Below are positions 1 through 64,000 of a stretch of DNA of 64,000 bases, one piece after another. The translations under genes and the position numbers were made by a program. Where the stretch lies: NCBI RefSeq assembly GCF_900114385.1, contig NZ_FOSW01000006.1:1-64000 (forward strand), given 5' to 3'. Position 1 is the stretch's first letter. Each line of letters opens with the position of its first letter. The notes beneath the pieces are model-generated. The model searched no databases, was not told the origin of the DNA, and saw only the letters and a program-made list of their open reading frames with translations. This stretch comes from Geodermatophilus ruber (GTDB lineage Bacteria; Actinomycetota; Actinomycetes; Mycobacteriales; Geodermatophilaceae).

Positions 1-135
1 GACATCACCGACGCCGGCTTCACCCTCCGCGAGACCGCCCCCGGCGTTCCCCTCGACGAGATCATCGCGGCCACCGGCGCCCCGCTCACCATCCCCGACG
101 ACGTCCACGAGATGACCCTCCCGGCCAGCGTCTGA
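1..135 (+). CDS. CoA-transferase subunit B, C-terminal fragment (probably 3-oxoadipate CoA-transferase beta)
   Basis: The frame is open from the first base and ends in TGA at 133-135, giving the last 44 residues of a longer protein cut by the window edge. The pieces FTLRETAPGVPLDEI and the Ala-Pro-Leu close are typical of the C-terminus of subunit B of two-subunit 3-oxoacid CoA-transferases (PcaJ/CatJ/ScoB). The protocatechuate operon lies 2 kb away and has no thiolase or transferase of its own, so I infer that this is the beta subunit that activates 3-oxoadipate. The substrate cannot be read from the fragment alone. Confidence 0.72.
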   Translation, partial: DITDAGFTLRETAPGVPLDEIIAATGAPLTIPDDVHEMTLPASV

Positions 136-147
136 CGAGCCCCACCC

Positions 148-199
148 GCACGAGGACCCCTGGACGGTCGTCACGACGACCGCCCAGGGGTCCTCGTGC
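148..199. terminator. Strong hairpin terminator after the CoA-transferase gene
   Basis: A perfect 16-bp inverted repeat (148-163 with 184-199) encloses a second 7-bp stem (165-171 with 176-182) around a 4-base loop. It starts 13 bases after the stop codon. There is no T tract, as is usual in very GC-rich actinobacteria. It should end the CoA-transferase transcript. Confidence 0.8.
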
Positions 200-415
200 G
201 CCCGGCGGCCGCCCGGGGGCGACCCGCTCCTGACTCAGGGTCGTCACCACGCCGGCGCGGTACGGGACGGACCGTTCCGTCCCCAGTCTTGGGGATTCGG
301 CCCGGCGTGGACCCGTAACTAGCTTCGGTCGGCATCGCGGCCTCCGCGGTCATTCGTTCCCCGGCCCGGATTCCGCGGTCTTCCCGAACACGGCCGACCA
401 CCAGCGGAGCACCCC

Positions 416-2050
416 ATGCGCAGAACCCTCATCGCCGCCGCCTCGTTCGCCTTCCTGCTGGGCAGCGCGACCGCGACGGCGTCCGCCGCCGAGGACCCCG
501 ACAGCACGGCTGGATCCGACCATGTGGTGGTCGCCTCCGGCCTGGACAACCCCCGCCAGCTCAGCTGGGACGGGCGCACCCTGCTCATCGCCGAAGGCGG
601 CCGGGGCGGGGAGGACTGCGCCCCGGCCGAGACGCCGGCGGAGGAGCCGTCCACCCCCGAGACGCCGACCGGCGAGACGCCCGCTGCCCCCGACGACGAC
701 GGCACCCCCGACCAGGGCACCGGCGACGTCCCGCCCACCCCCGACACGCCGCTGCCCGACGACGACGGCACCCCCGACCAGGGCACCGGCGACGTCCCGC
801 CCACCCCCGGCGCCGACACCCCGCTGCCCGACGACGGCACCTCCGACGACGGCGTCTGCGGCGGCTTCACCGGCGGCATATCCGCCGTCGAGCGACCGGG
901 ACGGGCCGAGGACACCGAGCCCGAGCGGATCGTCGACCAGCTCTACTCCGTGGAGACCGCCGAGGGCACCGTGGGCTCGGACGGCGTCGCGGCCACCGGC
1001 ATCCGCGACGTCCTCGTCATCGCCCAGGGCGAGGGCACCCCGGAGCTGCTCGCCGGGGCCGGCCTCGAGACCGACGACGCCGACGCCGAGACCCAGGAGC
1101 ACCTGCTCCTCAGCATCGACGGCGCGGCCGTGCCGTGGGTGGACCTCGGCGCGGCCGAGGAGGAGCTGAACCCCGACGGCAAGGCCGCCCTCGACAGCAA
1201 CCCGAACGCGGTGCTCGCGGTCGACCCCGGCCGGGGCGGCGCCGAGTACGTCCTGGTCGCCGACGCAGGGGCCAACGCCGTGTGGAAGGTGACCCCGGAC
1301 TTCTCCGACCGCGACGAGGACGGTCTGCCCGGCTACGAGATCAGCGTCTTCGCCGCCTACCAGGCCGACGACGACCCGACGACGTCCGACGAGTTCGCGC
1401 CCAGTGCCCTGGCCCAGGACCGGGACGGGAACGTCTACGTCGGCGGGGTCGGCGCCGCGGTGGCCGGCAACGCGGCGGTCGGGCGCTACGACCGGAACGG
1501 CGAGGAGACCGGGCGGTGGGACGGCTTCACCGGGATCAACGGGCTCGCCGTCGACCGCGACGGTGAGCACGTGTACGTCGCGCAGGTCTTCGGCAGCGAC
1601 GGGCCGCCGGCGGGGACCGGCACCGTCGTCCGGTTCGACACGGCGGCGGAGACCTACGCGACCGTCGACGTGCCCTTCCCCTCCGGGCTGGCACTGGGCC
1701 GCAACGGTGCGGTCTACGTCTCGGCGTACAGCACCTTCGCCGCGGACGGCGACGACCCGCTCACGACCGACGTCGTGGAGGGCGGCCAGGTGTGGCGCTT
1801 CACCTTCCCGCGGGACGCCGAGGAGACCGCGCTGCCGGTGACGACGCCGCCGTCCACCGACGACCCGGCCACCCCAGACCCGTCCACCCCAGACCCGACC
1901 ACGCCCGCCCCGACCGACGACGACGGGACGCCGGACCAGGGCAGCGGTGACGTGCCCGGGACCACGCCAGACCCGGCCACCCCAGACCCGGCCACGCCCG
2001 CCCCGACCGACGACGACGGCACCCCGGACCAGGGCTCGGGGGACGCCTGA
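416..2050 (+). CDS. Secreted ScyD/ScyE-family beta-propeller protein with Pro/Asp-rich repeat insertions
   Basis: 544 residues. A Sec signal peptide (Arg-Arg, hydrophobic core, cleavage near residue 25 after ASA) is followed by the ScyD/ScyE-type opening GLDNPRQL and an AEGGRGG turn. NHL-like blades with DRDGNVYVGG and GINGLAVDRDGEHVYVAQ follow. The start is ATG with GCGGAGC about 8 bases upstream. A low-complexity insertion (about residues 65-145) breaks the first blade and carries DDDGTPDQGTGDV twice; the same motif recurs twice at the C-terminus (about 501-544) between Pro-Asp-Thr linkers. No LPXTG motif or terminal membrane helix is seen, so it is probably released or loosely wall-associated. 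ScyD/ScyE homologues were first seen in cyanobacterial scytonemin clusters; the actinobacterial function is unknown. Confidence 0.75.
   Translation: MRRTLIAAASFAFLLGSATATASAAEDPDSTAGSDHVVVASGLDNPRQLSWDGRTLLIAEGGRGGEDCAPAETPAEEPSTPETPTGETPAAPDDDGTPDQGTGDVPPTPDTPLPDDDGTPDQGTGDVPPTPGADTPLPDDGTSDDGVCGGFTGGISAVERPGRAEDTEPERIVDQLYSVETAEGTVGSDGVAATGIRDVLVIAQGEGTPELLAGAGLETDDADAETQEHLLLSIDGAAVPWVDLGAAEEELNPDGKAALDSNPNAVLAVDPGRGGAEYVLVADAGANAVWKVTPDFSDRDEDGLPGYEISVFAAYQADDDPTTSDEFAPSALAQDRDGNVYVGGVGAAVAGNAAVGRYDRNGEETGRWDGFTGINGLAVDRDGEHVYVAQVFGSDGPPAGTGTVVRFDTAAETYATVDVPFPSGLALGRNGAVYVSAYSTFAADGDDPLTTDVVEGGQVWRFTFPRDAEETALPVTTPPSTDDPATPDPSTPDPTTPAPTDDDGTPDQGSGDVPGTTPDPATPDPATPAPTDDDGTPDQGSGDA
692..809 (+). 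repeat. Two identical 52-bp direct repeats, period 66 bp, inside the ScyD/ScyE-like gene
   Basis: Bases 692-743 and 758-809 are identical. They encode the DDDGTPDQGTGDVPPTP unit. Two diverged copies of the same unit lie near 1915 and 2008 at the end of the gene. The period is a multiple of three, so gain or loss of a unit keeps the frame. Confidence 0.85.
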
Positions 2051-2096
2051 CGCCACGGTGCGCCCCGGGCCCCGAGCCCGGGCCGGCACAGAAGGA

Positions 2097-2136
2097 GGCC
2101 GTGCGGTGCTGCCATGCCCGGCGCACCGCCACGGCC
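2097..2136. terminator. Hairpin between convergent ScyD/ScyE-like gene and pcaC
   Basis: Bases 2097-2109 pair with 2123-2136 with a single bulged C and an 11-base loop. A smaller CCCGGGC/GCCCGGG hairpin precedes it near 2065-2083. It lies in the 111-bp gap between two converging genes, so it could serve either transcript. Confidence 0.6.
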
Positions 2137-2161
2137 TCGTCGTCGGGCCGGAGCGCCCGGC

Positions 2162-2599
2162 TCAGCCCTGGCGCAGCTCCTCGAGGATCGGCTGGGCCAC
2201 CTTGAAGGCGTGGTTGGCCGAGGGCACCCCGGCGTAGACGGCGGCGTGCTGGATGACCTCGGCGATCTCCTCGTCGCTGAGGCCGTTGTTCTTCGCCGCC
2301 CGCACGTGCAGGGCGAACTCGTCCCAGTGCCGCAGCGCGATGGTGATCGACAGCGTCATCAGGCTGCGGTCGCGCCGCGCCAGTCCGGGCCGCTGCCAGA
2401 TGTCGCCCCAGGCGACCCGGGTGATGAAGTCCTGGAAGTCGGCGGTGAACGGCGTCGTGCCGGCCACGGCCCGGTCCACCCACGCGTCGCCGAGCACCTG
2501 GCGCCGGGTCGCCATCCCGGCATCCCGGCGCTCGTCGTCCGTGCCGGGGGGCCGAGCCCGGCGCTCCTCGTCGCCGGAGGGCAGCTCGGAGTCGCTCAT
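2162..2599 (-). CDS. pcaC: 4-carboxymuconolactone decarboxylase
   Basis: 145 residues. It decarboxylates gamma-carboxymuconolactone to 3-oxoadipate enol-lactone in the protocatechuate branch of the beta-ketoadipate pathway. The carboxymuconolactone-decarboxylase/AhpD-like core runs from about residue 35, with RRDRSLMTLSITIALRHWDE and EVIQHAAVYAGVPSANHAF. The first 28 residues are charged and look disordered. The ATG overlaps the pcaD stop as ATGA, so translation is coupled. In many actinobacteria PcaD and PcaC are fused as PcaL; here they are two open frames, and the disordered N-terminus resembles a former linker. It is the last gene of pcaHGBDC. Confidence 0.93.
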   Translation of the reverse strand: MSDSELPSGDEERRARPPGTDDERRDAGMATRRQVLGDAWVDRAVAGTTPFTADFQDFITRVAWGDIWQRPGLARRDRSLMTLSITIALRHWDEFALHVRAAKNNGLSDEEIAEVIQHAAVYAGVPSANHAFKVAQPILEELRQG

Positions 2600-3378
2600 C
2601 GGGCACCTCCGGCCGCGTCGAAGTGGGCGAGCAGCGCGCCGGTCACCTGGGACGCCTGCTCGATGTTGGCCAGGTGCGCGCCCGGGCTGACCGAGAGCAG
2701 CCGCGCACCCGGGATGCCGTCGACGATGGCCTGCTGGTGCTCCGGCGGGGTGGCCGGGTCCTCGACGCCGGAGACCACCAGCGTGGGCGCGGTGATCGTG
2801 GGCAGGTCCGCGCGCAGGTCCATGTCGGCGATCGCCTCGCAGCAGCTCGCGTAGCCCTCGTCCGGGGTGCCCGCGATCATCGCCTGCATCCGCCCGACCA
2901 GCTCCGGCTCGGCCGCGGCGAAACCCGGGGTGAACCAGCGGCCGACGACGGTCGGCGCGAGCGCCCCGGTGCCCTCGGTCCGCGCGGTCCGCGCCCGGTC
3001 GGTCCACGCCTCCCGCGGGCCGAGCAGCGACGAGGTGCACAGCAGGGCGATCCGGTCCACCCGCTCGGGCTCCCGGGCGGCCAGCCGCATCGCGGTCATC
3101 CCGCCGAGGGAGAGCCCCGCGACGTGCGCCCGCCGGATCCCGAGCCGGTCGAGCAGCGCGACGACGTCGTCGACCAGGTCGTCGAGGGAGTACGGGCCGG
3201 CCGGGACCGGCGAGGCGCCGTGCCCCCGGGTGTCGTAGGTGACCACCCGGAAGCGCTCGGCCAGCGCCGGGACCTGCGCGTCCCACATTGCCCGGGTGGC
3301 GCCCAGGGAGTTGGAGAGGACGACGACCGGCGCGTCGCGCGGCCCCTCCTCGGTGTACGAGACCTCTGCTGCCGTCAC
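2596..3378 (-). CDS. pcaD: 3-oxoadipate enol-lactonase (alpha/beta hydrolase)
   Basis: 260 residues from a GTG whose last two bases overlap the pcaB stop (GTGA). It hydrolyses 3-oxoadipate enol-lactone to 3-oxoadipate. Visible are the oxyanion-hole strand VVVLSNSLGA, the nucleophile elbow GLSLGGMTA (Ser near residue 93), an acid residue in VVSGVEDPATPPEH and the histidine in SPGAHLANIEQ. These are the marks of PcaD. The end overlaps the start of pcaC by four bases. I chose the GTG because it gives the expected N-terminus and the tight coupling. Confidence 0.93.
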   Translation of the reverse strand: MTAAEVSYTEEGPRDAPVVVLSNSLGATRAMWDAQVPALAERFRVVTYDTRGHGASPVPAGPYSLDDLVDDVVALLDRLGIRRAHVAGLSLGGMTAMRLAAREPERVDRIALLCTSSLLGPREAWTDRARTARTEGTGALAPTVVGRWFTPGFAAAEPELVGRMQAMIAGTPDEGYASCCEAIADMDLRADLPTITAPTLVVSGVEDPATPPEHQQAIVDGIPGARLLSVSPGAHLANIEQASQVTGALLAHFDAAGGAR

Positions 3379-4703
3379 GGTGCCCCTTCGGTGAGTCGTT
3401 CGTGCTCGGCGAGGGCGGCGTCCACCTGGGCGCCGGCCTCGCCCACATCGGGTGCGGCCGCGGCGAGCACGGCCGCAGTGTCCACATCGGCCCGCTCCGC
3501 GACCACCTCGGCCAGGGCGCGGCCGCTCTCGCGAGCCCGGCGGACGGCGTCCGCCGCGGCATCGTGGGCGGCCCCCTTGCCCAGCGCGGCCGTGAGCGCC
3601 TCGGCGAGGGCGCCGGCCAGCGGTCCCTCGGCCGCCGCCGCGGCGGTGGCCGCCATGCGCGGCACGTCGGGCTGCAGCCCGCGCAGGCTCTCGGCCAGCC
3701 AGGCGGCCGCCGAGCCGACGGTGGTGAGCAGCTCGGTGAGCGCCGGCCACTCGCTGTGCCAGGCCCCGGCGGCCCGCTCGTGCTCCTGCTCCATCGCGGC
3801 GAACAGCGTGGCGACCAGGCCCGGCGCCCGGCGGGCACAGGCGCGGGCGGAGATGGCGGCCACCGGGTTGCGCTTGTGCGGCATCGCCGACGAGCCGCCG
3901 CGCCCCTCGCCGACCTCGGCCACCTCGGCCACCTCGGACTGGGCGAGCAGCACCACGTCGACGGCGACGGTGGCGAGCGCGCCGGCCGCGGCGCCCAGCG
4001 CCCCGGCCAGGTCGGCGATCGGCAGCCGCACGGTGTGCCACGGGACGGCTGTGGTCACCAGCCCCAGCTCCTCGGCCAGCGCCGCCCGCAGCGCGACGCC
4101 GGCCCCGTCGCTGGCGGCGAGGGTGCCCACCGCACCGCCGTACTGCACCGGCAGGGAGGCGACCACCTCGGCCAGCCGCAGCCGGGCGCCGTCCAGACCG
4201 GCCAGCCAGCCGGCGGCCTTGAGCCCGAAGGTCGTGGGCAGCGCCTGCTGCATCAGCGTGCGGCCCATGACCACGTCGTCCCGGTGGGCGCGGGCGAGCC
4301 CGGCCGCGCACTCGGCCGCCGCGGCCAGGTCGGCGTCGATCGCCGCGATCGCGCGCCGGGCCAGCAGCACCAGGCCGGTGTCGAGGATGTCCTGGCTCGT
4401 GCCGCCCACGTGGACGGCGACCGCGTCGCGCTCCCCCACCGCGTCCTGCAGCGCCCGCACCAGCGGGGGCACCGGGTTGCCTGCGTCGGCGGCCTTCGCC
4501 ACCACGGTGGCGAGGTCCAGCCGGGACGGATCGGCGCAGGCGGCGGTCACCGCATCGGCCGCCGTCATCGGCACCAGCCCGGTGCCCGCCGCGGCGCGGG
4601 CCAGGGCGGCCTCCACGTCGAGCAGCGCCCGGAACCAGGCGTCGTCGGAGACGGCGGCGGCCGCTCCCCCTCGGGCGAACGTGCCGGCGAACAGAACTGT
4701 CAC
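3375..4703 (-). CDS. pcaB: 3-carboxy-cis,cis-muconate cycloisomerase
   Basis: 442 residues of the fumarase/aspartase superfamily. It cyclises 3-carboxymuconate, the product of PcaHG, to gamma-carboxymuconolactone. The superfamily signature GSSAMPHKRNPVA is present near residue 270, and GGTSQDILDTGLVL near residue 100 is typical of PcaB. The length matches the family (about 440-450). It lies 22 bp after pcaG and overlaps pcaD. Confidence 0.94.
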   Translation of the reverse strand: MTVLFAGTFARGGAAAAVSDDAWFRALLDVEAALARAAAGTGLVPMTAADAVTAACADPSRLDLATVVAKAADAGNPVPPLVRALQDAVGERDAVAVHVGGTSQDILDTGLVLLARRAIAAIDADLAAAAECAAGLARAHRDDVVMGRTLMQQALPTTFGLKAAGWLAGLDGARLRLAEVVASLPVQYGGAVGTLAASDGAGVALRAALAEELGLVTTAVPWHTVRLPIADLAGALGAAAGALATVAVDVVLLAQSEVAEVAEVGEGRGGSSAMPHKRNPVAAISARACARRAPGLVATLFAAMEQEHERAAGAWHSEWPALTELLTTVGSAAAWLAESLRGLQPDVPRMAATAAAAAEGPLAGALAEALTAALGKGAAHDAAADAVRRARESGRALAEVVAERADVDTAAVLAAAAPDVGEAGAQVDAALAEHERLTEGAP

Positions 4704-4725
4704 GCCACTGTTCCTACCGCGCCGC

Positions 4726-5289
4726 TCAGACCGCGAAGAACACGGTCTCCCGGTCCCCCTGCAGATGGACGTCGAACCGGTAGCCGTCCTCGGTGGGGGT
4801 GGCGATCAGCGTCTGCCGCGCGGCGTCGTCCGGGAGCGTGCGCAGGACGGCGTCCTCGGCGTTGGCCTCCGCCTCGTCGGCGAAGTAGATCCTGGTCACC
4901 ACGCGGTCGAGCAGGCCTCGGGCGAAGACCGAGACGTCGATGTGCGGCGCCTGCAGGCCCCCCTCGCCGTCGGGCACCCGACCGGGCTTGAGCGTGCAGA
5001 TCTCGAACCCGCCGCCGACGGTCTGCGCGCGGCCGAACCCGCGGAACCCCGGGTAGGCGCTGGCACCGCGCGGGTCGTCGGGGTGGTCGAAGCGGCCGTC
5101 GGGGTCGGCCTGCCAGGTCTCGACCATGGCGTCGACGATCGGCTCGCCGTTGCCGTCGAGGACGACCCCGCGGATCCGGATCGCGCCCGGCGTGCCCTCC
5201 GGGACGACGAGGTGGCCGTCGTCCCAGGTGAGCCCGATCGCGAGGTAGGGGCCGACGGTGGCGCTGGGGGTGGTGAGCGGCTGGGTCAT
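4726..5289 (-). CDS. pcaG: Protocatechuate 3,4-dioxygenase alpha subunit
   Basis: 187 residues, the usual length for PcaG. It pairs with PcaH in the intradiol ring-cleavage enzyme. The intradiol dioxygenase fold shows as IRIRGVVLDGNGEPIVDAMVETWQADPDGRF and APHIDVSVFARGLLDRVVTRIYF. As in other alpha subunits, the tyrosine and histidine iron ligands of the beta subunit are not conserved. The ATG overlaps the pcaH stop by one base (TGATG), as expected for two subunits made in equal amounts. Confidence 0.95.
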   Translation of the reverse strand: MTQPLTTPSATVGPYLAIGLTWDDGHLVVPEGTPGAIRIRGVVLDGNGEPIVDAMVETWQADPDGRFDHPDDPRGASAYPGFRGFGRAQTVGGGFEICTLKPGRVPDGEGGLQAPHIDVSVFARGLLDRVVTRIYFADEAEANAEDAVLRTLPDDAARQTLIATPTEDGYRFDVHLQGDRETVFFAV

Positions 5290-6035
5290 CAGGCCACGTC
5301 TCCGTCGTCCTCGGTCTCGAACGGGGTCTGGTCCGCGCCGCGCAGGACGATGTCCCACTGGAAGGCCAGCGCCCAGTTGGGGACGGTCCGCTCGTAGTCG
5401 AAGCGGCTGATCGCCAGCGGCCGGGCGGCCTCCGGGATCGCGTTGAAGATCGGGTCCTGGAAGAACAGCGGGTCGTCCGGGAAGTACATCTGGGTGACCA
5501 GGCGCTGGGTGAACGCGCGGCCGAACAGCGAGAAGTGGATGTGCGCGGGCCGCCAGGCGTTGTGGTGGTTGCCCCACGGGTAGGCGCCCGGCTTGATCGT
5601 CGTGAACTCGTAGCGGCCCTGGTCGTCGGTCATGACCCGGCCCAGCCCGTCGAAGTGCGGGTCCAGCGGCGCCGGCCAGTTGTCGACCACGTGCCGGTAG
5701 CGCCCGCCGGCGTTGGCCTGCCAGACCTCCACCAGGGTGTCCGGCACCGGACGGCCGTCGCTGTCGAGCACCCGGCCGTGGACGATGATCCGCTGGCCCT
5801 GGGCCTCGCCCCCGGCGCGCTTGGTCAGGTCGGCGTCGGCCGCGGTCACGCGGTCCTCGCCCAGCACCGGGCCGGTGACCTCGGTGAGCCGGTGCGGCAG
5901 GTCGACGGGCGTGCGCAGCGGCGCACGCAGCCCGGTGCTCTTGTACTCGGGGTAGCGGAGGGGCGTGCGCAGCGAGGCGTCCTCGCGCAGGTAGCGCGGC
6001 AGGTGGAGCCGGCTGCCGGATGTGGTCCCGGTCAT
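5289..6035 (-). CDS. pcaH: Protocatechuate 3,4-dioxygenase beta subunit
   Basis: 248 residues. This catalytic subunit holds the non-haem Fe(III). The likely ligands are visible as the tyrosine in GAYPWGNHHN and the two histidines in RPAHIHFSLFG, with a further tyrosine in GGRYRHVVDNW. The N-terminal region (PEYKSTGLRAPL) is the PcaH-specific extension. It is the first gene of the operon; its start lies 105 bp from the divergent regulator. The enzyme converts protocatechuate and O2 to 3-carboxy-cis,cis-muconate. Confidence 0.95.
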   Translation of the reverse strand: MTGTTSGSRLHLPRYLREDASLRTPLRYPEYKSTGLRAPLRTPVDLPHRLTEVTGPVLGEDRVTAADADLTKRAGGEAQGQRIIVHGRVLDSDGRPVPDTLVEVWQANAGGRYRHVVDNWPAPLDPHFDGLGRVMTDDQGRYEFTTIKPGAYPWGNHHNAWRPAHIHFSLFGRAFTQRLVTQMYFPDDPLFFQDPIFNAIPEAARPLAISRFDYERTVPNWALAFQWDIVLRGADQTPFETEDDGDVA

Positions 6036-6140
6036 GCACGGACCGTACGGCCGGCGACCGGGGCACCCCAAGCCGGGGCTTCCACTGGATGGGAGGGTTG
6101 CGCGGTCTAGCATGCTCCCGCCCGGTCGTTCGCCGGGCGG
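6036..6140. promoter_or_regulatory. Divergent control region of pcaHGBDC and the IclR-type regulator
   Basis: This 105-bp gap separates the operon from its probable regulator and must hold both promoters and any IclR operator. I see CCCCAAGCCGGGGCTT (partial dyad, 6066-6081) and a possible -10 TAGCAT at 6109-6114 for the rightward gene. None of these is strong enough to call as a defined site. Confidence 0.4.
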
Positions 6141-6929
6141 ATGGAGTGCGCGGTGGCCGGTGGCAGTGCGACGTCCGGGAGATCGGTGACCTCCCGCGCC
6201 CTGGCGGTGCTCGACGCCTTCGACAGCGCCTCCCCGCGGCTGTCGCTCTCGGAGATCGCCGAGCGCTCCGGGACGCCGCTGTCCACCGCGCACCGGCTGC
6301 TCGGCGAGCTCACCGAGTGGGGCGCGCTGTCGCGGCGGGCCGACGGCCGCTACGAGATCGGCCGCAAGCTCTGGGACCTCGGCCTGCTGGCCCCCGTCCA
6401 GCTGGAGCTGCGCCAGGTCGCCGCCCCGTTCCTGCTCGACGTGCACACCGCCACCCGGGACACCGTCCACCTGGCCGTCCGCGAGGGGCACTCGGCCCTC
6501 TACGTCGAGCGCATCTCCGGCCGGGTGTCGGTGCCGGTGGTCAGCCAGGTGGGCAGCCGGCTGCCGCTGCACGCGACCGGGGTCGGCAAGGTGCTGCTCG
6601 CCGCGGCGCCCGACGACGTCGTCGCGGCGGTGCTGCGCGCGCCGACCCGGGCCACCCGGCACACCGTCATCGAGCCCGCCCGGCTGCGCCGCCAGCTGGC
6701 CGAGGTGCGCCGGCGGGGGTTCGCGCGCACCGCCGAGGAGATGTCCCTGGGCACCGTCTCGATCGCCGTCCCCGTCCGGACCGAGCGCGCCGACGGGCCC
6801 GCGGTGGTCGCCGCGCTCGGCGTCGTGGCCGCCAGCCACCGCCGCGACCTCGCCCGCCTCGTCCCGGTTCTGGAGGTCGCCGCCCGCGGCATCGGCCGAC
6901 AGCTCTCGCGGGCCTCCCACTTCCACTGA
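6141..6929 (+). CDS. IclR-family transcriptional regulator of the pca/pob genes
   Basis: 262 residues (258 if the GTG at 6153, which has GGAG 6 bases upstream, is used). The N-terminal winged helix spans about residues 15-75 (SRALAVLDAFDSASPRLSLSEIA, then TPLSTAHRLLGELTEWG). The C-terminal IclR effector domain follows (VHLAVREGHSALYVERISG, RLPLHATGVGKVLLAA). IclR proteins such as PcaR, PcaU and PobR bind protocatechuate, 4-hydroxybenzoate or 3-oxoadipate. The position between pcaH and pobA suggests control of both transcripts. Which effector it binds, and whether it activates or represses, cannot be read. Confidence 0.88.
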   Translation: MECAVAGGSATSGRSVTSRALAVLDAFDSASPRLSLSEIAERSGTPLSTAHRLLGELTEWGALSRRADGRYEIGRKLWDLGLLAPVQLELRQVAAPFLLDVHTATRDTVHLAVREGHSALYVERISGRVSVPVVSQVGSRLPLHATGVGKVLLAAAPDDVVAAVLRAPTRATRHTVIEPARLRRQLAEVRRRGFARTAEEMSLGTVSIAVPVRTERADGPAVVAALGVVAASHRRDLARLVPVLEVAARGIGRQLSRASHFH

Positions 6930-6979
6930 GCAGAAGGCCGAGGTTCCCCCCCGCGGGCCGCGGCGGTCACACTCGGCCC

Positions 6980-8152
6980 GTGCGTACTCAGGTGGGGATC
7001 ATCGGCGCCGGCCCGGCCGGCCTGCTCCTGTCGCGGCTGCTCGCGCTCCAGGGGATCGACTCGGTCGTGCTCGAGAACCGGTCGCGGGAGTACGTCGAGG
7101 CCCGCATCCGCGCCGGCATCCTGGAGCAGCACACGGTCGACACGCTGACCGCCGCCGGCCTCGGTGACCGCCTGCAGCGTGAGGGCCTCGAGCACCGGGG
7201 CATCTACCTGCAGTACCCGGGCACCCGCCACAAGCTGGACTTCCCCGAGCTGTGCGGGCGCAGCGTGTGGGTGTACGGCCAGACCGAGGTCACCAAGGAC
7301 CTCATCAAGGCCCAGCTGGACGGCGGCCCGCCGCTGCTGTTCGAGGTCTCCGACGTCCGCCCCGAGGACGTCGACACCGACGCCCCCAGGATCCGCTTCG
7401 TCGACGCCGACGGCACCGAGCAGGTGCTCGAGTGCGACGTGATCGCCGGGACCGACGGCTTCCACGGCGTCTCCCGGCCGATCGTCACCGGCGGCGGTCA
7501 GGGCCGGACCTGGGAGCGCACCTACCCCTACGCCTGGCTGGGCATCCTGGCCGACGCCGCCCCGGCGACCGACGAGCTGATCTACGCCTGGCACCCCGAG
7601 GGCTTCGCCCTCTACTCGATGCGCTCGCCGAAGGTGTCGCGGCTGTACCTGCAGGTGGATCCGACCGAGAAGATCGAGGACTGGTCCGACGACCGGATCT
7701 GGGACAACCTCGCCACGCGGTTCGCGCACGAGGGCTGGGAGATCACCACCGGCACGGTCACCGAGAAGTCGATCCTGCCGATGCGGTCCTTCGTCAGCGC
7801 CCCCATGCGCCGCGGCCGGCTGTTCCTCGCCGGGGACGCCGCGCACATCGTGCCGCCGACCGGCGCCAAGGGCCTCAACCTCGCCGTCGCCGACGTGACG
7901 CTGCTGGCAACGGCGCTGGTCCGGCTGCTGCAGGAGAAGCAGAGCGACCTGGTCGACAGCTACTCCGACCGGGCGCTGGCGCGCGTGTGGCGGTGCACGC
8001 ACTTCTCCTGGTTCATGACCTCGATGCTGCACCGCTCCGGGGACGACTTCGACGCCGAGCTGCAGCTCTCCCAGCTGCGCCGGATCGTCGCCTCGGAGTC
8101 GGCCGCCCGCGAGCTGGCCGAGAACTACACCGGCCTCCCGCTCGACCTCTAG
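6980..8152 (+). CDS. pobA: 4-hydroxybenzoate 3-monooxygenase
   Basis: 390 residues from GTG; PobA proteins are about 390-395. It hydroxylates 4-hydroxybenzoate to protocatechuate with FAD and NAD(P)H, feeding PcaHG. Visible are the FAD Rossmann motif GIIGAGPAGLLLSRLL near residue 7, the DG motif CDVIAGTDGFHGVSR near 155, and GDAAHIVPPTGAKGLNLA near 285. GILEQHTVDTL and FALYSMRSP are typical of PobA. It follows the IclR gene by 50 bp on the same strand. Confidence 0.95.
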   Translation: MRTQVGIIGAGPAGLLLSRLLALQGIDSVVLENRSREYVEARIRAGILEQHTVDTLTAAGLGDRLQREGLEHRGIYLQYPGTRHKLDFPELCGRSVWVYGQTEVTKDLIKAQLDGGPPLLFEVSDVRPEDVDTDAPRIRFVDADGTEQVLECDVIAGTDGFHGVSRPIVTGGGQGRTWERTYPYAWLGILADAAPATDELIYAWHPEGFALYSMRSPKVSRLYLQVDPTEKIEDWSDDRIWDNLATRFAHEGWEITTGTVTEKSILPMRSFVSAPMRRGRLFLAGDAAHIVPPTGAKGLNLAVADVTLLATALVRLLQEKQSDLVDSYSDRALARVWRCTHFSWFMTSMLHRSGDDFDAELQLSQLRRIVASESAARELAENYTGLPLDL

Positions 8153-8162
8153 GACGGTTCGC

Positions 8163-8178
8163 CCGGCAACCGTGCCGG
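8163..8178. terminator. Short hairpin between convergent pobA and the unknown gene at 8184
   Basis: CCGGCA at 8163-8168 and TGCCGG at 8173-8178 form a 6-bp stem with a 4-base loop in the 31-bp gap between converging genes. It is short for a terminator. Confidence 0.35.
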
Positions 8179-8183
8179 ACGGG

Positions 8184-9011
8184 TCAGCGGCCGGCGTCGA
8201 GCAGGGTGAGGACGGCGCCGGCCGTGCCGGGCCGGAGCGGCAGGTGCGGCAGCAGCGCCGGCAGTTCATCGGGCTCCAGGCCCTCCGCCAGCAGCGCGGC
8301 GAGCAGCCGGTCGGCATCGGCCGGGGGCACCGGCTCGGGAAGCCCGGCGGCCTGCAGCGCCGTGCGGGCGAGGAACAGCGCGCCGGACACCGCCGGGTCC
8401 TCCGCGGCCGGGGCGGCCACCGGCGGAGCGGCGTCCCGGGCCAGGGCCGCGGCGGCACGGACCAGCGCCAGCGGCAGCCCCTCGGCCTCGACCTCCAGCA
8501 GCGGGACATCGGCCAGCGCGGCCAGCACCAGGTGCTCGGCCTCCGTCCGCAGCGGCGCCTCCCACCCGCCGGCGCGGACCACCGCGACCAGGTCGTCGTC
8601 GCCCTCGCCGAGGTCGTCGAGCAGCTCGGCCCACGCCGCCTTCCGCGTCTCCCGGGCCCGCTCCGCGGCCAGCACGCAGGTGTCCAGCACGAACGGCTCG
8701 AGCACCTCCTGGTCGAACCGGTCGGCGTACACCACTCCGGCGGCGTCCACCGCGTTGAGGACGTCCCGGAAGCTGCCCGGCCGCGCGTCACCGAGGTCCA
8801 GCCGCCCGTCCTCCTCGCCGCTGAGCGGCTGGCCGCGTGCGGCGCGGTCGCCCATGGTCCCGCCGGTGGCCACCAGCCGGCCCCGCCGGCGCTCGTGGTG
8901 CGGCCGGTCGGAGATCCCGACGCTCCAGGCGCACGTCTCGGCGATCAGCGCGGGCAGCCGTTCCCGCAGCACGTCGCGGGAGACCTGCCCCATCCAGTCG
9001 ACGACGAACAC
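8184..9011 (-). CDS. Hypothetical protein, Ala/Leu/Glu-rich
   Basis: 275 residues from the GTG at 9011, chosen because AGGGA lies 6 bases upstream; an in-frame ATG six codons later (8993) is the alternative. I do not recognise the family. The N-terminal part reads FVVDWMGQVSRDVLRERLPALIAE. The rest is mostly helical, rich in Ala, Leu, Glu and Asp, with no signal peptide, membrane helix, cysteine cluster or nucleotide motif. It is a lone minus-strand gene between pobA and the acyl-CoA dehydrogenases and points away from the latter, so its context gives no function. Codon use matches its neighbours. Confidence 0.65.
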   Translation of the reverse strand: MFVVDWMGQVSRDVLRERLPALIAETCAWSVGISDRPHHERRRGRLVATGGTMGDRAARGQPLSGEEDGRLDLGDARPGSFRDVLNAVDAAGVVYADRFDQEVLEPFVLDTCVLAAERARETRKAAWAELLDDLGEGDDDLVAVVRAGGWEAPLRTEAEHLVLAALADVPLLEVEAEGLPLALVRAAAALARDAAPPVAAPAAEDPAVSGALFLARTALQAAGLPEPVPPADADRLLAALLAEGLEPDELPALLPHLPLRPGTAGAVLTLLDAGR

Positions 9012-9212
9012 ACCCGTTCCCTGCCCCACCGCACGCCGCCCCACGCGCGCCGGCGCCCGCGGGCTCAGCCGAACAGCCCGCCCGGCACGGCGCGGACACG
9101 CCGGGACGGTCCGGCCCAGCATTACCGGCGAGTAGGAAATGTGGGATCGTCGAGGACCCACCCTGCGAGACGGCGGCCACACCGAGGGGGCCGGCGTCAG
9201 GAGAGAGGTCCG

Positions 9213-10388
9213 ATGCGGTTGCAGCTGTCCCCGGAGATGGAAGCCTTCCGGGAGGAGATGCGGACGTTCTTCACCACCGAGGTGCCCCAGCAGATCCGTG
9301 ACACCGTCGCGGCCCGCCGGGACCTCACCAAGGACCAGTACGTGCAGACCCAGCGCATCCTCAATGCGGCCGGTCTGGCCGTACCGCACTGGCCGGTCGA
9401 GTGGGGCGGGAAGGACTGGACGCCGCTGCAGCGACACATCTGGCGCGAGGAGATGCAGCTGGCCGGCGTCCCCGAGCCGCTCGCCTTCAACGCCAGCATG
9501 ATCGGCCCGGTGCTCGCGGCGTTCGGCAGCCTGGAGCAGAAGGAGCGCTTCCTCCCGGCGACGGCGAACCTCGACATCTGGTGGTGCCAGGGCTTCTCCG
9601 AGCCCGACGCCGGCTCGGACCTGGCCGGCCTGCGCACCACCGCGGTGCGCGACGGCGCCGACTGGGTGGTCAACGGCCAGAAGACCTGGACGACCCTGGG
9701 CCAGTACGCCGACTGGATCTTCTGCCTGGTCCGCACGGACCCCACGGCGGAGAAGAAGCAGCGGGGCATCTCCCTGCTGGTGTTCCCGATGGACTCCCCC
9801 GGGGTCACACTGCGCCCGATCGAGCTCATCGACGGCAGCCACGAGGTCAACGAGGTCTTCTTCGAGGACGTCCGGGTGCCGGCGGAGAACCTCATCGGTG
9901 AGGAGAACCGCGGCTGGGACTACGCGAAGTTCCTGCTCGGCAACGAGCGGGTGGGCATCGCGCGCATCGGCTACACCAAGCGGCTGCTGGCCCAGGCCAA
10001 GGCCGGCGCCCGGGAGGTCGTCGTCGGCGGCCGCCCGCTGGCCGAGGACCCGCGGATGGCGGCCCGCATCGCCGAGCTGGAGAACGAGCTGCTGGCGCTC
10101 GAGCTGACTGCGCTGCGCGTGGTCGCGAACTCGGCCGACGGCAAGCCGCACCCGGCGTCCTCGGTGCTCAAGCTCCGCGGCTCCGAGCTGCAGCAGGCCG
10201 CGACCGAGCTGATCGTCGACATCGCCGGCCCGCTCTCGGTGGCGTCCTTCGCCGAGGAGGACTCGCTGGTCCCCGACTGGGCCCGGGTGGCCACGCCGGA
10301 GTACCTCAACTACCGCAAGGTCTCCATCTACGGGGGCTCCAACGAGGTGCAGCGCACCATCATCGCCGGCACGATCCTGGGGCTGTGA
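9213..10388 (+). CDS. Acyl-CoA dehydrogenase, first of a pair
   Basis: 391 residues with AGGAGAGAGG just upstream of the ATG. FAD-binding motifs are clear: GFSEPDAGSDLAGLRTTA and NGQKTWTTLGQYADWIFCL in the middle domain, and YRKVSIYGGSNEVQRTIIAGTILGL at the C-terminus. It resembles the FadE proteins that oxidise branched, steroid-like or aromatic acyl-CoAs rather than short straight chains. The next gene starts 5 bp downstream and encodes a second family member. In mycobacteria, adjacent FadE pairs often form alpha2-beta2 heterotetramers. The substrate is not evident. Confidence 0.9.
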   Translation: MRLQLSPEMEAFREEMRTFFTTEVPQQIRDTVAARRDLTKDQYVQTQRILNAAGLAVPHWPVEWGGKDWTPLQRHIWREEMQLAGVPEPLAFNASMIGPVLAAFGSLEQKERFLPATANLDIWWCQGFSEPDAGSDLAGLRTTAVRDGADWVVNGQKTWTTLGQYADWIFCLVRTDPTAEKKQRGISLLVFPMDSPGVTLRPIELIDGSHEVNEVFFEDVRVPAENLIGEENRGWDYAKFLLGNERVGIARIGYTKRLLAQAKAGAREVVVGGRPLAEDPRMAARIAELENELLALELTALRVVANSADGKPHPASSVLKLRGSELQQAATELIVDIAGPLSVASFAEEDSLVPDWARVATPEYLNYRKVSIYGGSNEVQRTIIAGTILGL

Positions 10389-10393
10389 TCTGA

Positions 10394-11548
10394 GTGGACT
10401 TCAACTACGACAGCGAGCAGAACGACCTCCGCGAGGCCGTCGCCGGTCTGCTGGGGCGCGCCTACAGCGACAGCGAGCAGCGCCGGAAGGTGGTCGCGTC
10501 CGACCCGGGCTTCGACGAGAAGACCTGGTTCCGGCTGGCGGAGATGGGCCTGCTCGGGCTGCCCTTCGCCGAGGAGCACGGCGGCATGGGCGCCGGGCCG
10601 ATCGAGGTGGCGATCGTCGCCGAGGAGATCGGCCGGGTGCTGGCGCCCGAGCCCTTCGTCGAGGCGGTCGTGCTGGCCGGCGGGCTGGTCGCCGCCGTCG
10701 GCACGGGTGCGCAGCGGGGCGAGATCCTGGCCGGCATCGCCGCCGGCACGACCCTGGCCGCCGCGGCGCTCGCCGAGCCCGGCACCCGGTGGAGCCCGGC
10801 GGCCGCCGGCGTCACCGCCACCGCGGACGGCGGCGCCTGGCGGCTGACCGGCGTCAAGGAGCCGGTACCCAACGGCGCGCGGGCCGACGTGCTGGTCGTC
10901 AGCGCCGTCACCGGCGGGGGGACGGCGCTGTTCGTCGTCCGCGGCGACGCCGAGGGCCTCACCCGCACCGGCTACCGCACCCACGACGGCGGCCGGGCGG
11001 CCCACGTCCGCTTCGACGGCACCCCGGCCGAGCTCCTCGGCGAGGGCACCGGCGACCGCACTCCTGACGTCGAGCGGACACTCGCCGTCGCCCGGATCGC
11101 CTACGGCCACGAGGCGGTCGGGGCCATGGACACCGCGCTGCGCACCACGGCGGAGTACCTGAAGACCCGCAAGCAGTTCGGGATCACCCTGAACAAGTTC
11201 CAGGCGCTGACCTTCCGCGCCGCCGACATGTACGTGTCGCTGGAGCTGGCCCGCAGCACCGCGCTGTGGGCGTCGATGGTGGTCGACGCCGGCGGGGACG
11301 TCGTCGCCGCGGCCGACCGCGCCCGGCTGCAGACCAGCCGCGCCGGCCGGCACATCGGCAAGGAGGCCATCCAGCTGCACGGCGGCATCGGCATGACCGC
11401 CGAGTACCAGGTGGGCCACTACACCAGCCGGCTCACCGCGATCGACCACCTGCTCGGCGACGGCGACTGGGCCCTGGCCCGCCTGGCCGACGGGGTCGGC
11501 GAGTACGAGACGGTCGACCCGCTGGGCGCGCCCTACACCCCCGCCTGA
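10394..11548 (+). CDS. Acyl-CoA dehydrogenase, second of a pair
   Basis: 384 residues from GTG. The C-terminal half holds the family landmarks: IAYGHEAVGAMDTALRTTAEYLKTRKQFG, the helix QALTFRAADMYVSLELARS and LHGGIGMTAEYQVGHYTSRL. The central FAD-contacting loop is weaker (GTRWSPAAAG), as in the partner subunits of heteromeric FadE enzymes. The 5-bp spacing to the previous gene indicates an operon and probably one complex. A terminator follows 37 bp after the stop. Confidence 0.88.
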   Translation: MDFNYDSEQNDLREAVAGLLGRAYSDSEQRRKVVASDPGFDEKTWFRLAEMGLLGLPFAEEHGGMGAGPIEVAIVAEEIGRVLAPEPFVEAVVLAGGLVAAVGTGAQRGEILAGIAAGTTLAAAALAEPGTRWSPAAAGVTATADGGAWRLTGVKEPVPNGARADVLVVSAVTGGGTALFVVRGDAEGLTRTGYRTHDGGRAAHVRFDGTPAELLGEGTGDRTPDVERTLAVARIAYGHEAVGAMDTALRTTAEYLKTRKQFGITLNKFQALTFRAADMYVSLELARSTALWASMVVDAGGDVVAAADRARLQTSRAGRHIGKEAIQLHGGIGMTAEYQVGHYTSRLTAIDHLLGDGDWALARLADGVGEYETVDPLGAPYTPA

Positions 11549-11584
11549 CGCGGTATCCCGAAACGGCGGGCCGCGGCAGCCACT

Positions 11585-11625
11585 GTGGCCCCAGGGGCCG
11601 CTCCATGAGCGGCCCCTGGGGCCAC
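11585..11625. terminator. Perfect 19-bp hairpin between convergent operons
   Basis: Bases 11585-11603 pair perfectly with 11607-11625 around a 3-base loop (CAT). It sits between the stops of the second acyl-CoA dehydrogenase and the HDOD gene, so it can act in both directions. Confidence 0.88.
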
Positions 11626-11638
11626 GATGGCCTCGCGG

Positions 11639-12493
11639 CTACTGGCCCAGCATCGCCAGGCGCAGCTCCTCGGCCTCCGCGCGCACCTTGTCGATGACCG
11701 GCGGGAGCGCGTCCTCCCGCAGCAGGCCGCACGTCAGCCGCTCGACCGGCACCGGCTCGTCGTCCGTGGCCAGCCGCGCGGCGACCTCCAGAGCACCCCG
11801 CAGCAGCGCGCTCTCCTCCGCCCCGAGGTCGTCGACGCCGGTCAGCGGCGCCACCATGCTGCGCGGGAAGCCCCACTGCTCGAGGGCCACCGCGGTCAGC
11901 CGGAGTGCGTGGATGCCGTACCGGCGGACCTCCGCCGCCCGGCGGGCCGCGGTGGTCCGCTCGGTGGCGGTCAGCGCGGCGTAGCCCTCCGGGTCGTCGT
12001 GGTGCAGCAGCGCGATCCCCAGCGGGGCGAGCAGGCCCAGGCACAGCGCGTCCTGCGGCCGCTCGCCGAACCGGGGGGCGAGCGTCGAGGCAGCGAGGCC
12101 CACGCTGGTGCTCACCCGCCAGAAGTTCGCCGGCAGCCGGGACTCGTCGTCCAGGTCGGTCAGCGCCACCGTCGCCATCGTGCGGACGGTGGTGAACCCG
12201 ACGACGGTCACCGCGAACTGCAGCGAGGTCACCCGGCCGCGCATGCCGAAGTAGGCGGAGTTGGCCAGCTTCATGACGCGACCGGCCAGCGCGACGTCGC
12301 TGCCCAGGATCTGCGCCAGCTCCCGGGCGCTGGTGTCGTCGGAGTTGGCCACCGACACGATCTGCGCGGCGACCGGCTTCTGGGCGGCCATCGTGTCGAT
12401 GCTGGCCAGCACCTTCTCCACGTCGAAGGACGGCGCGGCGGTCAACATCGGCGGCACATCGCCTCCAGCGCGGGCACGGGGGTTCGGGGTCAT
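11639..12493 (-). CDS. HDOD-domain signalling protein
   Basis: 284 residues from the ATG at 12493, which overlaps the stop of the GGDEF-EAL gene as ATGA. The HDOD fold runs from about residue 40 to 230: [40 protein letters not shown], then [19 protein letters not shown] and AALEQWGFP-like helices. HDOD domains resemble HD phosphohydrolases but usually lack the full metal site; they occur with cyclic-di-GMP enzymes and regulators. Tight coupling to the GGDEF-EAL gene suggests a shared signalling role. Confidence 0.85.
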
Positions 12494-14547
12494 CGGGCGG
12501 CGAACCACGCGGCGGTGTCGGGCCCGGTCATCGGCGGGGCGAGGCTGTAGCCCTGGAGGAAACCCGCGCCCAGCTGGGCCAGCTCGGTGGCCTGCGCGGC
12601 GGTCTCCACCCCCTCGGCCACGGTGGTCAGCCCGAGGCTGCGGGCCAGCGCGATGACGGCGGAGGCGATCTCGGTGTGCCCGTCGGCGAGCTCGGCGACG
12701 AACGTGCGGTCGACCTTCAGGCAGTCCACCGGCAGGTGCCGCAGGTAGGCCAGCGACGAGTAACCGGTCCCGAAGTCGTCGATCGCCAACTGCACCCCGA
12801 GCGCGCGCAGCCCGGCGAGCACCTCGCGGGCCGAGGCCGGATCCTTCATCAGCGCCGACTCGGTGATCTCGATCGACAGCCGTGACGGGGACAGGCCGTG
12901 CCGGTCCAGTGCGGCGATCACCTGCGGGAGCAGGTTGGCGTCCAGCTGCAGCGCCGAGACGTTGACGTTGGCCCGCCGGGGCGCGGCGACGCCCAGCGTG
13001 CGGTCCCAGTCGGCCAGCTGCCGGCAGGTCTCGTCGAGCACGAGCAGGCCGAGCCCGCCGATCAGGCCGCTCTCCTCGGCCAGGCCCACGAAGGTGCCCG
13101 GGCTGATCGCCCCCCGCCCGGCGTGGTGCCAGCGGGCCAGCGACTCGACGGCGGTGGCGGTGCCGTCGGTCGCGCTGAAGATCGGCTGGTAGAGCAGGGT
13201 GATCTCGCGCCGCTCGATGGCGTCGCGCAGCTCGGCGACCAGGAGCAGCTTCTCCCGCGCCTCCGCGCGGGCCTGCTGGTCGAGGACGGTGATCCGCCCC
13301 TTGCCACCGGTCTTGGCCTGGTACATGGCGATGTCGCAGTCGCGGATGAGCTCCTCGGCGGCCGCGTGCTCCGCGGTCTGCGCGGTGACCCCCACGCTCG
13401 CGCGCGGCCGCACGTCGACCCCGCCCAGGCGTACCGGCACGGCCAGTGCCGCACCGATCCGCTCGGCGAGGGTGATCGCCTCCGCCTCCCCCACGCCCTC
13501 GCAGACGACGACGAACTCGTCGCCCCCGAAGCGCGCGACCAGGTCACCGGGCCGGACCGTGGCCCGCAGCCGCGCGGCGACCTCCACCAGCAGCTCGTCA
13601 CCGGCGCCGTGGCCGAGGGAGTCGTTGACGACCTTGAAGTTGTCCAGATCGAGGAACAGGCAGGCCAGGCCGCTGCCGCCGGGGCGGAACCGGGCGGACA
13701 CGTACTGGGCGAGGAGTGTGCGGTTGGGCAGGCCGGTCAGCGGGTCGTGGTTGGCCTGGTGGGCCAGCCGGGCCTCGAAGGCCAGCCGCTGGGTGATGTC
13801 CTCGATGGTGCCGACGAAACCGGCGCCGACGCCGGGGGTGAACAGGTGGGCGAACCGGATGACCGTCATCCGCTCCGAGCCGTCGGCACGCACCAGCCGG
13901 GCCCGCGCCTCGCCGTCCCCACCGCCCAGGACGACGACCACCTGCTCGATCACGGCGTCGAGGTCCTCGGGGTGGACGACCGACATCCAGCCGGTGCCCA
14001 GCAGCTGCTCGGACCGCAGCCCCACCAGGCTGCAGAAAGCGTCGTTGACGTGCGCCAGGCGCATGCCCTGCTCGGAGAGCAGGGTCGGGATGGGCGAGCG
14101 CTCGGTCAGCGTGGCGAACCGCTGCTCGTGGGCGTCGGCGGTGGCCCGCAGCGCGCGTTCCTGCTCGCTGGCGGCCGGGACGACCCGGAGCGTCCACATC
14201 CGTCCCGTCGGCGAGGGCGTGCTCAGCACCACCGACTCGACGAAAGCGCCGCTGGCCGTGCGCACCGACAGGCGCATCCGGGCGGCCCGCTCGCGGCGCA
14301 GCAGGAGCTTGACCTCCCCGCCGCGCAGCGTGGGCACCAGCGTGCTCACCGGCAGCGCGCCCAGGTCCTCCGCCGCGTAGCCGAGCAGCCGGACGGCGCC
14401 CTCGTTGCCCCAGGTGATCCGCGGGGTGCCGCCGACCATCTCGGCCACCAGCAGCGCCAGGGTGTCGCTCACGGTGACGCCGTAGAAGATCGACGAGACG
14501 ATCTCCGGCGAGACGGATGATCCGGCAGGCACGGTCGACGCTGACAC
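12490..14547 (-). CDS. PAS-PAS-GGDEF-EAL cyclic-di-GMP enzyme
   Basis: 685 residues from a GTG with a near-perfect AGGAGG 4 bases upstream. Two PAS-like sensor domains (about residues 15-125 and 145-270) precede the GGDEF domain. The active-site loop [10 protein letters not shown] is intact, as is [14 protein letters not shown], so cyclase activity is likely. In the EAL domain the signature reads ESL (VESLARWHH) instead of EAL. The glutamate is kept, and the [13 protein letters not shown] loop and the LKVDRTFV lysine are present, so phosphodiesterase activity remains possible. No transmembrane helix is seen, so it should be cytosolic. It is cotranscribed with the HDOD gene. Confidence 0.93.
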
Positions 14548-14823
14548 GCTCCTCCTCCGTTCCGGAGCCGGGTGGCTCCGGCCAGGGCCGGACCTCTCCG
14601 ACCCACCTCCCAGTACGGCAGCGTGGGGCCGTACCTGCAGCCGACGCACCGGCGTGTCACCCCTTCGGGCGGCGTCGGAACGCGGACGGCATGATCGGGG
14701 ACGGCTGCGGCACCCCGCACGCCACCCCGGTCCCCGCCGGCACAGGCGGGCCCTGCTTCGCCTCGCACCACGCACCTCGCGGTCGCGGCCCCGCCGGCGG
14801 CCGACCGACCTGCCGGAAGGGGA
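14548..14823. other. Divergent intergenic region between the GGDEF-EAL gene and pntA
   Basis: 276 bp carrying the promoters of two outward-facing operons. GC content falls little and I see no convincing -35/-10 pair, operator, riboswitch or conserved small open frame. Confidence 0.4.
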
Positions 14824-16386
14824 GTGGACGTGCTCATCGGAGTTCCGCGGGAGGCTCGCCCCGGGGAGACACGGGTCGCGGCGACACCGGTCACCGTGCG
14901 GCAGCTGATCGGCCTCGGCTACGACGTACTCGTCCAGAGCGGGGCCGGGTCGGCCAGCAGCTTCCCCGACGAGGCCTTCGCCCAGGCGGGTGCGCGGGTC
15001 GGCACGGCCGCCGAGGCGTGGTCGGCCGACGTGGTCCTGCACGTGTCCAAGCCGACCCCCGGGGAGGTGGCGCAGCTACGCGACGGGGCGCTGCTGATCA
15101 GCTCGCTGACCCCGGCGTTGGACCCCGAGCTGGTGGACACGCTCGCTGCCCGCCCGATCACCGCGCTGGCGATGGACGCCGTCCCCCGGATCTCCCGCGC
15201 CCAGTCGCTGGACGTGCTCAGCTCCATGGCCAACATCGCCGGCTACCGCGCCGTCGTCGAGGCCGCGCACGCCTTCGGCCGCTTCTTCACCGGCCAGGTC
15301 ACCGCGGCCGGCAAGGTGCCCCCGGCGAAGGTGCTCGTGGTCGGCGCCGGCGTCGCGGGGCTGGCCGCGATCGGCGCGGCCAGCAGCCTGGGCGCGATCG
15401 TGCGGGCCACCGACGTGCGCCCGGAGGTCGCCGAGCAGGTCCGCTCGCTGGGGGGTGAGTACGTGGCCGTGCGCGCGGCCGAGACGCAGGTCAGCAGCGA
15501 CGGCTACGCCCGCGAGATGTCCGACGACTACAACCTGCGGGCCGCCGAGCTCTACGCCGAGCAGGCCCGGGACGTCGACATCGTGATCACCACCGCGCTG
15601 ATCCCCGGCCGGTCGGCGCCGCGGCTGATCACCGAGGAGATGGTCGCGAGCATGCGGCCGGGCAGCGTGATCGTCGACATGGCCGCGGCCCAGGGCGGAA
15701 ACGTGGCCGGCTCGGTGCCCGACGAGAAGGTCACCACACCGCACGGGGTGACGATCATCGGCTACACCGACCTGCCCGGGCGGCTGCCGGCGCAGGCCTC
15801 GCAGCTGTTCGCCACCAACCTGGTCAACCTGGTGAAGCTGCTGACCCCCGGCAAGGACGGGCAGATCGTGCTCGACCTGGACGACGTCGTGCAGCGGTCG
15901 ATGACCGTCGTCCGGGACGGCGAGACGCTGTGGCCCCCGCCCCCGGTGCAGGTCTCGGCGACCCCGGCCGCCGCGCAGGCGTCGCCCCCGCCGGCCCCTG
16001 CGCGGGAGAAGCCACCGGCCTCCCCCGCCCGCACGTTCGCGGTGGTCGGGATCGGCGCGGTGCTGCTCTTCCTGGTCACCGCGTTCTCGCCCGACCAGCT
16101 GATCGAGAACTTCACCGTGTTCGCGCTGGCGATCGTGGTCGGCTTCTACGTCATCGGGCACGTGCACCACGCGCTGCACACCCCGCTGATGTCGGTGACC
16201 AACGCGATCTCGGGGATCATCGTGGTCGGCGCCCTGCTGCAGCTGGGCCACACCAGCACCCTGGTGGGCGTGCTCGCGTTCGTCGCCGTCCTGGTGGCCA
16301 GCATCAACGTCTTCGGCGGCTTCGCGGTGACCCGGCGCATGCTCGGCATGTTCACCACCACCCGGCCCACCCGGACCCCGTCATGA
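14824..16386 (+). CDS. pntA: NAD(P) transhydrogenase alpha subunit
   Basis: 520 residues (518 from the GTG at 14830, which has GGAAGGGG about 7 bases upstream). The NAD(H)-binding domain I covers residues 1-375: [17 protein letters not shown], the Rossmann loop [17 protein letters not shown] and [21 protein letters not shown] Pro/Ala linker at about 380-405 leads to four hydrophobic helices (410-510) of membrane domain II. This is the long, E. coli-like alpha subunit and not the split form. With PntB it couples hydride transfer between NADH and NADP+ to proton flow across the membrane. Confidence 0.95.
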
Positions 16387-17789
16387 CCGCCACCACCGCC
16401 GCGTCGGCCGCCTACATCGTCGCCGGCCTGCTGTTCGTCCTGAGCCTGGCCGCCCTGTCCCGGCACGAGTCGGCCCGCTCCGGCATCGTCTACGGCATCA
16501 CCGGCATGGCGATCGCGCTGGCGGCGACCGTCGGCCTGGCCGCCCGCAGCGTGGAGGCCTCCGCGATCGCCCTGATCCTCGTCGCGATGGCCGTCGGCGC
16601 CGTCATCGGGCTCTGGCGCGCCCGCCGGGTCGAGATGACCGGCATGCCCGAGCTGATCGCCCTGCTGCACAGCTTCGTCGGCCTGGCCGCGGTGCTGGTC
16701 GGCTGGAACGGCTACCTGTCGGTCGAGGCCCGCAGCGGCAGCCAGACCGAGGTGCCCGCGAACCTGCTCGGCATCCACTCCGCCGAGGTCGCGATCGGTG
16801 TCTTCGTCGGCGCGGTGACCCTCACCGGCTCGATCGTCGCCTTCCTCAAGCTCTCGGCGCGGATCAAGAGCAACCCGCTCATGCTGCCCGGCCGCAACTG
16901 GCTCAACCTCGGGGCACTGGCCGCCTTCGTCGTCCTGACCGGCACGTTCGTGGCCAGCCCGAGCCTCGGGGAGCTGACCGCCGTCACCGTCCTCGCGCTC
17001 GCCCTCGGCTGGCACCTGGTCGCCTCGATCGGCGGCGGCGACATGCCGGTGGTCGTGTCGATGCTCAACAGCTACTCGGGGTGGGCCGCGGCGGCGTCGG
17101 GCTTCCTGCTGGACAACAACCTGCTGATCCTCACCGGCGCGCTGGTCGGCTCCTCCGGTGCCTACCTCTCCTACATCATGTGCAAGGCGATGAACCGGTC
17201 CTTCCTGTCGGTGATCGCCGGCGGGTTCGGCAACGAGGGCGCCACCGTCGCCGCGGGGGCGCAGGGGGAGCACACCGAGATCACCGCCGACGACGCCGCC
17301 GACCTGCTGCGCGACGCCAAGTCGGTGATCATCACCCCCGGCTACGGCATGGCCGTGGCGCACGCCCAGGGCCCGGTCGCCGACCTCACCCGGAAGCTCA
17401 CCGAGGCCGGCGTCGAGGTCCGCTTCGGCATCCACCCGGTCGCCGGCCGGCTCCCCGGCCACATGAACGTGCTGCTGGCCGAGGCGAAGGTGCCCTACGA
17501 CATCGTCCTGGAGATGGACGAGATCAACGACGACTTCCCCGACACCTCGGTCGTCCTGGTCATCGGCGCCAACGACACGGTGAACCCGGCCGCGCTGGAG
17601 GACCCGGGCAGCCCCATCGCCGGCATGCCGGTGCTGGCGGTCTGGGAGGCGGAGCAGGTGATCGTGTTCAAGCGGTCGATGAACACCGGCTACGCCGGCG
17701 TGCAGAACCCGCTGTTCTTCCGGGAGAACACGCGGATGCTCTTCGGCGACGCCCGGGAGCGGGTCGAGGACATCCTCAAGGCGCTGTGA
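16383..17789 (+). CDS. pntB: NAD(P) transhydrogenase beta subunit
   Basis: 468 residues. The ATG overlaps the pntA stop (ATGA). Eight or nine membrane helices fill residues 1-270. The soluble NADP(H)-binding domain III follows with [34 protein letters not shown] and [15 protein letters not shown], ending in [18 protein letters not shown]. All are strongly conserved in PntB. A short hairpin follows the stop. Confidence 0.96.
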
Positions 17790-18855
17790 GCGGCTCCCGC
17801 CGGTTGCGGCGGGAGCTCAGGGCGCGGACGGTTGCGGGATGGACCCCTTCCGGAGCCTGGGGCTCCCGCGCATCCCGGGGCTGTCCGAGCTCATCGCCGC
17901 GCTGCAGGCCCAGACCGAGGCGCTGGCGCAGCTGCCCCGCACGATGACCGACCTCAACAGCGCCGTCCGGGAGCTGATCGCCGCGACCGCGGTGGCCACC
18001 GAGGCGATCGCCTCCGCGCAGCGGACCGCCGAGCGCCTGGAGGGCCTGGTCGAGGAGCTCGAGGAGCCGGTGCGGGCGCTGAAGCCGGGGCTCGAGCGGG
18101 CGGGCCGGGTGCTCGACGACCCGGCGATCGACACCGTCCCGGACACCCTGCGGCTGATCTCGGAGGACCTGCTGCCCCTCATCCACGGGCTGCGCCAGGC
18201 GACCGCGCGGGTGGGCGCGGTCACCGGCGTCCTGCGCCGCCGCGGCCGGCCGGAGGACGGCGCGCCGGTCTGATCCGCCGCCGCCCCCGGGTACTGCGCC
18301 GCGGTCGCCCTCCAGCACGAAGAAGAACGGGGCGCCCAGGCCCCGCAGGTCCATGAGCCCGAGCAGCAGCCCCGGGCCGACCTGCCGGAACACGTCGATG
18401 ACCGGCAGCCGGTCGTAGACCAGCGCCGCCGTCGCCACCCCGCGGTGCTCCACGACGCGCAGCCGCGCCGCCGACCGCCGGGTGCGCAGCAGCGGCCGCG
18501 CCGCGGCGAACGCGACCCGGGCCGGGGCACTGCGGGCCGACTGCGGCAGGAAACGCAGGACCGACAGCGGCACGAACGCCGGCTGCACCGGCCGCGGCAC
18601 GCCGGCCCGGTCGGGGAACAGCAGCGGGTGGACCGTCTCGGCGTCCACGACCTCCTTGCCGTGCCAGCGGTGGGCGGTCAGCAGCCCGTCGAGCGGGGAC
18701 CCCGTGGGTAGCTCGGCGCCGCGCCAGCGGCCGATCAGGGAGGCCGGGCCGACGGCGGGCAGCCGGTCGAAGAAGGCGAGGACGTCGCCCGGGGCCGCTC
18801 CGCCCCGGTGCCGGTCCAGCCAGCGGACGGCGTCCTCGGGGTCGGCCCGGGTCAC
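17776..18855 (-). CDS. GXWXG/DUF4334 domain protein with an abnormal C-terminal extension
   Basis: The recognisable protein runs from the GTG at 18855 (overlapping the pentapeptide gene's stop as GTGA) to about 18290. [20 protein letters not shown] is the GXWXG domain, and [40 protein letters not shown] is DUF4334. Normal members end soon after a PFFFVLERD-like strand, at about 180 residues. Here the frame has no stop until 17776, adding about 170 Arg/Gly-rich residues that are merely antisense to the 17839 gene. Either a stop was lost, or the end lies near 18290 and the assembly has an error. The family's biochemical role is unknown. Confidence 0.6.
17793..17816 (+). terminator. Hairpin after pntB
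   Basis: GCTCCCGCCG (17793-17802) pairs with CGGCGGGAGC (17807-17816) around a GTTG loop, starting 4 bases after the pntB stop. It probably ends the pntAB transcript, although the 17839 gene follows closely on the same strand. Confidence 0.55.
17839..18273 (+). CDS. Small helical coiled-coil hypothetical protein
   Basis: 144 residues. It opens with [23 protein letters not shown] and continues as amphipathic helices ([36 protein letters not shown]), like a methyl-accepting or phasin-style coiled coil. There is no signal peptide or enzyme motif. It resembles in style, though not clearly in sequence, the minus-strand protein at 20384-20770. Its whole length is overlapped on the other strand by an uninterrupted extension of the DUF4334 frame; codon bias and protein character favour this strand here. 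Confidence 0.6.
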   Translation: MDPFRSLGLPRIPGLSELIAALQAQTEALAQLPRTMTDLNSAVRELIAATAVATEAIASAQRTAERLEGLVEELEEPVRALKPGLERAGRVLDDPAIDTVPDTLRLISEDLLPLIHGLRQATARVGAVTGVLRRRGRPEDGAPV

Positions 18856-19709
18856 CGTCGCCGGCGCCGGGGCGCCGCCGGCGGCGCGGCCGCCGTCCAG
18901 TGCGCCGGCCGGTCCAGCGCGGCCGGGATCCGGGTGCTGCCGTCGCCCCGGGCGGCGGCCAGCTGCGGCCGGGTGAGGAAGAGGACGCCGGTCAGGTCCG
19001 TCCCGCGCAGGTCGGCGGCCCGCAGGTCGGCACCGAGCAGGTCCGCGGTCCGCAGGTCGGCACCGCGCAGATCGGCGCCGATGAGGTAGGCGCCGCGCAG
19101 GCCGGCGCCCCGCAGGTTCGCGCCGCGCAGGTCGGCGCCCATCAGGTCCGCGCCCCGCCGGTCCCGGGCCCGGCCCGGCAGGCCGGAGCGGACCAGCTCG
19201 CTGACCGACAGCAGCAGCGCGCCGGCCTCCTGCCGCAGCAGCGCGGTGTCGACGGCGGCCAGCTCGTCGGGCCCGGCGTCGGCCAGCCGCTGCGTGCGGT
19301 CCCGGGCGGCGCGCAGCTCGGCGTGCAGCGGGGCGGCCGCGGGCAGGGTCAGCGCCTCGGTCAGGTACCACAGCAGCTCGTGCAGCTGCCGGAGCACCCC
19401 GAAGGCCGCGAACATGGGCGCGGCGAGCTCCGGCGAGCTGCGCCAGTCCCGCCCGCCGAAGGTGTGCTGCACGGTCTGCTGGCCGGCCCCGAAGCAGTCG
19501 AACACGGTGCAGCCGGGGAAGCCGCGGTCGCGCAGGTCGGCGTGGATGCCGCAGCGGAAGTCCGGCTGCAGGTTGCCGCACGGCCGGCCCGCGGGCTTGT
19601 CGACGGCGAAGTCGGCCGACGCGGCGAACGCCGGGGCCACGCAGCACAGCCCCGCGCACCGGGCGCAGTCGGCGCGCAACCCGGAGCGGAGGTGGTCGTC
19701 GTCGGGCAC
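18852..19709 (-). CDS. Pentapeptide-repeat protein with N-terminal cysteine cluster
   Basis: 285 residues. The N-terminus carries [14 protein letters not shown], then [13 protein letters not shown] and [15 protein letters not shown]; these cysteines suggest metal or Fe-S binding. A helical middle follows. About twelve pentapeptide repeats of the A(D/N)LRG type run from about residue 183 to 240 ([21 protein letters not shown]), enough for about three turns of right-handed beta-helix. The family is a known actinobacterial architecture of unknown function. The stop overlaps the start of the DUF4334 gene. Confidence 0.85.
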
Positions 19710-19730
19710 CGGCGTCCTCCGGGGGTGGCT

Positions 19731-19943
19731 TCAGGCGATCGGGCGCTCCAGGGTGACCAGCACGCCCTCGACGCTGCCGGGGCCGATGCGCCCCTTCACG
19801 TCGACCGACGTGACCGCCTTCAGCTGCCACCCCTCGCGGGCGTGGTCGTTGAGCACCTTCTCCAGCTTCTCACCGGACATCTTCCCCCCGAGGAGCCCCT
19901 CCCGGAGCTCGATCACCTTGTACTCGACACGCTGGCCGATCAC
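19731..19943 (-). CDS. DUF4177 small protein
   Basis: 70 residues from a GTG with AGGAGG 5 bases upstream, too short to stand out by length alone. VEYKVIELREGLLGGKMSGEKLEKVLNDHAREGWQLKAV matches the DUF4177 pattern (YKV, then LN-AREGW). It is soluble with no membrane segment. Members are widespread in Gram-positive bacteria with unknown function. It lies 21 bp upstream of the pentapeptide gene on the same strand. Confidence 0.82.
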   Translation of the reverse strand: MIGQRVEYKVIELREGLLGGKMSGEKLEKVLNDHAREGWQLKAVTSVDVKGRIGPGSVEGVLVTLERPIA

Positions 19944-19997
19944 GGCGTCCTCCTGCCTGGCCTGCCGGGGTGGTCGTCCACCCCGCATGATGCCGGA

Positions 19998-20381
19998 ATG
20001 GACGTGCTGAGCAGCCGGATCCTGCTGCGCCCGGAGGACCCGGAGCGGTCGCAGGCCTTCTACCGCGACGTCCTGGGGCTGGCGGTGTACCGCGAGTTCG
20101 GCCCCCCCGAGCACCCGGGGGTGGTGTTCTTCCTCGGCAACGGCCTGCTCGAGATCTCCGGCGGGGACGGCGCGCCGCCGCAGGGGCTCGCGCTGTGGCT
20201 CCAGGTGCGCGACGTCGCCGCCGAGCACGACCGGCTGCGGGCCGCCGGGGTGCCGGTGCTCCGCGAGCCGCACCGGGAGCCGTGGGGGCTGGTCGAGATG
20301 TGGGTGGCCGACCCCGACGGCATCCGCATCGTCGTGGTGGAGGTGCCGGCGGACCACCCGCTGCGCCGCGACCAGCGCTGA
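19998..20381 (+). CDS. VOC/glyoxalase-like protein
   Basis: 127 residues forming a single vicinal-oxygen-chelate domain. It shows SRILLRPEDPERSQAFYRDVLGLAVYREFG, VVFFLGNGLLEISGG and the closing WVADPDGIRIVVVEVP with a metal-ligand glutamate candidate. The family includes glyoxalases, extradiol dioxygenases and bleomycin-resistance proteins; the sequence does not decide which. It is a single gene, divergent from DUF4177. Confidence 0.85.
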   Translation: MDVLSSRILLRPEDPERSQAFYRDVLGLAVYREFGPPEHPGVVFFLGNGLLEISGGDGAPPQGLALWLQVRDVAAEHDRLRAAGVPVLREPHREPWGLVEMWVADPDGIRIVVVEVPADHPLRRDQR

Positions 20382-20383
20382 GC

Positions 20384-20770
20384 TCAGCTCTTCGGGTCGG
20401 GACCGTCGACCGGGCCGCGGACGAGGTCGGCGACCGACTCCTCCAGCCGCGCCCAGGTGGCGCTCCACTCGACCAGCGGGTCGAGGATCCGCTCGAAGAC
20501 CGCCAGCTGCTCGTCGAAGGCCTGCAGCTGGGCGATCATGGCCGCGATCTGCTGCCGCTGGCCACGCACCGCCTGGTCGATCGCCCGCAGCTGGGCGGCC
20601 GACAGCGCCCCCGGCGGCGAGGGCAGCCGGGGCAGCGAGAACGGGACCGCGCTCCCGGCGAGCCCCCGCGCCCGGTCGGTGAACGCGCGCAGCTGGCTGA
20701 CGAACTCCTCGACCGAGCGGGCGACCCGCCCGGACCCCGGCTCCCGGCGGCCGTCCTCGGGCTCACTCAT
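20384..20770 (-). CDS. Small helical hypothetical protein
   Basis: 128 residues with GAGGAGG 7 bases before the ATG. After a charged N-terminus come FVSQLRAFTDRARGLAGSAVPFSLPRLPSPPGALSA and a long helix, RAIDQAVRGQRQQIAAMIAQLQAFDEQLAVFERILDPLVEW. The Phe-Pro-Leu-Pro-Pro stretch before a coiled coil recalls phasin-like proteins and the 17839 gene, but no family is recognised. It ends 2 bp from the convergent VOC gene. Confidence 0.65.
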   Translation of the reverse strand: MSEPEDGRREPGSGRVARSVEEFVSQLRAFTDRARGLAGSAVPFSLPRLPSPPGALSAAQLRAIDQAVRGQRQQIAAMIAQLQAFDEQLAVFERILDPLVEWSATWARLEESVADLVRGPVDGPDPKS

Positions 20771-20935
20771 GCGGCTCCTCCTCGCTCGCTCGACCGCTGC
20801 CCAGTGTCCCGTTCCTGCACCCGGGCCGCGCTCCCTGCGCCCGGTCGGCCTCCGGGTCGTGGCGTGGGCCCTGTGCATATGGCGGCCGAGCGCGCACCCT
20901 GGAGGGGGCGGAGTGCTCAAGCCGCGGCCACCCGC

Positions 20936-21157
20936 GTGACCGCCCGGACCAGCCTGGAGGCGGCGGTGATGCTGCTCAGCGAGAGCCCCGGCGAGGCCAT
21001 GGCGTCCGACTTCCGGGCCGCGTGCGTCGAGCTGGCCGATGCCGAGGCGGTGTGCCGGTCCCGGGACACCCCCGCGACCCGGCGGCGCGTCGAGGAGTGC
21101 CGGGACCGGATCGACGCGATCCTCGACATGTGGAACGCCGCCGGCCACGCGAGGTGA
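20936..21157 (+). CDS. Very small hypothetical protein
   Basis: 73 residues from GTG at 20936; an ATG at 20879 would add 19 residues and neither start has a good ribosome site. The sequence (RTSLEAAVMLLSESPGEAMASDFRAACVELADAEAVC) is amphipathic and helical with two cysteines. No family is recognised. Third-position GC bias supports coding. Confidence 0.45.
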   Translation: MTARTSLEAAVMLLSESPGEAMASDFRAACVELADAEAVCRSRDTPATRRRVEECRDRIDAILDMWNAAGHAR

Positions 21158-21268
21158 CCCCGCGCCTCAGACCGACGGCCAGGGCGGCGGTTGCGGCGTC
21201 CGCGATCGGCGGGGACGCCGGCCACGGAGGCGCCGGGCGGCGGGGCGCCACGGTCGGGGCCCTGTCGA

Positions 21269-21913
21269 TCAGGGCAGCCGCCAGACCGTCGTGGGCCGCA
21301 ACCCCGGGCCCTCGGTCTCCGGGATCTCGTAGCGGGCCACGGCGGTCAGCCGGTCGTGCGGCAGGTACATCCGCCCCGGGTCGCCGAGGTAGACCGCGCA
21401 GCCGCGGGCGCGGGCCCGCTCGAGGAAGGGCAGCAACCGCTCGGTCATCTCCCGGTCGTAGCAGACGTCGCCGGCCAGGATCACCTCGACGCCGGGCAGG
21501 TCCCGCCCCAGGACGTCCCCGGTCACGCTGATCCCGGGGACGCCGTTGAGCCCGGCGTTGACGCCGATCGCCGTCCGGCTGAACGGGTCGACGTCGCTGG
21601 CCAGCACACTCCTGGCCCCGGCCCGCACCGCGGCGATCGCCACCAGGCCGCTGCCCGAGCCCAGGTCCAGCACGCTGCGCCCGGCGACCGCGGCCGGCTC
21701 GTCCAGGACGTACCGGGCCAGCGCCTGCCCGCCCGGCCAGGCCGCGGCCCAGAAGGGCGGCGCCTCGCCCGCACCGCCGCGCTCGGCCTCCATCGCCTCC
21801 CAGAGCGCGACGACGTCCTGGGCGACGTGCAGCCGCACCTCGGGCACGGAGGACGGCCGGCCGACCTGGGTGTGGGCGCGGACGAACCAGGCGGGGATGA
21901 CGCGGGAACTCAC
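21269..21913 (-). CDS. Class I SAM-dependent methyltransferase (ETFB-lysine/nicotinamide N-methyltransferase type)
   Basis: 214 residues. The SAM-binding motif I SVLDLGSGSGLVAIAAVRAGA lies near residue 80, followed by the acidic loop LASDVDPFSRTAIGVNAGLNG and motif IV LAGDVCYDREM. AEAPPFWAAAWPGGQALARYVL-type N-terminal sequence is typical of the ETFBKMT/METTL20-like group, which methylates protein lysines. The target here is not known. It is a monocistronic gene. Confidence 0.82.
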   Translation of the reverse strand: MSSRVIPAWFVRAHTQVGRPSSVPEVRLHVAQDVVALWEAMEAERGGAGEAPPFWAAAWPGGQALARYVLDEPAAVAGRSVLDLGSGSGLVAIAAVRAGARSVLASDVDPFSRTAIGVNAGLNGVPGISVTGDVLGRDLPGVEVILAGDVCYDREMTERLLPFLERARARGCAVYLGDPGRMYLPHDRLTAVARYEIPETEGPGLRPTTVWRLP

Positions 21914-21995
21914 ACCTGCAGTCCAGCACCCCGCGAACGCGTCCGGCGCCGGACCCCCGAGAGGGGCCCGGCGCCGGTCGGCGTGTGGAGGGGGC

Positions 21996-22886
21996 CTAGT
22001 ACCAGTTCTTGGCCTGCGAGTGCGCCCAGGCCGCGCAGGGGCTGCCGTAGCGGCTCTCGATGTAGATGAGCCCCGCGTCGATCTGCCGGTAGCCGTCGGA
22101 GGTCTTCGCGATCCCGGTGCTCGCCCACGTGGAGTCGAGGAACTGCGGGATGCCGTAGGCGGTGCTGGTGCGGTTCTGGGCGTTCGGGTTCCACCCGCTC
22201 TCCTTGCCCCACAGGTTCTCCAGGCAGCCGAACTGCTGGGCGCCCACCTGGCTCATCGCGTACTCCTTGAAGGAGCCCCGGGCGGCGGGGGCGGCCGGGG
22301 GCGGCGCGGCAGCGGCCTGCTCGGCGGCGGCCCGCTCGGCCTCGGCAGCGCGCGCGGCCTCGGCCGCGGCGGCCTCCGCAGCCGCCTGCTCGGCGGCGGC
22401 CTTCTCCGCGGCAGCCTTCTCCGCGGCGGCACGCTCGGCGGCCTGGCGGTCCAGCTCGGCCTGGTCGGCGGCGGCCTGGGCCTCGGCGGCACTGGCCTGC
22501 GCGGCGTCGCGCTCGCTGCGGGACGCGGCCAGCTGCTCGAGCGCGGCGAGGTCGTCGCCGGCGGCGGACTCGGTGGTGATGCCGAGCTGCTCGGCGACGC
22601 TGGTGGAGGCGCTGACCGGCTCGGCCTCGGCTGCGGGTTGGCCGCTGACGAGGACGTTGACCACGAGGGCACCGGCGGCGGCCGCGGCCAGCAGGATCGC
22701 CGGGCGGCGGCCCCTGGCCGGCAGCCGCAGCCGGCGACGGCCGGCCGGGGCCGCCTCGGCGTCGGCGTCGGCGTCGGGGGCGGCCGCGGTGTCGAGCTCG
22801 GCCGTGCTGTCGCCGGCGGGGAGCTCGAGGTCAGGGGCGGTCTGGCCGTCCTCGAGCGGGCGGGAGAACTGCGGGCGGTGCGTCAT
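21996..22886 (-). CDS. Secreted/membrane-anchored lytic transglycosylase-like protein under c-di-AMP riboswitch
   Basis: 296 residues. A basic cytoplasmic N-terminus leads to one membrane helix or uncleaved signal (about 60-80, ILLAAAAAGALVVNVLVSG). An Ala/Glu-rich coiled coil with repeated AAEKAAAEKAAAEQ fills about 105-200. A C-terminal lysozyme-like domain follows: AMSQVGAQQFGCLENLWGKESGWNP with the likely catalytic glutamate in KESGW, then AYGIPQFLDSTW and the usual ending AWAHSQAKNWY. It should cut peptidoglycan outside the membrane. A 234-base leader carrying the riboswitch precedes it, which ties wall remodelling to cyclic-di-AMP. Confidence 0.9.
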   Translation of the reverse strand: MTHRPQFSRPLEDGQTAPDLELPAGDSTAELDTAAAPDADADAEAAPAGRRRLRLPARGRRPAILLAAAAAGALVVNVLVSGQPAAEAEPVSASTSVAEQLGITTESAAGDDLAALEQLAASRSERDAAQASAAEAQAAADQAELDRQAAERAAAEKAAAEKAAAEQAAAEAAAAEAARAAEAERAAAEQAAAAPPPAAPAARGSFKEYAMSQVGAQQFGCLENLWGKESGWNPNAQNRTSTAYGIPQFLDSTWASTGIAKTSDGYRQIDAGLIYIESRYGSPCAAWAHSQAKNWY

Positions 22887-23119
22887 CGGGTGGGGTGCTC
22901 CGGAGCGAGAGGGCGCGCGCGAACCGGCCCCCTCCCGTGCGGAGGGCAGCCTGCGACGGCGGCGGGTCTACGGGGTGGCGGCGGCGTCCGGACCGGACGG
23001 CGCGGCGGCGGCAGGCGGGATCAGCGACCCGGGAAGAAGGCGCGTGGTGCGCGTGGTCGGCTGTCGCAGCGTGCGGCCAGGGCCCGTGTGCGGGGCATGC
23101 GGAGGCTCTCCGTTTCTTC

Positions 23120-23242
23120 CGTGGCCGCCTACCGGGTTAGCTGACGGATTCGGGCGGGAAGGCGCCCTACCCGGCCGCCGAGCGAGGCTCGGCGGGCAGG
23201 ATTCACCCCAGTACTTCGGTGGGTCCCCGGCTCAGCTCCACG
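23120..23242 (-). ncRNA. Cyclic-di-AMP riboswitch (ydaO-yuaA)
   Basis: Read on the minus strand, this holds the conserved blocks of the ydaO-yuaA class: GAGCCGGGGACCCACCG (23233-23217), GGGGTGAATCC (23209-23199), a variable GCCGAG/CTCGGC stem, an AGGGCGCC-TTCCCGCCCGAA segment, and CCGTCAGCTAACCCGGTAGG (23147-23128). The closing helix P1 can form from CGTGG (23242-23238) and CCACG (23124-23120). It lies 234 bases upstream of a cell-wall transglycosylase, the classic actinobacterial target. In known cases cyclic-di-AMP turns the downstream gene off. Confidence 0.93.
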
Positions 23243-23263
23243 CGGGGTGGACCTGACTCGGCG

Positions 23264-23310
23264 GCGTCCGGCCAGGCTCCCCGAGCGGGGAGTGACGACC
23301 GGCCGGACGC
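23264..23310 (-). terminator. Hairpin at the 5' end of the riboswitch leader or after the 23417 gene
   Basis: GCGTCCGGCC (23264-23273) pairs with GGCCGGACGC (23301-23310), and the loop contains a second small CTCCCC/GGGGAG stem. It may end the transcript of the small gene at 23417, or it may be the first structure in the riboswitch leader if the promoter at 23316-23345 is right. Confidence 0.5.
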
Positions 23311-23315
23311 CTCAC

Positions 23316-23345
23316 ACCGTAGGGGTCGTTACACAGCCGTGACAA
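23316..23345 (-). promoter_or_regulatory. Probable sigma-A-type promoter of the riboswitch-transglycosylase transcript
   Basis: On the minus strand TTGTCA (23345-23340) and TACGGT (23321-23316) are 18 bp apart, close to -35/-10 consensus. This lies in a locally AT-richer stretch (23330-23365). It would start the RNA near 23309, about 70 bases before the aptamer. Confidence 0.55.
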
Positions 23346-23416
23346 TCTCTGGCTGAAGATTTGTGGGGTGACTCGCGTCGCCACCGCCGGATGAGGGCCG
23401 CCGTCCGGCCGTCCGG

Positions 23417-23668
23417 CTATGAATCGGAACCAGAACGGCCGACAGCGTCGTCCTCGTCGCGCAGGGCCTCGTCGAGAAGGGCCCGCAGCCCGGCGATGCT
23501 GACGTGCGGCCGGTCGGTCCGGAGGACGACCGGGTCCTCGCCCCCCTCGGGGCCGGCGAGCGCGCCGGAGATGGCGGCGGCGGTGCGCAACGCGGTCTTC
23601 CCGAACCGGTCGCGGGCGGCATGCGGCTCGATCGGCGCGCGCTCGGTCGAGGGGCGCTGCTCGGTCAT
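23417..23668 (-). CDS. Small hypothetical protein
   Basis: 83 residues from the ATG at 23668; an in-frame GTG at 23689 would add seven. The sequence is charged and partly ordered (ARDRFGKTALRTAAAISGALAGPEGG, then RPHVSIAGLRALLDEAL). No family or membrane segment is recognised. It is a single gene upstream of the riboswitch promoter, with no sign of a shared function. Confidence 0.5.
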   Translation of the reverse strand: MTEQRPSTERAPIEPHAARDRFGKTALRTAAAISGALAGPEGGEDPVVLRTDRPHVSIAGLRALLDEALRDEDDAVGRSGSDS

Positions 23669-23815
23669 CGGGCCGCTCCAGGGGTGCACCGACCGCCACC
23701 GGGTGACCCTGGGTCATCCCCGGACTCGGGTGGGTAAACGGCGCGCGGTGGGTAGGGACTCTGCGGCAACCTGAGTACCCCGGGAGCCACTGGATCCACC
23801 CCGAGGAGACGATCC

Positions 23816-24118
23816 GTGGATTCCCGGATCGAAGTGTGCTGGGCGTGCCGTCCCTGCGAGGTCGAGGGGCGGGACGCGACCGACGGTCGTGGAGCAGAGC
23901 CGTCGTGCTGGAACTGCGGCGGACCGGTCGTCGTCACGGCCCGGCCGACGGTCACGACGGGACGGGCCCGGCCACCAGGAAACAGCGCCCGGGCCCGTCC
24001 GCACGGATCACTCGCGGGTGAGCGTCACGAGGTGACCGCGCACTGCCCCCTGTCGGCCCGGACCGGTCCGGACGCCGACGGCCGGATGTCGAAGTCGAAG
24101 ATCGCCGTCGGCAGGTAG
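23816..24118 (+). CDS. Small zinc-ribbon protein with extended C-terminus
   Basis: 100 residues from a GTG with GAGGAG about 7 bases upstream. Two cysteine pairs, CWACRPC and SCWNCGGPVVVTARPTV, form a plausible zinc ribbon in residues 7-50. After residue 50 the sequence becomes Arg/Pro/Gly-rich and unlike a folded domain. That tail reads through the fmdA terminator and 94 bases into fmdA in the antisense direction. The ribbon looks real; the tail may come from a lost stop. It is not the classic FmdB sequence, although it adjoins a formamidase gene. Confidence 0.55.
   Translation: MDSRIEVCWACRPCEVEGRDATDGRGAEPSCWNCGGPVVVTARPTVTTGRARPPGNSARARPHGSLAGERHEVTAHCPLSARTGPDADGRMSKSKIAVGR
23960..24000. 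terminator. Hairpin terminator after fmdA
   Basis: A perfect 12-bp stem (23960-23971 with 23989-24000) with a 17-base loop lies 25 bases after the fmdA stop on the minus strand. It lies inside the C-terminal part of the convergent zinc-ribbon frame. Confidence 0.75.
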
Positions 24119-25278
24119 AGCGAGCAGCAGGCATTCGGGATGTCGACCACGCCGCTGACCCGCCCCTCGATCGGCGCCGAGCCGAGCAGCAGGTAGGCCT
24201 GCTCCCCCGAGTAGCCGAACTTCTTCAGGTACTCGACGGCGTTCAGGCACGCCCGCCGGTAGGCCACCGTGGCGTCCAGGTAGTAGTTCGTGTCGGTGTC
24301 GTGGTCCACCGAGACCCCGATGAACGTCAGGAACTCCGAGTAGCGCGGCTCCACGATGCCCGGCATGAACACCGGGTTGGTGGTCACCCCGTAGGTCTCC
24401 ATGCCGCCCTTGATCAGGTCGACGTGGAAGTCGATGAACCCGCCCATCTCGATGGCGCCGCAGAAGGTGATCTCGCCGTCGCCCTGGCTGAAGTGCAGGT
24501 CGCCGCCGGAGAGCTTCGCGTCCCTGACGTGCACCGGGTAGAAGACCCGTGAACCACGCGAGAAGTTCTTGATGTCGTGGTTGCCGCCGTTCTCGCGGGC
24601 CGGCACCGTGCGGGCGCCGTCCCGGGCGATGCCCTGGGCGACGTCCCCGCTCGCCGTCCCGCCGAGGGCCTGGTCCTCCAGCGGCGGCAGGGCCAGCGGC
24701 GGCACCCGGTCCGGGTCGGTATCGATGAGCGCCCGCTCCCGGGCGTTCCACCGGGCGAGCAGCTCGGCCGACGGCGCCGTCCCGAACAGCCCCGGGTGGG
24801 TGATGCCGGCGTACCGGACTCCCGGGATGTGGCGGGACGTCGCGAACTGGCCCTGGAAGTCCCAGATCGCCTTGTAGGCGTCGGGGAAGTAGTCGGTCAG
24901 GAAGCCGCCACCGTTGACCTTGGCGAAGATCCCGGTGTAGCCCCAGCCCTGGCCGGGCGCGTCGCCGTACTCCTGCGGCGGCTGGACCGGGCCCAGGTCG
25001 AGGATGTCGACGACCAGCAGGTCGCCGGGCTCCGCACCCTCGACCCCGATCGGCCCGCTGAGCATGTGCGCCCGGGTCAGGTCGACGTCGCGGACGTCGT
25101 TGGCCGAGTCGTTGTTGCCGATCTGGCCGTCGGTCCACTCCCGGCACTCGACCCGGAGCGTCTGCCCGGGGCGCACCATCGTGGCGACGGGGACGTCGGG
25201 GTGCCACCGGTTGTGACCGGGTACCGCCTGGTCCCGCATCGACTTGGCCTGGTCGACCGTGAACACCACGTCTGGCAT
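24025..25278 (-). CDS. fmdA: Formamidase/acetamidase
   Basis: 417 residues, the usual length of FmdA. It hydrolyses short amides such as formamide to ammonia and the acid, giving nitrogen. Landmarks are the opening VVFTVDQAKSMRDQAVPGHNRWHPDVP, DLTRAHMLSGPIGVEGAEPGDLLVVDI, LSGGDLHFSQGDGEITFCGAIEM and the late VDIPNACCSLYLPTAIFDFD. No signal peptide. No amide transporter or urea genes adjoin it. A terminator follows. Confidence 0.93.
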   Translation of the reverse strand: MPDVVFTVDQAKSMRDQAVPGHNRWHPDVPVATMVRPGQTLRVECREWTDGQIGNNDSANDVRDVDLTRAHMLSGPIGVEGAEPGDLLVVDILDLGPVQPPQEYGDAPGQGWGYTGIFAKVNGGGFLTDYFPDAYKAIWDFQGQFATSRHIPGVRYAGITHPGLFGTAPSAELLARWNARERALIDTDPDRVPPLALPPLEDQALGGTASGDVAQGIARDGARTVPARENGGNHDIKNFSRGSRVFYPVHVRDAKLSGGDLHFSQGDGEITFCGAIEMGGFIDFHVDLIKGGMETYGVTTNPVFMPGIVEPRYSEFLTFIGVSVDHDTDTNYYLDATVAYRRACLNAVEYLKKFGYSGEQAYLLLGSAPIEGRVSGVVDIPNACCSLYLPTAIFDFDIRPSASGPVRADRGQCAVTS

Positions 25279-25312
25279 GTCGCCACTCTCCGATCTGCGT
25301 TGACGGGACGGA

Positions 25313-25435
25313 TCAGCCCGCGGGGAGCGGGCCGTCGGTGGCGGGCGCGGCCGGCATCGTGGCGGAGTCCCGGGCCGCGGCCGGGTGCGGGGGCGCGGGC
25401 GGCTGCGGGCGATCGGTACGCCGGCGACCGGCCAT
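25313..25435 (-). CDS. Possible 40-residue leader peptide upstream of fmdA
   Basis: An ATG with AGGGGG 9 bases upstream opens a 40-residue frame (MAGRRRTDRPQPPAPP start) ending 34 bp before fmdA. It is Pro/Ala/Arg-rich with no recognised family. It could be a true small gene cotranscribed with fmdA or a chance frame in GC-rich DNA. Confidence 0.28.
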   Translation of the reverse strand: MAGRRRTDRPQPPAPPHPAAARDSATMPAAPATDGPLPAG

Positions 25436-25629
25436 CGGCGGCACCCCCTGGTCTCACGGGGCTCGGCTGAGGGGGCGAAGCTAGTGGCCCCGACACGGGG
25501 ACGGGGCCGGTACTCACCTGCCCGGTAGCGACGCGCCGGGCGCCCCTACCGGCGGCCGGGGCGGGGTGACCGAGGGTAGGAGCCGGCAGCCGGGCATAGC
25601 GGCGAGAGAGCCGGTGTTGCAGTGGCCAG

Positions 25630-25647
25630 TAGTTGCACTCTCAACTA
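25630..25647. promoter_or_regulatory. MarR-like palindromic operator upstream of the flavin oxidoreductase pair
   Basis: TAGTTG-N6-CAACTA is a perfect 6+6 palindrome with a 6-base spacer (full span 18 bp), ending 16 bases before the ATG at 25664. It fits the TTG-N6-CAA core of MarR-family operators. A further GTTGCA lies at 25615-25620. The 380-bp gap from fmdA otherwise holds only the possible leader peptide. Confidence 0.5.
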
Positions 25648-25663
25648 GCAACCGGAGACGGAC

Positions 25664-26770
25664 ATGCAGTTCGGCATCTTCACGGTCAGCGACATCACGA
25701 CCGACCCCACGACCGGCCGCACGCCCAGCGAGGCCGAGCGGATCCAGGCGATCCTCACGATCGCGAAGAAGGCCGAGGAGGTCGGGCTGGACGTCTTCGC
25801 CCTGGGCGAGCACCACAACCCGCCGTTCTTCTCCTCCTCCCCCACCACCACGCTCGGCTTCATCGCCGCGCAGACGCAGACCCTGCAGCTGTCGACGGCG
25901 ACCACGCTGATCACCACCAACGACCCGGTGAAGATCGCCGAGGACTACGCGATGCTGCAGCACCTGGCCGGCGGCCGGGTCGACCTGATGATGGGCCGCG
26001 GCAACACCGGGCCGGTCTACCCGTGGTTCGGGCAGGACATCCGCAACGGCATCCCGCTCGCGGTGGAGAACTACGCGCTGCTGCGCCGGCTGTGGACCGA
26101 GGACGTCGTCGACTGGTCCGGGCAGTTCCGCACGCCGCTGCAGGGCTTCACCTCCACCCCGCGGCCGCTGGACGGCGTGCCGCCGTTCGTCTGGCACGGC
26201 TCGATCCGCTCCCCGCAGATCGCCGAGCAGGCCGCCTACTACGGCGACGGGTTCTTCCACAACCACATCTTCTGGCCGGCCGAGCACACCGCCCGGATGG
26301 TCGAGTTCTACCGCCGCCGCTTCGAGCACCACGGCCACGGCGCCGCCGACCAGGCCATCGTCGGCCTGGGCGGGCAGGTCTTCATGCGCAAGAACAGCCA
26401 GGACGCCGTCAACGAGTTCCGGCCCTACTTCGACAACGCCCCCGTCTACGGGCACGGCCCGTCGCTGGAGGAGTTCACCCGGGAGACCCCGCTGACCGTC
26501 GGCTCGCCCCAGCAGGTCATCGAGCGCACCCTCGGCTTCCGGGACTACGTCGGGGACTACCAGCGGCAGCTGTTCCTCATCGACCACGCCGGCCTGCCGC
26601 TGACGACCGTGCTCGAGCAGCTGGACATCCTCGGCGAGGAGGTCGTGCCGGTGCTCCGGAAGGAGTTCGCCGCGCTCAAGCCCGCGCACGTGCCGGACGC
26701 CCCCACCCACGCCGCGCGCGTCGCGGCCCGCACCGCGTCCGCGGCTCCCCAGGAGGTCGACGCCCGATGA
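25664..26770 (+). CDS. LLM-class flavin-dependent oxidoreductase
   Basis: 368 residues of the luciferase-like monooxygenase superfamily. MQFGIFTVSDIT at the N-terminus, GLDVFALGEHHNPPFFSSSP, LATTLITTNDPVKIAEDYAMLQHLAGGRVDLMMGRGN-type strands and the GSPQQVIERTL segment form the TIM barrel. It uses reduced FMN supplied by a partner. The next gene is an NADPH:FMN reductase overlapping by four bases, so the two should act as a two-component monooxygenase. The substrate is unknown. Such pairs in actinobacteria often answer to MarR regulators; a fitting palindrome lies just upstream. Confidence 0.92.
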   Translation: MQFGIFTVSDITTDPTTGRTPSEAERIQAILTIAKKAEEVGLDVFALGEHHNPPFFSSSPTTTLGFIAAQTQTLQLSTATTLITTNDPVKIAEDYAMLQHLAGGRVDLMMGRGNTGPVYPWFGQDIRNGIPLAVENYALLRRLWTEDVVDWSGQFRTPLQGFTSTPRPLDGVPPFVWHGSIRSPQIAEQAAYYGDGFFHNHIFWPAEHTARMVEFYRRRFEHHGHGAADQAIVGLGGQVFMRKNSQDAVNEFRPYFDNAPVYGHGPSLEEFTRETPLTVGSPQQVIERTLGFRDYVGDYQRQLFLIDHAGLPLTTVLEQLDILGEEVVPVLRKEFAALKPAHVPDAPTHAARVAARTASAAPQEVDAR

Positions 26771-27387
26771 GCACCCGCACCCTGGCCGTCGTCAGCGCCG
26801 GGTTGGGCACCCCGTCGACCAGCCGGCTGCTGGCCGACCGGCTGACCTCCGCCACCGTCGCCGCCCTCCGCGACCGGGGGGACGACGCGACGGTGGAGGT
26901 CGTGGAGCTGCGCGAGCACGCCCGCGACCTCGCCGACAACCTGGTCACCGGCTTCGCCAACGCCGCGCTGCGCAGCTCCGTCGACACCGTCGTGGGCGCC
27001 GACGCGCTGATCGCGGTCACCCCGGTGTTCTCCGCCTCCTACAGCGGGTTGTTCAAGACGTTCTTCGACGTCCTGGACAAGGACTCCCTCACCGGCACGC
27101 CGGTGCTGCTCGGCGCCACCGCGGGCACCGCCCGGCACTCCCTGGTGATCGACCACGCGCTGCGGCCGCTGTTCGCCTACCTGCGGGCGGTCCCGGTCCC
27201 GACCGGGGTCTTCGCCGCGACGGAGGACTGGGCCGGCGGCGACGGGATCGACCGGGCGCTGGCCGGTCGGATCGACCGCGCCGCCGGGGAGCTGGCCGGC
27301 CTGGTCGCCGGCCGGCCGGCCGCTGTCCGCCCGGTGGACCCGTTCGAGGACGTGCCCTCGTTCGAGGACCTGCTCCGCGGCGCCTGA
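26767..27387 (+). CDS. NADPH-dependent FMN reductase (CE1759-type), partner of the LLM oxidoreductase
   Basis: 206 residues; the ATG overlaps the previous stop (ATGA). It has the flavodoxin-like fold: LAVVSAGLGTPSTSRLLADRL (FMN phosphate loop), VTPVFSASYSGLFKTFFDVLD and VLLGATAGTARHSLVIDHALRPLFAYLRA. It should reduce FMN for the upstream monooxygenase. The product ends 25 bp from the convergent DivIVA-like gene. Confidence 0.92.
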   Translation: MSTRTLAVVSAGLGTPSTSRLLADRLTSATVAALRDRGDDATVEVVELREHARDLADNLVTGFANAALRSSVDTVVGADALIAVTPVFSASYSGLFKTFFDVLDKDSLTGTPVLLGATAGTARHSLVIDHALRPLFAYLRAVPVPTGVFAATEDWAGGDGIDRALAGRIDRAAGELAGLVAGRPAAVRPVDPFEDVPSFEDLLRGA

Positions 27388-27412
27388 CGCCCCGGCTCGC
27401 CCGCCACCGGGA

Positions 27413-28369
27413 TCAGCTGGCGAGCTGCGGCTCCTCGTCGTCCCCGAGCTCGTCGGCGAGGACCGTGGTGAGGTCGCGCAGTGCCGCGTCGATCTGGCCG
27501 GTCAGCCGCCGCAGGGCCGCCCGCGCCTCCTCGCGCCGGCGGTGCAGGGCATCGACCTCGGCCTGGGCCGCGGCCACCCGGCCGGCGCATTCCTCCGCGA
27601 GCGCGCTGCGGGTGCGGGCCTCGAGCTCGGCCAGCTGGTCGGCTGCGGCAGTGGCGGCGCGGGCCCTCTCGGCGGCGGCCTCCTGGGCGAGCCGGGCCCG
27701 CTCGGCGGCGGCCTCCTGGGCGAGCCGGGCCCGCTCTGCGGCGGCGGCGGCCAGCACCCGGTCGGCCTCCACGCGGGCCTGCTGCAGGTGGGCCGCCGCG
27801 GTGTCGCGGGCCTGCTGCACCTCCGTGGCCAACTCCTCCCGGGTCTGCTCCACCTCCTCGCCGAGCCGCATGCTCTCCGCGACCGCGGCGGTCTTGATCT
27901 CGTGCGCCCGGCGCAGCACGCCGTCGGCCTCGGCCCGCGCCTTCGCGCGCACCCGGTCGGCCTCGGCGGCGCCGGCCTGGGTGAGCCCGGCGGCCTCGTC
28001 GGCGGCCAGCCGGAGGATCTCCCCCACCCGCTGGGAGGTCCGGACCAGCTCGCGCCCCTCCGGCGAGCAGGCCAGCAGGCGCCGGGAGATCTCCAGCTCG
28101 GCCGAGGAGGCCCCGTAGCGGTTCAGCAGGTCGTCGTTCTCGCGGCGGACCGCCCGCAGCTCGATCTCCACCCAGGAGACGTAGTTGTCCACCTGCAGCC
28201 GGTCGTAGCCGCGCAGCGCGGACCGGAAGATCGGGCCGGGATCGAGCATGCTCTCCAGGTCACCGGCGAGATTGGGACGGCGGAACCGGATCTCGGCCCC
28301 CGGCGCGGTCGCCGGCGCGTCCTGCTGCCGGGAGCCATCGACGACCACGCCCTCGCTGCGTCGGAACAT
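27413..28369 (-). CDS. DivIVA-like coiled-coil protein
   Basis: 318 residues from the ATG at 28369 (GGGAG 7 bases upstream). An N-terminal variable part leads to a DivIVA-type motif, IFRSALRGYDRLQVDNYVSWVEIELRAVRRENDDLL (about residues 48-83). About 200 residues of Ala/Glu/Arg coiled coil follow, including a tandem AQEAAAERARL unit. DivIVA/Wag31 proteins mark curved membranes at poles and septa and steer wall growth. This one is longer than Wag31 and lacks its exact N-terminus, so I would place it as a paralogue of unknown role. Confidence 0.82.
   Translation of the reverse strand: MFRRSEGVVVDGSRQQDAPATAPGAEIRFRRPNLAGDLESMLDPGPIFRSALRGYDRLQVDNYVSWVEIELRAVRRENDDLLNRYGASSAELEISRRLLACSPEGRELVRTSQRVGEILRLAADEAAGLTQAGAAEADRVRAKARAEADGVLRRAHEIKTAAVAESMRLGEEVEQTREELATEVQQARDTAAAHLQQARVEADRVLAAAAAERARLAQEAAAERARLAQEAAAERARAATAAADQLAELEARTRSALAEECAGRVAAAQAEVDALHRRREEARAALRRLTGQIDAALRDLTTVLADELGDDEEPQLAS
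27668..27733 (-). repeat. Tandem 33-bp repeat in the DivIVA-like gene
   Basis: Bases 27668-27700 and 27701-27733 are identical, with a degenerate third copy after them. They encode the 11-residue AQEAAAERARL unit. Eleven residues is a hendecad, which keeps coiled-coil register. Confidence 0.85.
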
Positions 28370-28541
28370 GTGGGTCTCCCTCGGGACCGGCGCCCGCTCC
28401 TCCGCACTGCTCGCCCCGGTCCGGGCGCCCGGCCAGTTCGGCAACTGCTGAGGAAGGCGAGATTGCCAGACCCGGCCGCCCCGGCAGCCCCTCCGGGAGC
28501 GGGTGCGGAGGCCTCCCGGCGTACCCCGCCCCCAGGTACCG

Positions 28542-28556
28542 GAACGGCTACCGTTC
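28542..28556. promoter_or_regulatory. GAACGG-N3-CCGTTC palindrome upstream of the DivIVA-like gene
   Basis: A perfect 6+6 dyad with a 3-base centre lies in the 202-bp gap between the MFS stop and the DivIVA-like start. It resembles a TetR-type operator, and TAAC next to it could be part of a promoter. It could also be a weak terminator of the MFS gene, whose stop is 16 bp away. Confidence 0.35.
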
Positions 28557-28571
28557 GTTACTCCGACCGCG

Positions 28572-29900
28572 TCAGTGGTCGGCGGAACCCCGCAGGCGGG
28601 CGCCGACGGCGACCCGCAGGGGCGTCAGGACGACGCCGTCGCCGGCCAGCCGGGCGCGCAGCTCGCGCCGGTGCCGCAGCACGCCGACCAGCCCTACGGC
28701 CCAGAAGACGTACTGCACCGCGAAGGCGGCGCGGAAGGCGTCCAGCGAGTAGTCCGTGGACGCGCCGGGGGTGAGCACGTCCAGCACCGCCCCGATGGCG
28801 AGGATCGTGAGCAGCGAGGCCAGGAAGCCGCCGACGTTCACCACGCCGCTGGCGCTCCCCTGCCGCTCGGCGGGGTTCCACGTGCGGGCGAAGTCGAAGC
28901 CGATCATCGAGCCCGGCCCGTTGGTGCCGAGGACGACGACCAGCAGCACCAGCAGCGGCAGCGGCGCCCGCCCCGGCCACAGCAGGACCACCGTCCACAC
29001 CCCCGCGGTCGCCCCGAGGATGGCGAAGACCAGGACCGAGCGGCGCAGCGGCCAGCGGCCGCACAGCCGGCCCAGCAATGGGCCGACCAGGATCGCGACC
29101 ACGACCAGGACGGTGAGCAGGGAGGCCGCCGCCGCGGGGCTGAGCCCCTGGCCGACCACCAGGAACGGGTAGCCCCAGAGCAGGGCGAACGCCGTGCCGG
29201 AGAACTGGGTGACCAGGTGGGTGTACAGCCCGATCCGGGTGCCCGGCTCCTGCCAGGTGAGGGTCAGGCTGCGCCGGACGGCGGCCAGCCCGGCCGGCGC
29301 GGCCGGCTCCGTGCCGGCCGGGGCGTCGCGCAGGGCCACCAGCACGAGGACGGCGACCAGGACGCCGACCGCCGCGGCCCCGAGGAACGTCCGCTCCCAG
29401 GAGGTGCCGTGCAGCAGCGCGACCAGCGGGTAGGCCGCCACCACCTGCCCCAGCTGGCCGAGCATGCCGGTCAGCTGGGTGATCAGCGGGACCGTGCGCC
29501 CGGGGAACCAGAAGCCGATCACCCGCAGCACGCTGACGAAGGTCATCGCGTCCCCGGCGCCGACCAGCACCCGCGCCGCGGCTGCGGTGGGCACGTCGGT
29601 GGCGAGCGCGAGCAGCGCCTGCCCGGCAGCCATGGTCAGCGCGCCCGCGAGGATCAGCCGCCGGGAGCCGAACCGGTCCAGGGCCACCCCCACGGGCACC
29701 TGCAGGGCGGCGTAGACGGCCAGCTGGAGGACGAGGAACAGCGAGACCGCCGAGGCGCCCGCCGAGAACCGCTCCTGCGCCTGCACCCCCGCCACCCCCA
29801 GGGAGCCGCGGTGGAAGACGGCGACGGCGTAGGCGGCGAGCGCCACGAGCCAGACGACGTAGGCGCGGGCCGTGGGGCGGGCAGCGGTCGGGGTCGTCAC
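28572..29900 (-). CDS. Major facilitator superfamily transporter
   Basis: 442 residues with 12 predicted membrane helices. The MFS loop signature between helices 2 and 3 is VGVALDRFGSRRLILAG. SLGVAGVQAQERFSAGASAVSLFLVLQLAVYA near the N-terminus is typical of the ACS/sugar-acid porter-like group. The solute cannot be told. It stands alone and is divergent from the cupin gene across a 197-bp region with repeat motifs. Confidence 0.85.
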   Translation of the reverse strand: MTTPTAARPTARAYVVWLVALAAYAVAVFHRGSLGVAGVQAQERFSAGASAVSLFLVLQLAVYAALQVPVGVALDRFGSRRLILAGALTMAAGQALLALATDVPTAAAARVLVGAGDAMTFVSVLRVIGFWFPGRTVPLITQLTGMLGQLGQVVAAYPLVALLHGTSWERTFLGAAAVGVLVAVLVLVALRDAPAGTEPAAPAGLAAVRRSLTLTWQEPGTRIGLYTHLVTQFSGTAFALLWGYPFLVVGQGLSPAAAASLLTVLVVVAILVGPLLGRLCGRWPLRRSVLVFAILGATAGVWTVVLLWPGRAPLPLLVLLVVVLGTNGPGSMIGFDFARTWNPAERQGSASGVVNVGGFLASLLTILAIGAVLDVLTPGASTDYSLDAFRAAFAVQYVFWAVGLVGVLRHRRELRARLAGDGVVLTPLRVAVGARLRGSADH

Positions 29901-29942
29901 CCCGGTTGCGACACCTGCCGGGCCCGGATTGTTCCGGGCCGA

Positions 29943-29970
29943 CGGGTGAACCGCCTCACCCGTTCACCCG
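29943..29970. promoter_or_regulatory. Triple CGGGTGA-type repeat in the MFS-cupin divergent region
   Basis: CGGGTGAA (29943-29950) is followed by two inverted copies, TCACCCG (29956-29962) and TTCACCCG (29963-29970). They lie 43-70 bp upstream of the MFS start and 128 bp upstream of the cupin. Such spacing suits a regulator binding site. The AT-richer TGATCATTTTCTC just after it (29974 on) may mark a promoter. Confidence 0.4.
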
Positions 29971-30097
29971 GAGTGATCATTTTCTCGCTCCACGACGAGT
30001 AAGCGCCGGGGCAGACGGGCAGAAGGGACGGCGTCCGTCCGGTCGCCTGCCCCTCGCCCGGACGCAGCTGATCCGCCCGACGAGAGGAGCGCCGTCC

Positions 30098-30499
30098 ATG
30101 GCGTCCGTCATCCACTTCACCATCGCCACCGAGGCCGAGAAGTCCGCCGACTTCCGCCGCGTCCTGTGGACCGGCCAGCACACCCAACTGGTCATCATGA
30201 CCATCCCGCCGGGCGGCGAGATCGGCGAGGAGGTGCACGAGGACACCGACCAGATCCTCACCTTCGTCAGCGGCACCGGGAAGGCGATCGTCTCGGGCTC
30301 GGAGAAGAACGTGGCCCAGGGCGACCTGGTCGTCGTCCCGGCCGGGCTCAAGCACAACTTCGTCAACACCGGGCCCAACCCGCTGGTCCTCTACACCGTC
30401 TACGGCCCGCCGGAGCACGCCGACGGCGCGGTGCACAAGACCAAGGAGGAGGCCGACCGGCTCGAGGAGGAGGGCAAGGACGAGCCGCCGACCGAATGA
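30098..30499 (+). CDS. Cupin-domain protein
   Basis: 133 residues with GAGAGGAG upstream of the ATG. A single cupin barrel shows IPPGGEIGEEVHEDTDQILTFVSGTGKAIVSG (motif 1, with His and Glu metal ligands) and GDLVVVPAGLKHNFVNTG (motif 2, with His). Close family members are annotated as mannose-6-phosphate isomerase-like cupins, but an enzymatic role is not shown. The C-terminal helix is highly charged. A perfect terminator follows. Confidence 0.88.
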   Translation: MASVIHFTIATEAEKSADFRRVLWTGQHTQLVIMTIPPGGEIGEEVHEDTDQILTFVSGTGKAIVSGSEKNVAQGDLVVVPAGLKHNFVNTGPNPLVLYTVYGPPEHADGAVHKTKEEADRLEEEGKDEPPTE

Positions 30500-30504
30500 G
30501 GCCG

Positions 30505-30555
30505 CGCACCGGAGTGGATCCGTCGGCGTGACGCGGACGGATCCACTCCGGTGCG
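30505..30555 (+). terminator. Perfect 20-bp hairpin terminator after the cupin gene
   Basis: Bases 30505-30524 pair without mismatch with 30536-30555 around an 11-base loop, starting 5 bases after the cupin stop. Confidence 0.88.
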
Positions 30556-30651
30556 TCCGGGGAGGTCCTACGTCGCCCGTCCAGATGCGCGCTCGACCGG
30601 GCCGCTGGTCGACTACCGCCCGTGAACGGGACCGGTACGAGGGAGCAACCC

Positions 30652-31251
30652 ATGGCCACCAGGGCACCAGCGCCTGCCGGACGCCCGCTGGTGTGCGTCT
30701 CCCGGCTGGTCCCGGCAGGCGGGGTCGACATCCTGCTCACCGCCTTCGGCCTCCTCGTCGACGACCGGCCCGGGCTCGCCCTGGAGATCGTCGGCGGCGG
30801 GCCGCTCGGCCGGGTGCTGCGCCGCACCGCCGAGGAGATGGGGCTGGCCGAGAGGGTGCACTTCCGCGGACCGCAGCCCTGGCCGGCCGTGCGGGCGGTG
30901 GTGCAGCGCAGCGCGATGCTGGTCCTCCCCCACCGGGCGGACGTCGCCGGCAGCAACGACCACGACGGGCAGGGCGCACTCCTGCCCGTGCTGCGGCACG
31001 CCCTGGCCTGCGCCCGCCCGGTGGTGGCCACGCGCGCGGTGGCCCCGCACGTCCTGCGGCACGGCGAGACCGGACTGCTCGTGCCGCCGGAGGACCCGGT
31101 CGCCCTCGCCCTGGCGGTCGCCGGCCTGCTCGACGATCCCGACCGGGCGGCCGCGCTGAGCAGCGCCGGGCGCCAGGCGGTGGCCGGGTTGCCCGACGGC
31201 GACCCGGGCGGCGGCCGGCTCCAGTGGCTGTGGCAGAGGGTCACCGGATGA
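30652..31251 (+). CDS. Short glycosyltransferase (GT4-like, C-terminal nucleotide-sugar domain only)
   Basis: 199 residues from an ATG with GAGGGAG 6 bases upstream. It matches the C-terminal Rossmann domain of GT4 enzymes: VSRLVPAGGVDILLTAFGLLVDDRPGLALEIVGGGPL, then VHFRGPQ, VLPHR and the sugar-nucleotide region ALACARPVVATRAVAPHVLRHGETGLLVPPEDP. The N-terminal acceptor-binding domain found in normal 370-400-residue GT4 proteins is missing, and nothing upstream (30556-30651) encodes it. It may be a remnant or may work with another subunit. Confidence 0.75.
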   Translation: MATRAPAPAGRPLVCVSRLVPAGGVDILLTAFGLLVDDRPGLALEIVGGGPLGRVLRRTAEEMGLAERVHFRGPQPWPAVRAVVQRSAMLVLPHRADVAGSNDHDGQGALLPVLRHALACARPVVATRAVAPHVLRHGETGLLVPPEDPVALALAVAGLLDDPDRAAALSSAGRQAVAGLPDGDPGGGRLQWLWQRVTG

Positions 31252-31375
31252 GGTCGTAAGACCTCCGTCCCCTTGCGCTCCCCACCTCCGGAGTGGCACA
31301 ACTCCCGGGCAGGCCGGTGCCGCTGGGGTCCGGATGGGGTGTCGGGTGCGTCGTCGGCGCAGGCGGGGGTGGGCG

Positions 31376-32794
31376 ATGACCACGGACACCGTGCGGACCG
31401 CGGAGCGAACGGCGACCGCCGGGCAGCGCGCGCCGGGAGACGGCGGGCCCGAGTGGGTCGTCCTCGTCGACGGTGCGAGCGCGGGCCGCTCGCGCCGCCG
31501 GTCGCCGTCGGTGCGCCAGGTCGTCAGCCGCTTCGTCGCGGCCAACCTGGTCGCCGTGCTGCTGCTGCTGGCCGGCGGGGTGTGGGCCAGCATCGAAGCA
31601 GCCGAGAACGAGGCCCTCGCCGACGCCCGCCACACCACCGACCTGCTGGCCACCCTGCTGGTCGAGCCGACCCTCGATGAGCGGGTGATGGCCGGTGACC
31701 CGGCGGCCCTGGCCGCGTTCGACACCTCGCTCGGCGAGCGGCTGGCCGAGGCGGGCGTCATCCGGGTCAAGATCTGGACGGCCGACGGCCGGATCGTCTA
31801 CTCCGACGAGGCGGCGCTGATCGGCCAGCCGTACCAGTTGGACGCCGAGGACCGGCGGGCCCTCCGGGACGGCGTCACCCGGGCGGAGGTCAGTGATCTG
31901 AGCCGCCCCGAGAACCGGTTCGAGCGCTCGGAAGGCCGGCTGCTGGAGGTCTACCGGCAGATCGACGGGCCGGCGAGCCAGCCGCTGCTGCTGGAGACCT
32001 ACACGCCCTACGAGCAGGCCACGGCCCGGCAGCGGGAGATCTGGTGGGGGTTCGCGCCGATCCTGGTGGCGGTCGTGCTCATCCTCGTCGCGGTCCAGCT
32101 GCCGCTGGGCCACCGCATGGCCACCCAGCTGCGGGCCACCCAGCGCGAGCGGGAGCAGCTGCAGGCCCGCGCGCTGGACGCCTCCACCGAGGAGCGCCGG
32201 CTGATCGCCGGCAGCCTGCACGACGGGATCGTGCAGGACGTCTCGGCCTCGGCGCTGCTCGTGGCGCGGGCCGCCGACCAGTTGCGCGCGGCCGGCGCAC
32301 GCCAGGTCGGGGAGGGCCTCGGGCAGGCCGCGGGGGCGCTGCGGGAGTCCGTCGGCTCGCTGCGCTCCCTGCTGGTGGAGATCTATCCGGCGACCCTCGA
32401 GCAGGCCGGGCTGCCGATGGCCCTCGCCGACCTGGCCGGCCGCCTGCGACCCCGCGGGATCGAGGTCCGTCTGCACGTCGACGACGACCTCGATCCGCCC
32501 CCCGCGGCCGCCTCCGTGGTGCTGCGGACGGTCCAGGAGGCACTGCGCAACGTCGTCAAGCACGCCGGTGCGCGCAGCGTCGACGTCACCGTCGAGCAGA
32601 CCGCGGCGGGCCTGGTCCTGGAGGTCACCGACGACGGCGTCGGGTTCGACCTCGCCGCGCCCAGGCGCAGCGCCGACCACCACCTGGGCCTGCGGCTGCT
32701 CGGCGACCTGGCTGCCACCGAGGGCGCCTTCCTCGCGGTGCGCACCGCACCCGGAGCGGGCACCAGCCTCCGGCTGGAGGTGCCGTGGTCGTGA
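31376..32794 (+). CDS. Membrane sensor histidine kinase (NarX/LiaS-type, HisKA_3)
   Basis: 472 residues. Membrane helices at about 51-72 and 221-243 bracket an extracellular sensor of about 150 residues with VIRVKIWTADGRIVYSDEAALIG, a CHASE/Cache-like strand pattern. The dimerisation box is STEERRLIAGSLHDGIVQDV with the phosphoacceptor His282. The HATPase_c domain has VQEALRNVVKHAGA (N box), VTDDGVGFDL (G1) and GAGTSLRLEVP. The signal sensed is unknown. It is coupled to the next gene. Confidence 0.93.
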   Translation: MTTDTVRTAERTATAGQRAPGDGGPEWVVLVDGASAGRSRRRSPSVRQVVSRFVAANLVAVLLLLAGGVWASIEAAENEALADARHTTDLLATLLVEPTLDERVMAGDPAALAAFDTSLGERLAEAGVIRVKIWTADGRIVYSDEAALIGQPYQLDAEDRRALRDGVTRAEVSDLSRPENRFERSEGRLLEVYRQIDGPASQPLLLETYTPYEQATARQREIWWGFAPILVAVVLILVAVQLPLGHRMATQLRATQREREQLQARALDASTEERRLIAGSLHDGIVQDVSASALLVARAADQLRAAGARQVGEGLGQAAGALRESVGSLRSLLVEIYPATLEQAGLPMALADLAGRLRPRGIEVRLHVDDDLDPPPAAASVVLRTVQEALRNVVKHAGARSVDVTVEQTAAGLVLEVTDDGVGFDLAAPRRSADHHLGLRLLGDLAATEGAFLAVRTAPGAGTSLRLEVPWS

Positions 32795-33432
32795 TCGACG
32801 TCCTGGTGGTCGACGACCATGCGCTCATGCGGACGGGGCTGTCCGGTCTGATCGACGCCACCGACGACATGCGGGTGGTGGGCACCGCCGCCGACGGCGC
32901 CGAGGCCCTCGCCGCGGTCACCCGGCTGTCCCCGCACGTGGTGCTGATGGACCTGTCCATGCCGGTCATGGACGGCGTCGCGGCCACCCGGCGCATCGCC
33001 GCGGAGCACCCGCACGTGGAGGTGCTCGTGCTCACCTCCTTCTCCGACCAGCAGCGCGTCATGGAGGCCCTCGACGCCGGGGCCGGCGGCTACGTGCTCA
33101 AGGACACCGAGCCGGCCGACCTGCTGGCCGCGATCCGCTCCACGGCCCGCGGGTACTCACCGCTGGATCCCCGGGTGGCCCGCACCGTGCTGCACGCGCG
33201 GCGCGGTCCGGCCCGGCTGGCAGACCTCACCGAGCGGGAGCAGGAGGTGCTCGCGCTGGTCGGCCGCGGGCTGGCCAACAAGCAGATCGCCCGGGCCCTC
33301 GGCATCCGCGAGGGGACGGTGAAGGCACACCTGACCAGCGTGTTCCAACGCATCGGGGTGCGGGACCGGACCTCGGCCGCGCTGTGGGCCCGCACCCACC
33401 TGCCCGAGGACCCCGCCGCGCACTGGAACTGA
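32791..33432 (+). CDS. NarL/FixJ-family response regulator
   Basis: 213 residues from the GTG at 32791, which overlaps the kinase stop (GTGA); a GTG at 32785 with GGAGG 4 bases upstream is the alternative. The receiver domain has VVDDH and the phosphoacceptor Asp54 in VLMDLSMPVMDG. The C-terminal LuxR-type helix-turn-helix is LTEREQEVLALVGRGLANKQIARALGIREGTVKAHLTSVFQRIGV. It should bind DNA after phosphorylation by the adjacent kinase. Targets are not evident. Confidence 0.95.
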   Translation: MIDVLVVDDHALMRTGLSGLIDATDDMRVVGTAADGAEALAAVTRLSPHVVLMDLSMPVMDGVAATRRIAAEHPHVEVLVLTSFSDQQRVMEALDAGAGGYVLKDTEPADLLAAIRSTARGYSPLDPRVARTVLHARRGPARLADLTEREQEVLALVGRGLANKQIARALGIREGTVKAHLTSVFQRIGVRDRTSAALWARTHLPEDPAAHWN

Positions 33433-33474
33433 CCCCGGTCGCCGCTGCCCGGCCCGCGGGCAGAGACTGGCCGG

Positions 33475-36378
33475 GTGAGCAGCCCCTCGGGAACCGGGCC
33501 CGATCTCTCCGACGCCGACCTGCTCGCCGCCCTGCGCCGCGCCGGGGTGGCCGACGTGGACGGCTCGGGGCTGGCTCGGGCGCTGTACTCCTCCGACGGC
33601 TCGCTGTACCGGGTGCTCCCGCGCGCCGTGGTGCGGCCGCGGCACCCCGACGAGCTGGACGCGGTGCTGGCCGTGTGCCGCGAACTGGCGGTGCCGCTCA
33701 CCGCCCGCGGGGCGGGCACCTCGATCGCGGGGAACGCGGTCGGCCCCGGCGTCGTCGTCGACACCAGCCGGCACCTCGCCCGGGTCCGGAACATCGACCC
33801 CGAGGCGCGGACGGCGACCGTCGACCCCGGCGTCGTGCAGGCGGCGCTGCAGGCGGCCGCCCAGCCGCACGGGCTGCGGTTCGGCCCCGACCCGAGCACC
33901 CACAACCGGTGCACGGTCGGCGGGATGATCGGCAACAACGCCTGCGGCTCGCGGGCCCTGGGCTACGGCCGGACGTCGGACAACGTGGTCGGCCTCGACG
34001 TCACCACCGGCGCCGGCGACCGGCTGACCCTCACCTCGCCGACGGCCTCCGTGGCCACACGGGCCCAGGATCCGGCGGCCACAGTGGCCACAGGGGCGGC
34101 CGGGGTGCTCGGGGAGCTGCAGCGACTGGTGGCGGGCGAGCTCGCGCTGCTCCGCACCGAGTTCGGTCGCTTCGGCCGGCAGGTGTCGGGCTACTCGCTG
34201 GAGCACCTGCTACCCGAGCGCGGCTTCGACGTCGCCAAGGCGCTGGTCGGCAGCGAGGGGACCCTGGTCCTGGTGCGCGGCGCGACCGTGCGGCTGGTCG
34301 CGGACGCCCCGCACCGCGGGCTGGTCGTGCTCGGCTACCCGTCGATGGCCGACGCCGCCGACGCGACCCCCACCCTGCTGCGGCACCGGCCCACCGCCTG
34401 CGAGGGCCTGGACCAGCGGATCGTGCAGCGGCTGCGCGACGTCCCGGCGGCGGTCGTGCCCGACCTGCCGCGCGGCGAGGGGTGGCTGATCGTCGAGCTC
34501 ACCGGCGCGAGCGCGGCCGAGGTGGCCGACGCGGCGCAGAAGGTGGTGGCCGACGCCGGCGCGCTGGACACCCTGGTGGTCACCGACCCGGCCGACGCGG
34601 CGGCGATCTGGCGGATCCGCGAGGACGGCGCGGGGCTGGCCGCCCGCACCTCCGACGGCCGCCCCGCCCACGCCGGCTGGGAGGACGCCGCCGTGCCCGT
34701 CGAGCATCTGGGCGCCTACCTGCGCGGCTTCGAGGCGCTGCTGACCGAGCACGGCCTGCAGGGGGTCCCCTACGGGCACTTCGGCGACGGCTGCGTGCAC
34801 GTCCGGATCGACTTCCCCTTCGGGCGCGGCGAGGACCGGGGGCGCGGCGCCTACCGCGCCTTCGTCACCGACGCGGCCGCGCTGGTGGCCCGCTTCGGCG
34901 GGTCGATCTCCGGGGAGCACGGCGACGGGCGGGCCCGCAGCGAGCTGCTGCCGCACATGTACTCCCCCGAGGCCCTGGGGCTGTTCGAGCGGGTGAAGGG
35001 GCTCTTCGACCCCGGCGACCTGCTCAACCCCGGGGTCCTGGTGCACCCGGCACGGATCGACGACGACATCCGGGTGGCCGCCGCCCCCCGCCTCACCGAG
35101 GGGCTGGCGCTGGCCTACCGCCACGACGGCGGGGACTTCAGCGCGGCGGTGCACCGCTGCACCGGCGTCGGCAAGTGCCGGGCCGACCTCGGCAGCGGCG
35201 GGGTGATGTGCCCGTCCTGGCCGGCGACGCGGGAGGAGAAGGACACCACCCGCGGCCGCGCGCGGGTGCTGCAGGAGATGCTCGCCCCCGGCGGTCCGGT
35301 GCGGGACTGGCGCTCGCCGGAGGTGCACGCCGCCCTGGACCTGTGCCTGTCCTGCAAGGGCTGCTCGCGGGACTGCCCGACCGGCGTGGACATGGCCGCC
35401 TACAAGGCCGAGGTGCTGCACCAGAGCTACCGGCGCCGGCTGCGGCCGCGCTCGCACTACACCCTGGGCCGGCTGCCCCGGTGGGCCGACCTGGCCGCCC
35501 GGGCACCCCGGCTGGTCAACGCGGTGATGGCCTCTCGGCTCGGCGGCCGGCTGGCCCGGTGGGGTGCCGGGGTGGACCGGCGTCGCAGCCTCCCGGCCTT
35601 CGCCGAGCAGACCTTCCGGCAGCGATGGCACGGCCGAGCCCCGGTGGAGGGCGGGCGGCCGGTGGCGCTGTGGGTGGACTCCTTCACCGACCATTTCGCC
35701 CCCGAGGTCGCCGAGGCCACCGTCGCCGTCCTCGAGGCGGCCGGCTACCGGGTGCTGGTGCCGCCGGCCGAGGCCTGCTGCGGGCTGACCTGGATCACCA
35801 CCGGCCAGCTCGACGCCGCGCGCCGCACCCTCGGACGCACGGTGGAGCTGCTCGCCCCGCTGGCCGAGGCCGGTATCCCGGTGGTCGGCGTGGAGCCCTC
35901 GTGCACCGCGGTCCTGCGCGGCGAGGCGCTCGAGCTGGTCGGGGGGCCGGCCGGGGGAGGCAACGCGGAACGGGTCGCCGCCGCCACCCGCACCCTGGCC
36001 GAGCTGCTCCGGGAGACGCCGGGCTTCACGCCGCCGTCCCTGGCCGGGGTGGAGGTGGTGGCCCAGCCGCACTGCCACCACCACGCGGTCCTGGGCTGGG
36101 CGGCCGACGAGCGGCTGCTGCGCGGGGCCGGCGCCGCGGTGCGCCGGCTGGGCGGCTGCTGCGGGCTGGCCGGCAACTGGGGCGTGGAGCGCGGCCACCA
36201 CGAGGTGTCCGTGGCGATCGCCGAGCAGCAGCTGCTGCCCGCGGTCCGGGAGGCCGGACCGGACGCGGTCGTGCTCGCCGACGGGTTCTCCTGCCGGACC
36301 CAGCTCGACCAGCTCGCCGGCCGCCGCGGCGTCCACCTCGCCGAGCTGCTCGCGGAGCGGCTGCCCGGGACCTCCTGA
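33475..36378 (+). CDS. FAD-linked oxidase/4Fe-4S ferredoxin fusion (D-lactate dehydrogenase-like)
   Basis: 967 residues from GTG. The N-terminal FAD-binding_4 domain has PLTARGAGTSIAGNAVGPGVVVD and GLRFGPDPSTHNRCTVGGMIGNNACG. The FAD-oxidase C domain follows to about 525, with the HGDGRARSELLP loop. Next come a ferredoxin-like part with CTGVGKC and LDLCLSCKGCSRDCPTGVDMAAYKAE, and two CCG domains with PAEACCGLTW and LGGCCGLAGNWG. This is the layout of large quinone-linked D-lactate or 2-hydroxyacid dehydrogenases. The substrate is inferred only from family. Confidence 0.9.
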   Translation: MSSPSGTGPDLSDADLLAALRRAGVADVDGSGLARALYSSDGSLYRVLPRAVVRPRHPDELDAVLAVCRELAVPLTARGAGTSIAGNAVGPGVVVDTSRHLARVRNIDPEARTATVDPGVVQAALQAAAQPHGLRFGPDPSTHNRCTVGGMIGNNACGSRALGYGRTSDNVVGLDVTTGAGDRLTLTSPTASVATRAQDPAATVATGAAGVLGELQRLVAGELALLRTEFGRFGRQVSGYSLEHLLPERGFDVAKALVGSEGTLVLVRGATVRLVADAPHRGLVVLGYPSMADAADATPTLLRHRPTACEGLDQRIVQRLRDVPAAVVPDLPRGEGWLIVELTGASAAEVADAAQKVVADAGALDTLVVTDPADAAAIWRIREDGAGLAARTSDGRPAHAGWEDAAVPVEHLGAYLRGFEALLTEHGLQGVPYGHFGDGCVHVRIDFPFGRGEDRGRGAYRAFVTDAAALVARFGGSISGEHGDGRARSELLPHMYSPEALGLFERVKGLFDPGDLLNPGVLVHPARIDDDIRVAAAPRLTEGLALAYRHDGGDFSAAVHRCTGVGKCRADLGSGGVMCPSWPATREEKDTTRGRARVLQEMLAPGGPVRDWRSPEVHAALDLCLSCKGCSRDCPTGVDMAAYKAEVLHQSYRRRLRPRSHYTLGRLPRWADLAARAPRLVNAVMASRLGGRLARWGAGVDRRRSLPAFAEQTFRQRWHGRAPVEGGRPVALWVDSFTDHFAPEVAEATVAVLEAAGYRVLVPPAEACCGLTWITTGQLDAARRTLGRTVELLAPLAEAGIPVVGVEPSCTAVLRGEALELVGGPAGGGNAERVAAATRTLAELLRETPGFTPPSLAGVEVVAQPHCHHHAVLGWAADERLLRGAGAAVRRLGGCCGLAGNWGVERGHHEVSVAIAEQQLLPAVREAGPDAVVLADGFSCRTQLDQLAGRRGVHLAELLAERLPGTS

Positions 36379-36472
36379 CGGCGCCGCCGCCGCCTGCCAC
36401 GACCGGGCCGTGGACCTCGCGGAGACGTGGCTGCCCGCCCGGGCGCGCCGGCCACGCCCCCCGCCCGGAGAT

Positions 36473-36538
36473 GATCATGGGGTTGTCGCACGCGATCACG
36501 CCGGGAGCGGCGTGTCCGCGTGCGACAACCCCATGATC
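36473..36538. terminator. Long perfect bidirectional terminator hairpin
   Basis: Bases 36473-36494 pair perfectly with 36517-36538 (22 bp), and an inner 6-bp stem CACGCC/GGCGTG (36497-36514) fills the loop. It lies between the stops of the dehydrogenase (36378) and the FabG-like gene (36560), which converge. Confidence 0.85.
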
Positions 36539-36559
36539 GACAGCGGGCTGCGGGCCGGG

Positions 36560-37330
36560 TCAGGCCTTCGGGCCGCCCGCGGCGTAGACCACCTGGCCGG
36601 AGACGAAGCCGGCACCCTCGCTGACGAAGAAGGACACCAGGTGGGCGATGTCCTCGGGCTGGCCCACCCGCTGCACCGGGATCTCCTTGGCGGCGCCGGC
36701 GATGAAGTCCTCGAACGGGATGCCGATCCGCTCGGCGGTCGCCTTGGTCATGTCCGTCTGGATGAAGCCGGGCGCGATCGCGTTGGCGGTCACCCCGAAC
36801 TTGCCCAGCTCGATGGCGAGGGTCTTGGTGAAGCCCTGCAGCCCGGCCTTGGCCGTGGAGTAGTTGGCCTGGCCGCGGTTGCCCAGCGCCGAGACGCTGG
36901 AGAGGTTGACGATCCGGCCCCACTTGGCGTCGATCATGTGCTTCTGCACCGCGCGGGTCATGAGGAACGCGCCGCGCAGGTGCACGTTCATGACGACGTC
37001 CCAGTCCGCCTCGGTCATCTTGAACAGCATGTTGTCCCGGGTGACCCCGGCGTTGTTGACCAGCACGGTCGGCGCACCGAGCTCGGCGGCGACCCGGGCG
37101 ACCGCGGCCTCGACCTGCTCGGCGTCGCTGACGTCCGCGCCGACGGCCAGGGCCCGGCCACCGGCGGCCTCGATGGCCTGCACGGTGTCCTTGCCCGCGG
37201 ACTCCTCCAGGTCCAGCACGCCCACCGCGCACCCGTCCTGCGCCAGCCGCAGCGCGGTGGCGGCCCCGATACCGCGGGCGGCGCCGGTCACGATGGCCAC
37301 GCGGGACCCGGTGCTGCTTGCCTCGCTCAT
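36560..37330 (-). CDS. Short-chain dehydrogenase, 3-oxoacyl-ACP reductase type
   Basis: 256 residues of the classical SDR family. The cofactor loop is TGAARGIGAATALRLA, with NNAGVTRDNMLFKMTEADWD and the catalytic Ser-Tyr-Lys in NLSSVSALGNRGQANYSTAKAGL. The ending FVSGQVVYAAGGP is FabG-like. DNMLFKM and the close match to FabG/PhaB suggest reduction of 3-oxoacyl thioesters. No fatty-acid or PHA gene adjoins it, so the pathway is undecided. Confidence 0.88.
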   Translation of the reverse strand: MSEASSTGSRVAIVTGAARGIGAATALRLAQDGCAVGVLDLEESAGKDTVQAIEAAGGRALAVGADVSDAEQVEAAVARVAAELGAPTVLVNNAGVTRDNMLFKMTEADWDVVMNVHLRGAFLMTRAVQKHMIDAKWGRIVNLSSVSALGNRGQANYSTAKAGLQGFTKTLAIELGKFGVTANAIAPGFIQTDMTKATAERIGIPFEDFIAGAAKEIPVQRVGQPEDIAHLVSFFVSEGAGFVSGQVVYAAGGPKA

Positions 37331-37425
37331 ACGTGTTCCTTCCCGTCTGCAACCGTCCGACTGCTCGGGGGACACGGTACGTCCGCGCCCTCCCGGCCCT
37401 ACCGGCCGGTAGCGGACGGCGCGGG

Positions 37426-37845
37426 TCAGGGCCAGATCGAGGCGATGATGATCGCCGCGACCGCCAGCTGCATCGCCGCGAGCACCAGGCTGGCCGGGTG
37501 GAACGGGACCTCGGTGACGTGCTGGCCCAGCCGGCCGGGGGTGATGAGGTCGAGCACGAGGAAAGCCACCGCCTGCAGCAGGACGCCCAGCACCCCGAAC
37601 ACGACGGTCCACAGCAACGCCGGGCCGAAGCCGCTGGTCGCGTTCGTCCAGATCGCGGCGAAGACCACGGCGCCCTGGCCGAGGAACCCGGCGGCGAGGA
37701 CCAGCCCGGCGTTGACCGAGCGCTGCTCGTGGATGTGCCGGCCCAGGTGACCGGGGGTGAGCAGGTCGAGGACGAAGAACCCGAGGGTCAGCAGCGCGAT
37801 GCCGACTCCGGTGTAGGCGACGGCGTAGCCGATGCTGGCCAGCAC
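37426..37845 (-). CDS. DUF350 membrane protein
   Basis: 139 residues with four membrane helices forming two repeats. Each repeat contains the DUF350 turn: FFVLDLLTPGHLGRHIHEQRS and LVLDLITPGRLGQHVTEVP. Helices one, two, three and four start near residues 5, 45, 75 and 115. The family is widespread and its function unknown. Confidence 0.88.
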   Translation of the reverse strand: MLASIGYAVAYTGVGIALLTLGFFVLDLLTPGHLGRHIHEQRSVNAGLVLAAGFLGQGAVVFAAIWTNATSGFGPALLWTVVFGVLGVLLQAVAFLVLDLITPGRLGQHVTEVPFHPASLVLAAMQLAVAAIIIASIWP

Positions 37846-37884
37846 GGGCGGGACCTCCAGGGCAGGGGGCGGCGGACCACAGGT

Positions 37885-38382
37885 CTACCGCACCGGCCTC
37901 CACTCGTCGGTGGCGGCATGCCCACTCCCGGGCCGGACGACCTCCACCCGGTCGAACCCCTCGGCCGTGGACGGCGGCACGAACCGCTTCGCCGTGCCGT
38001 AGAGCCCGGCCGGCGGTACCCGGGCCCGGCCGGCGCGGGCCGCGTTGCGCTCGGCGCTGGTGGTCACCGGGGTGTCCAGCCAGACCGCCCGGACGGCGGC
38101 ACCGGCCGCCCGGGCCGCGGCCACCAGGGGCGCGCGGTCCTCGGGCGTGGGGTTGGTGTTGTCCACGACGACGCTCTCGCCCCCGGCGAGCAGCTCCGCG
38201 ACCACCCGCCGCTGGCGGGCCTCGCGGCGCCGGGCGTTGGGCCAGTGGTCCTTGCTGACCACCACGTGGGTGCCGGCCAGGTGCTCGCCCACCCAGGTGG
38301 ACTTGCCGCTGCCCTGCACGCCGGCCATCACGACCAGCTCCGGCCCCCTCCTCGACGCCCCCGGGCCCGGGAGGGGGTCCAT
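37885..38382 (-). CDS. P-loop kinase/ATPase (polynucleotide-kinase-like)
   Basis: 165 residues. Walker A is VVMAGVQGSGKSTWV near residue 20. VVVSKDHWPNARRR and VVVDNTNPTPEDRAPLVAAARAAGA follow as in T4 Pnkp-like and zeta-toxin-like AAA kinases, with a lid segment rich in arginine. It is compact and lacks a phosphatase domain. The phosphate acceptor (nucleic acid, nucleotide or small molecule) is unknown. It ends near DUF350 and starts 2 bp after the stop of the next upstream gene. Confidence 0.82.
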   Translation of the reverse strand: MDPLPGPGASRRGPELVVMAGVQGSGKSTWVGEHLAGTHVVVSKDHWPNARRREARQRRVVAELLAGGESVVVDNTNPTPEDRAPLVAAARAAGAAVRAVWLDTPVTTSAERNAARAGRARVPPAGLYGTAKRFVPPSTAEGFDRVEVVRPGSGHAATDEWRPVR

Positions 38383-38384
38383 CC

Positions 38385-38648
38385 TCAGGCGGACGGCCGC
38401 AGCGGCGTGACCGCCGCGTCGTCGTCCAGCGCCGGCCGGGGGGCCGGGTGCTCCACCAGCGCGAGGACCCGGCCGGACATGAACCGGGCCGTGCGGACCG
38501 CGGTGCCCCCGCGGGTGCTCTCGGTGACCTCCACCAGCCCGCGGCCGTGGGTGACGTCCACCCGCCGCCCGGCCCGGGTGGCCTCGATCTCGTACGTGCG
38601 GGTGCTGCCGCCGGCGTCGATCACGACCTCTACGCGGTCGCCCTTCAT
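38385..38648 (-). CDS. Small beta-rich hypothetical protein
   Basis: 87 residues from an ATG with GGAGG 7 bases upstream. Alternating strands (RVEVVIDAGGSTRTYEIEATRAGRRVDVTHGRGLVEVTE) suggest a small beta barrel or sheet, followed by a Pro/Ala tail. No family is recognised. It is 2 bp from the kinase gene and is probably cotranscribed with it. Confidence 0.6.
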   Translation of the reverse strand: MKGDRVEVVIDAGGSTRTYEIEATRAGRRVDVTHGRGLVEVTESTRGGTAVRTARFMSGRVLALVEHPAPRPALDDDAAVTPLRPSA

Positions 38649-38688
38649 CGCATGCCTCCGAAGACGTCTCGCCGGGCCGTGCGCCCGA

Positions 38689-40035
38689 CTACGTGTCAAC
38701 GTCCTCCGGGGGTCCGACATTCCCCGCTGACCTGGGCGTTCCCTCCTCGGAGGACCGTCGGTGGGGGCGCGGGACGTGCAGCGCGCGGACCGCGGCCAGC
38801 GCCGCCCGGCGGGCGTCGGCCCGCTGCCGGGCGCGGCTGGTCCGGGGCGCCCGGGGTTCCTCGCGCAGCAGCGCGTCCAGCCAGTGCCCGCGCGGGTCGA
38901 CGTCCACCAGCAACGCCTTGACCAGCAGGGTCAGCGGGATGGCCAGCAGCGCACCGAGCGCCCCCAGCACCCAGCCCCAGAACAGCAGCGCGACGAACGT
39001 GACGGTCATCGACAGCCCGACCGAGTCGCCGACGAACCGGGGCTGGACCAGCGTCTGGACGACGAAGTTCAGCAGCGAGTAGACCGCGACGACGATCCAG
39101 AACGCGGTCCATCCGCCGGCCAGCAGGGCCAGGATCGCCGGCGGCACCAGGCCGAGGACGAACCCGATGTTCGGCACGTAGTTGGTGATGAAGGCCAGCA
39201 GCCCCCACACCACCGGCAGCGGGATCCCGAGGACGGCCAGCGCGATCGTGTCGCCGATCGCGACGACCCCCCCGAACACCGTGCTGACCAGCAGGTAGCT
39301 GCGGGTGCCGCGGGCGAACAGCCCCAGGGCGATCGGCAGGTGCGGCCGCTCGGCGGCGACCAGCGCCAGCCGCCGGCCGAACCCCCCGGACTCGATGGAG
39401 AGGAACACCAGCGCCGACAGCAGCAGGACCAGCGTGGTGGCCGCGTCGGTGAGCCGGGACAGCAGCCCGGTGGCCACGCCGACCAGCTGGCTGTAGTCGA
39501 ACTGGGCGACCAGGTCGGAGAGCTGGCCGGAGGCGATCCCCGCGTCGTTGAGATCGGCGACCACCTGGGCCAGGAGCACCTCGGCCTGGCCGGCGTAGTC
39601 CGGCAGCAGCGCCGCGAACTGGGCTATGGACACCACCAGGAGCGCCACGAAGGCCAGCAGCACGGTCCAGACCAGGACCAGCAGCACGGTGGCGCTGGCC
39701 CACCGCGGCCAGCCGTGCCGCTGCAGGAAGCGCTGGACCGGCATGAGCGCGACGACCACGACCAGGGCGAGGAGCACCGGGCCGACCAGCCAGGCCAGGG
39801 ACCGGACGCCGGCGATCACGACGGTCGCAGCCGCCCCACCGACCAGCAGCACCAGCCAGCGCGGGATCCCCCCGGTCGACGGGGCGGCGAGCTCCTCGGA
39901 GCGGGCCGGGCCGCCGTCCCCGGCGGTCTCCTGGCCGGCCTTCACCTCGGCCACGTCGGCCGGAGACAGCGCCGTGGCACCGGCGGCCCGGGCGCAGGCA
40001 GCGCCCCCCTGCGACAGCCCCCGCTGCGCGACCAT
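38689..40035 (-). CDS. AI-2E family transporter (PerM-like permease)
   Basis: 448 residues. Eight membrane helices follow a charged N-terminus (helix 1 near residue 60). The family signature is a large central soluble loop (about 145-195), and the conserved VFGGVVAIGDTIALAVLGIPLPVVWGLLAFITNYVPNIGFVLGL and QTLVQPRFVGDSVGLSMTVTFVALLFWGWVLGALGALLAIPL are present. The C-terminal tail is long and basic. Members export autoinducer-2 or act as Na+/H+ antiporters; the substrate here is unknown. A second paralogue lies at 55971. Confidence 0.9.
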   Translation of the reverse strand: MVAQRGLSQGGAACARAAGATALSPADVAEVKAGQETAGDGGPARSEELAAPSTGGIPRWLVLLVGGAAATVVIAGVRSLAWLVGPVLLALVVVVALMPVQRFLQRHGWPRWASATVLLVLVWTVLLAFVALLVVSIAQFAALLPDYAGQAEVLLAQVVADLNDAGIASGQLSDLVAQFDYSQLVGVATGLLSRLTDAATTLVLLLSALVFLSIESGGFGRRLALVAAERPHLPIALGLFARGTRSYLLVSTVFGGVVAIGDTIALAVLGIPLPVVWGLLAFITNYVPNIGFVLGLVPPAILALLAGGWTAFWIVVAVYSLLNFVVQTLVQPRFVGDSVGLSMTVTFVALLFWGWVLGALGALLAIPLTLLVKALLVDVDPRGHWLDALLREEPRAPRTSRARQRADARRAALAAVRALHVPRPHRRSSEEGTPRSAGNVGPPEDVDT

Positions 40036-40190
40036 CGTTCCCGCTCCGCCGGCTCAGGCCGTGCGGCGGGAGCGGTCGGACCCGTGCCTGCAGGACGTCC
40101 CGATGCCGGTGGCGACCATGAGCCCTCCGCTCTCCCCCCGTGCGGCGCCGCACTCTCTGGGCCCCAGCCTGACATGTCGGGGCCGCTTCC

Positions 40191-40601
40191 TCAGGACTCC
40201 CCACCGTCCAGCAGCGCCGTCATGTCGGGCAGGCCGAAGAACGCGGCGGTCTCCCGGGCGGTGGGACCCCCGGCGTCGGGATCGGCGCCCGCGGCGAGCA
40301 GCTGCCGGACGGTGTCGGCGGACTGCTTGAAGACCGCGGCGGCCAGCGCCGTCTGGCCGCGGTCGTTGACCCGCCCGGGGTCGGCGCCGCGGGACAGCAG
40401 CGCGGCCACGGTGTCGGGGTGCCCGCGGTAGGCGGCCAGCAGCAGCAGGGTGTCGCCCTTGTCGTTGGTCAGGTTCGCGGGCACGCCCGCGTCGACGTAG
40501 GCCGCCAGCTCCTCGGTGTACCCACCGCGGGCCAGGTCGAAGACCCGACCGGCCAGCTCGATGACGCCCGGGTCGATCCCGCCGCCCTGCTCCTCGGTCA
40601 C
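40191..40601 (-). CDS. Ankyrin-repeat protein
   Basis: 136 residues with three ankyrin repeats: KGDTLLLLAAYRGHPDTVAALLSRGADP, RGQTALAAAVFKQSADTVRQLLAAGADP and a shorter TARETAAFFGLPDMTALL. It is a soluble binding scaffold. It starts 33 bp after the hypE stop on the same strand, so it may be read through from the hydrogenase operon, but ankyrin proteins of this type are also found elsewhere. Confidence 0.85.
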   Translation of the reverse strand: MTEEQGGGIDPGVIELAGRVFDLARGGYTEELAAYVDAGVPANLTNDKGDTLLLLAAYRGHPDTVAALLSRGADPGRVNDRGQTALAAAVFKQSADTVRQLLAAGADPDAGGPTARETAAFFGLPDMTALLDGGES

Positions 40602-40634
40602 GAGCCGAGCGTAGGAGGTCCCGGCGGGGACGGC

Positions 40635-41717
40635 TCAGCAGATGCGCGGCAGCTGCTCCCCGGCCGGCAGGTCGACCACCCGCGTACCGCCGAGGCCGGT
40701 GCGCGCCACCACCATGCCGGGGTGCCGGTCGACGACCGTGCCGATCACCGCGGCGGCCGTGCCCTCCGGCCGGGCCCGCATCGCGGCCAGCACCTGCTCG
40801 GCACCCTCCGGCGGCACGAAGGCGACCAGCAGCCCCTCGTTGGCCACGTAGAACGGGTCCAGCCCCAGCAGCGCGCAGGCGTCGACGACCGGGGCCGGCA
40901 CCGGCACCTGCCGCTCCACCAGTTCGACGCCCACCCCGGCGGTGCGGGCGATCTCGTTGAGCGCGGCCGCCAGCCCGCCCCGCGTCGGGTCGCGCAGCAC
41001 GTGCACGTCCACGCCGGTGTCCAGCATCGCCGCGACCAGCCCGTGCAACGGGGCGGTGTCGCTCTCCACCGTCGTCCCGAACGCCAGCCCCTCGCGGCAG
41101 CTGAGCACCGCCACGCCGTGCCGGCCGACCTCCCCGCTGACCAGCACCACGTCGCCGGGCCGGGCCCGGCCCGGCCGGATGTCGGCGCCCTCGCGCACCA
41201 GCCCGACGCCGGTGGTGGTCACGTAGACCCGGTCGCCGTGACCGGCGTCGACGACCTTGGTGTCGCCGGTGACCACCGCGACGCCCGCCGCCCGGGCCGC
41301 CGCGCCCAGCGCGGTGGCCACCCGGCCCAGCTCGGCCAGGGCCGTCCCCTCCTCGACGATGAACGCCGTCGACAGGGCCAGCGGCACCGCACCGGACATG
41401 GCCAGGTCGTTGACCGTGCCGTTGACCGCCAGGTCGCCGATGCTGCCGCCGGGGAAGAACAGCGGGCGGACGACGAAGGAGTCGGTGGAGAACGCCACCC
41501 GCGCGGCCCCGACCGGCAGGACGGCGGAGTCGGTCAGCTCCCCCTGACCGCCGAACGCCGGGCGGAAGAGGTGCTCGACGAGCTCCCCCGACATCTGCCC
41601 ACCGCCGCCGTGCCCCATGACGATCGTCGGCGAGTCGGCCAGGGGCAGCGGGCAGCTCCAGCCGGTGATGTCCGGGCGGTCGCCGGCCCGGGCGGGCGGG
41701 GCGACGTGATCAGCCAC
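40635..41717 (-). CDS. hypE: Hydrogenase maturation protein HypE
   Basis: 360 residues from GTG; its start overlaps hypD by 8 bases. HypE dehydrates the carbamoyl group on its C-terminal cysteine to the cyanide ligand of the Ni-Fe site. The C-terminal PRIC with the essential last cysteine is present. [51 protein letters not shown] and [20 protein letters not shown] are typical of the PurM-like ATPase domain. It is the last hyp gene. Confidence 0.96.
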
Positions 41718-42834
41718 GGCGAGCGCCCGTCGGTTCCGGCTCCAGCAGTTCCAGCCGCCGGTAGAGGTAGTAGGCCGCGCACGCGCCCTCGGAGCTGACC
41801 ATGGTCGCGCCCAGCGGGTTGCGCGGCGTGCACTCGTGCCCGAACGCGGCGCACTCGTGCGGCTTGATCAGCCCCTGCAGCACCTCGCCGGAGCGGCAGA
41901 CCGCGGATTCGTCGGTGTGCAGCCCGCCGACGTCGAAGCGGGCCTCCGCGTCGAACTCCCGGTAGGCGTCGGCCAGCCGCCAGCCGCTGTCCGGGATGAC
42001 GCCGATGCCCCGCCAGGCCCGGTCGGTGACCTCGAAGACGTCCCGCAGCATCGCCTGGGCGGCCGGGTTGCCCTCGGGCGGCACGGCCCGGCGGTAGGCG
42101 TTCTCGACCTCGTGCCGGCCCTCCTCGAGCTGGGCCACGGTGCGCCGGATCCCCTCGAGGACGTCCAGCGGCTCGAACCCGGTGACCACGATCGGCACCC
42201 CGTAGCGCTGCGCCAGCGGCGGGTACTCCCGGGTGCCCATGACGCTGCACACGTGCCCGGCGGCGAGGAAGCCCTGCACCCGGCAGGACGGCGACTCCAT
42301 GATCGCCGCGATCGCCGGCGGCACCAGCACGTGGCTGACCAGCAGCGAGAAGTTGCCGATGCCCAGCCGCCGGGCCTCGTACACCGTCATCGCGTTGGCC
42401 GGGGCGGTGGTCTCGAAGCCGATACCGAAGAAGACCACCTGCCGGTCGGGCTGCTCCCGGGCCAGCTGCAGGGCGTCCAGCGGGGAGTAGACGACCCGCA
42501 CGTCCCCGCCGGCGCTCTTCACCCGGAACAGGTCCGCGTCGCTGCCCGGCACCCGCAGCATGTCCCCGAAGGAGCAGAAGGTGACCTCCGGCCGGGCGGC
42601 GATCGCCAGCGCCTTGTCGATCAGCTCCAGCGGGGTGACGCACACCGGGCAGCCGGGTCCGTGGATCATCTCGATCCCGTCGGGCAGCAGCTGGTCGATG
42701 CCGTGGCGGATGATCGAGTGCGTCTGGCCGCCGCAGACCTCCATGAGCGCCCACGGCCGGGTGGTCAGCGCCGCGATCCGGTCCAGCAGCCGCCGGGCCA
42801 GGTCCGGATCGCTGAACTCGTCGAGGTACTTCAC
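41710..42834 (-). CDS. hypD: Hydrogenase maturation protein HypD
   Basis: 374 residues from a GTG overlapping the hypC stop (GTGA). HypD holds a 4Fe-4S cluster and, with HypC, the scaffold on which Fe(CN)2CO is built. The conserved [29 protein letters not shown] and [14 protein letters not shown] are present, as is [25 protein letters not shown] with the cluster cysteines near the end. Confidence 0.97.
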
Positions 42835-43136
42835 GGTCGTCCCTCCCCCTCGGCCGGCCCGCGGCCGGCCTGCCGCGCCGCGGCGGTGAACCCGTCGCCG
42901 AACTCCTCCTCGAGCACCCCGAGCCGCTCGAACTCGGCCAGGCTCTCCAGCGCGGAGCGCTCGTCGAGCCGCTGGATGGCGAAGCCGACGTGCACGATCA
43001 CGTAGTCGCCGTGCACCACCTCGGGCAGGTACTGCAGGCAGACCTGCTTGCGGACCCCGCCGAAGTCGACCTCGGCCATGGCCGTGCCGTCCCGGTCGTA
43101 CCGCCCCACCACCCGACCCGGTACCGCGAGGCACAT
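42831..43136 (-). CDS. hypC: Hydrogenase maturation chaperone HypC
   Basis: 101 residues starting MCLAVPGRV. The start is the ATG at 43136 and not the GTG three codons upstream, because the cysteine after the initiator Met is the essential iron ligand. AGGAG is 8 bases upstream. The body matches HypC/HupF ([37 protein letters not shown]). The C-terminal 25 residues are an extra charged tail. Confidence 0.96.
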
Positions 43137-43141
43137 GGCGC

Positions 43142-45496
43142 TCACTCCTCTCCGTCGCGCGGGGCGCTCCCGGCCACGAGCACCTGGCCGAGGGCGAGCC
43201 CCCCGTCGTTGGGCGGCACCACGCGGTGCCGCAGCACGGTCAGCCCGTCCTCCCGCAGCCCCCGGCCGGCGGCGGACAGCAGGACGGCGTTCTGGAAGAC
43301 CCCGCCGGTCAGCCCGACCACGTCGCAGCCGGTGTCGCGGCAGACGTCTCCGGCGAGGCGGCGGACGAGGTCGGCCAGCGCCGCGTGGAAGCGGGCGGCC
43401 ACCACGGCGGGCGGCACGCCGGCGCGGACGTCGTCGGCGACCGCGCGCACCACGGGGCCGGGGTCGGCGGTGCGCACCGGGCCCGGCCGGACCGGGAAGG
43501 CGTAGCGCCGCTCCCCCGGGTCGGTGCCGCGGGCGGCGGCCTCCAGCTCGATGGCCGCCTGCGCCTCGAAGTCGACCACCTGCCGGATCCCGGCCAGCGC
43601 GGCGACCGCGTCGAAGAGCCGGCCGACGCTGGAGGTGGGCACGCAGCCCAGCCCGGTGGCCAGCTGGTGGGCGAGCACCCGCCGCTCCGGCGCGGGGCAG
43701 GCGGCGACCGGTGGCAGGTCCGGGTGCCAGGGCACGCCGGCGGCCGCCAGGTGCGCCAGCGCCATCCGGTACGGCCGGTCGACGGTGGCGTCCCCGCCGG
43801 GCAGCGGCACGTAGGCCAGGTGCGCCCGGCGCGTGAACCCGGCCCCGTCGGCCAGCAGCACCTCCCCGCCCCAGACCGCGCCGTCGGTGCCGTAGCCGGT
43901 GCCGTCGAACGCGACGCCCACGATCGGCCGGTCGGCGGGCCGGCCGGACTCGGCGATCAGCGAGGCGACGTGCGCGTGGTGGTGCTGCACCGACCGCACG
44001 CCCTGCTTCCCGGCTCGCCGCTGCGCCCACGCCCGGGACCGGTAGCCCGGGTGGGCGTCGGCGGCGACCACCCGCGGCCGGACGGCGGTGAGGTGCTCGA
44101 GGTGCCGCTCGGCGGCGGTGGCGGTGTCCAGCGTGGCCAGGTCGTCCATGTCGCCGATGTGGCCGGACAGCCACGCCCGCCGGCCCGCGGCCAGGCACAG
44201 GGTGTTCTTCAGCTCCGCCCCGGCCCCGAGCACCGGCGGGACGGCGACGGGGAGCCGCACCGGCAGCGGCGCGTAGCCCCGGGACCGGCGCACCGGCAGC
44301 TCCTCGCCGTCGACGATCCGCACCACCGAGTCGTCGCAGGGCACGTGGATCGGCCGGTCGTGCCGCAGCCACCCGTCCGCGAGCGCGGCCAGCCGGGTCA
44401 GCGCCTCGCCGTCGTCGGCGACGATCGGCTCCCCGCCGAGGTTGCCCGAGGTCATGACCAGGGGCCCGGGCCCCGGCCCGTCGGGTCCGGGGCCCAGCAG
44501 CAGGTGGTGCAGCGGGGTGTAGGGCAGCAGCAGCCCGAGGTCGGGGTTGCCGGGGGCGACCGCGGCGGCGGCCGCCGCGGTCGCCCGGCGTGGGAGCAGC
44601 ACGATCGGCCGGGCCGGGCCGGTGAGCAGCCGGGCGGCGGCGTCGTCCACCTCGGCCAGCGCCCGGGCGGCGGGCAGGTCGGCCACCATGACGGCGAAGG
44701 GCTTGGCGCCGCGGCGCTTGCGCCGGCGCAGCGTCCCGACGGCGGCGGCGTCGCCGGCCCGGCAGGCCAGGTGGTAGCCGCCGATGCCCTTGACCGCGAG
44801 GACGCCGCCGCCGCCGAGCAGGGCGCGCGCGGCGGCCAGCGCCGGCTCGTTCCCGGGCACCGGCTCACCGTCGGCCGGCCGGAACTCCAGGCGCGGGCCG
44901 CAGTCGCGGCAGGCGATCGGCTGGGCGTGGAAGCGGCGGTCGGCGGGGTCGGCGTACTCCCGGGCGCAGCGCGGGCACATCGGGAACCCGGCCATCGTGG
45001 TCGTGGCCCGGTCGTAGGGCAGCGCGGTGGTGATGGTGAACCGCGGGCCGCAGTTGGTGCAGGTGGCGAAGGGGTGCCGGTAGCGGCGGTCGCGCGGGTC
45101 GCGGACCTCGCGCAGGCAGTCGGCGCAGGTGGCGACGTCCGGGGCGGCCAGCGTGGGCTCGGCCGCCGACCCGGCGGCCGAGCGCTCGATGGTGAAGCCG
45201 TGCCCGCCCGAGGGCGGCAGGTCAGCGGTTCGGACGTCGTCGATCACCGCCAGCGGCGGGGCGCCGGGCACCAGCCGGGCGGTGAACTCCGCGACGGCGC
45301 CCGGCGTGCCCTCCACCTCGCAGACCAGGCCACCGGCGTCGTTGCGGACCGTGCCGGCCAGCCCGAGGCCGGTGGCCAGCCCGTGCACGTAGGGCCGGAA
45401 CCCGACGCCCTGGACGACGCCGGACAGCACCAGCCGCCGCCGGATCCCCGCCGGGGGCGCCGGGGTGGTCAGCCGGGACGGCCCGGTCGTGGTCAC
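43142..45496 (-). CDS. hypF: Carbamoyltransferase HypF
   Basis: 784 residues from a GTG that overlaps the 34-aa gene's stop (GTGA). HypF makes the carbamoyl adenylate used for the cyanide ligands. Domains in order are an acylphosphatase ([20 protein letters not shown], about 20-105), two zinc fingers with paired CxxC ([41 protein letters not shown]; about 125-215), a YrdC/Sua5 domain ([12 protein letters not shown]; about 225-400) and a Kae1-like C-terminal domain with [10 protein letters not shown] and [16 protein letters not shown]. All parts are intact. Confidence 0.97.
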
Positions 45497-45597
45497 ATCC
45501 GCCGGATCCTCAGGTACCGCACCAACGACGGGTACTCGTGCCGCAGCGCCACCGCGGCTCCCAGGCCGGCGGCCAGCAGCATCGGGCGTGCCTTCAC
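45493..45597 (-). CDS. 34-residue membrane peptide (DUF6893-like) in the hydrogenase operon
   Basis: A GTG with GAGGAG 6 bases upstream opens a frame of 34 codons that ends as GTGA with hypF. It has a Lys-Ala-Arg start, one short hydrophobic helix (PMLLAAGLGAAVAL) and a basic end, [16 protein letters not shown]. This matches the DUF6893 small-protein pattern (hydrophobic helix, then PSLxRYLRIxRM). Tight spacing on both sides argues that it is a real gene. Its role in hydrogenase biogenesis or membrane docking is unknown. Confidence 0.72.
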   Translation of the reverse strand: MKARPMLLAAGLGAAVALRHEYPSLVRYLRIRRM

Positions 45598-45619
45598 GTC
45601 GGTCCTCCTCGCGAGGGTG

Positions 45620-45823
45620 TCAGCCGGGCGGCAGGTTGGGCATCGCGGCCACGATCGGGTTGCGCCGCGACGGGTCGATGCCGGTGGAGCGCCGCGCGTC
45701 GACGGTGCCGTCCGGGTGGAATCCGGGCTCGTTGTGGAAGGCGTCGCCCTCGTTGCCCTCCGGCACACCGGGTACGTGCGCCGGCGCGTCGGGTGCCACG
45801 TCGGGCCTGCCCACACGGATCAT
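45620..45823 (-). CDS. 67-residue hydrogenase-cluster protein
   Basis: The ATG overlaps the DUF5947 stop (ATGA). The protein is hydrophilic and Pro/Asp-rich: HVPGVPEGNEGDAFHNEPGFHPDGTVDARRSTGIDPSRRNPIVAAMPNLPPG. The block ARRSTGIDPSRRNPI followed by MPNLPP resembles small proteins that accompany group 1h-like hydrogenases in other actinobacteria, from memory of such clusters. No fold, metal site or membrane helix is seen. Its place between structural and hyp genes suggests an assembly or attachment role. Confidence 0.7.
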   Translation of the reverse strand: MIRVGRPDVAPDAPAHVPGVPEGNEGDAFHNEPGFHPDGTVDARRSTGIDPSRRNPIVAAMPNLPPG

Positions 45824-46470
45824 CGCTGGTTCCCTCCTCGGTCGTCCCTGCCGCTGTCCACCGAGGCCGCGCCGGGTGCCCGGCCGGCCAGCTCGGCGAA
45901 GAACCCCTCGATGGCCGGCCAGACCCGGTCGCCGCCGGACAGCCCGGTCCAGGTGCGACGCACCAGCGCCACCAGCCGGTAGCAGTCGTCGATCGGCACG
46001 ATCCAGCGCTCCCGCGCGCCGCGGGCGGTGTTGACCAGCAGCGCCTGCACGTCGGGCTGCAGCGCACCCAGTTCGGGGGACTCGGCCGCCAGCCGGGCCC
46101 AGACGTCGTCGGCGACGTCCCACCGGGTCGCGCCGAGCGGGCTCGGGTAGTGCGCCTCCACCGACCCGTCCGGCCGCCGGACGAAGAAGGCCAGGCCGAC
46201 GGGCACACCCAGCTCGCCCGGCTCGGCGCCGCCCAGCCGCCGCCGCTGCTCGGGCACCAGCCGGTAGTGGCCGCGGCCGGCCGCCTCGCGGGAGAACAGC
46301 AGGGCGCAGGCCCGGCAGGCGCACATCAGGTCCGCGCGCTCCTGGTCGACGAGGTGCCGGTGCCGTTCGGCCAGCGGCGCGGCGCACAGGTCGCAGCGCG
46401 GGCTCTCCTCGGCCCGGGTCGCCGCCCGGCGGACGACCCGCTCCAGCGCCGGGGTGGGCACGGCGGTCAC
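45820..46470 (-). CDS. DUF5947 hydrogenase-associated protein
   Basis: 216 residues from GTG, overlapping the NifU-like gene's stop (GTGA). A four-cysteine cluster, CDLCAAPL at about 26-33 and CACRACALLF at about 50-59, suggests a zinc ribbon or Fe-S site. The body (GLAFFVRRPDGSVEAHYPSPLGATRWDV, then RGARERWIVPIDDCYRLVALVRRTWTGLSGGDRVW) is the DUF5947 fold, found with actinobacterial hydrogenases. The function is unknown; electron transfer or cofactor insertion are guesses. Confidence 0.85.
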   Translation of the reverse strand: MTAVPTPALERVVRRAATRAEESPRCDLCAAPLAERHRHLVDQERADLMCACRACALLFSREAAGRGHYRLVPEQRRRLGGAEPGELGVPVGLAFFVRRPDGSVEAHYPSPLGATRWDVADDVWARLAAESPELGALQPDVQALLVNTARGARERWIVPIDDCYRLVALVRRTWTGLSGGDRVWPAIEGFFAELAGRAPGAASVDSGRDDRGGNQR

Positions 46471-46985
46471 GGCGTGCCCGCCGGGCGGCGCAGGGCGTCC
46501 AGCGGCACGAACGCCGGGGCCCGCGCAGCCGCCACCGGCCGGACGTCGGCCAGCTCCGGCGCCACGGCGAGGACCGCCTCCCGGACGACGTGCGCGGCCT
46601 CCGCCGTGGTGTGCCCGCAGCCGGCCGGCAGCCGGACGGCCGCCACGCCGTCGGCGACGCCGACCAGCGAGACCTCCCCGCCGAGGCCGGGGTGCAGGCC
46701 CTCGAGCACCCGCTCGATGCGCCGCTCGACCGGCTCGGGGTGGATGCCGTGCAGGACGAGCAGGTGCCCCAGCAGCGGATCGCCCAGCATCACCTCGACC
46801 GCGGCGGGCGGCGCGGCGGCCAGCGCGCGGGCCAGCGCCTCCCCGTAGACCTCCGCGAGCGCGGTGACCGCCTCCATCGCCAGCGCACCGGCCGGCCCGG
46901 GCGTGGCCTCCACCTGGGCGAGCAGGTCGTCCAGCCGGGTCAACCGCTGCTCGACCTGCGGGTCGTCGAGCCGCTGATCAGCCAT
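46467..46985 (-). CDS. NifU-like protein of the hydrogenase cluster
   Basis: 172 residues whose start overlaps the large subunit's end by 8 bases. The C-terminal half resembles the NifU C-terminal domain (VERRIERVLEGLHPGLGGEVSLVGVADGVAAVRL), which normally carries CxxC for Fe-S cluster transfer. Here the site reads LPAGCGHTTAEAAHVV, with one cysteine where two are expected. It may bind a cluster as a dimer or may have lost that activity. It probably serves cluster loading of the small subunit. Confidence 0.82.
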   Translation of the reverse strand: MADQRLDDPQVEQRLTRLDDLLAQVEATPGPAGALAMEAVTALAEVYGEALARALAAAPPAAVEVMLGDPLLGHLLVLHGIHPEPVERRIERVLEGLHPGLGGEVSLVGVADGVAAVRLPAGCGHTTAEAAHVVREAVLAVAPELADVRPVAAARAPAFVPLDALRRPAGTP

Positions 46986-48771
46986 GGCTGGCGCCGAACA
47001 TCGGCGAGTGCGCCTGCTGCAGGGTCCGCCCGCCCCCGAGGTACATGTGCACGCCGCACGGCAGGCAGGGGTCGAAGCTGCGGACGGCCCGCATGATGTC
47101 GATGCCCCGGAAGTCGTCCGGGCCGTTCTCCTCGAACAGCGGCATGTCCTGGATGGCGTCCTCGTACGGCCCCGGCGTGCCGAACCGGTCCCGCGGGCTG
47201 CCGTTCCACGGGGTCGGCGGGTACGGGTGGTAGTTCGCGATCATGCCGTCGCGGATCACCAGGTGGTGGGAGAGCACACCGCGCACGGCCTCGTGGAAGC
47301 CGACGCCGATGGCCGCGTCGGGCACCTCGAAGTCCTGGAACACCTTCAGGTCCCCGCGGCGGAGGCCGGCCATCGCCCGCTCCAGGAAGTAGAGGGCCAT
47401 GGCGCAGGCGTAGGCGATGAAGTAGACCCGCGCGCGGTCCCGCTCGATCGCGTTGGACCACAGCGGGATCCGCCACTCGAGGGTCTGCTCGGGCAGCTGG
47501 TGGCTCCTCGGCAGGTGGATCTGCACGCTGTGCCCGGTCGACCTCACGTACGGGGTGTCCACGATGTCGGCCAGCGCGGTCGTGTACAGGCGGGCGTAGG
47601 CGCCCCCACCGGTGTCGAGGGCGAGGTGCTCGCCGGTCTCCGGGTGCAGCCAGCGCGGGCTCATCACCCAGCTGTACTTGTCCCCGAAGTCCCGCTTGCC
47701 GGGCGCCGGCAGGGTCGTCTGGTTCCACGGGTGGCGCATGTCCACGGGGTTGCCGAGCGGGTCGTGGGTGACGAACGGCTCCTCGCCGACCCAGTCCTCG
47801 TAGTACGAGCTGCCCAGCAGGATGCGCATGCCGAGGTTGATGTCGACCAGGTCGGTGGTCACCAGCCGCCCGTCGACCACCACGCCGGGCGTGACGTACA
47901 TGGCCTTGCCCCACGCGTTCATCGACTCGTAGCGGTAGTCGACGACGGCGGGGTCCTGGAACGCGCCCCAGCAGCCGAGCAGCACCCGGCGCCGGCCGAC
48001 CTCCTCGTAGCCGGGCAGCGCCTCGTAGAAGAAGTCGAAGACGTCGTCGTTGAGCGCGACCGACTTCTTCACGAAGTCGAGCACCTGCAGCAGCCGGGAG
48101 AGGTAGTCGGTGAACAGCGTCGGGGTCGGCATCGTGCCCACCCCGCCGGGGTAGAGCGTCGAGGGGTGCACGTGCCTGCCCTCCATCAGGCAGAACATCT
48201 CGCGGGTGATCCGGCTGACCTTCAGCGCCTGCTTGTAGGTCTCCCCCTCGAACGGGTTGAACGAGCGCATGATGTCGGCGATCGTCCGGTAGCCGTGCAC
48301 GTCGGCGTGCGGTGCCGGGGTGTTCTCCGCCCGGGCCAGGACGCTGGGATTGGTGTCCTTGACCATCGCCTCGCAGAAGTCCACGAAGATCAGGTTGTCC
48401 TGGAAAATGGTGTGGTCGAAGATGTACTCGGCCGCCTCGCCGAGATTGATGATCCATTCCGCCATCGGCGGGGTCTTGATGCCGTAGGCCATGTTCTGCG
48501 CGTAGATCGAGCAGGTCGTGTGGTTGTCGCCGCAGATCCCGCAGATCCGGCTGGTGATGAATCCGGCGTCGCGCGGGTCCTTGCCCCTCATGAAGACCGA
48601 GTAGCCGCGGAACAGCGACGAGGTGCTGTGGCACTCGGCCACCCGCTGGTTGGGAAAGTCGATCTTCGTGTAGATCCCCAGGTTCCCGACGATGCGGGTG
48701 ATCGGGTCCCACGACATCTCGATGAGCTGGCCCGGCTTCTCGACTGCCGGTGCCCGGTCGGTGGCGGTCAT
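46978..48771 (-). CDS. hhyL: [NiFe]-hydrogenase large subunit, group 1h (Hhy)
   Basis: 597 residues. The four nickel-binding cysteines are in L1 RICGICGDNH (Cys77, Cys80) and L2 DPCLPCGVH near the C-terminus. The 22 residues after CGVH are the extension that the maturation endopeptidase removes once nickel is in place. The L1 and L2 wording matches the actinobacterial (group 1h, formerly group 5) enzymes, which oxidise trace H2 in air. It oxidises H2, passing electrons to the small subunit. It follows hhyS by 58 bp and overlaps the NifU-like gene. Confidence 0.95.
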   Translation of the reverse strand: MTATDRAPAVEKPGQLIEMSWDPITRIVGNLGIYTKIDFPNQRVAECHSTSSLFRGYSVFMRGKDPRDAGFITSRICGICGDNHTTCSIYAQNMAYGIKTPPMAEWIINLGEAAEYIFDHTIFQDNLIFVDFCEAMVKDTNPSVLARAENTPAPHADVHGYRTIADIMRSFNPFEGETYKQALKVSRITREMFCLMEGRHVHPSTLYPGGVGTMPTPTLFTDYLSRLLQVLDFVKKSVALNDDVFDFFYEALPGYEEVGRRRVLLGCWGAFQDPAVVDYRYESMNAWGKAMYVTPGVVVDGRLVTTDLVDINLGMRILLGSSYYEDWVGEEPFVTHDPLGNPVDMRHPWNQTTLPAPGKRDFGDKYSWVMSPRWLHPETGEHLALDTGGGAYARLYTTALADIVDTPYVRSTGHSVQIHLPRSHQLPEQTLEWRIPLWSNAIERDRARVYFIAYACAMALYFLERAMAGLRRGDLKVFQDFEVPDAAIGVGFHEAVRGVLSHHLVIRDGMIANYHPYPPTPWNGSPRDRFGTPGPYEDAIQDMPLFEENGPDDFRGIDIMRAVRSFDPCLPCGVHMYLGGGRTLQQAHSPMFGASHG

Positions 48772-48829
48772 CGTTGCGTCCCTCCTCGGGGGTCGCGGGA
48801 ACGTGCCGGGTCGGGGGTGCCCGCGGCGC

Positions 48830-49891
48830 TCACCGCCGGTACCGGGGGTCGTAGCCGGAGGTCAGCACGTCGCGGTTGTGCCGCCACTTCGGTTCCTTGT
48901 TGACGGTGCGGTTGGTGATGCCGCGCAGCCGGCGGGTGAAGGCGCCGTAGGGCTTGATCAGCACCGAGGAGAGGCTGGCGCCGGGCGGCATGTCCATGAA
49001 CGGCATGAACTTGTCGGGGAAGCCCGGCATGGTGCAGGCGATGCAGATCCCGCCGACGTTCGGGCAGCCGCCCACGCCTCGCATCCAGCCGCGCTTGGGC
49101 ACGTTGCAGTTGACGACCGGCCCCCAGCAGCCGATCTTCACCTGGCACTTGGGCGAGTTGTAGTCCGCGGCGAAGTCGCCCTGCTCGTAGTACCCGGCGC
49201 GGTCGCAGCCCTCGTGCACGGTCCGGCCGAACAGCCACTGCGGGCGCAGCTGGTCGTCCAGCGGCGGCGGGGGCGCGGCACCGGCGGCGTGGTAGAGCAC
49301 CCAGGTGAGGGTCTCCATGAAGTTCTCCGGCTGCACCGGGCAGCCCGGGATGTTGACGATCGGCAGGCCGCCGGTACTGCGGTAGTCCCACCCCAGGTAG
49401 TCGGCCAGGCCCATCGACCCGGTCGGGTTGCCGGCCATCGCGTGGATGCCGCCGTAGGCGGCGCAGGTGCCCACGGCGACGGTCGCCCACGCCCGCGGGG
49501 CCAGCCGGTCCAACCACCAGTTCAGGGTCAGCGGCTCCCCGGTCTGCGGGTCGTTGCCGAAGCTGGTCCAGTAACCCTCGCCGTTGATCTTCTCGTTCGG
49601 GATCGAGCCCTCGATGACGAGGATGAACGGCGTCAGCTCGCCCTCGGCGGCCGCGCGGAACGGCGCCAGGAACTCCTCACCACCGAGCGTCGGGGAGAGC
49701 ACCTTGTTGTGCAGGTGGACCGTCGGCAGGCCGGGCACCACCCCGGTGACCACGTCCTCGATGCTGGGCTGGTCGCAGGCGGTCACCGAGACCGTGTCCC
49801 CGTCGCAGCTCATCCCCTCGGAGATCCAGAGGATGTGCACCTCGTCGAACCCGGCCTCGCGCGCCGGGGTCGCCTCGCGCGTTGCGGTCAT
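48830..49891 (-). CDS. hhyS: [NiFe]-hydrogenase small subunit, group 1h (Hhy)
   Basis: 353 residues. The proximal cluster motif is GMSCDGDTVS (Cys29, Asp32), where most hydrogenases have CTGC; an Asp ligand at this point is known from the oxygen-insensitive actinobacterial hydrogenase of Cupriavidus. Further cluster cysteines are in AVGTCAAYGG, VNIPGCPVQPENF, HEGCDRAGYY, KCQVKIGCWGPVVNCNVP and GGCPNVGGICIACTMPGFPDKF. There is no twin-arginine signal and no C-terminal anchor, so the enzyme is cytoplasmic or peripherally membrane-bound. It lies 68 bp after the protease gene. Confidence 0.95.
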   Translation of the reverse strand: MTATREATPAREAGFDEVHILWISEGMSCDGDTVSVTACDQPSIEDVVTGVVPGLPTVHLHNKVLSPTLGGEEFLAPFRAAAEGELTPFILVIEGSIPNEKINGEGYWTSFGNDPQTGEPLTLNWWLDRLAPRAWATVAVGTCAAYGGIHAMAGNPTGSMGLADYLGWDYRSTGGLPIVNIPGCPVQPENFMETLTWVLYHAAGAAPPPPLDDQLRPQWLFGRTVHEGCDRAGYYEQGDFAADYNSPKCQVKIGCWGPVVNCNVPKRGWMRGVGGCPNVGGICIACTMPGFPDKFMPFMDMPPGASLSSVLIKPYGAFTRRLRGITNRTVNKEPKWRHNRDVLTSGYDPRYRR

Positions 49892-49959
49892 CTGTCGCTC
49901 CGTCCGGTCGGGGGTCGTTCCGGCCCGCCGTCCCCTCTCGTGTCGATCCCTGCGCGGGC

Positions 49960-50478
49960 TCAGCCGCGGACGCCGTCCTCCTCCCCCGGCCGGGCGGCCG
50001 CGCCGGACACCACCTCGTGCACCAGTGCGACGGCGGGCCCGACCGCCGCCGCGACCGGCGGTGACAGGTGCATGGCCGGGTGCACGTCGGCCGGTGCGCA
50101 GCCGACCACCAGCACGCGGGCGACCGAGCCGCCCAGGTCGCCGAGCAGGTGGAGGACGGCGTCGGGGTCCAACCCGTGCCCGTCCACCACCGCCGCGGAC
50201 CCCGCGGGGGCGTGCCCGCCCGCCCCGGGGGCCGGCACCTCCAGGACGGCGAGGGTGCCGGGCGGCCCGTCGAGCGGGACGGCGTCGACGAGGACGACGG
50301 TGTCGTGGGCCCCGTCGAGCAGGTCGTAGGCGAGGTGCACGCCGCGGATGCCGTAGTCGACGACGTCGACGCCCGGGGGCAGGGCCGCCGGGTCGATCCG
50401 CCGGACGACCTCGACGCCGAACCCGTCGTCGCCGAGGAAGACGTTGCCGATGCCGGCGACGAGCACCCGGCCGGTCAC
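49960..50478 (-). CDS. Hydrogenase maturation endopeptidase (HyaD/HoxM-like)
   Basis: 172 residues from a GTG that overlaps the stop of the upstream gene (GTGA). LVAGIGNVFLGDDGFGVEVV is the family signature, with the nickel-sensing Glu or Asp replaced by Asp in GDDG. VDYGIRGVHLAYDLLDGAHDTVVLVDA and GCAPADVHPAMHLSPPV with the conserved histidine complete the fold. It should cut the C-terminal extension of HhyL. Confidence 0.92.
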   Translation of the reverse strand: MTGRVLVAGIGNVFLGDDGFGVEVVRRIDPAALPPGVDVVDYGIRGVHLAYDLLDGAHDTVVLVDAVPLDGPPGTLAVLEVPAPGAGGHAPAGSAAVVDGHGLDPDAVLHLLGDLGGSVARVLVVGCAPADVHPAMHLSPPVAAAVGPAVALVHEVVSGAAARPGEEDGVRG

Positions 50479-51965
50479 GGCCCCGGCTCGTGCCCGAGGG
50501 GACGCAGCTCCTCCGGGGCGAAGTAGCGGTAGCGGCCCGACGCCCCGGCCAGGTCGGCGGCGGGGTCGTCCTCGAGGGTCACCGCCACGTGCCGGCCGCC
50601 GTCGACGTCGAGGAACACCGCGGCGACGCGGGCGCTGCGCCCGTCGAGGAAGCGGTCCTGCGGATCGGTCCCGCGCAGGCGCGGCCGCAGCCGCACCCGC
50701 GACCCCCGGGCCACCCGCACGCCGTCGACGACCACCGCGTCGCTCTCCGGCGAGACGGCGGCGTCGGCGCCGGGGTCCCACCAGGGCAGCGTGCCGGCCT
50801 CGGCCTCGCCACCGGGAGGGACCGGGCGCAGCGACCGGATCGCGCCGTGCAGCCGGTTCCAGACCTCGCCCGGCAACGCGTCGACCCGGTCGAGGATGGC
50901 GGCGGCGCGCGGATCGGTGGCCCGGGCCTCACGCTTCTCCTCGTCGGTGAGCGTCAGCGTGCGCAGCGACAGGATCTCGTCGATCTCGCCGGAGTCGAAC
51001 AGCTCCCCCGGGCTCTCGGGGGCGATCCGCGGATGGTCGTACAGGATGATCGGCGAGGAGAGCAGCACGTCACGCTCGCCGGGCGCCCCGGCCAGCACGG
51101 GGAAGGTGTGCTCGTTCCGGCAGGCCCGGGCGGCCGCGGCCGCCTCCTCCGGCGGCTCGAGCAGCGAGACGAACGCGCCCCCGGTGACGCCGGCGAGGCA
51201 GTGCGCGGCGACCAGCGAGCGCCGGACCGCCTCGTCCCGCGGGGCGTCCGGCGGCAGCTCGGCGGCACCGGTGGTGTTCGCCAGCACCAGGCGCAGCCGC
51301 CGCAGCGGGCCCGGTGCGGGCGTCGGGCTGGTCTCCAGGAGCAGCTCGCCGCGCAGGGGGCACCGGCGGCGGACCAGCCGGCCGGCACCGCCGTCCAGCA
51401 GCTCTACCTCCTCCCCGCCGGGCACCTCGACGGGGACCCGCCGGCCGGTGGCCAGGTCGCCGACCCGGGCGGCGACGGCGACCTCGCGGGCGACGGCCTC
51501 GTCGAAGGTCAGCCAGCGCCGGTCGCCGGCCTCCAGCGCGTCGACCGTGACCCAGCCGTCGGCCGCGGCTCGCTGGACGGACCGGTGCTGCACCTGCAGG
51601 AAGCGCACGCACACGTGCAGCCACGCCTCGTCCAGGGCGGCCTCGTCGGCTGCCTCGAGCAGGCACTCGGTCAGCTGGTGCCAGGCGTCGGCGGAGCCGG
51701 CGACGGTGGCGCGGACCGACCCGCGAGCCTCCAGCCACGGGCGGGGGGCGAGCACGCCGAACTGCCAGCGCACGCGGTTCTTGCCCGACGAACGCCGGTA
51801 CGGGTAGAGCAGGTAGCCCTCCCAGAGGACGGCGTCCGCGACGGCGCGGGCCCGCGCGAGACCGGCGGGAGGTGCGGGGGTGTCGCGCCCGGACGGCGGC
51901 CGTGAGGCATTCCGGGGAGCACCGCTGGGCAGCGGGGTCCCGGTCCGTCCGGCCGCCGGCGTCAT
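50475..51965 (-). CDS. Uncharacterised 496-residue hydrogenase-operon protein
   Basis: It runs from the ATG at 51965; no start has a strong ribosome site, and the first 35 residues look disordered. The conserved-looking core begins ARAVADAVLWEGYLLYPYRRSSGKNRVRWQFGVL (about 38-71), wording I associate with proteins seen beside actinobacterial hydrogenase genes. Other blocks are LLSSPIILYDHPRIAPESPGELFD, LRTLTLTDEEKREARATDPRAAAILDRVDALP and a C-terminal small beta domain (RYRYFAPEELRPLG). No membrane helix, cysteine cluster or nucleotide motif is seen. It lies between hypB and the protease, in the maturation half. Its function is unknown. Confidence 0.8.
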   Translation of the reverse strand: MTPAAGRTGTPLPSGAPRNASRPPSGRDTPAPPAGLARARAVADAVLWEGYLLYPYRRSSGKNRVRWQFGVLAPRPWLEARGSVRATVAGSADAWHQLTECLLEAADEAALDEAWLHVCVRFLQVQHRSVQRAAADGWVTVDALEAGDRRWLTFDEAVAREVAVAARVGDLATGRRVPVEVPGGEEVELLDGGAGRLVRRRCPLRGELLLETSPTPAPGPLRRLRLVLANTTGAAELPPDAPRDEAVRRSLVAAHCLAGVTGGAFVSLLEPPEEAAAAARACRNEHTFPVLAGAPGERDVLLSSPIILYDHPRIAPESPGELFDSGEIDEILSLRTLTLTDEEKREARATDPRAAAILDRVDALPGEVWNRLHGAIRSLRPVPPGGEAEAGTLPWWDPGADAAVSPESDAVVVDGVRVARGSRVRLRPRLRGTDPQDRFLDGRSARVAAVFLDVDGGRHVAVTLEDDPAADLAGASGRYRYFAPEELRPLGHEPGP

Positions 51966-52092
51966 CGCGCGGCGCTTCCCGGTTCGGGCGGCGGCCCGGG
52001 TGGGCGGTCGATCCGGAGGGCCGCGGCGAGGGCTGCGCGCATCGGAGCTCTCACCGCCCTCCGCCGTACCGGCACAGCAGACGTGGCACGGA

Positions 52093-52914
52093 TCAGACAC
52101 CTGGGCGCGCGGGGCTGTCAATCACCGGGAGCGCGGGGCCGACGGCGGCCGCGGCACGGGTGCGCAGCCAGCCGAGCCAGTCGGCCATCCCGTCACCGCG
52201 GGTGGCCGACACGGGCAGCACGGTGATCTCCGGGCGCAGCCGGCGCAGCAGGTCCAGGCAGCGGGCGAGGTCGAAGGACACGTAGGGCAGCAGGTCGACC
52301 TTGTTGACCAGCACCACGTCGGCGGTGCGGAACATGTGGGGGTACTTGGCGGGCTTGTCCTCGCCCTCGGGCACCGACATCACCACGGCGCGGCAGGTCT
52401 CGCCCAGGTCGAACAGCGCCGGGCAGACGAGGTTGCCGACGTTCTCGACGACGACCAGCGTGCCGTCGGCCGGGTCCAGCGCGGCCATGGCCCGGTGCAG
52501 CATGCCGGCGTCGAGATGGCAGCCCGAGCCGGTGTTGACCTGCACGACCGGCGCCCCGGCCGCGCGCACCCGCTCGGCGTCGACGACGGTCTCCTGATCG
52601 CCTTCGACGACGCCGACGGGCCGGCCGAGCGTGCGGATGGTGCGCTCGAGCAGCGTCGTCTTCCCCGAGCCCGGCGAGCTCATCAGGTTCACCACGACCA
52701 GGCCCCGGGCGGCGAACTCGGCCCGGTTGCCTGCGGCCAGTTCCTCGTTGCGGGAGAGCACCGCCTCCTCGAGGCGGACGGTGCGGGACCCGCCGTCCAC
52801 CTCGGGGGCGTGGTGGGGGTGGCCGTGGTGCGCGGGGTCGTGGGCGGCGGAAGGCCCGGCGTCGAGCCGGGTGAGCCGCGCGCCGTCGTCGCCGCACCCG
52901 CAGGTTCGGCACAT
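52093..52914 (-). CDS. hypB: Hydrogenase nickel-insertion GTPase HypB
   Basis: 273 residues. The N-terminal metal motif CRTCGCGDDG (high-affinity nickel site CxxCGC) is followed by a histidine-rich stretch, AAHDPAHHGHPHHAPE, that can store nickel. The G domain has the P-loop SSPGSGKTTLLERT, EGDQETVVDAER, NVGNLVCPALFDLGE and the specificity motif NKVDLLP. It delivers nickel to the large subunit with HypA. It starts 1 bp after the hypA stop. Confidence 0.97.
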   Translation of the reverse strand: MCRTCGCGDDGARLTRLDAGPSAAHDPAHHGHPHHAPEVDGGSRTVRLEEAVLSRNEELAAGNRAEFAARGLVVVNLMSSPGSGKTTLLERTIRTLGRPVGVVEGDQETVVDAERVRAAGAPVVQVNTGSGCHLDAGMLHRAMAALDPADGTLVVVENVGNLVCPALFDLGETCRAVVMSVPEGEDKPAKYPHMFRTADVVLVNKVDLLPYVSFDLARCLDLLRRLRPEITVLPVSATRGDGMADWLGWLRTRAAAAVGPALPVIDSPARPGV

Positions 52915-52915
52915 G

Positions 52916-53260
52916 TCAGGCCACCTCCACGGCCGTGACGACGAGATCGTCCCCGCCGCGGACCCGCACGTCGGTGCTGCCGCACCGGCAGCCCAGCAGC
53001 AGGTCCTCCACGGCGAAGACGGCCCCGCAGGAGTTGCAGCAGCCGACCCCGGGGGGTTCGTCGATCTCCAGGCGGGCCCCGGCGACCGGGGTCCCCGCGG
53101 CGACGAGGTCGAAGCAGAACCGCACGGCGTCGGGCACGACCCCCGACACGCGGCCGATCCGCAGGTGCACCGCCGTGATCCGCGCGTCGCCGATCCGCGC
53201 ACCGCCGACCTGCTCGACGACGGCGTCCACGACGGCCTGGGTGATCGCGAGCTCGTGCAC
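52916..53260 (-). CDS. hypA: Hydrogenase nickel metallochaperone HypA
   Basis: 114 residues from GTG, giving the conserved MHELAITQAV start with the nickel-binding His2. GGGAG lies 7 bases upstream. The zinc site is CCNSCGAVF with GCRCGS. LRIGRVSGVVPDAVRFCFDLV is typical of HypA. It is the first gene of the hydrogenase operon; the 128-bp gap upstream is where its promoter should lie, but no clear -35/-10 is visible. Confidence 0.95.
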   Translation of the reverse strand: MHELAITQAVVDAVVEQVGGARIGDARITAVHLRIGRVSGVVPDAVRFCFDLVAAGTPVAGARLEIDEPPGVGCCNSCGAVFAVEDLLLGCRCGSTDVRVRGGDDLVVTAVEVA

Positions 53261-53388
53261 CGGCGGCTCCCCGGTGGGCCCGCGGGCGACCGGGCACCAC
53301 CGCGGCCGGGGGCGTGGGCCCCCGCCCGTGCCGTTCGTCCTAGACCCGCGGGCGGCCGCGCGCAAGGGCGGTGGCGCCCGGCGTGCGG

Positions 53389-54141
53389 TCAGCCGGCGGC
53401 GACCCGGTCGGTGAGCGCGAGCACCCGCCGCCAGACGTCCTGGCAGGCGTCGGCCCACTGGCCGTGCGCCCGGTCGAAGAACGAGTGGGGCGCGCCGTCG
53501 TAGACCGCGGTGGTGACCTCGGCCCCGCCCGCGCGCATGGTCTCGGCCAGGGCCAGCTGGTCGGCCACGGGGGTGGCGCTGTCGGCCCCGGCGATGATCA
53601 TGAGCGTCGGCCGGGACGCGCGCTTGGCGGCCTCGCCCACCATGGAGGGCCGGCCGTAGAAGCCGATGCAGGCCGCGAGATCCAGCTCGCCACCGGCCAG
53701 CCGCCAGGAGTGGCTGCCGCCGAAGCAGAACCCGACGGTGACCACCGGCAGGTCCGGGCCGGTCCGCTCCCGCAGGTAGCCGATCGCCGCGGCGACGTCG
53801 GCGTCGACGCCGGCCTCCGTGGTCTGCGGGATGTGCGCCTGCCAGTCGAAGTCCTGGTCGCGGGTGCCGGTGGGCGAGGGCTCGGCGGTGCGCCCGAAGT
53901 AGTCGATCGCGACCGCGGCCAGCCCGGCCTCGGCGAACCGCTCCGTCAGCGCCACGTAGTAGGGGTGCAGGCCGCGGATGTCGGGGAGGACGACGACGCC
54001 TACGCGCGCGGGGGCTGCGGGGGTGGCATGGGCCGCGGCCACCTCGGTGCCGTCAGCGGCGGTCAGGGTCAGCAGTCCTCGTTCGGCGACGTCCCCGGTC
54101 CGGGGCGGCGCGGGCGGTCGGCTGTCGGGGTCATGGCACAT
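53389..54141 (-). CDS. Dienelactone hydrolase family protein
   Basis: 250 residues. The alpha/beta hydrolase nucleophile is a cysteine in VGFCFGGSHSW, and the acid and base are in IIAGADSATPVADQ and DGAPHSFFDRA. VVVLPDIRGLHPYYVALTERFAEAGLAAVAIDYFGRT is typical of DLH proteins. It might act in chloroaromatic breakdown, but most family members are general esterases and no chlorocatechol gene is near. It precedes hypA on the same strand. Confidence 0.87.
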   Translation of the reverse strand: MCHDPDSRPPAPPRTGDVAERGLLTLTAADGTEVAAAHATPAAPARVGVVVLPDIRGLHPYYVALTERFAEAGLAAVAIDYFGRTAEPSPTGTRDQDFDWQAHIPQTTEAGVDADVAAAIGYLRERTGPDLPVVTVGFCFGGSHSWRLAGGELDLAACIGFYGRPSMVGEAAKRASRPTLMIIAGADSATPVADQLALAETMRAGGAEVTTAVYDGAPHSFFDRAHGQWADACQDVWRRVLALTDRVAAG

Positions 54142-54189
54142 GCCCCGATTTGTACCGGGGCCGGGACCGGGCCGCCCAGCGAGCCGTGC

Positions 54190-54729
54190 TCAGGTGTCGG
54201 CGGCGGCGTCCGCGAGCTCCGACCGGCCGCCGAAGAGCTCCGCCGCCACCTCACGGCGGGCGTCGGCGAGCCAGTGGTGCTGCTTGTCGGCCTGGTTGAT
54301 CAGCCGCTCGAACAGGACGCGGTCGATCCGCGGGTCGACGTCGGTGAGCGAGAGCAGCGTCTCGAACCCGGCGCGCTTGGCCAGCACCGCGATGGCGATG
54401 AACTCGAACTCGACGAGGTCGCTGAGCGGGGACCGGGACAGCAGGGCGCCGTTGAGCTTGCCCCGCGCCAGCTTCTCCCCCACCCAGGTGAGGGCCTGCT
54501 TGTACTGGCGGACGGGGATGCCGAGCGCCTGCATGGTCGTCTTCAGCGCGCTCCGCTCCTCGCGCAGCTCGCCGAGCAGCTCCTCCAGCCGCGGCCCGTA
54601 GGTGCTGGCACGGTGGCGGCCCAGCATGCGCCTGACCAGCTCGATCCCGCCGGTGGACGCGGCCAGGTGGTCATTGAGATAGATGCCGAGCAGCTCGAGG
54701 TTGCGGATCCCACTCGGTGCGGACGACAC
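54190..54729 (-). CDS. Helical hypothetical protein (ferritin-like bundle possible)
   Basis: 179 residues from a GTG with GGGAG 7 bases upstream. It begins GIRNLELLGIYLNDHLAASTGGIELVRRMLGRH and continues as long helices (SDLVEFEFIAIAVLAKRAGFETLLSLTDVDPRID, then INQADKQHHWLADARREVAAELF). The Glu and His residues on several helices would suit a ferritin-like four-helix bundle, but no clear di-iron pairs are recognised. The family is known to me only as an actinobacterial conserved hypothetical. Confidence 0.68.
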   Translation of the reverse strand: MSSAPSGIRNLELLGIYLNDHLAASTGGIELVRRMLGRHRASTYGPRLEELLGELREERSALKTTMQALGIPVRQYKQALTWVGEKLARGKLNGALLSRSPLSDLVEFEFIAIAVLAKRAGFETLLSLTDVDPRIDRVLFERLINQADKQHHWLADARREVAAELFGGRSELADAAADT

Positions 54730-54812
54730 GGGCACTCCCAGGGACGACAGGACGGCGGTGGCGCCATTCTCGTCGCCCGGTGAACCCGGCGCGCGGCGAC
54801 GGCGTGCTGGGC

Positions 54813-55385
54813 TCACCCGGCCGCGCGGGCGAGCAGGCGGGCGGCGGTGGGCCGCAGCTCCCGCTCGAGCTCCCAGGAGCCGGCGGCCAGCCGCTGGCCC
54901 ACGGCCTGCCGGGAGATGCCCAGCGCCGCAGCCGCCTCGGCCTGGGTGCGGCCGGCGGCGACCAGCCCGATCGCCTCCCAGGCGTGCGCGCTGCGCCGCT
55001 GCACGAGCGCGGCCAGCGCGGTCAGCACCGCCTGGGCGTCGCCGGCCTCGGCCGGGACCGCGCCCCGCACGGCCAGGCGGGCCGCGCGCTGCCCGGCCGC
55101 GTCGACCGCACGGCGGGCACAGCGGAACGCGGTCCCGGCGCCGGTGCGCGGGCCGTCGGGCACCGGGCCGGCGCCCACGCCGATGCACCAGCCCGCCGCG
55201 CGGACCAGCTCCAGTACGACGTCGACGACGGCGTCGGGCTCGGCCAGGACCCCTTGGAACTCGGTCCCGGTGGTCCGCTCGAACGGCAGAACCGTCGGCA
55301 CCGTCTCGTTGAGCCGCCGCACGGCGTCCGGCACCCGGTCCCGTGCGCTCCGCGCATCCGGGTCGAGGAGGAGGACGTACGGCAC
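54813..55385 (-). CDS. HTH-domain protein (SatD-like)
   Basis: 190 residues from GTG. The N-terminus (PYVLLLDPDARSARDRVPDAVRRLNE) and FQGVLAEPDAVVDVVLELVRAAGWCIGVGAGPV resemble the SatD/cyclase-like sensory fold. The C-terminus has a helix-turn-helix, LVAAGRTQAEAAAALGISRQAVGQRL. It is probably a regulator. Targets are unknown; the neighbours do not form an operon with it. Confidence 0.72.
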   Translation of the reverse strand: MPYVLLLDPDARSARDRVPDAVRRLNETVPTVLPFERTTGTEFQGVLAEPDAVVDVVLELVRAAGWCIGVGAGPVPDGPRTGAGTAFRCARRAVDAAGQRAARLAVRGAVPAEAGDAQAVLTALAALVQRRSAHAWEAIGLVAAGRTQAEAAAALGISRQAVGQRLAAGSWELERELRPTAARLLARAAG

Positions 55386-55424
55386 CCGGCCAGCCTCGCA
55401 ACCGGCCCCCGTCGCAGGCAAGCT

Positions 55425-55892
55425 TCAGAGCTTGTCGACGACCTCCGGCGGAAAGCCGCCGGTCGCGATCGGCCCCCAGCGCTCGATGGTGATCCGCAGC
55501 AGCGACTTGCCCTGCCGGGTCATGGCCGCGCGGTACTCGGACCAGTCGGGGTGCTCCCCGCTGATCGCGCGGTAGTAGTCGACCAGCGGCTCCAGTGCCT
55601 CGGGCAGGTCCAGGACCTCCGCCCGCCCGTCGACCTGCGCCCATGGCCCGTCCCAGTCGTCGGAGAGCACGCACAGCGAGACGGCCGGGTCGCGCCGGGC
55701 GTTGGCCACCTTGGCCCGCTGGGGGTAGGTGGAGACGACGACCCGCCCCTGGTCGTCGAGGCCGCAGGTCACCGGCGAGAGCTGGGCGCCGCCCTCGCTG
55801 CGGCGGGTCATCAGCACCGCCCGGTGCCTCGGGCGCAGGAACTCCTCCAGGGCGGCGCGGTCGACCCGGTCGGCGGTCGCGGTTCTCGGCAT
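55425..55892 (-). CDS. PPOX-class F420-dependent oxidoreductase
   Basis: 155 residues of the flavin/F420-binding split barrel family. RPRHRAVLMTRRSEGGAQLSPVTCGLDDQGRVVVSTYPQRAKVANARRDP forms the first strands; LSDDWDGPWAQVDGRAEVLDLPEALEPLVDYY is the usual middle. Members reduce diverse compounds with F420H2. The substrate is unknown. Confidence 0.87.
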   Translation of the reverse strand: MPRTATADRVDRAALEEFLRPRHRAVLMTRRSEGGAQLSPVTCGLDDQGRVVVSTYPQRAKVANARRDPAVSLCVLSDDWDGPWAQVDGRAEVLDLPEALEPLVDYYRAISGEHPDWSEYRAAMTRQGKSLLRITIERWGPIATGGFPPEVVDKL

Positions 55893-55970
55893 GGCGCCGA
55901 CGCTACGACGTGGGGAGCGATGATCGTTTTCTGCCCGGCCCGGAGCGGTCCGGTGTGTTGTGATCGACCC

Positions 55971-57281
55971 ATGAGGCTCCGCCCACCCGGTCGCACGAGC
56001 GCCACCCCGGCTCCGGCGCGCCCGGAGCCGGCCGGCCCGGCGGCCGACGAGCGCCGCGACCCGGCTCTGCCCGCGGCCACCCAGGCGCCGGCCCCGACCG
56101 CCGGCCGCGGCCCCCGGCTCCAGGCGGCCGCCCGCAAGGTGGCCATCGGCTCGGCCCAGTTCCTGCTCATCGTGGCCGCCGTGGTCGTCCTCGGCTACGT
56201 GCTCGGCCGGCTGTGGGCCATCCTGCTGCCGATCGTGCTCGGGCTGCTCATCGCGACCGTGCTCTGGCCCCCGACCCGGTTCCTGCGCAGGCACGGGTGG
56301 CCCCCCGCTCTCGCGGCGGCGCTGGTCCTGCTCGCGTTCATCGCCCTGATCGTCGGCATCATCGCCGTCATCGCGCCCCAGGTCGCCGACCAGGTCGTCG
56401 AGCTGGCCGATCAGGCGACCGCCGGCCTGCAGGACATCCAGCAGTGGCTCGCCGGCCCGCCGTTCAACCTGGGCGAGGACCAGATCGGCAACGCCGTCGA
56501 CTCCACGATCAACTCCATCCAGGGCAACGCCCAGAACATCGCGGGCTACGCGCTGACCGGCGTCTCCGCCGTCGGCAACAGCCTGATCAACCTGCTGCTG
56601 GCCCTGGTCCTGTGCTTCTTCTTCATCAAGGACGGGCCGCGCTTCGTGCCCTGGCTGTCGGCGCAGACCGGCCCGCGCGCGGCCCGGCACGTGGCGGCGC
56701 TGTCCTACAAGACCTGGTCGACGCTGTCGGAGTTCATCCGCCAGCAGGCCCTCGTCGGCTTCATCGACGCCTTCTTCATCGGCCTCGGGCTGTGGATCCT
56801 CGACGTCCCGCTGGTGATCCCGCTGGCCGTGCTCACCTTCTTCGGCGCGTTCATCCCGATCATCGGTGCCTTCGTCGCCGGTGCCTTCGCCGTCCTGGTG
56901 GCGCTGGTCGACGAGGGCTTCACCGTGGCGTTGATCGTCCTCGGCGTCGTCGTGCTGGTGCAGCAGCTCGAGGGCAACGTGCTGCAGCCGATCATCCAGG
57001 GCCGCGGGTTCAACCTGCACGCGGCCGTGGTGATCCTGGCGGTCACCGCCGGGAGCAGCCTGGCCGGCATCACCGGGGCCTTCCTCGGCGTGCCGGTGGC
57101 GGCGCTGATCGCCGTGGTCTACCGGTATGTCCGCGACCAGCTCGACGGGCGGTCACCGGAGGTGGCCGAGGACGGCACCCGGCCGCGGATCACCGGCGAC
57201 GAGGACGGGGCCGCCGTCGAGCACGAACAGGTGCAGGCCCGGGCGGCCGCCCGGGGCCCCGAGGGGGACAGCGAGCCCTGA
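55971..57281 (+). CDS. AI-2E family transporter, second copy
   Basis: 436 residues. After a 55-residue Pro/Ala/Arg-rich cytoplasmic start come seven or eight membrane helices (first near 60-85). The family loop (QVVELADQATAGLQDIQQWLAGPPFNLGEDQIG) and the conserved VIPLAVLTFFGAFIPIIGAFVAGAFAVLVALVDEGFTVALIVLGVVVLVQQLEGNVLQPIIQGRGFNLHAAVVILAVTAGSSLAGITGAFLGVPVAAL-type core are present. It differs from the copy at 38689. It is divergent from the PPOX gene across 78 bp. Confidence 0.9.
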   Translation: MRLRPPGRTSATPAPARPEPAGPAADERRDPALPAATQAPAPTAGRGPRLQAAARKVAIGSAQFLLIVAAVVVLGYVLGRLWAILLPIVLGLLIATVLWPPTRFLRRHGWPPALAAALVLLAFIALIVGIIAVIAPQVADQVVELADQATAGLQDIQQWLAGPPFNLGEDQIGNAVDSTINSIQGNAQNIAGYALTGVSAVGNSLINLLLALVLCFFFIKDGPRFVPWLSAQTGPRAARHVAALSYKTWSTLSEFIRQQALVGFIDAFFIGLGLWILDVPLVIPLAVLTFFGAFIPIIGAFVAGAFAVLVALVDEGFTVALIVLGVVVLVQQLEGNVLQPIIQGRGFNLHAAVVILAVTAGSSLAGITGAFLGVPVAALIAVVYRYVRDQLDGRSPEVAEDGTRPRITGDEDGAAVEHEQVQARAAARGPEGDSEP

Positions 57282-57358
57282 CCGGGTGACAGCGGGAATG
57301 CCGCCGCACCCCCTGCAGCTGGACAGCACGAACGATCCCGGACCGAGGAGGCACGACC

Positions 57359-58309
57359 GTGGCGCAGCAACCGGAGGAGCTCGTCGAGCTGCTCCCCGAG
57401 GCCGAGCCGTTCCTCGCGCGCGAGGCGCAGGCCGCCGGGCCTGCGCAACGCCGCGGACTGGTGCTGGTGCACGACCTGGCCGGCGAGTTCGACGCCGCCC
57501 GCGCCGGGGCGCTCGCCGGCGCGCACCTGCTGGCGAGCCTCCCCCACGAGGTGATCGCGCGGTTCGACGCCGACAGCCTCGTCGACTACCGGGGGCACCG
57601 GCCGCGGATGACCTTCCACGGCGACCGCTACGAGTCCTTCGTCGCGCCGGAGATCCTGCTCTACGCCCTGGAGGACGACGCCGGGGAGCCGTTCCTGCTG
57701 CTGCACGGCGCCGAGCCGGACTTCGCCTGGGAGCGGTTCGTCGCGGCGGTGAGCATGCTGGTCGAGAGCCTGGGAGTCACGTCGGTGGCCGCCCTGCAGG
57801 CCATCCCCATGCCGGTGCCGCACACCCGCCCGGTCACCGTCACCGCGCACGCCACGCGCCGCCAGCTCATCGAGTCCTACCCCGTCTACTGGGGGGAGCT
57901 GCAGATCCCGGGCAGCGTCGCCGCGCTGCTGGAGCTGCGGCTGGGCGAGGCCGGGGTCGACGCGTTCGGCGTGGCCGCGCACGTGCCGCACTACCTGGCG
58001 CAGGCCACCTTTCCGGCCGCCTCGCTGAGCCTGCTCGAGCACCTCTCCGCGCTCACCGGGCTGCACCTGCCGACCGAGACGCTGCGCGAGGCCGCCGAGT
58101 CCCACCGCACCGAGGTGGACGAGCAGCTGGCCCGCTCACCGGAGAACACCGCCGTGGTGGCCGCGCTGGAGGAGCAGTACGACCGGTTCACCGCCGCCCG
58201 CGAGGGCACCGACCTGCTCGGCGGCGCCGGCGAGGTGCCCAGCGGCGAGGAGCTGGGGGCGGAGTTCGAGCGGTTCCTCGCCGAGCGAGACCGCCGCCGC
58301 AACGAGTGA
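57359..58309 (+). CDS. PAC2 family protein
   Basis: 316 residues from GTG. The PAC2 (proteasome assembly chaperone-like) fold shows as LVHDLAGEFDAARAGALAGAHLLASLPHEVIARFDADSLVDYRGHRPRMTF, with EILLYALEDDAGEPFLLLHGAEPDFAWERF next. GVAAHVPHYLAQATFPAASLSLLEHLSALTGLHLP matches the C-terminal half. Function in bacteria is uncertain; some actinobacterial members accompany proteasome genes, but none are here. Confidence 0.87.
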   Translation: MAQQPEELVELLPEAEPFLAREAQAAGPAQRRGLVLVHDLAGEFDAARAGALAGAHLLASLPHEVIARFDADSLVDYRGHRPRMTFHGDRYESFVAPEILLYALEDDAGEPFLLLHGAEPDFAWERFVAAVSMLVESLGVTSVAALQAIPMPVPHTRPVTVTAHATRRQLIESYPVYWGELQIPGSVAALLELRLGEAGVDAFGVAAHVPHYLAQATFPAASLSLLEHLSALTGLHLPTETLREAAESHRTEVDEQLARSPENTAVVAALEEQYDRFTAAREGTDLLGGAGEVPSGEELGAEFERFLAERDRRRNE

Positions 58310-58321
58310 CCGCTCCCGGCC

Positions 58322-59614
58322 TCAGGCCCGCCGCGGCCGCGCGGCGCTGATGCCGACCGCGCCCAGCAGCCCGACGGCGGCGAACAGGTAGAAGCCCCAC
58401 GGGAAGGCCAGGCCGGCGCTGACCAGCAGGCCCGCGAGCAGCGGGCCGACGATCGCGCCGACGCGGCCGGCTCCGGCCGACCAGCCCAGCGCCGTCGCGC
58501 GCACCTGCGGCGGGTGGTTGGCGCTGACGAACGCGTACACCAGCACCTGCGCGCTGAACACGAAGCAGCCGGTCAGGAAGACCATCAGGTAGATGCCCGC
58601 GATCGGCAGCCGGACCGAGAGCAGGGCCAGCAGCAGCGCGGCACCGGCGAACCAGACGATGCCGGCCGGGCGCACCCCGATCCGGTCGGCGACCGCGCCG
58701 GCGATCAGCAGGCCGACGACGGCGCCCAGGTTGAGCACGGTGAGGAAGGCCAGCTGCGCGCCCAGGTCGTACCCGGCCTCGCGCATGATCCCGGGCAGCC
58801 AGTTGTTCAGCCCGTAGACCAGCAGCAGCCCCATGAACGAGGTCACCGCGATCGCCACGGTGTTGCGCAGGTAGCCGCCTCCGAACAGGGTGCGGAGGGC
58901 CGCCGCGGCACCTGTCGCGGGCGCCGCACCCGCGCCCGGCGCCTCCAGTTCGAGCCCGTACCGGCCGGCGACCACCTCGGCCTCCGCGCGCCGGCCGTGG
59001 GCGAGCAGCCAGGCGGCCGACTCGGGCAGGTGCCGCAGCATGAGCGGGACCAGCACGAGCGCGGGCAGCGCGCCGACGACGTACATCCAGCGCCAGCCGA
59101 TCGGCGCCACGACGAGGATGCCCGACGCGGCGGTGGCCACCGCGCCCACGTGGTAGCCGGTCATCATCGTGGTGGTCGCCCGGCCGGCGCGGGTACCGCG
59201 GCTGAACTCGTTCACCAGGGCGATCGCCGTCGGCAGGCAGCCGCCGAGGCCCAGGCCGGCGAGGAAGCGCAGCGCGCCGAAGACATACGGGTTCGGCGCC
59301 GCGGCGCACAGCAGGGTGAGCACCGAGAAGGAGATCACCGCGCCGATCAACGCCCTGCGGCGGCCGAACAGGTCGGTGAGCGCGCCGATGCTCAGCGCGC
59401 CGGCCATCATGCCGACCAGCCCGACGGTGATCAGCGCGCTCGCGCCGCCGGCGGTCAGCCCCCACTCCTGCTGCAGGCCGCTGAGCGTCGTCGGCACCAC
59501 GACGAGGTCGAACCCGTCGAGCAGCACGGCGATCCAGCACAGCGGCGCGACCCAGCCGGCCGCGCGGGCGGCGGTCCGCCCGCCCGACGACTCCCTCATG
59601 GCAGTGGTGCCCAC
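58322..59614 (-). CDS. AAHS-family aromatic acid:H+ symporter (PcaK/BenK-like)
   Basis: 430 residues with 12 membrane helices. The AAHS signature LLDGFDLVVVPTTLSGLQQEWGL in helix 1 carries the Asp needed for aromatic acid transport, and GALTDLFGRRRALIGAV is the MFS loop. RFLAGLGLGGCLPTAIALVNEFSRGTRAGRATTTMMTGYHVGA is also typical. A likely substrate is 4-hydroxybenzoate or protocatechuate, which the pob-pca genes at the other end of the window would use. The stop is 12 bp from the convergent PAC2 gene. Confidence 0.88.
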   Translation of the reverse strand: MGTTAMRESSGGRTAARAAGWVAPLCWIAVLLDGFDLVVVPTTLSGLQQEWGLTAGGASALITVGLVGMMAGALSIGALTDLFGRRRALIGAVISFSVLTLLCAAAPNPYVFGALRFLAGLGLGGCLPTAIALVNEFSRGTRAGRATTTMMTGYHVGAVATAASGILVVAPIGWRWMYVVGALPALVLVPLMLRHLPESAAWLLAHGRRAEAEVVAGRYGLELEAPGAGAAPATGAAAALRTLFGGGYLRNTVAIAVTSFMGLLLVYGLNNWLPGIMREAGYDLGAQLAFLTVLNLGAVVGLLIAGAVADRIGVRPAGIVWFAGAALLLALLSVRLPIAGIYLMVFLTGCFVFSAQVLVYAFVSANHPPQVRATALGWSAGAGRVGAIVGPLLAGLLVSAGLAFPWGFYLFAAVGLLGAVGISAARPRRA

Positions 59615-59754
59615 ATCTCCCCCTGGTGCGCCTTCGGTCGGATCGGGGCGACGGTAGGCGTGTGAGCCGGGCCTCAGCGGGGTGGGGTGGGGCGGGATGT
59701 CACCCGCCCGACGTCACGGCCCCGCTCACGCGATGACCGACGCCCGAGCTCCGC

Positions 59755-60651
59755 TCACGCGAAGACGATGGTCTTCGCGCCGTCCACGATCACCCGGTCC
59801 TCGACGTGCCAGGTGACGGCCTGGGCGAGCACCTGCCGCTCCACGTACCGGCCGATGCGGCGCATGTCCTCCACCGTGGCCCGGTGGTCGATGCGGGCGA
59901 CCTCCTGCTCGATGATCGGACCCGCGTCCAGCTCCGGCGTCACGTAGTGCGCGGTCGCCCCGATCAGCTTCACGCCGCGGTCGTGCGCCGCCTGGTAGGG
60001 GTTCGCGCCGACGAACGCCGGCAGGAAGCTGTGGTGGATGTTGATCAGCCGCTCCGGGAACCGGGCGCAGAAGTCGGCCGAGACGATCTGCATGTAGCGG
60101 GCCAGCACCACCAGGTCGACGTCGCCGATCAGCGCCAGCGCCGCGGCCTCCGCCTCGGCCTTGGTGTCGGCGGTGACCGCCACGTGGTGGAAGGGGATGC
60201 CCGCCGCGCGGGCGACCGGCTCCAGATCGGGGTGGTTGGAGACGACGGCGGCGAGCTCGGCCCGCAGGTCCCCGGAGCGCACCCGGTAGATCAGCTCCTG
60301 CAGCACGTGGTCGGTCCTGCTGACGAACACCGCCAGCCGCGGCCGGTGCGCGGCCTCGGTCAGCCGCCAGGTCATCCCGAACTCGCCCGCCAGCGCCGCC
60401 AGCCGCTGCTCCAGCTCGGCCCACCTCCCGGCGAGGTCGGCGAGGAAGAACTCCAGCCGGAGGAAGAACGTGCCCCCGCTGGGGTCCGAGGAGTGCTGCT
60501 GGGAGTCGGTGATGTTCGCGCCGACCGCGGCCATCAGGCCGCTGACCGCGGCCACGATGCCGGGGCGGTCGGGGCAGCGGACGACGAGGCGTCCGACGTC
60601 GGCCAGCCGGTCGTCGCGGGGACCGATGGTGGGCAGTTCAGCAACGGACAC
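59755..60651 (-). CDS. purU: Formyltetrahydrofolate deformylase
   Basis: 298 residues from GTG. The N-terminal ACT domain (LVVRCPDRPGIVAAVSGLMAAVGANITDSQQHSS) leads into the formyltransferase-like domain with VVSNHPDLEPVARAAGIPFHHV and the active-site region RLINIHHSFLPAFVGANPYQAAHDRGVKLIGATAHYVTPELDAGPII (Asn, His, Asp). It releases formate from 10-formyl-THF. No partner gene adjoins it. Confidence 0.95.
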   Translation of the reverse strand: MSVAELPTIGPRDDRLADVGRLVVRCPDRPGIVAAVSGLMAAVGANITDSQQHSSDPSGGTFFLRLEFFLADLAGRWAELEQRLAALAGEFGMTWRLTEAAHRPRLAVFVSRTDHVLQELIYRVRSGDLRAELAAVVSNHPDLEPVARAAGIPFHHVAVTADTKAEAEAAALALIGDVDLVVLARYMQIVSADFCARFPERLINIHHSFLPAFVGANPYQAAHDRGVKLIGATAHYVTPELDAGPIIEQEVARIDHRATVEDMRRIGRYVERQVLAQAVTWHVEDRVIVDGAKTIVFA

Positions 60652-60736
60652 GAGAAGCGAGGATGCCAGGCCCGGGGACGGCCCCCTCCAGGGCACCGCC
60701 CCGAGCGCGCGAGGGGTGGGGAGGAGGGGTCCGTGT

Positions 60737-61657
60737 TCAGGCCGGCGGCAGGACGGCGCGCCGCGCGCCGGCGATGTCGAACAGGTCGCCGTACTCCTCG
60801 ACGCGGGCGAGGACGTCCTCGGTGCGGAAGCGCAACGCGCCCGGATCGGCGCCGTCGAGCACCGCCTCCACCTCGTCCCAGCCGATCGGCGTGGACACCG
60901 GGGCATCCGGGCGGGCTCGCAACGAGTAGGGCGCGACGGTGGTCTTGGCCGGGTTGTTCTGGCTCCAGTCGACGAGCACCTTGCCCGGCCGCAGCACCTT
61001 CTCCATCCGCCACACGACCCGGTCCGGCGTCTCGGCGGACAGCTCCTGCGCCAGCTTCTTCGCGTACCGGCTCGGGTGCTCGCGGTCGCTCACCCGGATC
61101 GGCGCGTACACCTGCATGCCCTTGGACCCCGACGTCTTCACGACCGGGTCCAGACCGTCGTCGACCAGCCGCTCGCGCAACCGCTCGGCGACCCCGCAGC
61201 ACTCCCGGATGCCGGCGTCCGGGCCGGGGTCGAGGTCCAGCACCAGCAGGTCGGGCAGCGCCGGCTGCAGCCGGCTCCCCACCTGCCACTGGGGCACGTG
61301 CAGCTCCAGCGCGGCCAGGTTCGCCGCCCAGGCCAGGTCGGCGACGGTCTCCAGGATCACCATGTCGAGGGTCTCCCGGCCCCGGGAGCTGCCCGGGCTG
61401 GGCACGGTCACCCGGCGCACCCAGTCCGGGGCGTGCCGGGCGCTGTTCTTCTCGAAGAACGCCGGCCCCTCCACGCCCTCGGGCCAGCGGGTGAAGGTGA
61501 CCGGCCGCCCGGACAGGTGCGGCAGCAGCGCCCGGGCGATCCGGACGTAGTAGTCGATGACCTGCGCCTTGGTGAAGGAGACCTCGGGGAACAGCACCTT
61601 CTCCAGGTTGGAGACGTACAGCTGCCGCCCGTCCACGCGCACCAGCTGCCGGCTCAC
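60737..61657 (-). CDS. NHEJ DNA polymerase domain protein (LigD-type)
   Basis: 306 residues from GTG, a stand-alone primase-polymerase domain of bacterial LigD. LYVSNLEKVLFPEVSFTKAQVIDYYVRIA begins the domain; the catalytic aspartates are in VLDLDPGPDAG, with SGSKGMQVYAPI and VDWSQNNPAKTTVAPYSLRARPDAPVSTP later. It fills gaps with ribonucleotides at broken ends during repair. It is the last gene of the ku operon, 7 bp after the ligase. Confidence 0.93.
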   Translation of the reverse strand: MSRQLVRVDGRQLYVSNLEKVLFPEVSFTKAQVIDYYVRIARALLPHLSGRPVTFTRWPEGVEGPAFFEKNSARHAPDWVRRVTVPSPGSSRGRETLDMVILETVADLAWAANLAALELHVPQWQVGSRLQPALPDLLVLDLDPGPDAGIRECCGVAERLRERLVDDGLDPVVKTSGSKGMQVYAPIRVSDREHPSRYAKKLAQELSAETPDRVVWRMEKVLRPGKVLVDWSQNNPAKTTVAPYSLRARPDAPVSTPIGWDEVEAVLDGADPGALRFRTEDVLARVEEYGDLFDIAGARRAVLPPA

Positions 61658-61664
61658 CGTGTCC

Positions 61665-62633
61665 TCACCACTCCTCCACCACGTCCTCCGCGGCGATGTC
61701 GTCGCGCAATCCGCGCCACGAGGGGTGCCGCAGCCGACCGTCGGCGGTCCAGACGGCGAAGGCCACCTCGCCCACCAGGTCGGGCTCGACCCAGCGGGCG
61801 TCGCGGATCACCTCCCGGGCGAGGCGGCCCTCGAACGGACAGGTCGGCCTCGGCGTGAACAACTCGGCCAGATCCCGCAGCGCCTGCGCGGTGAACCCGG
61901 TGCCCACGTGACCGGCGTAGACCAGCCGACCCGCGTCGTCGTGCACGCCGACCAGCAGCGACCCCACTCCCCCGGCCCGGCGTCCCAGGCCCGGCCGCCA
62001 GCCACCGACGACCACCGACTGGGTGCGGACGTTCTTGACCTTGAGCCACTCCGGGCCGCGCGAGCCGGGGCGGTAGGGCGAGTCCAGCCGCTTGGCGACC
62101 ACTCCCTCGAGCCCGTTCTCCCGGCTCGCGGCGTGCACGTCGGCACCCCCGCCGCGGAACCAGGGGGTGGTGACCCAGCGGTGCCCGCCGGGCCCGAGCG
62201 CGTCCAGCCGGCGCCGGCGCTCCGCGTACGGCGCGTGCAGCAGGTCCTCCCCGTCCCAGGCCAGCAGGTCGAAGACGAGGTAGGTGACCGGCGCGGCGGC
62301 GGCCAGCCGGCGCACCTCCGGGCCGGTGCGGTGCATCCGGGTCTGCAGGGCACCGAAGTCGGGCCGGCCGCGGTCGTCGAGGGCCACCACCTCGCCGTCC
62401 AGGACGGCGTCGTGCCCGGCCAGCGCGTCGGGCAGGCGGGCCAGCTCGGGGTAGCGGACGGAGATGTCGGTGCCGCTGCGCGCCCAGAGGGTGAGGGCTC
62501 CGTCGTGGACGGCGGCGACCGCGCGGACGCCGTCCCACTTGAACTCGTAGCCCCACCGCCCGTCCTGCGCGGCCGGCGGCAGGTCGCCGGGGGTGGCGAG
62601 CATCGGCGCGGGCACCGGGACCGGCGCGGGCAC
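61665..62633 (-). CDS. NHEJ ATP-dependent DNA ligase (LigD-type ligase domain)
   Basis: 322 residues from GTG. The adenylation lysine is in motif I, FKWDGVRAVA; motif III and IV are VLDGEVVALDDRGRPDFGALQTR and NGLEGVVAKRLDSPY, and motif V is WLKVKN. The OB domain ends WVEPDLVGEVAFAVWTADGRLRHPSWRGLRDD. It lacks the nuclease domain of LigD. It starts 1 bp from the ku stop. Confidence 0.94.
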   Translation of the reverse strand: MPAPVPVPAPMLATPGDLPPAAQDGRWGYEFKWDGVRAVAAVHDGALTLWARSGTDISVRYPELARLPDALAGHDAVLDGEVVALDDRGRPDFGALQTRMHRTGPEVRRLAAAAPVTYLVFDLLAWDGEDLLHAPYAERRRRLDALGPGGHRWVTTPWFRGGGADVHAASRENGLEGVVAKRLDSPYRPGSRGPEWLKVKNVRTQSVVVGGWRPGLGRRAGGVGSLLVGVHDDAGRLVYAGHVGTGFTAQALRDLAELFTPRPTCPFEGRLAREVIRDARWVEPDLVGEVAFAVWTADGRLRHPSWRGLRDDIAAEDVVEEW

Positions 62634-62634
62634 G

Positions 62635-63645
62635 TCAGGCGGTGCGGCGGGCGCGCTTGGCCGGCTGCTTCCCCGTGGCGGTCGACTTCTTGGCGGCCGT
62701 CGTCTTCTTCGCCGTCGTCTTCTTCGCGGGCGTCGTCCTGGTCGCCGCCGCCTTCGTCGCCTTCGGGGCTGCCGTCGCCGTCGTTGCCGTCGCCTTCGGG
62801 GCTGCCGTCTTCTTCGCCGCGGTGGCCTTCCTGGCCGGCGCCTTCCGCGGCGTGCTCTCCGCCTCGGGCGCGCCGCCGCGGGCCTGCTCGACGCTGCGGC
62901 GCAGCGCGCTCATCAGGTCGACGACCGCGGCACCGGAGTCCGCCGTCTCGGGCAGCGGCTGCACCTCACCGCCGGTCTGCTTGGCCTCCAGCAGCGCCGC
63001 CATCGCCTCGCGGTAGTCGTCGGTGAACGCGGCGGGGTCGAACTCGCCGGTCATCGAGGAGATGAGCGCCTCTGCCATCTGCAGCTCCTGCGGCCGCACC
63101 GCGACGTCCTCGTCGAGGAAACCGAAGTCCGGCGTCCGGATCTCGTCCGGCCAGCGCATCGTGTGCAGCACCAGCACGCCGTCGCGGACCCGCAGCGCGG
63201 CCAGCGACTCCCGCTGCCGGATCGCGATCTTGGTGATCGCCACCCGGCCGGCGTTCTCCAGGGCGTCGCGCAGCAGCACGTAGGGCCGGGTCGCTGACGC
63301 GTCGGGCTCGAGGAAGTAGGTCTTCTCGAAGTGGATCGGGTCGATCTGGTCCTGGTCGACGAACTCCAGCACCTCGATCTCCCGCCGGGAGGTCAGCGGC
63401 AGCTCCTCGAAGTCCTCGTCGGTGAGGATGACCAGCTGGCCGTCGGGCAGCTCGTAGCCCTTGGCGATCTCGCTGTACTCGACCTCCTCACCGTCGATCG
63501 AGCAGACCCGCTTGTACTTCACCCGGCCGCCGTCGGTGGCGTGCACCTGGTGGAACCGGATGTCGTGGTCCTCGGTGGCGGTGTAGAGCTTCACCCCGAT
63601 GCTGACCAGACCGAAGGACACCGCGCCGCGCCAGATCGACCGCAT
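62635..63645 (-). CDS. ku: Non-homologous end joining protein Ku
   Basis: 336 residues. The Ku core occupies about 1-255, with SIWRGAVSFGLVSIGVKLYTATEDHDIRFHQVHATDGGRVKYKRVC, and AKGYELPDGQLVILTDEDFE. The last 75 residues are a Lys/Ala/Thr tail (KAPARKATAAKKTAAPKATA and more) like the histone-H1-like tails that bind DNA and modulate activity in some actinobacterial Ku proteins. It is the first gene of a three-gene operon with ligase and polymerase. Confidence 0.96.
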   Translation of the reverse strand: MRSIWRGAVSFGLVSIGVKLYTATEDHDIRFHQVHATDGGRVKYKRVCSIDGEEVEYSEIAKGYELPDGQLVILTDEDFEELPLTSRREIEVLEFVDQDQIDPIHFEKTYFLEPDASATRPYVLLRDALENAGRVAITKIAIRQRESLAALRVRDGVLVLHTMRWPDEIRTPDFGFLDEDVAVRPQELQMAEALISSMTGEFDPAAFTDDYREAMAALLEAKQTGGEVQPLPETADSGAAVVDLMSALRRSVEQARGGAPEAESTPRKAPARKATAAKKTAAPKATATTATAAPKATKAAATRTTPAKKTTAKKTTAAKKSTATGKQPAKRARRTA

Positions 63646-63774
63646 GCCGCACTCCTCCGAGAGACCCGTCCGGGACCGCGGGCGGGGAAGGCCGGGCGGT
63701 CAAGATCGCAGGATAGGTGCGCTCCGCGCACCGCGGCAGGCCGAGCGCCCCCTCTCTCCTCCGGACGGAGGACC

Positions 63775-64000
63775 TCACCGCACCCCGGCCGACTGCTCAC
63801 CGGGCGCGTGTCCCACCCCGTTCTGGAGGGCGTCGTAGGCGAACTGCAGGACGTCGGAACCGGCGACCAGGGTCATCGTCAGCGCCGCCATCCGGGTCGC
63901 GCGCGGCGCGGTCGCGTAGCCCAGCACCAGCGCGGTGGCCACCCACTGCGCCAGGCAGAACGGGCAGGTGAGCAGCTCACCGACGGCGTGCTTCACCCCG
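63775..64000 (-). CDS. DUF1360 membrane protein, C-terminal part (cut by window end)
   Basis: The frame continues past the last base, so only about 74 residues are visible. GELLTCPFCLAQWVATALVLGYA is the DUF1360 core (CPFCxxxW next to a membrane helix) and a second helix follows. A GTG at 63996 exists but is too late for the usual 150-180-residue protein. Its relatives include sporulation-associated membrane proteins; function is unknown. Confidence 0.8.
   Translation of the reverse strand, partial: GVKHAVGELLTCPFCLAQWVATALVLGYATAPRATRMAALTMTLVAGSDVLQFAYDALQNGVGHAPGEQSAGVR

Follow-up and report, generated by a model that had tools for sequence, protein, structure and literature searches.

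The window analysed here, a 64,000-nucleotide stretch of the Geodermatophilus ruber genome, carries on its minus strand a group 1h (Hhy) [NiFe]-hydrogenase cluster in which a protein of 496 residues is encoded between hypB and the gene for a maturation protease (Table 1). The gene runs from an ATG at 51965 to a TGA at 50475–50477, beginning 127 nt beyond the stop of hypB at 52093, and its own stop overlaps the GTG start of the protease gene as GTGA. Downstream on the same strand are HhyS, HhyL, a NifU-like protein, a DUF5947 protein, a DUF6893-like peptide and HypF, followed by HypC, HypD and HypE. The original prediction had the limits and length of the reading frame exactly, the strand being added here, and was right in placing the gene after hypB and in overlap with a protease gene, which can now be specified as HycI-type.

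Table 1. Features of the hydrogenase cluster in the window and predicted domains of the 496-residue protein.
Feature	Coordinates	Strand	Basis
Gene of the 496-residue protein, a two-domain, group 1h (Hhy)-linked accessory	50475..51965	(-)	ORF and translation, family alignment, loci
HycI-type hydrogenase maturation protease	49960..50478	(-)	PF01750, E 2.6e-11
HhyS, [NiFe]-hydrogenase small subunit	48830..49891	(-)	Family profile match
HhyL, group 1h large subunit	46978..48771	(-)	Family profile; best PDB match HofG 5aa5_C
NifU-like protein (HhyE-type position)	46467..46985	(-)	PF01106 E 0.025, below cut-off
DUF5947 protein	45820..46470	(-)	E 5.7e-67
DUF6893-like 29-residue hydrophobic peptide	45493..45582	(-)	E 6.6e-4, below cut-off
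HypF	43142..45496	(-)	Pfam/NCBIfam
HypB, upstream neighbour	52093..52938	(-)	Pfam/NCBIfam
HypA, start approximate	52916..53308	(-)	Pfam/NCBIfam
Predicted jelly-roll domain, residues 48–307, matching DrmA 7s9v_A 148–423	51045..51824	(-)	Z 10.5 and 10.1; PADLOC PDLC02573
Conserved N-domain folded alone, residues 35–378, including a helical tail to the invariant LHG..R motif	50832..51863	(-)	AlphaFold model
Predicted SH3/KOW-like barrel, residues 404–494	50484..50756	(-)	AlphaFold model, fold matches, separate gene elsewhere

The reading frame is a genuine gene, beyond chance, because homologues with 41–76% identity keep both its frame and its position. Its first residues are less certain, since the alignment starts at residue 1 in just two of ten homologues, the window's own protein and L002, its nearest relative (76% identity). 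As originally described, the protein is poor in cysteine (5 of 496 residues); its maximum 19-residue hydropathy is 1.81, and it has no obvious transmembrane stretch or recognisable cofactor motif. In an alignment of 12 family members reaching to Cupriavidus and Methylocystis, the core block that had been singled out as conserved is indeed among the most conserved, with 11 residues (E, G, Y, L, Y, P, Y, K, N, R and G) invariant in all 12. Conserved positions include EGYxLYPY, KNxxRW, H255, C282 and H373, and across the family two His never vary and a single Cys is near-invariant, being kept in 80 of 81 members.

Linkage to group 1h hydrogenases

A genome-wide scan returned at least 569 relatives of the 496-residue protein, and the loci examined below are biased to close relatives because only the best 80 were kept. 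Within the flanks fetched for these 80, HhyL was detected in 79, as was HhyS, and DUF5947 and the NifU-like protein each in 77; in 79 of 80 loci, as in the window, the gene is encoded beside hhyS/hhyL. The single locus without HhyL (L070) is a 3.2 kb contig that carries DUF5947 and DUF6084.

The same association is seen when genomes are surveyed. A homologue is present in ten of 61 related genomes. Each of the ten also has HhyL on that contig, two of them with just a fragment of it where the contig stops. The gene is present in 28 genomes of a 296-genome Actinomycetota sample, and all 28 have either group 1h HhyL or, next to the gene, other genes of an Hhy cluster. HhyL with at least 58% identity occurs in 25 of the 28, and in 23 of these 25 the HhyL contig also has a match to the 496-residue family (secondary and partial in G161 and G321); in the remaining three positives (G247, G273 and G347) the gene has DUF6084 and the protease as neighbours and the contig stops a short way off, which leaves the gene restricted to group 1h genomes in this sample. 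Conversely, HhyL at 58% identity or more over more than 500 residues is present in 24 genomes of the sample, and the gene is found in 23 of them, the exception being G101, whose contig ends 1.5 kb past HhyL.

The gene is absent from 11 genomes, two from the 61-genome set and nine from the 296-genome sample, in which the only full-length match is a HhyL relative of 39–43% identity; among the nine, G188 carries in addition a 73-residue piece of HhyL with 62% identity. Full-length relatives at 38–43% identity occur in 12 genomes of the larger sample, comprising these nine and three of the 28 positives. HhyL fragments without the gene are found in G165, G188, G242 and G284, and in the 61-genome set HhyL matches without the gene occur in G032 (contig ending inside HhyL), G017 and G058 (39%) and G042 (34–42%, short). 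The gene therefore follows group 1h and not [NiFe]-hydrogenases in general. This is the close co-occurrence that the original prediction had proposed to score; homologues mostly unlinked to hydrogenases, named there as the contrary outcome, were looked for and did not appear.

The full-length large subunits at 38–43% identity (in G017, G058, G134, G139, G346 and others) apparently constitute a separate hydrogenase group that lacks this accessory protein. At another locus (L107, G165:C7), a HhyL fragment covering profile positions 371–489 is overlapped by a HypE fragment in a 7.9 Mb genome with no match to the 496-residue family, which looks like what remains of an Hhy cluster since lost. Within the window's genus the cluster has a patchy distribution: 2 of 26 genomes have the gene, both with group 1h HhyL.

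Homologues are found in 12 plasmid records, including Cupriavidus necator pHG1, Methylocystis parvus, a Mycobacterium intracellulare plasmid and several Streptomycetaceae; coverage outside Actinomycetota extended to two proteobacterial genera, Cupriavidus and Methylocystis. Annotated homologues carry the name "hypothetical protein". A tblastn search with the Methylocystis N-domain (E<=10) returned, besides these 12 records, four weak Pseudomonas or uncultured plasmid matches (E 0.9–9), which we regard as noise.

Gene order in three plasmid regions, from Cupriavidus, Streptomyces and Methylocystis, is hhyS, hhyL, a NifU-like or unnamed ORF, DUF5947, DUF6084, the 496-residue gene and the protease. 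Presence or absence of DUF6084 splits the group 1h clusters among the best 80 of at least 569 relatives into two sets. Type A (30 of the 80) contains DUF6084, in 29 cases directly before the 496-residue gene; type B, made up of the other 50 loci and the window, does not, and each of the 50 has hhyS on the gene's own strand, downstream of it. On the HhyL tree, built from those 68 of 84 rows that had full-length partners, a single change accounts for the difference, on a branch with support of 100/100. The window's genome also gave no DUF6084 match, in a search whose controls stayed silent as well.

A 4-nt overlap with a candidate in-frame protease start occurs in 44 of the 53 loci, among these best 80, in which a protease was detected. 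In 30 of the 80 no protease is adjacent, and in 29 of these 30 HhyS lies downstream, its start within 211 nt in 23 and at 579–639 nt in six; the thirtieth has HhyS upstream. The description of the gene as lying inside a maturation block is therefore correct for the window, but it captures only a local arrangement. The 496-residue gene is thus retained where DUF6084 (missing from 50 of the 80) and the neighbouring protease (missing from 30) are not.

Two of the six loci with the longer spacing were examined, and in each a hemerythrin HHE gene (PF01814, E 6e-14 and 1e-16) fills the gap to hhyS (L036, about 11310–11858; L072, about 11571–12170). A related ORF is present in 17 of the best 80 loci, 16 of them type B; in 14 of these 17 a rough position test puts it between hhyS and the 496-residue gene. 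In some Hhy clusters the hemerythrin-like protein may be an accessory with a link to O2 or redox state. The DUF6893-like short peptide, hydrophobic and then with a basic tail such as RRYIKIEKM, is a candidate membrane anchor; as a replacement for DUF6084 it was rejected, because it occurs in 72 of the best 80 loci and in both types.

Domain architecture and resemblance to DrmA

The protein matches no Pfam or NCBIfam family at E<=1, and to that extent the earlier statement that no domain can be named holds; both parts can nevertheless be placed by fold, the N-terminal two thirds as DrmA chassis-like and the C-terminus as SH3/KOW-like. An AlphaFold model built from 81 sequences has a mean pLDDT of 86.2 and a pTM of 0.73, and the N-domain folded alone reaches 87.7 and 0.88. 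With this model, obtained for the protein alone, the core can be placed after all: it matches the N-terminal jelly roll of DrmA, the class 1 DISARM helicase.

The two-domain reading of the model is supported by the occurrence of the N- and C-parts as separate genes. In six genomes of one family (f32; loci L105, L106, L109, L110, L111 and L115), two adjacent ORFs meet the 496-residue profile at about positions 3–334 and 359–456, in the order N-part, C-part, protease. At the three junctions that were read, the N-part ends in a stop codon and the C-part has its own adjoining ATG or GTG.

The N-domain model aligns with DrmA 7s9v_A at Z 10.1 (196 residues, 4.7 Å) and with 7s9w_A at Z 10.0, the next entry being at Z 4.8, and 7s9v_A is also the only Foldseek match to the PDB at E<=1e-3. 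Foldseek itself superposes the two poorly (TM 0.36 by query, rmsd 12.9 Å), and we regard the predicted fold match as partial. Lower pLDDT (58–67) is found at model residues 21–30 and 51–60, and the autoinhibitory trigger loop of DrmA spans residues 176–232, a juxtaposition that reflects pLDDT only and no loop alignment.

Profile comparisons point in the same direction. The PADLOC DrmA profile PDLC02573 matches 32 of 81 members at E<=1e-3 (best 5.9e-8) and, in the 12-member set, nine at E<=10 (best 2.2e-7); the window protein's own match is weak (E 7.6e-4). The family matches examined lie within positions 79–303 of the 1018 in the profile, and one longer match pairs residues 68–292 with profile positions 81–301. 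Ten other proteins or pieces of the Hhy cluster gave no PADLOC match at E<=0.1. HMM matches of this strength are not specific by themselves, given that a type II methyltransferase model is matched by 2 of 81 members (best 1.1e-4) and a type I specificity model by 1 of 12 (0.012). Searched directly with hmmsearch, actinobacterial DrmA ORFs gave the family no match better than E 0.76, and HMM–HMM comparisons were weak, at E 0.038 and 0.48, when the DrmA alignments were mixed or motif-trimmed; a later, cleaner comparison gave E 0.009, the best of ten families (the nine others 0.10–0.85), a match between sequence profiles that we treat as supportive only. Searches for DrmA in the phylum (246 genomes) and in one genus (also 246) brought up no DrmA of the clade modelled by PDLC02573; the matches listed were mostly to the helicase region, with a few members of the 496-residue family among them, and five ORFs scanned from that search scored far higher with other PADLOC DrmA models than with PDLC02573. 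Taken together, homology of the N-domain to the jelly-roll region of DrmA is likely, and this view rests mainly on the modelled fold.

Several other matches were set aside as chance: hyaluronate lyase in the PDB (E 0.028), DUF7092 (0.058) and scattered Pfam matches of individual members (best Phage_TAC_7, 0.022, in 4 of 12). PHROGs gave no match at 0.01.

The C-domain resembles many SH3/KOW-like barrels, with Z up to 8.0 and, for the KOW domains of Spt5/NusG, 6.4–8.0; by the structure-comparison tool's own caution, Z under 8 may reflect merely a common arrangement. No Pfam family scores above its cut-off, and the nitrile hydratase entries stand at Foldseek E 0.018 and above with TM of 0.24 or less and no Pfam match. 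The barrel is too common a fold to imply a function.

A possible assembly scaffold and its alternatives

We propose, with a probability of about 0.5, that the 496-residue protein is a dedicated, non-enzymatic Hhy accessory in which a jelly roll homologous to the DrmA chassis is joined to an SH3/KOW-like barrel, and that it serves most likely as an assembly scaffold. The jelly roll would cradle HhyL and/or HhyS soon after their synthesis, and the SH3-like barrel would dock a partner, perhaps the protease, HhyS or another Hhy accessory protein. Such a scaffold might act around the removal of the HhyL C-terminal extension and the joining of the subunits; the sequence of Cupriavidus HofG (5aa5_C), which stops at residue 575 of the 597 of HhyL, is consistent with that extension being removed. 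What the analysis shows is the gene, its linkage to Hhy, the two domains, the DrmA-like fold and the lack of any helicase family match; we infer the binding to HhyL/HhyS, the stage of action and the departure from the mature enzyme. The original interpretation, a scaffold for the high-affinity enzyme or a regulator of its assembly, is as a whole partly supported.

Profile searches of PDB sequences with the protein (E<=10) brought no 5aa5 chain, and it is therefore not in the solved Cupriavidus enzyme. Absence from a crystal is weak evidence, but it favours a transient role over that of a permanent structural subunit of mature Hhy, which would dock the enzyme to the membrane or a partner or hold the relay proteins HhyE and DUF5947 against HhyS. 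To this second role, which we consider the less probable of the two by a clear distance, the close linkage to hhyS/hhyL would be well suited, as would the position of hhyS downstream on the same strand in 50 of 50 type-B loci and within 211 nt in 23 of those without an adjacent protease (both among the best 80 of at least 569), and the C-domain is similar to small SH3 barrels found on redox complexes, such as PetP and chain E of photosystem I, which we take to be PsaE; the hydropathy of the protein and its lack of a recognisable cofactor motif speak against it. The protein's co-divergence with HhyL (Pearson 0.83) is as expected for inheritance as a unit and, with no unlinked control gene in the comparison, does not demonstrate interaction; that it falls below the values for NifU (0.877) and DUF5947 (0.915) counts against the scaffold.

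The frequent four-base overlap with the protease gene, together with the order shared by the Cupriavidus, Streptomyces and Methylocystis plasmids, would suit an adaptor that presents HhyL to the HycI-type protease, but a protease-coupled role is weakened by the 30 of the best 80 loci that keep the gene with no protease adjacent, and we think it doubtful. Still more improbable is a regulator or nucleic-acid-binding protein for hhy expression that has kept a DNA-related role of DrmA or KOW domains. The DrmA-related N-domain and the C-domain's likeness to Spt5/NusG KOW domains would fit such a role, but SH3/KOW barrels are common at such Z, the window protein matches no DNA-binding family, and the RecA domains, which according to the DISARM structure paper (PMC9142583) are straddled by the DNA bound to DrmA, are absent here. 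The DrmA profile and fold matches might finally suggest a phage-defence protein that sits in a hydrogenase cluster by chance, which we judge very improbable. The protein has no SF2 helicase RecA1/RecA2 core and no helicase family match in Pfam or NCBIfam, and without a helicase it is not a DISARM protein; no helicase, DrmB (DUF1998) or methyltransferase family was found among the cluster proteins scanned (part of the window's ORFs), all of which are hydrogenase-related or DUF5947, DUF6084 or DUF6893; and the linkage is to Hhy genes.

Returning to the assembly scaffold, we suggest tentatively, at rather less than even odds, that it is obligatory and that it and the DISARM helicase platform are one homologous domain. 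In DISARM this domain would hold two motor domains and a partner; in Hhy it would occur without them, fused to or split from an SH3-like barrel, and hold hydrogenase subunits. If so, a domain would be shared between immunity and energy metabolism, and high-affinity hydrogenase would have a scaffold specific to it. The structure paper reports no significant structural homology outside the RecA domains of DrmA (PMC9142583), and the relationship proposed here would provide an independent relative for that region. A preprint on YprA helicases describes class 1 DISARM helicases as having a jelly-roll domain next to the trigger loop (PMC12458937); the word "hydrogenase" has 0 occurrences in it.

Hydrogenases of the group 1h kind scavenge atmospheric H2 and are the primary sink in the hydrogen cycle, with the handing on of electrons described as unresolved (PMC6883350). 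One unexplained ORF of their clusters now has a domain assignment, and this assignment, the natural N/C split, the conserved residues and the close linkage make its role directly testable, the split marking where constructs should be cut.

Comparison with known systems

Open-access literature yielded no paper containing both DrmA and hydrogenase as words and, among the matches listed, no report giving the fold or function of the 496-residue protein. Two papers mention ORFs of unknown function, namely four in the Cupriavidus cluster, PHG066–069 (PMC4377017), and four CDS next to hhyL in methanotrophs (PMC12319191). The order of genes in a microarray table (PMC5445863) suggests MSMEG_2715 as the Mycobacterium smegmatis counterpart, MSMEG_2714 being the other candidate. 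The hhaABC naming in a Thermomicrobium paper (PMC6776052) could not be tied to the gene.

Judged by gene order, the Cupriavidus homologue is PHG069 (H16_RS31865), in the hofKG cluster of the actinobacterial hydrogenase of Cupriavidus necator. It is homologous to the window protein over the conserved length, with 41% identity, and like the window gene it lies before the protease; it differs in following DUF6084, whereas the window cluster has no DUF6084 and its gene is upstream of hhyS. HypA–F and the HycI-type factors are encoded beside the window gene, but the protein has no match to their families, in agreement with the original view that it is not a known Hyp factor.

The likeness to DrmA (PDB 7s9v, 7s9w) is one of fold, with Z of about 10 over 179–196 residues, and of a repeated but weak profile match. 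DrmA has RecA motors and DrmB and methyltransferase partners, whereas the 496-residue protein, among the neighbours scanned, has none of these and carries an SH3/KOW-like barrel instead, the C-terminal 90 residues having the same predicted arrangement as PetP, the nitrile hydratase beta subunit, the Spt5/NusG KOW domains and photosystem I chain E.
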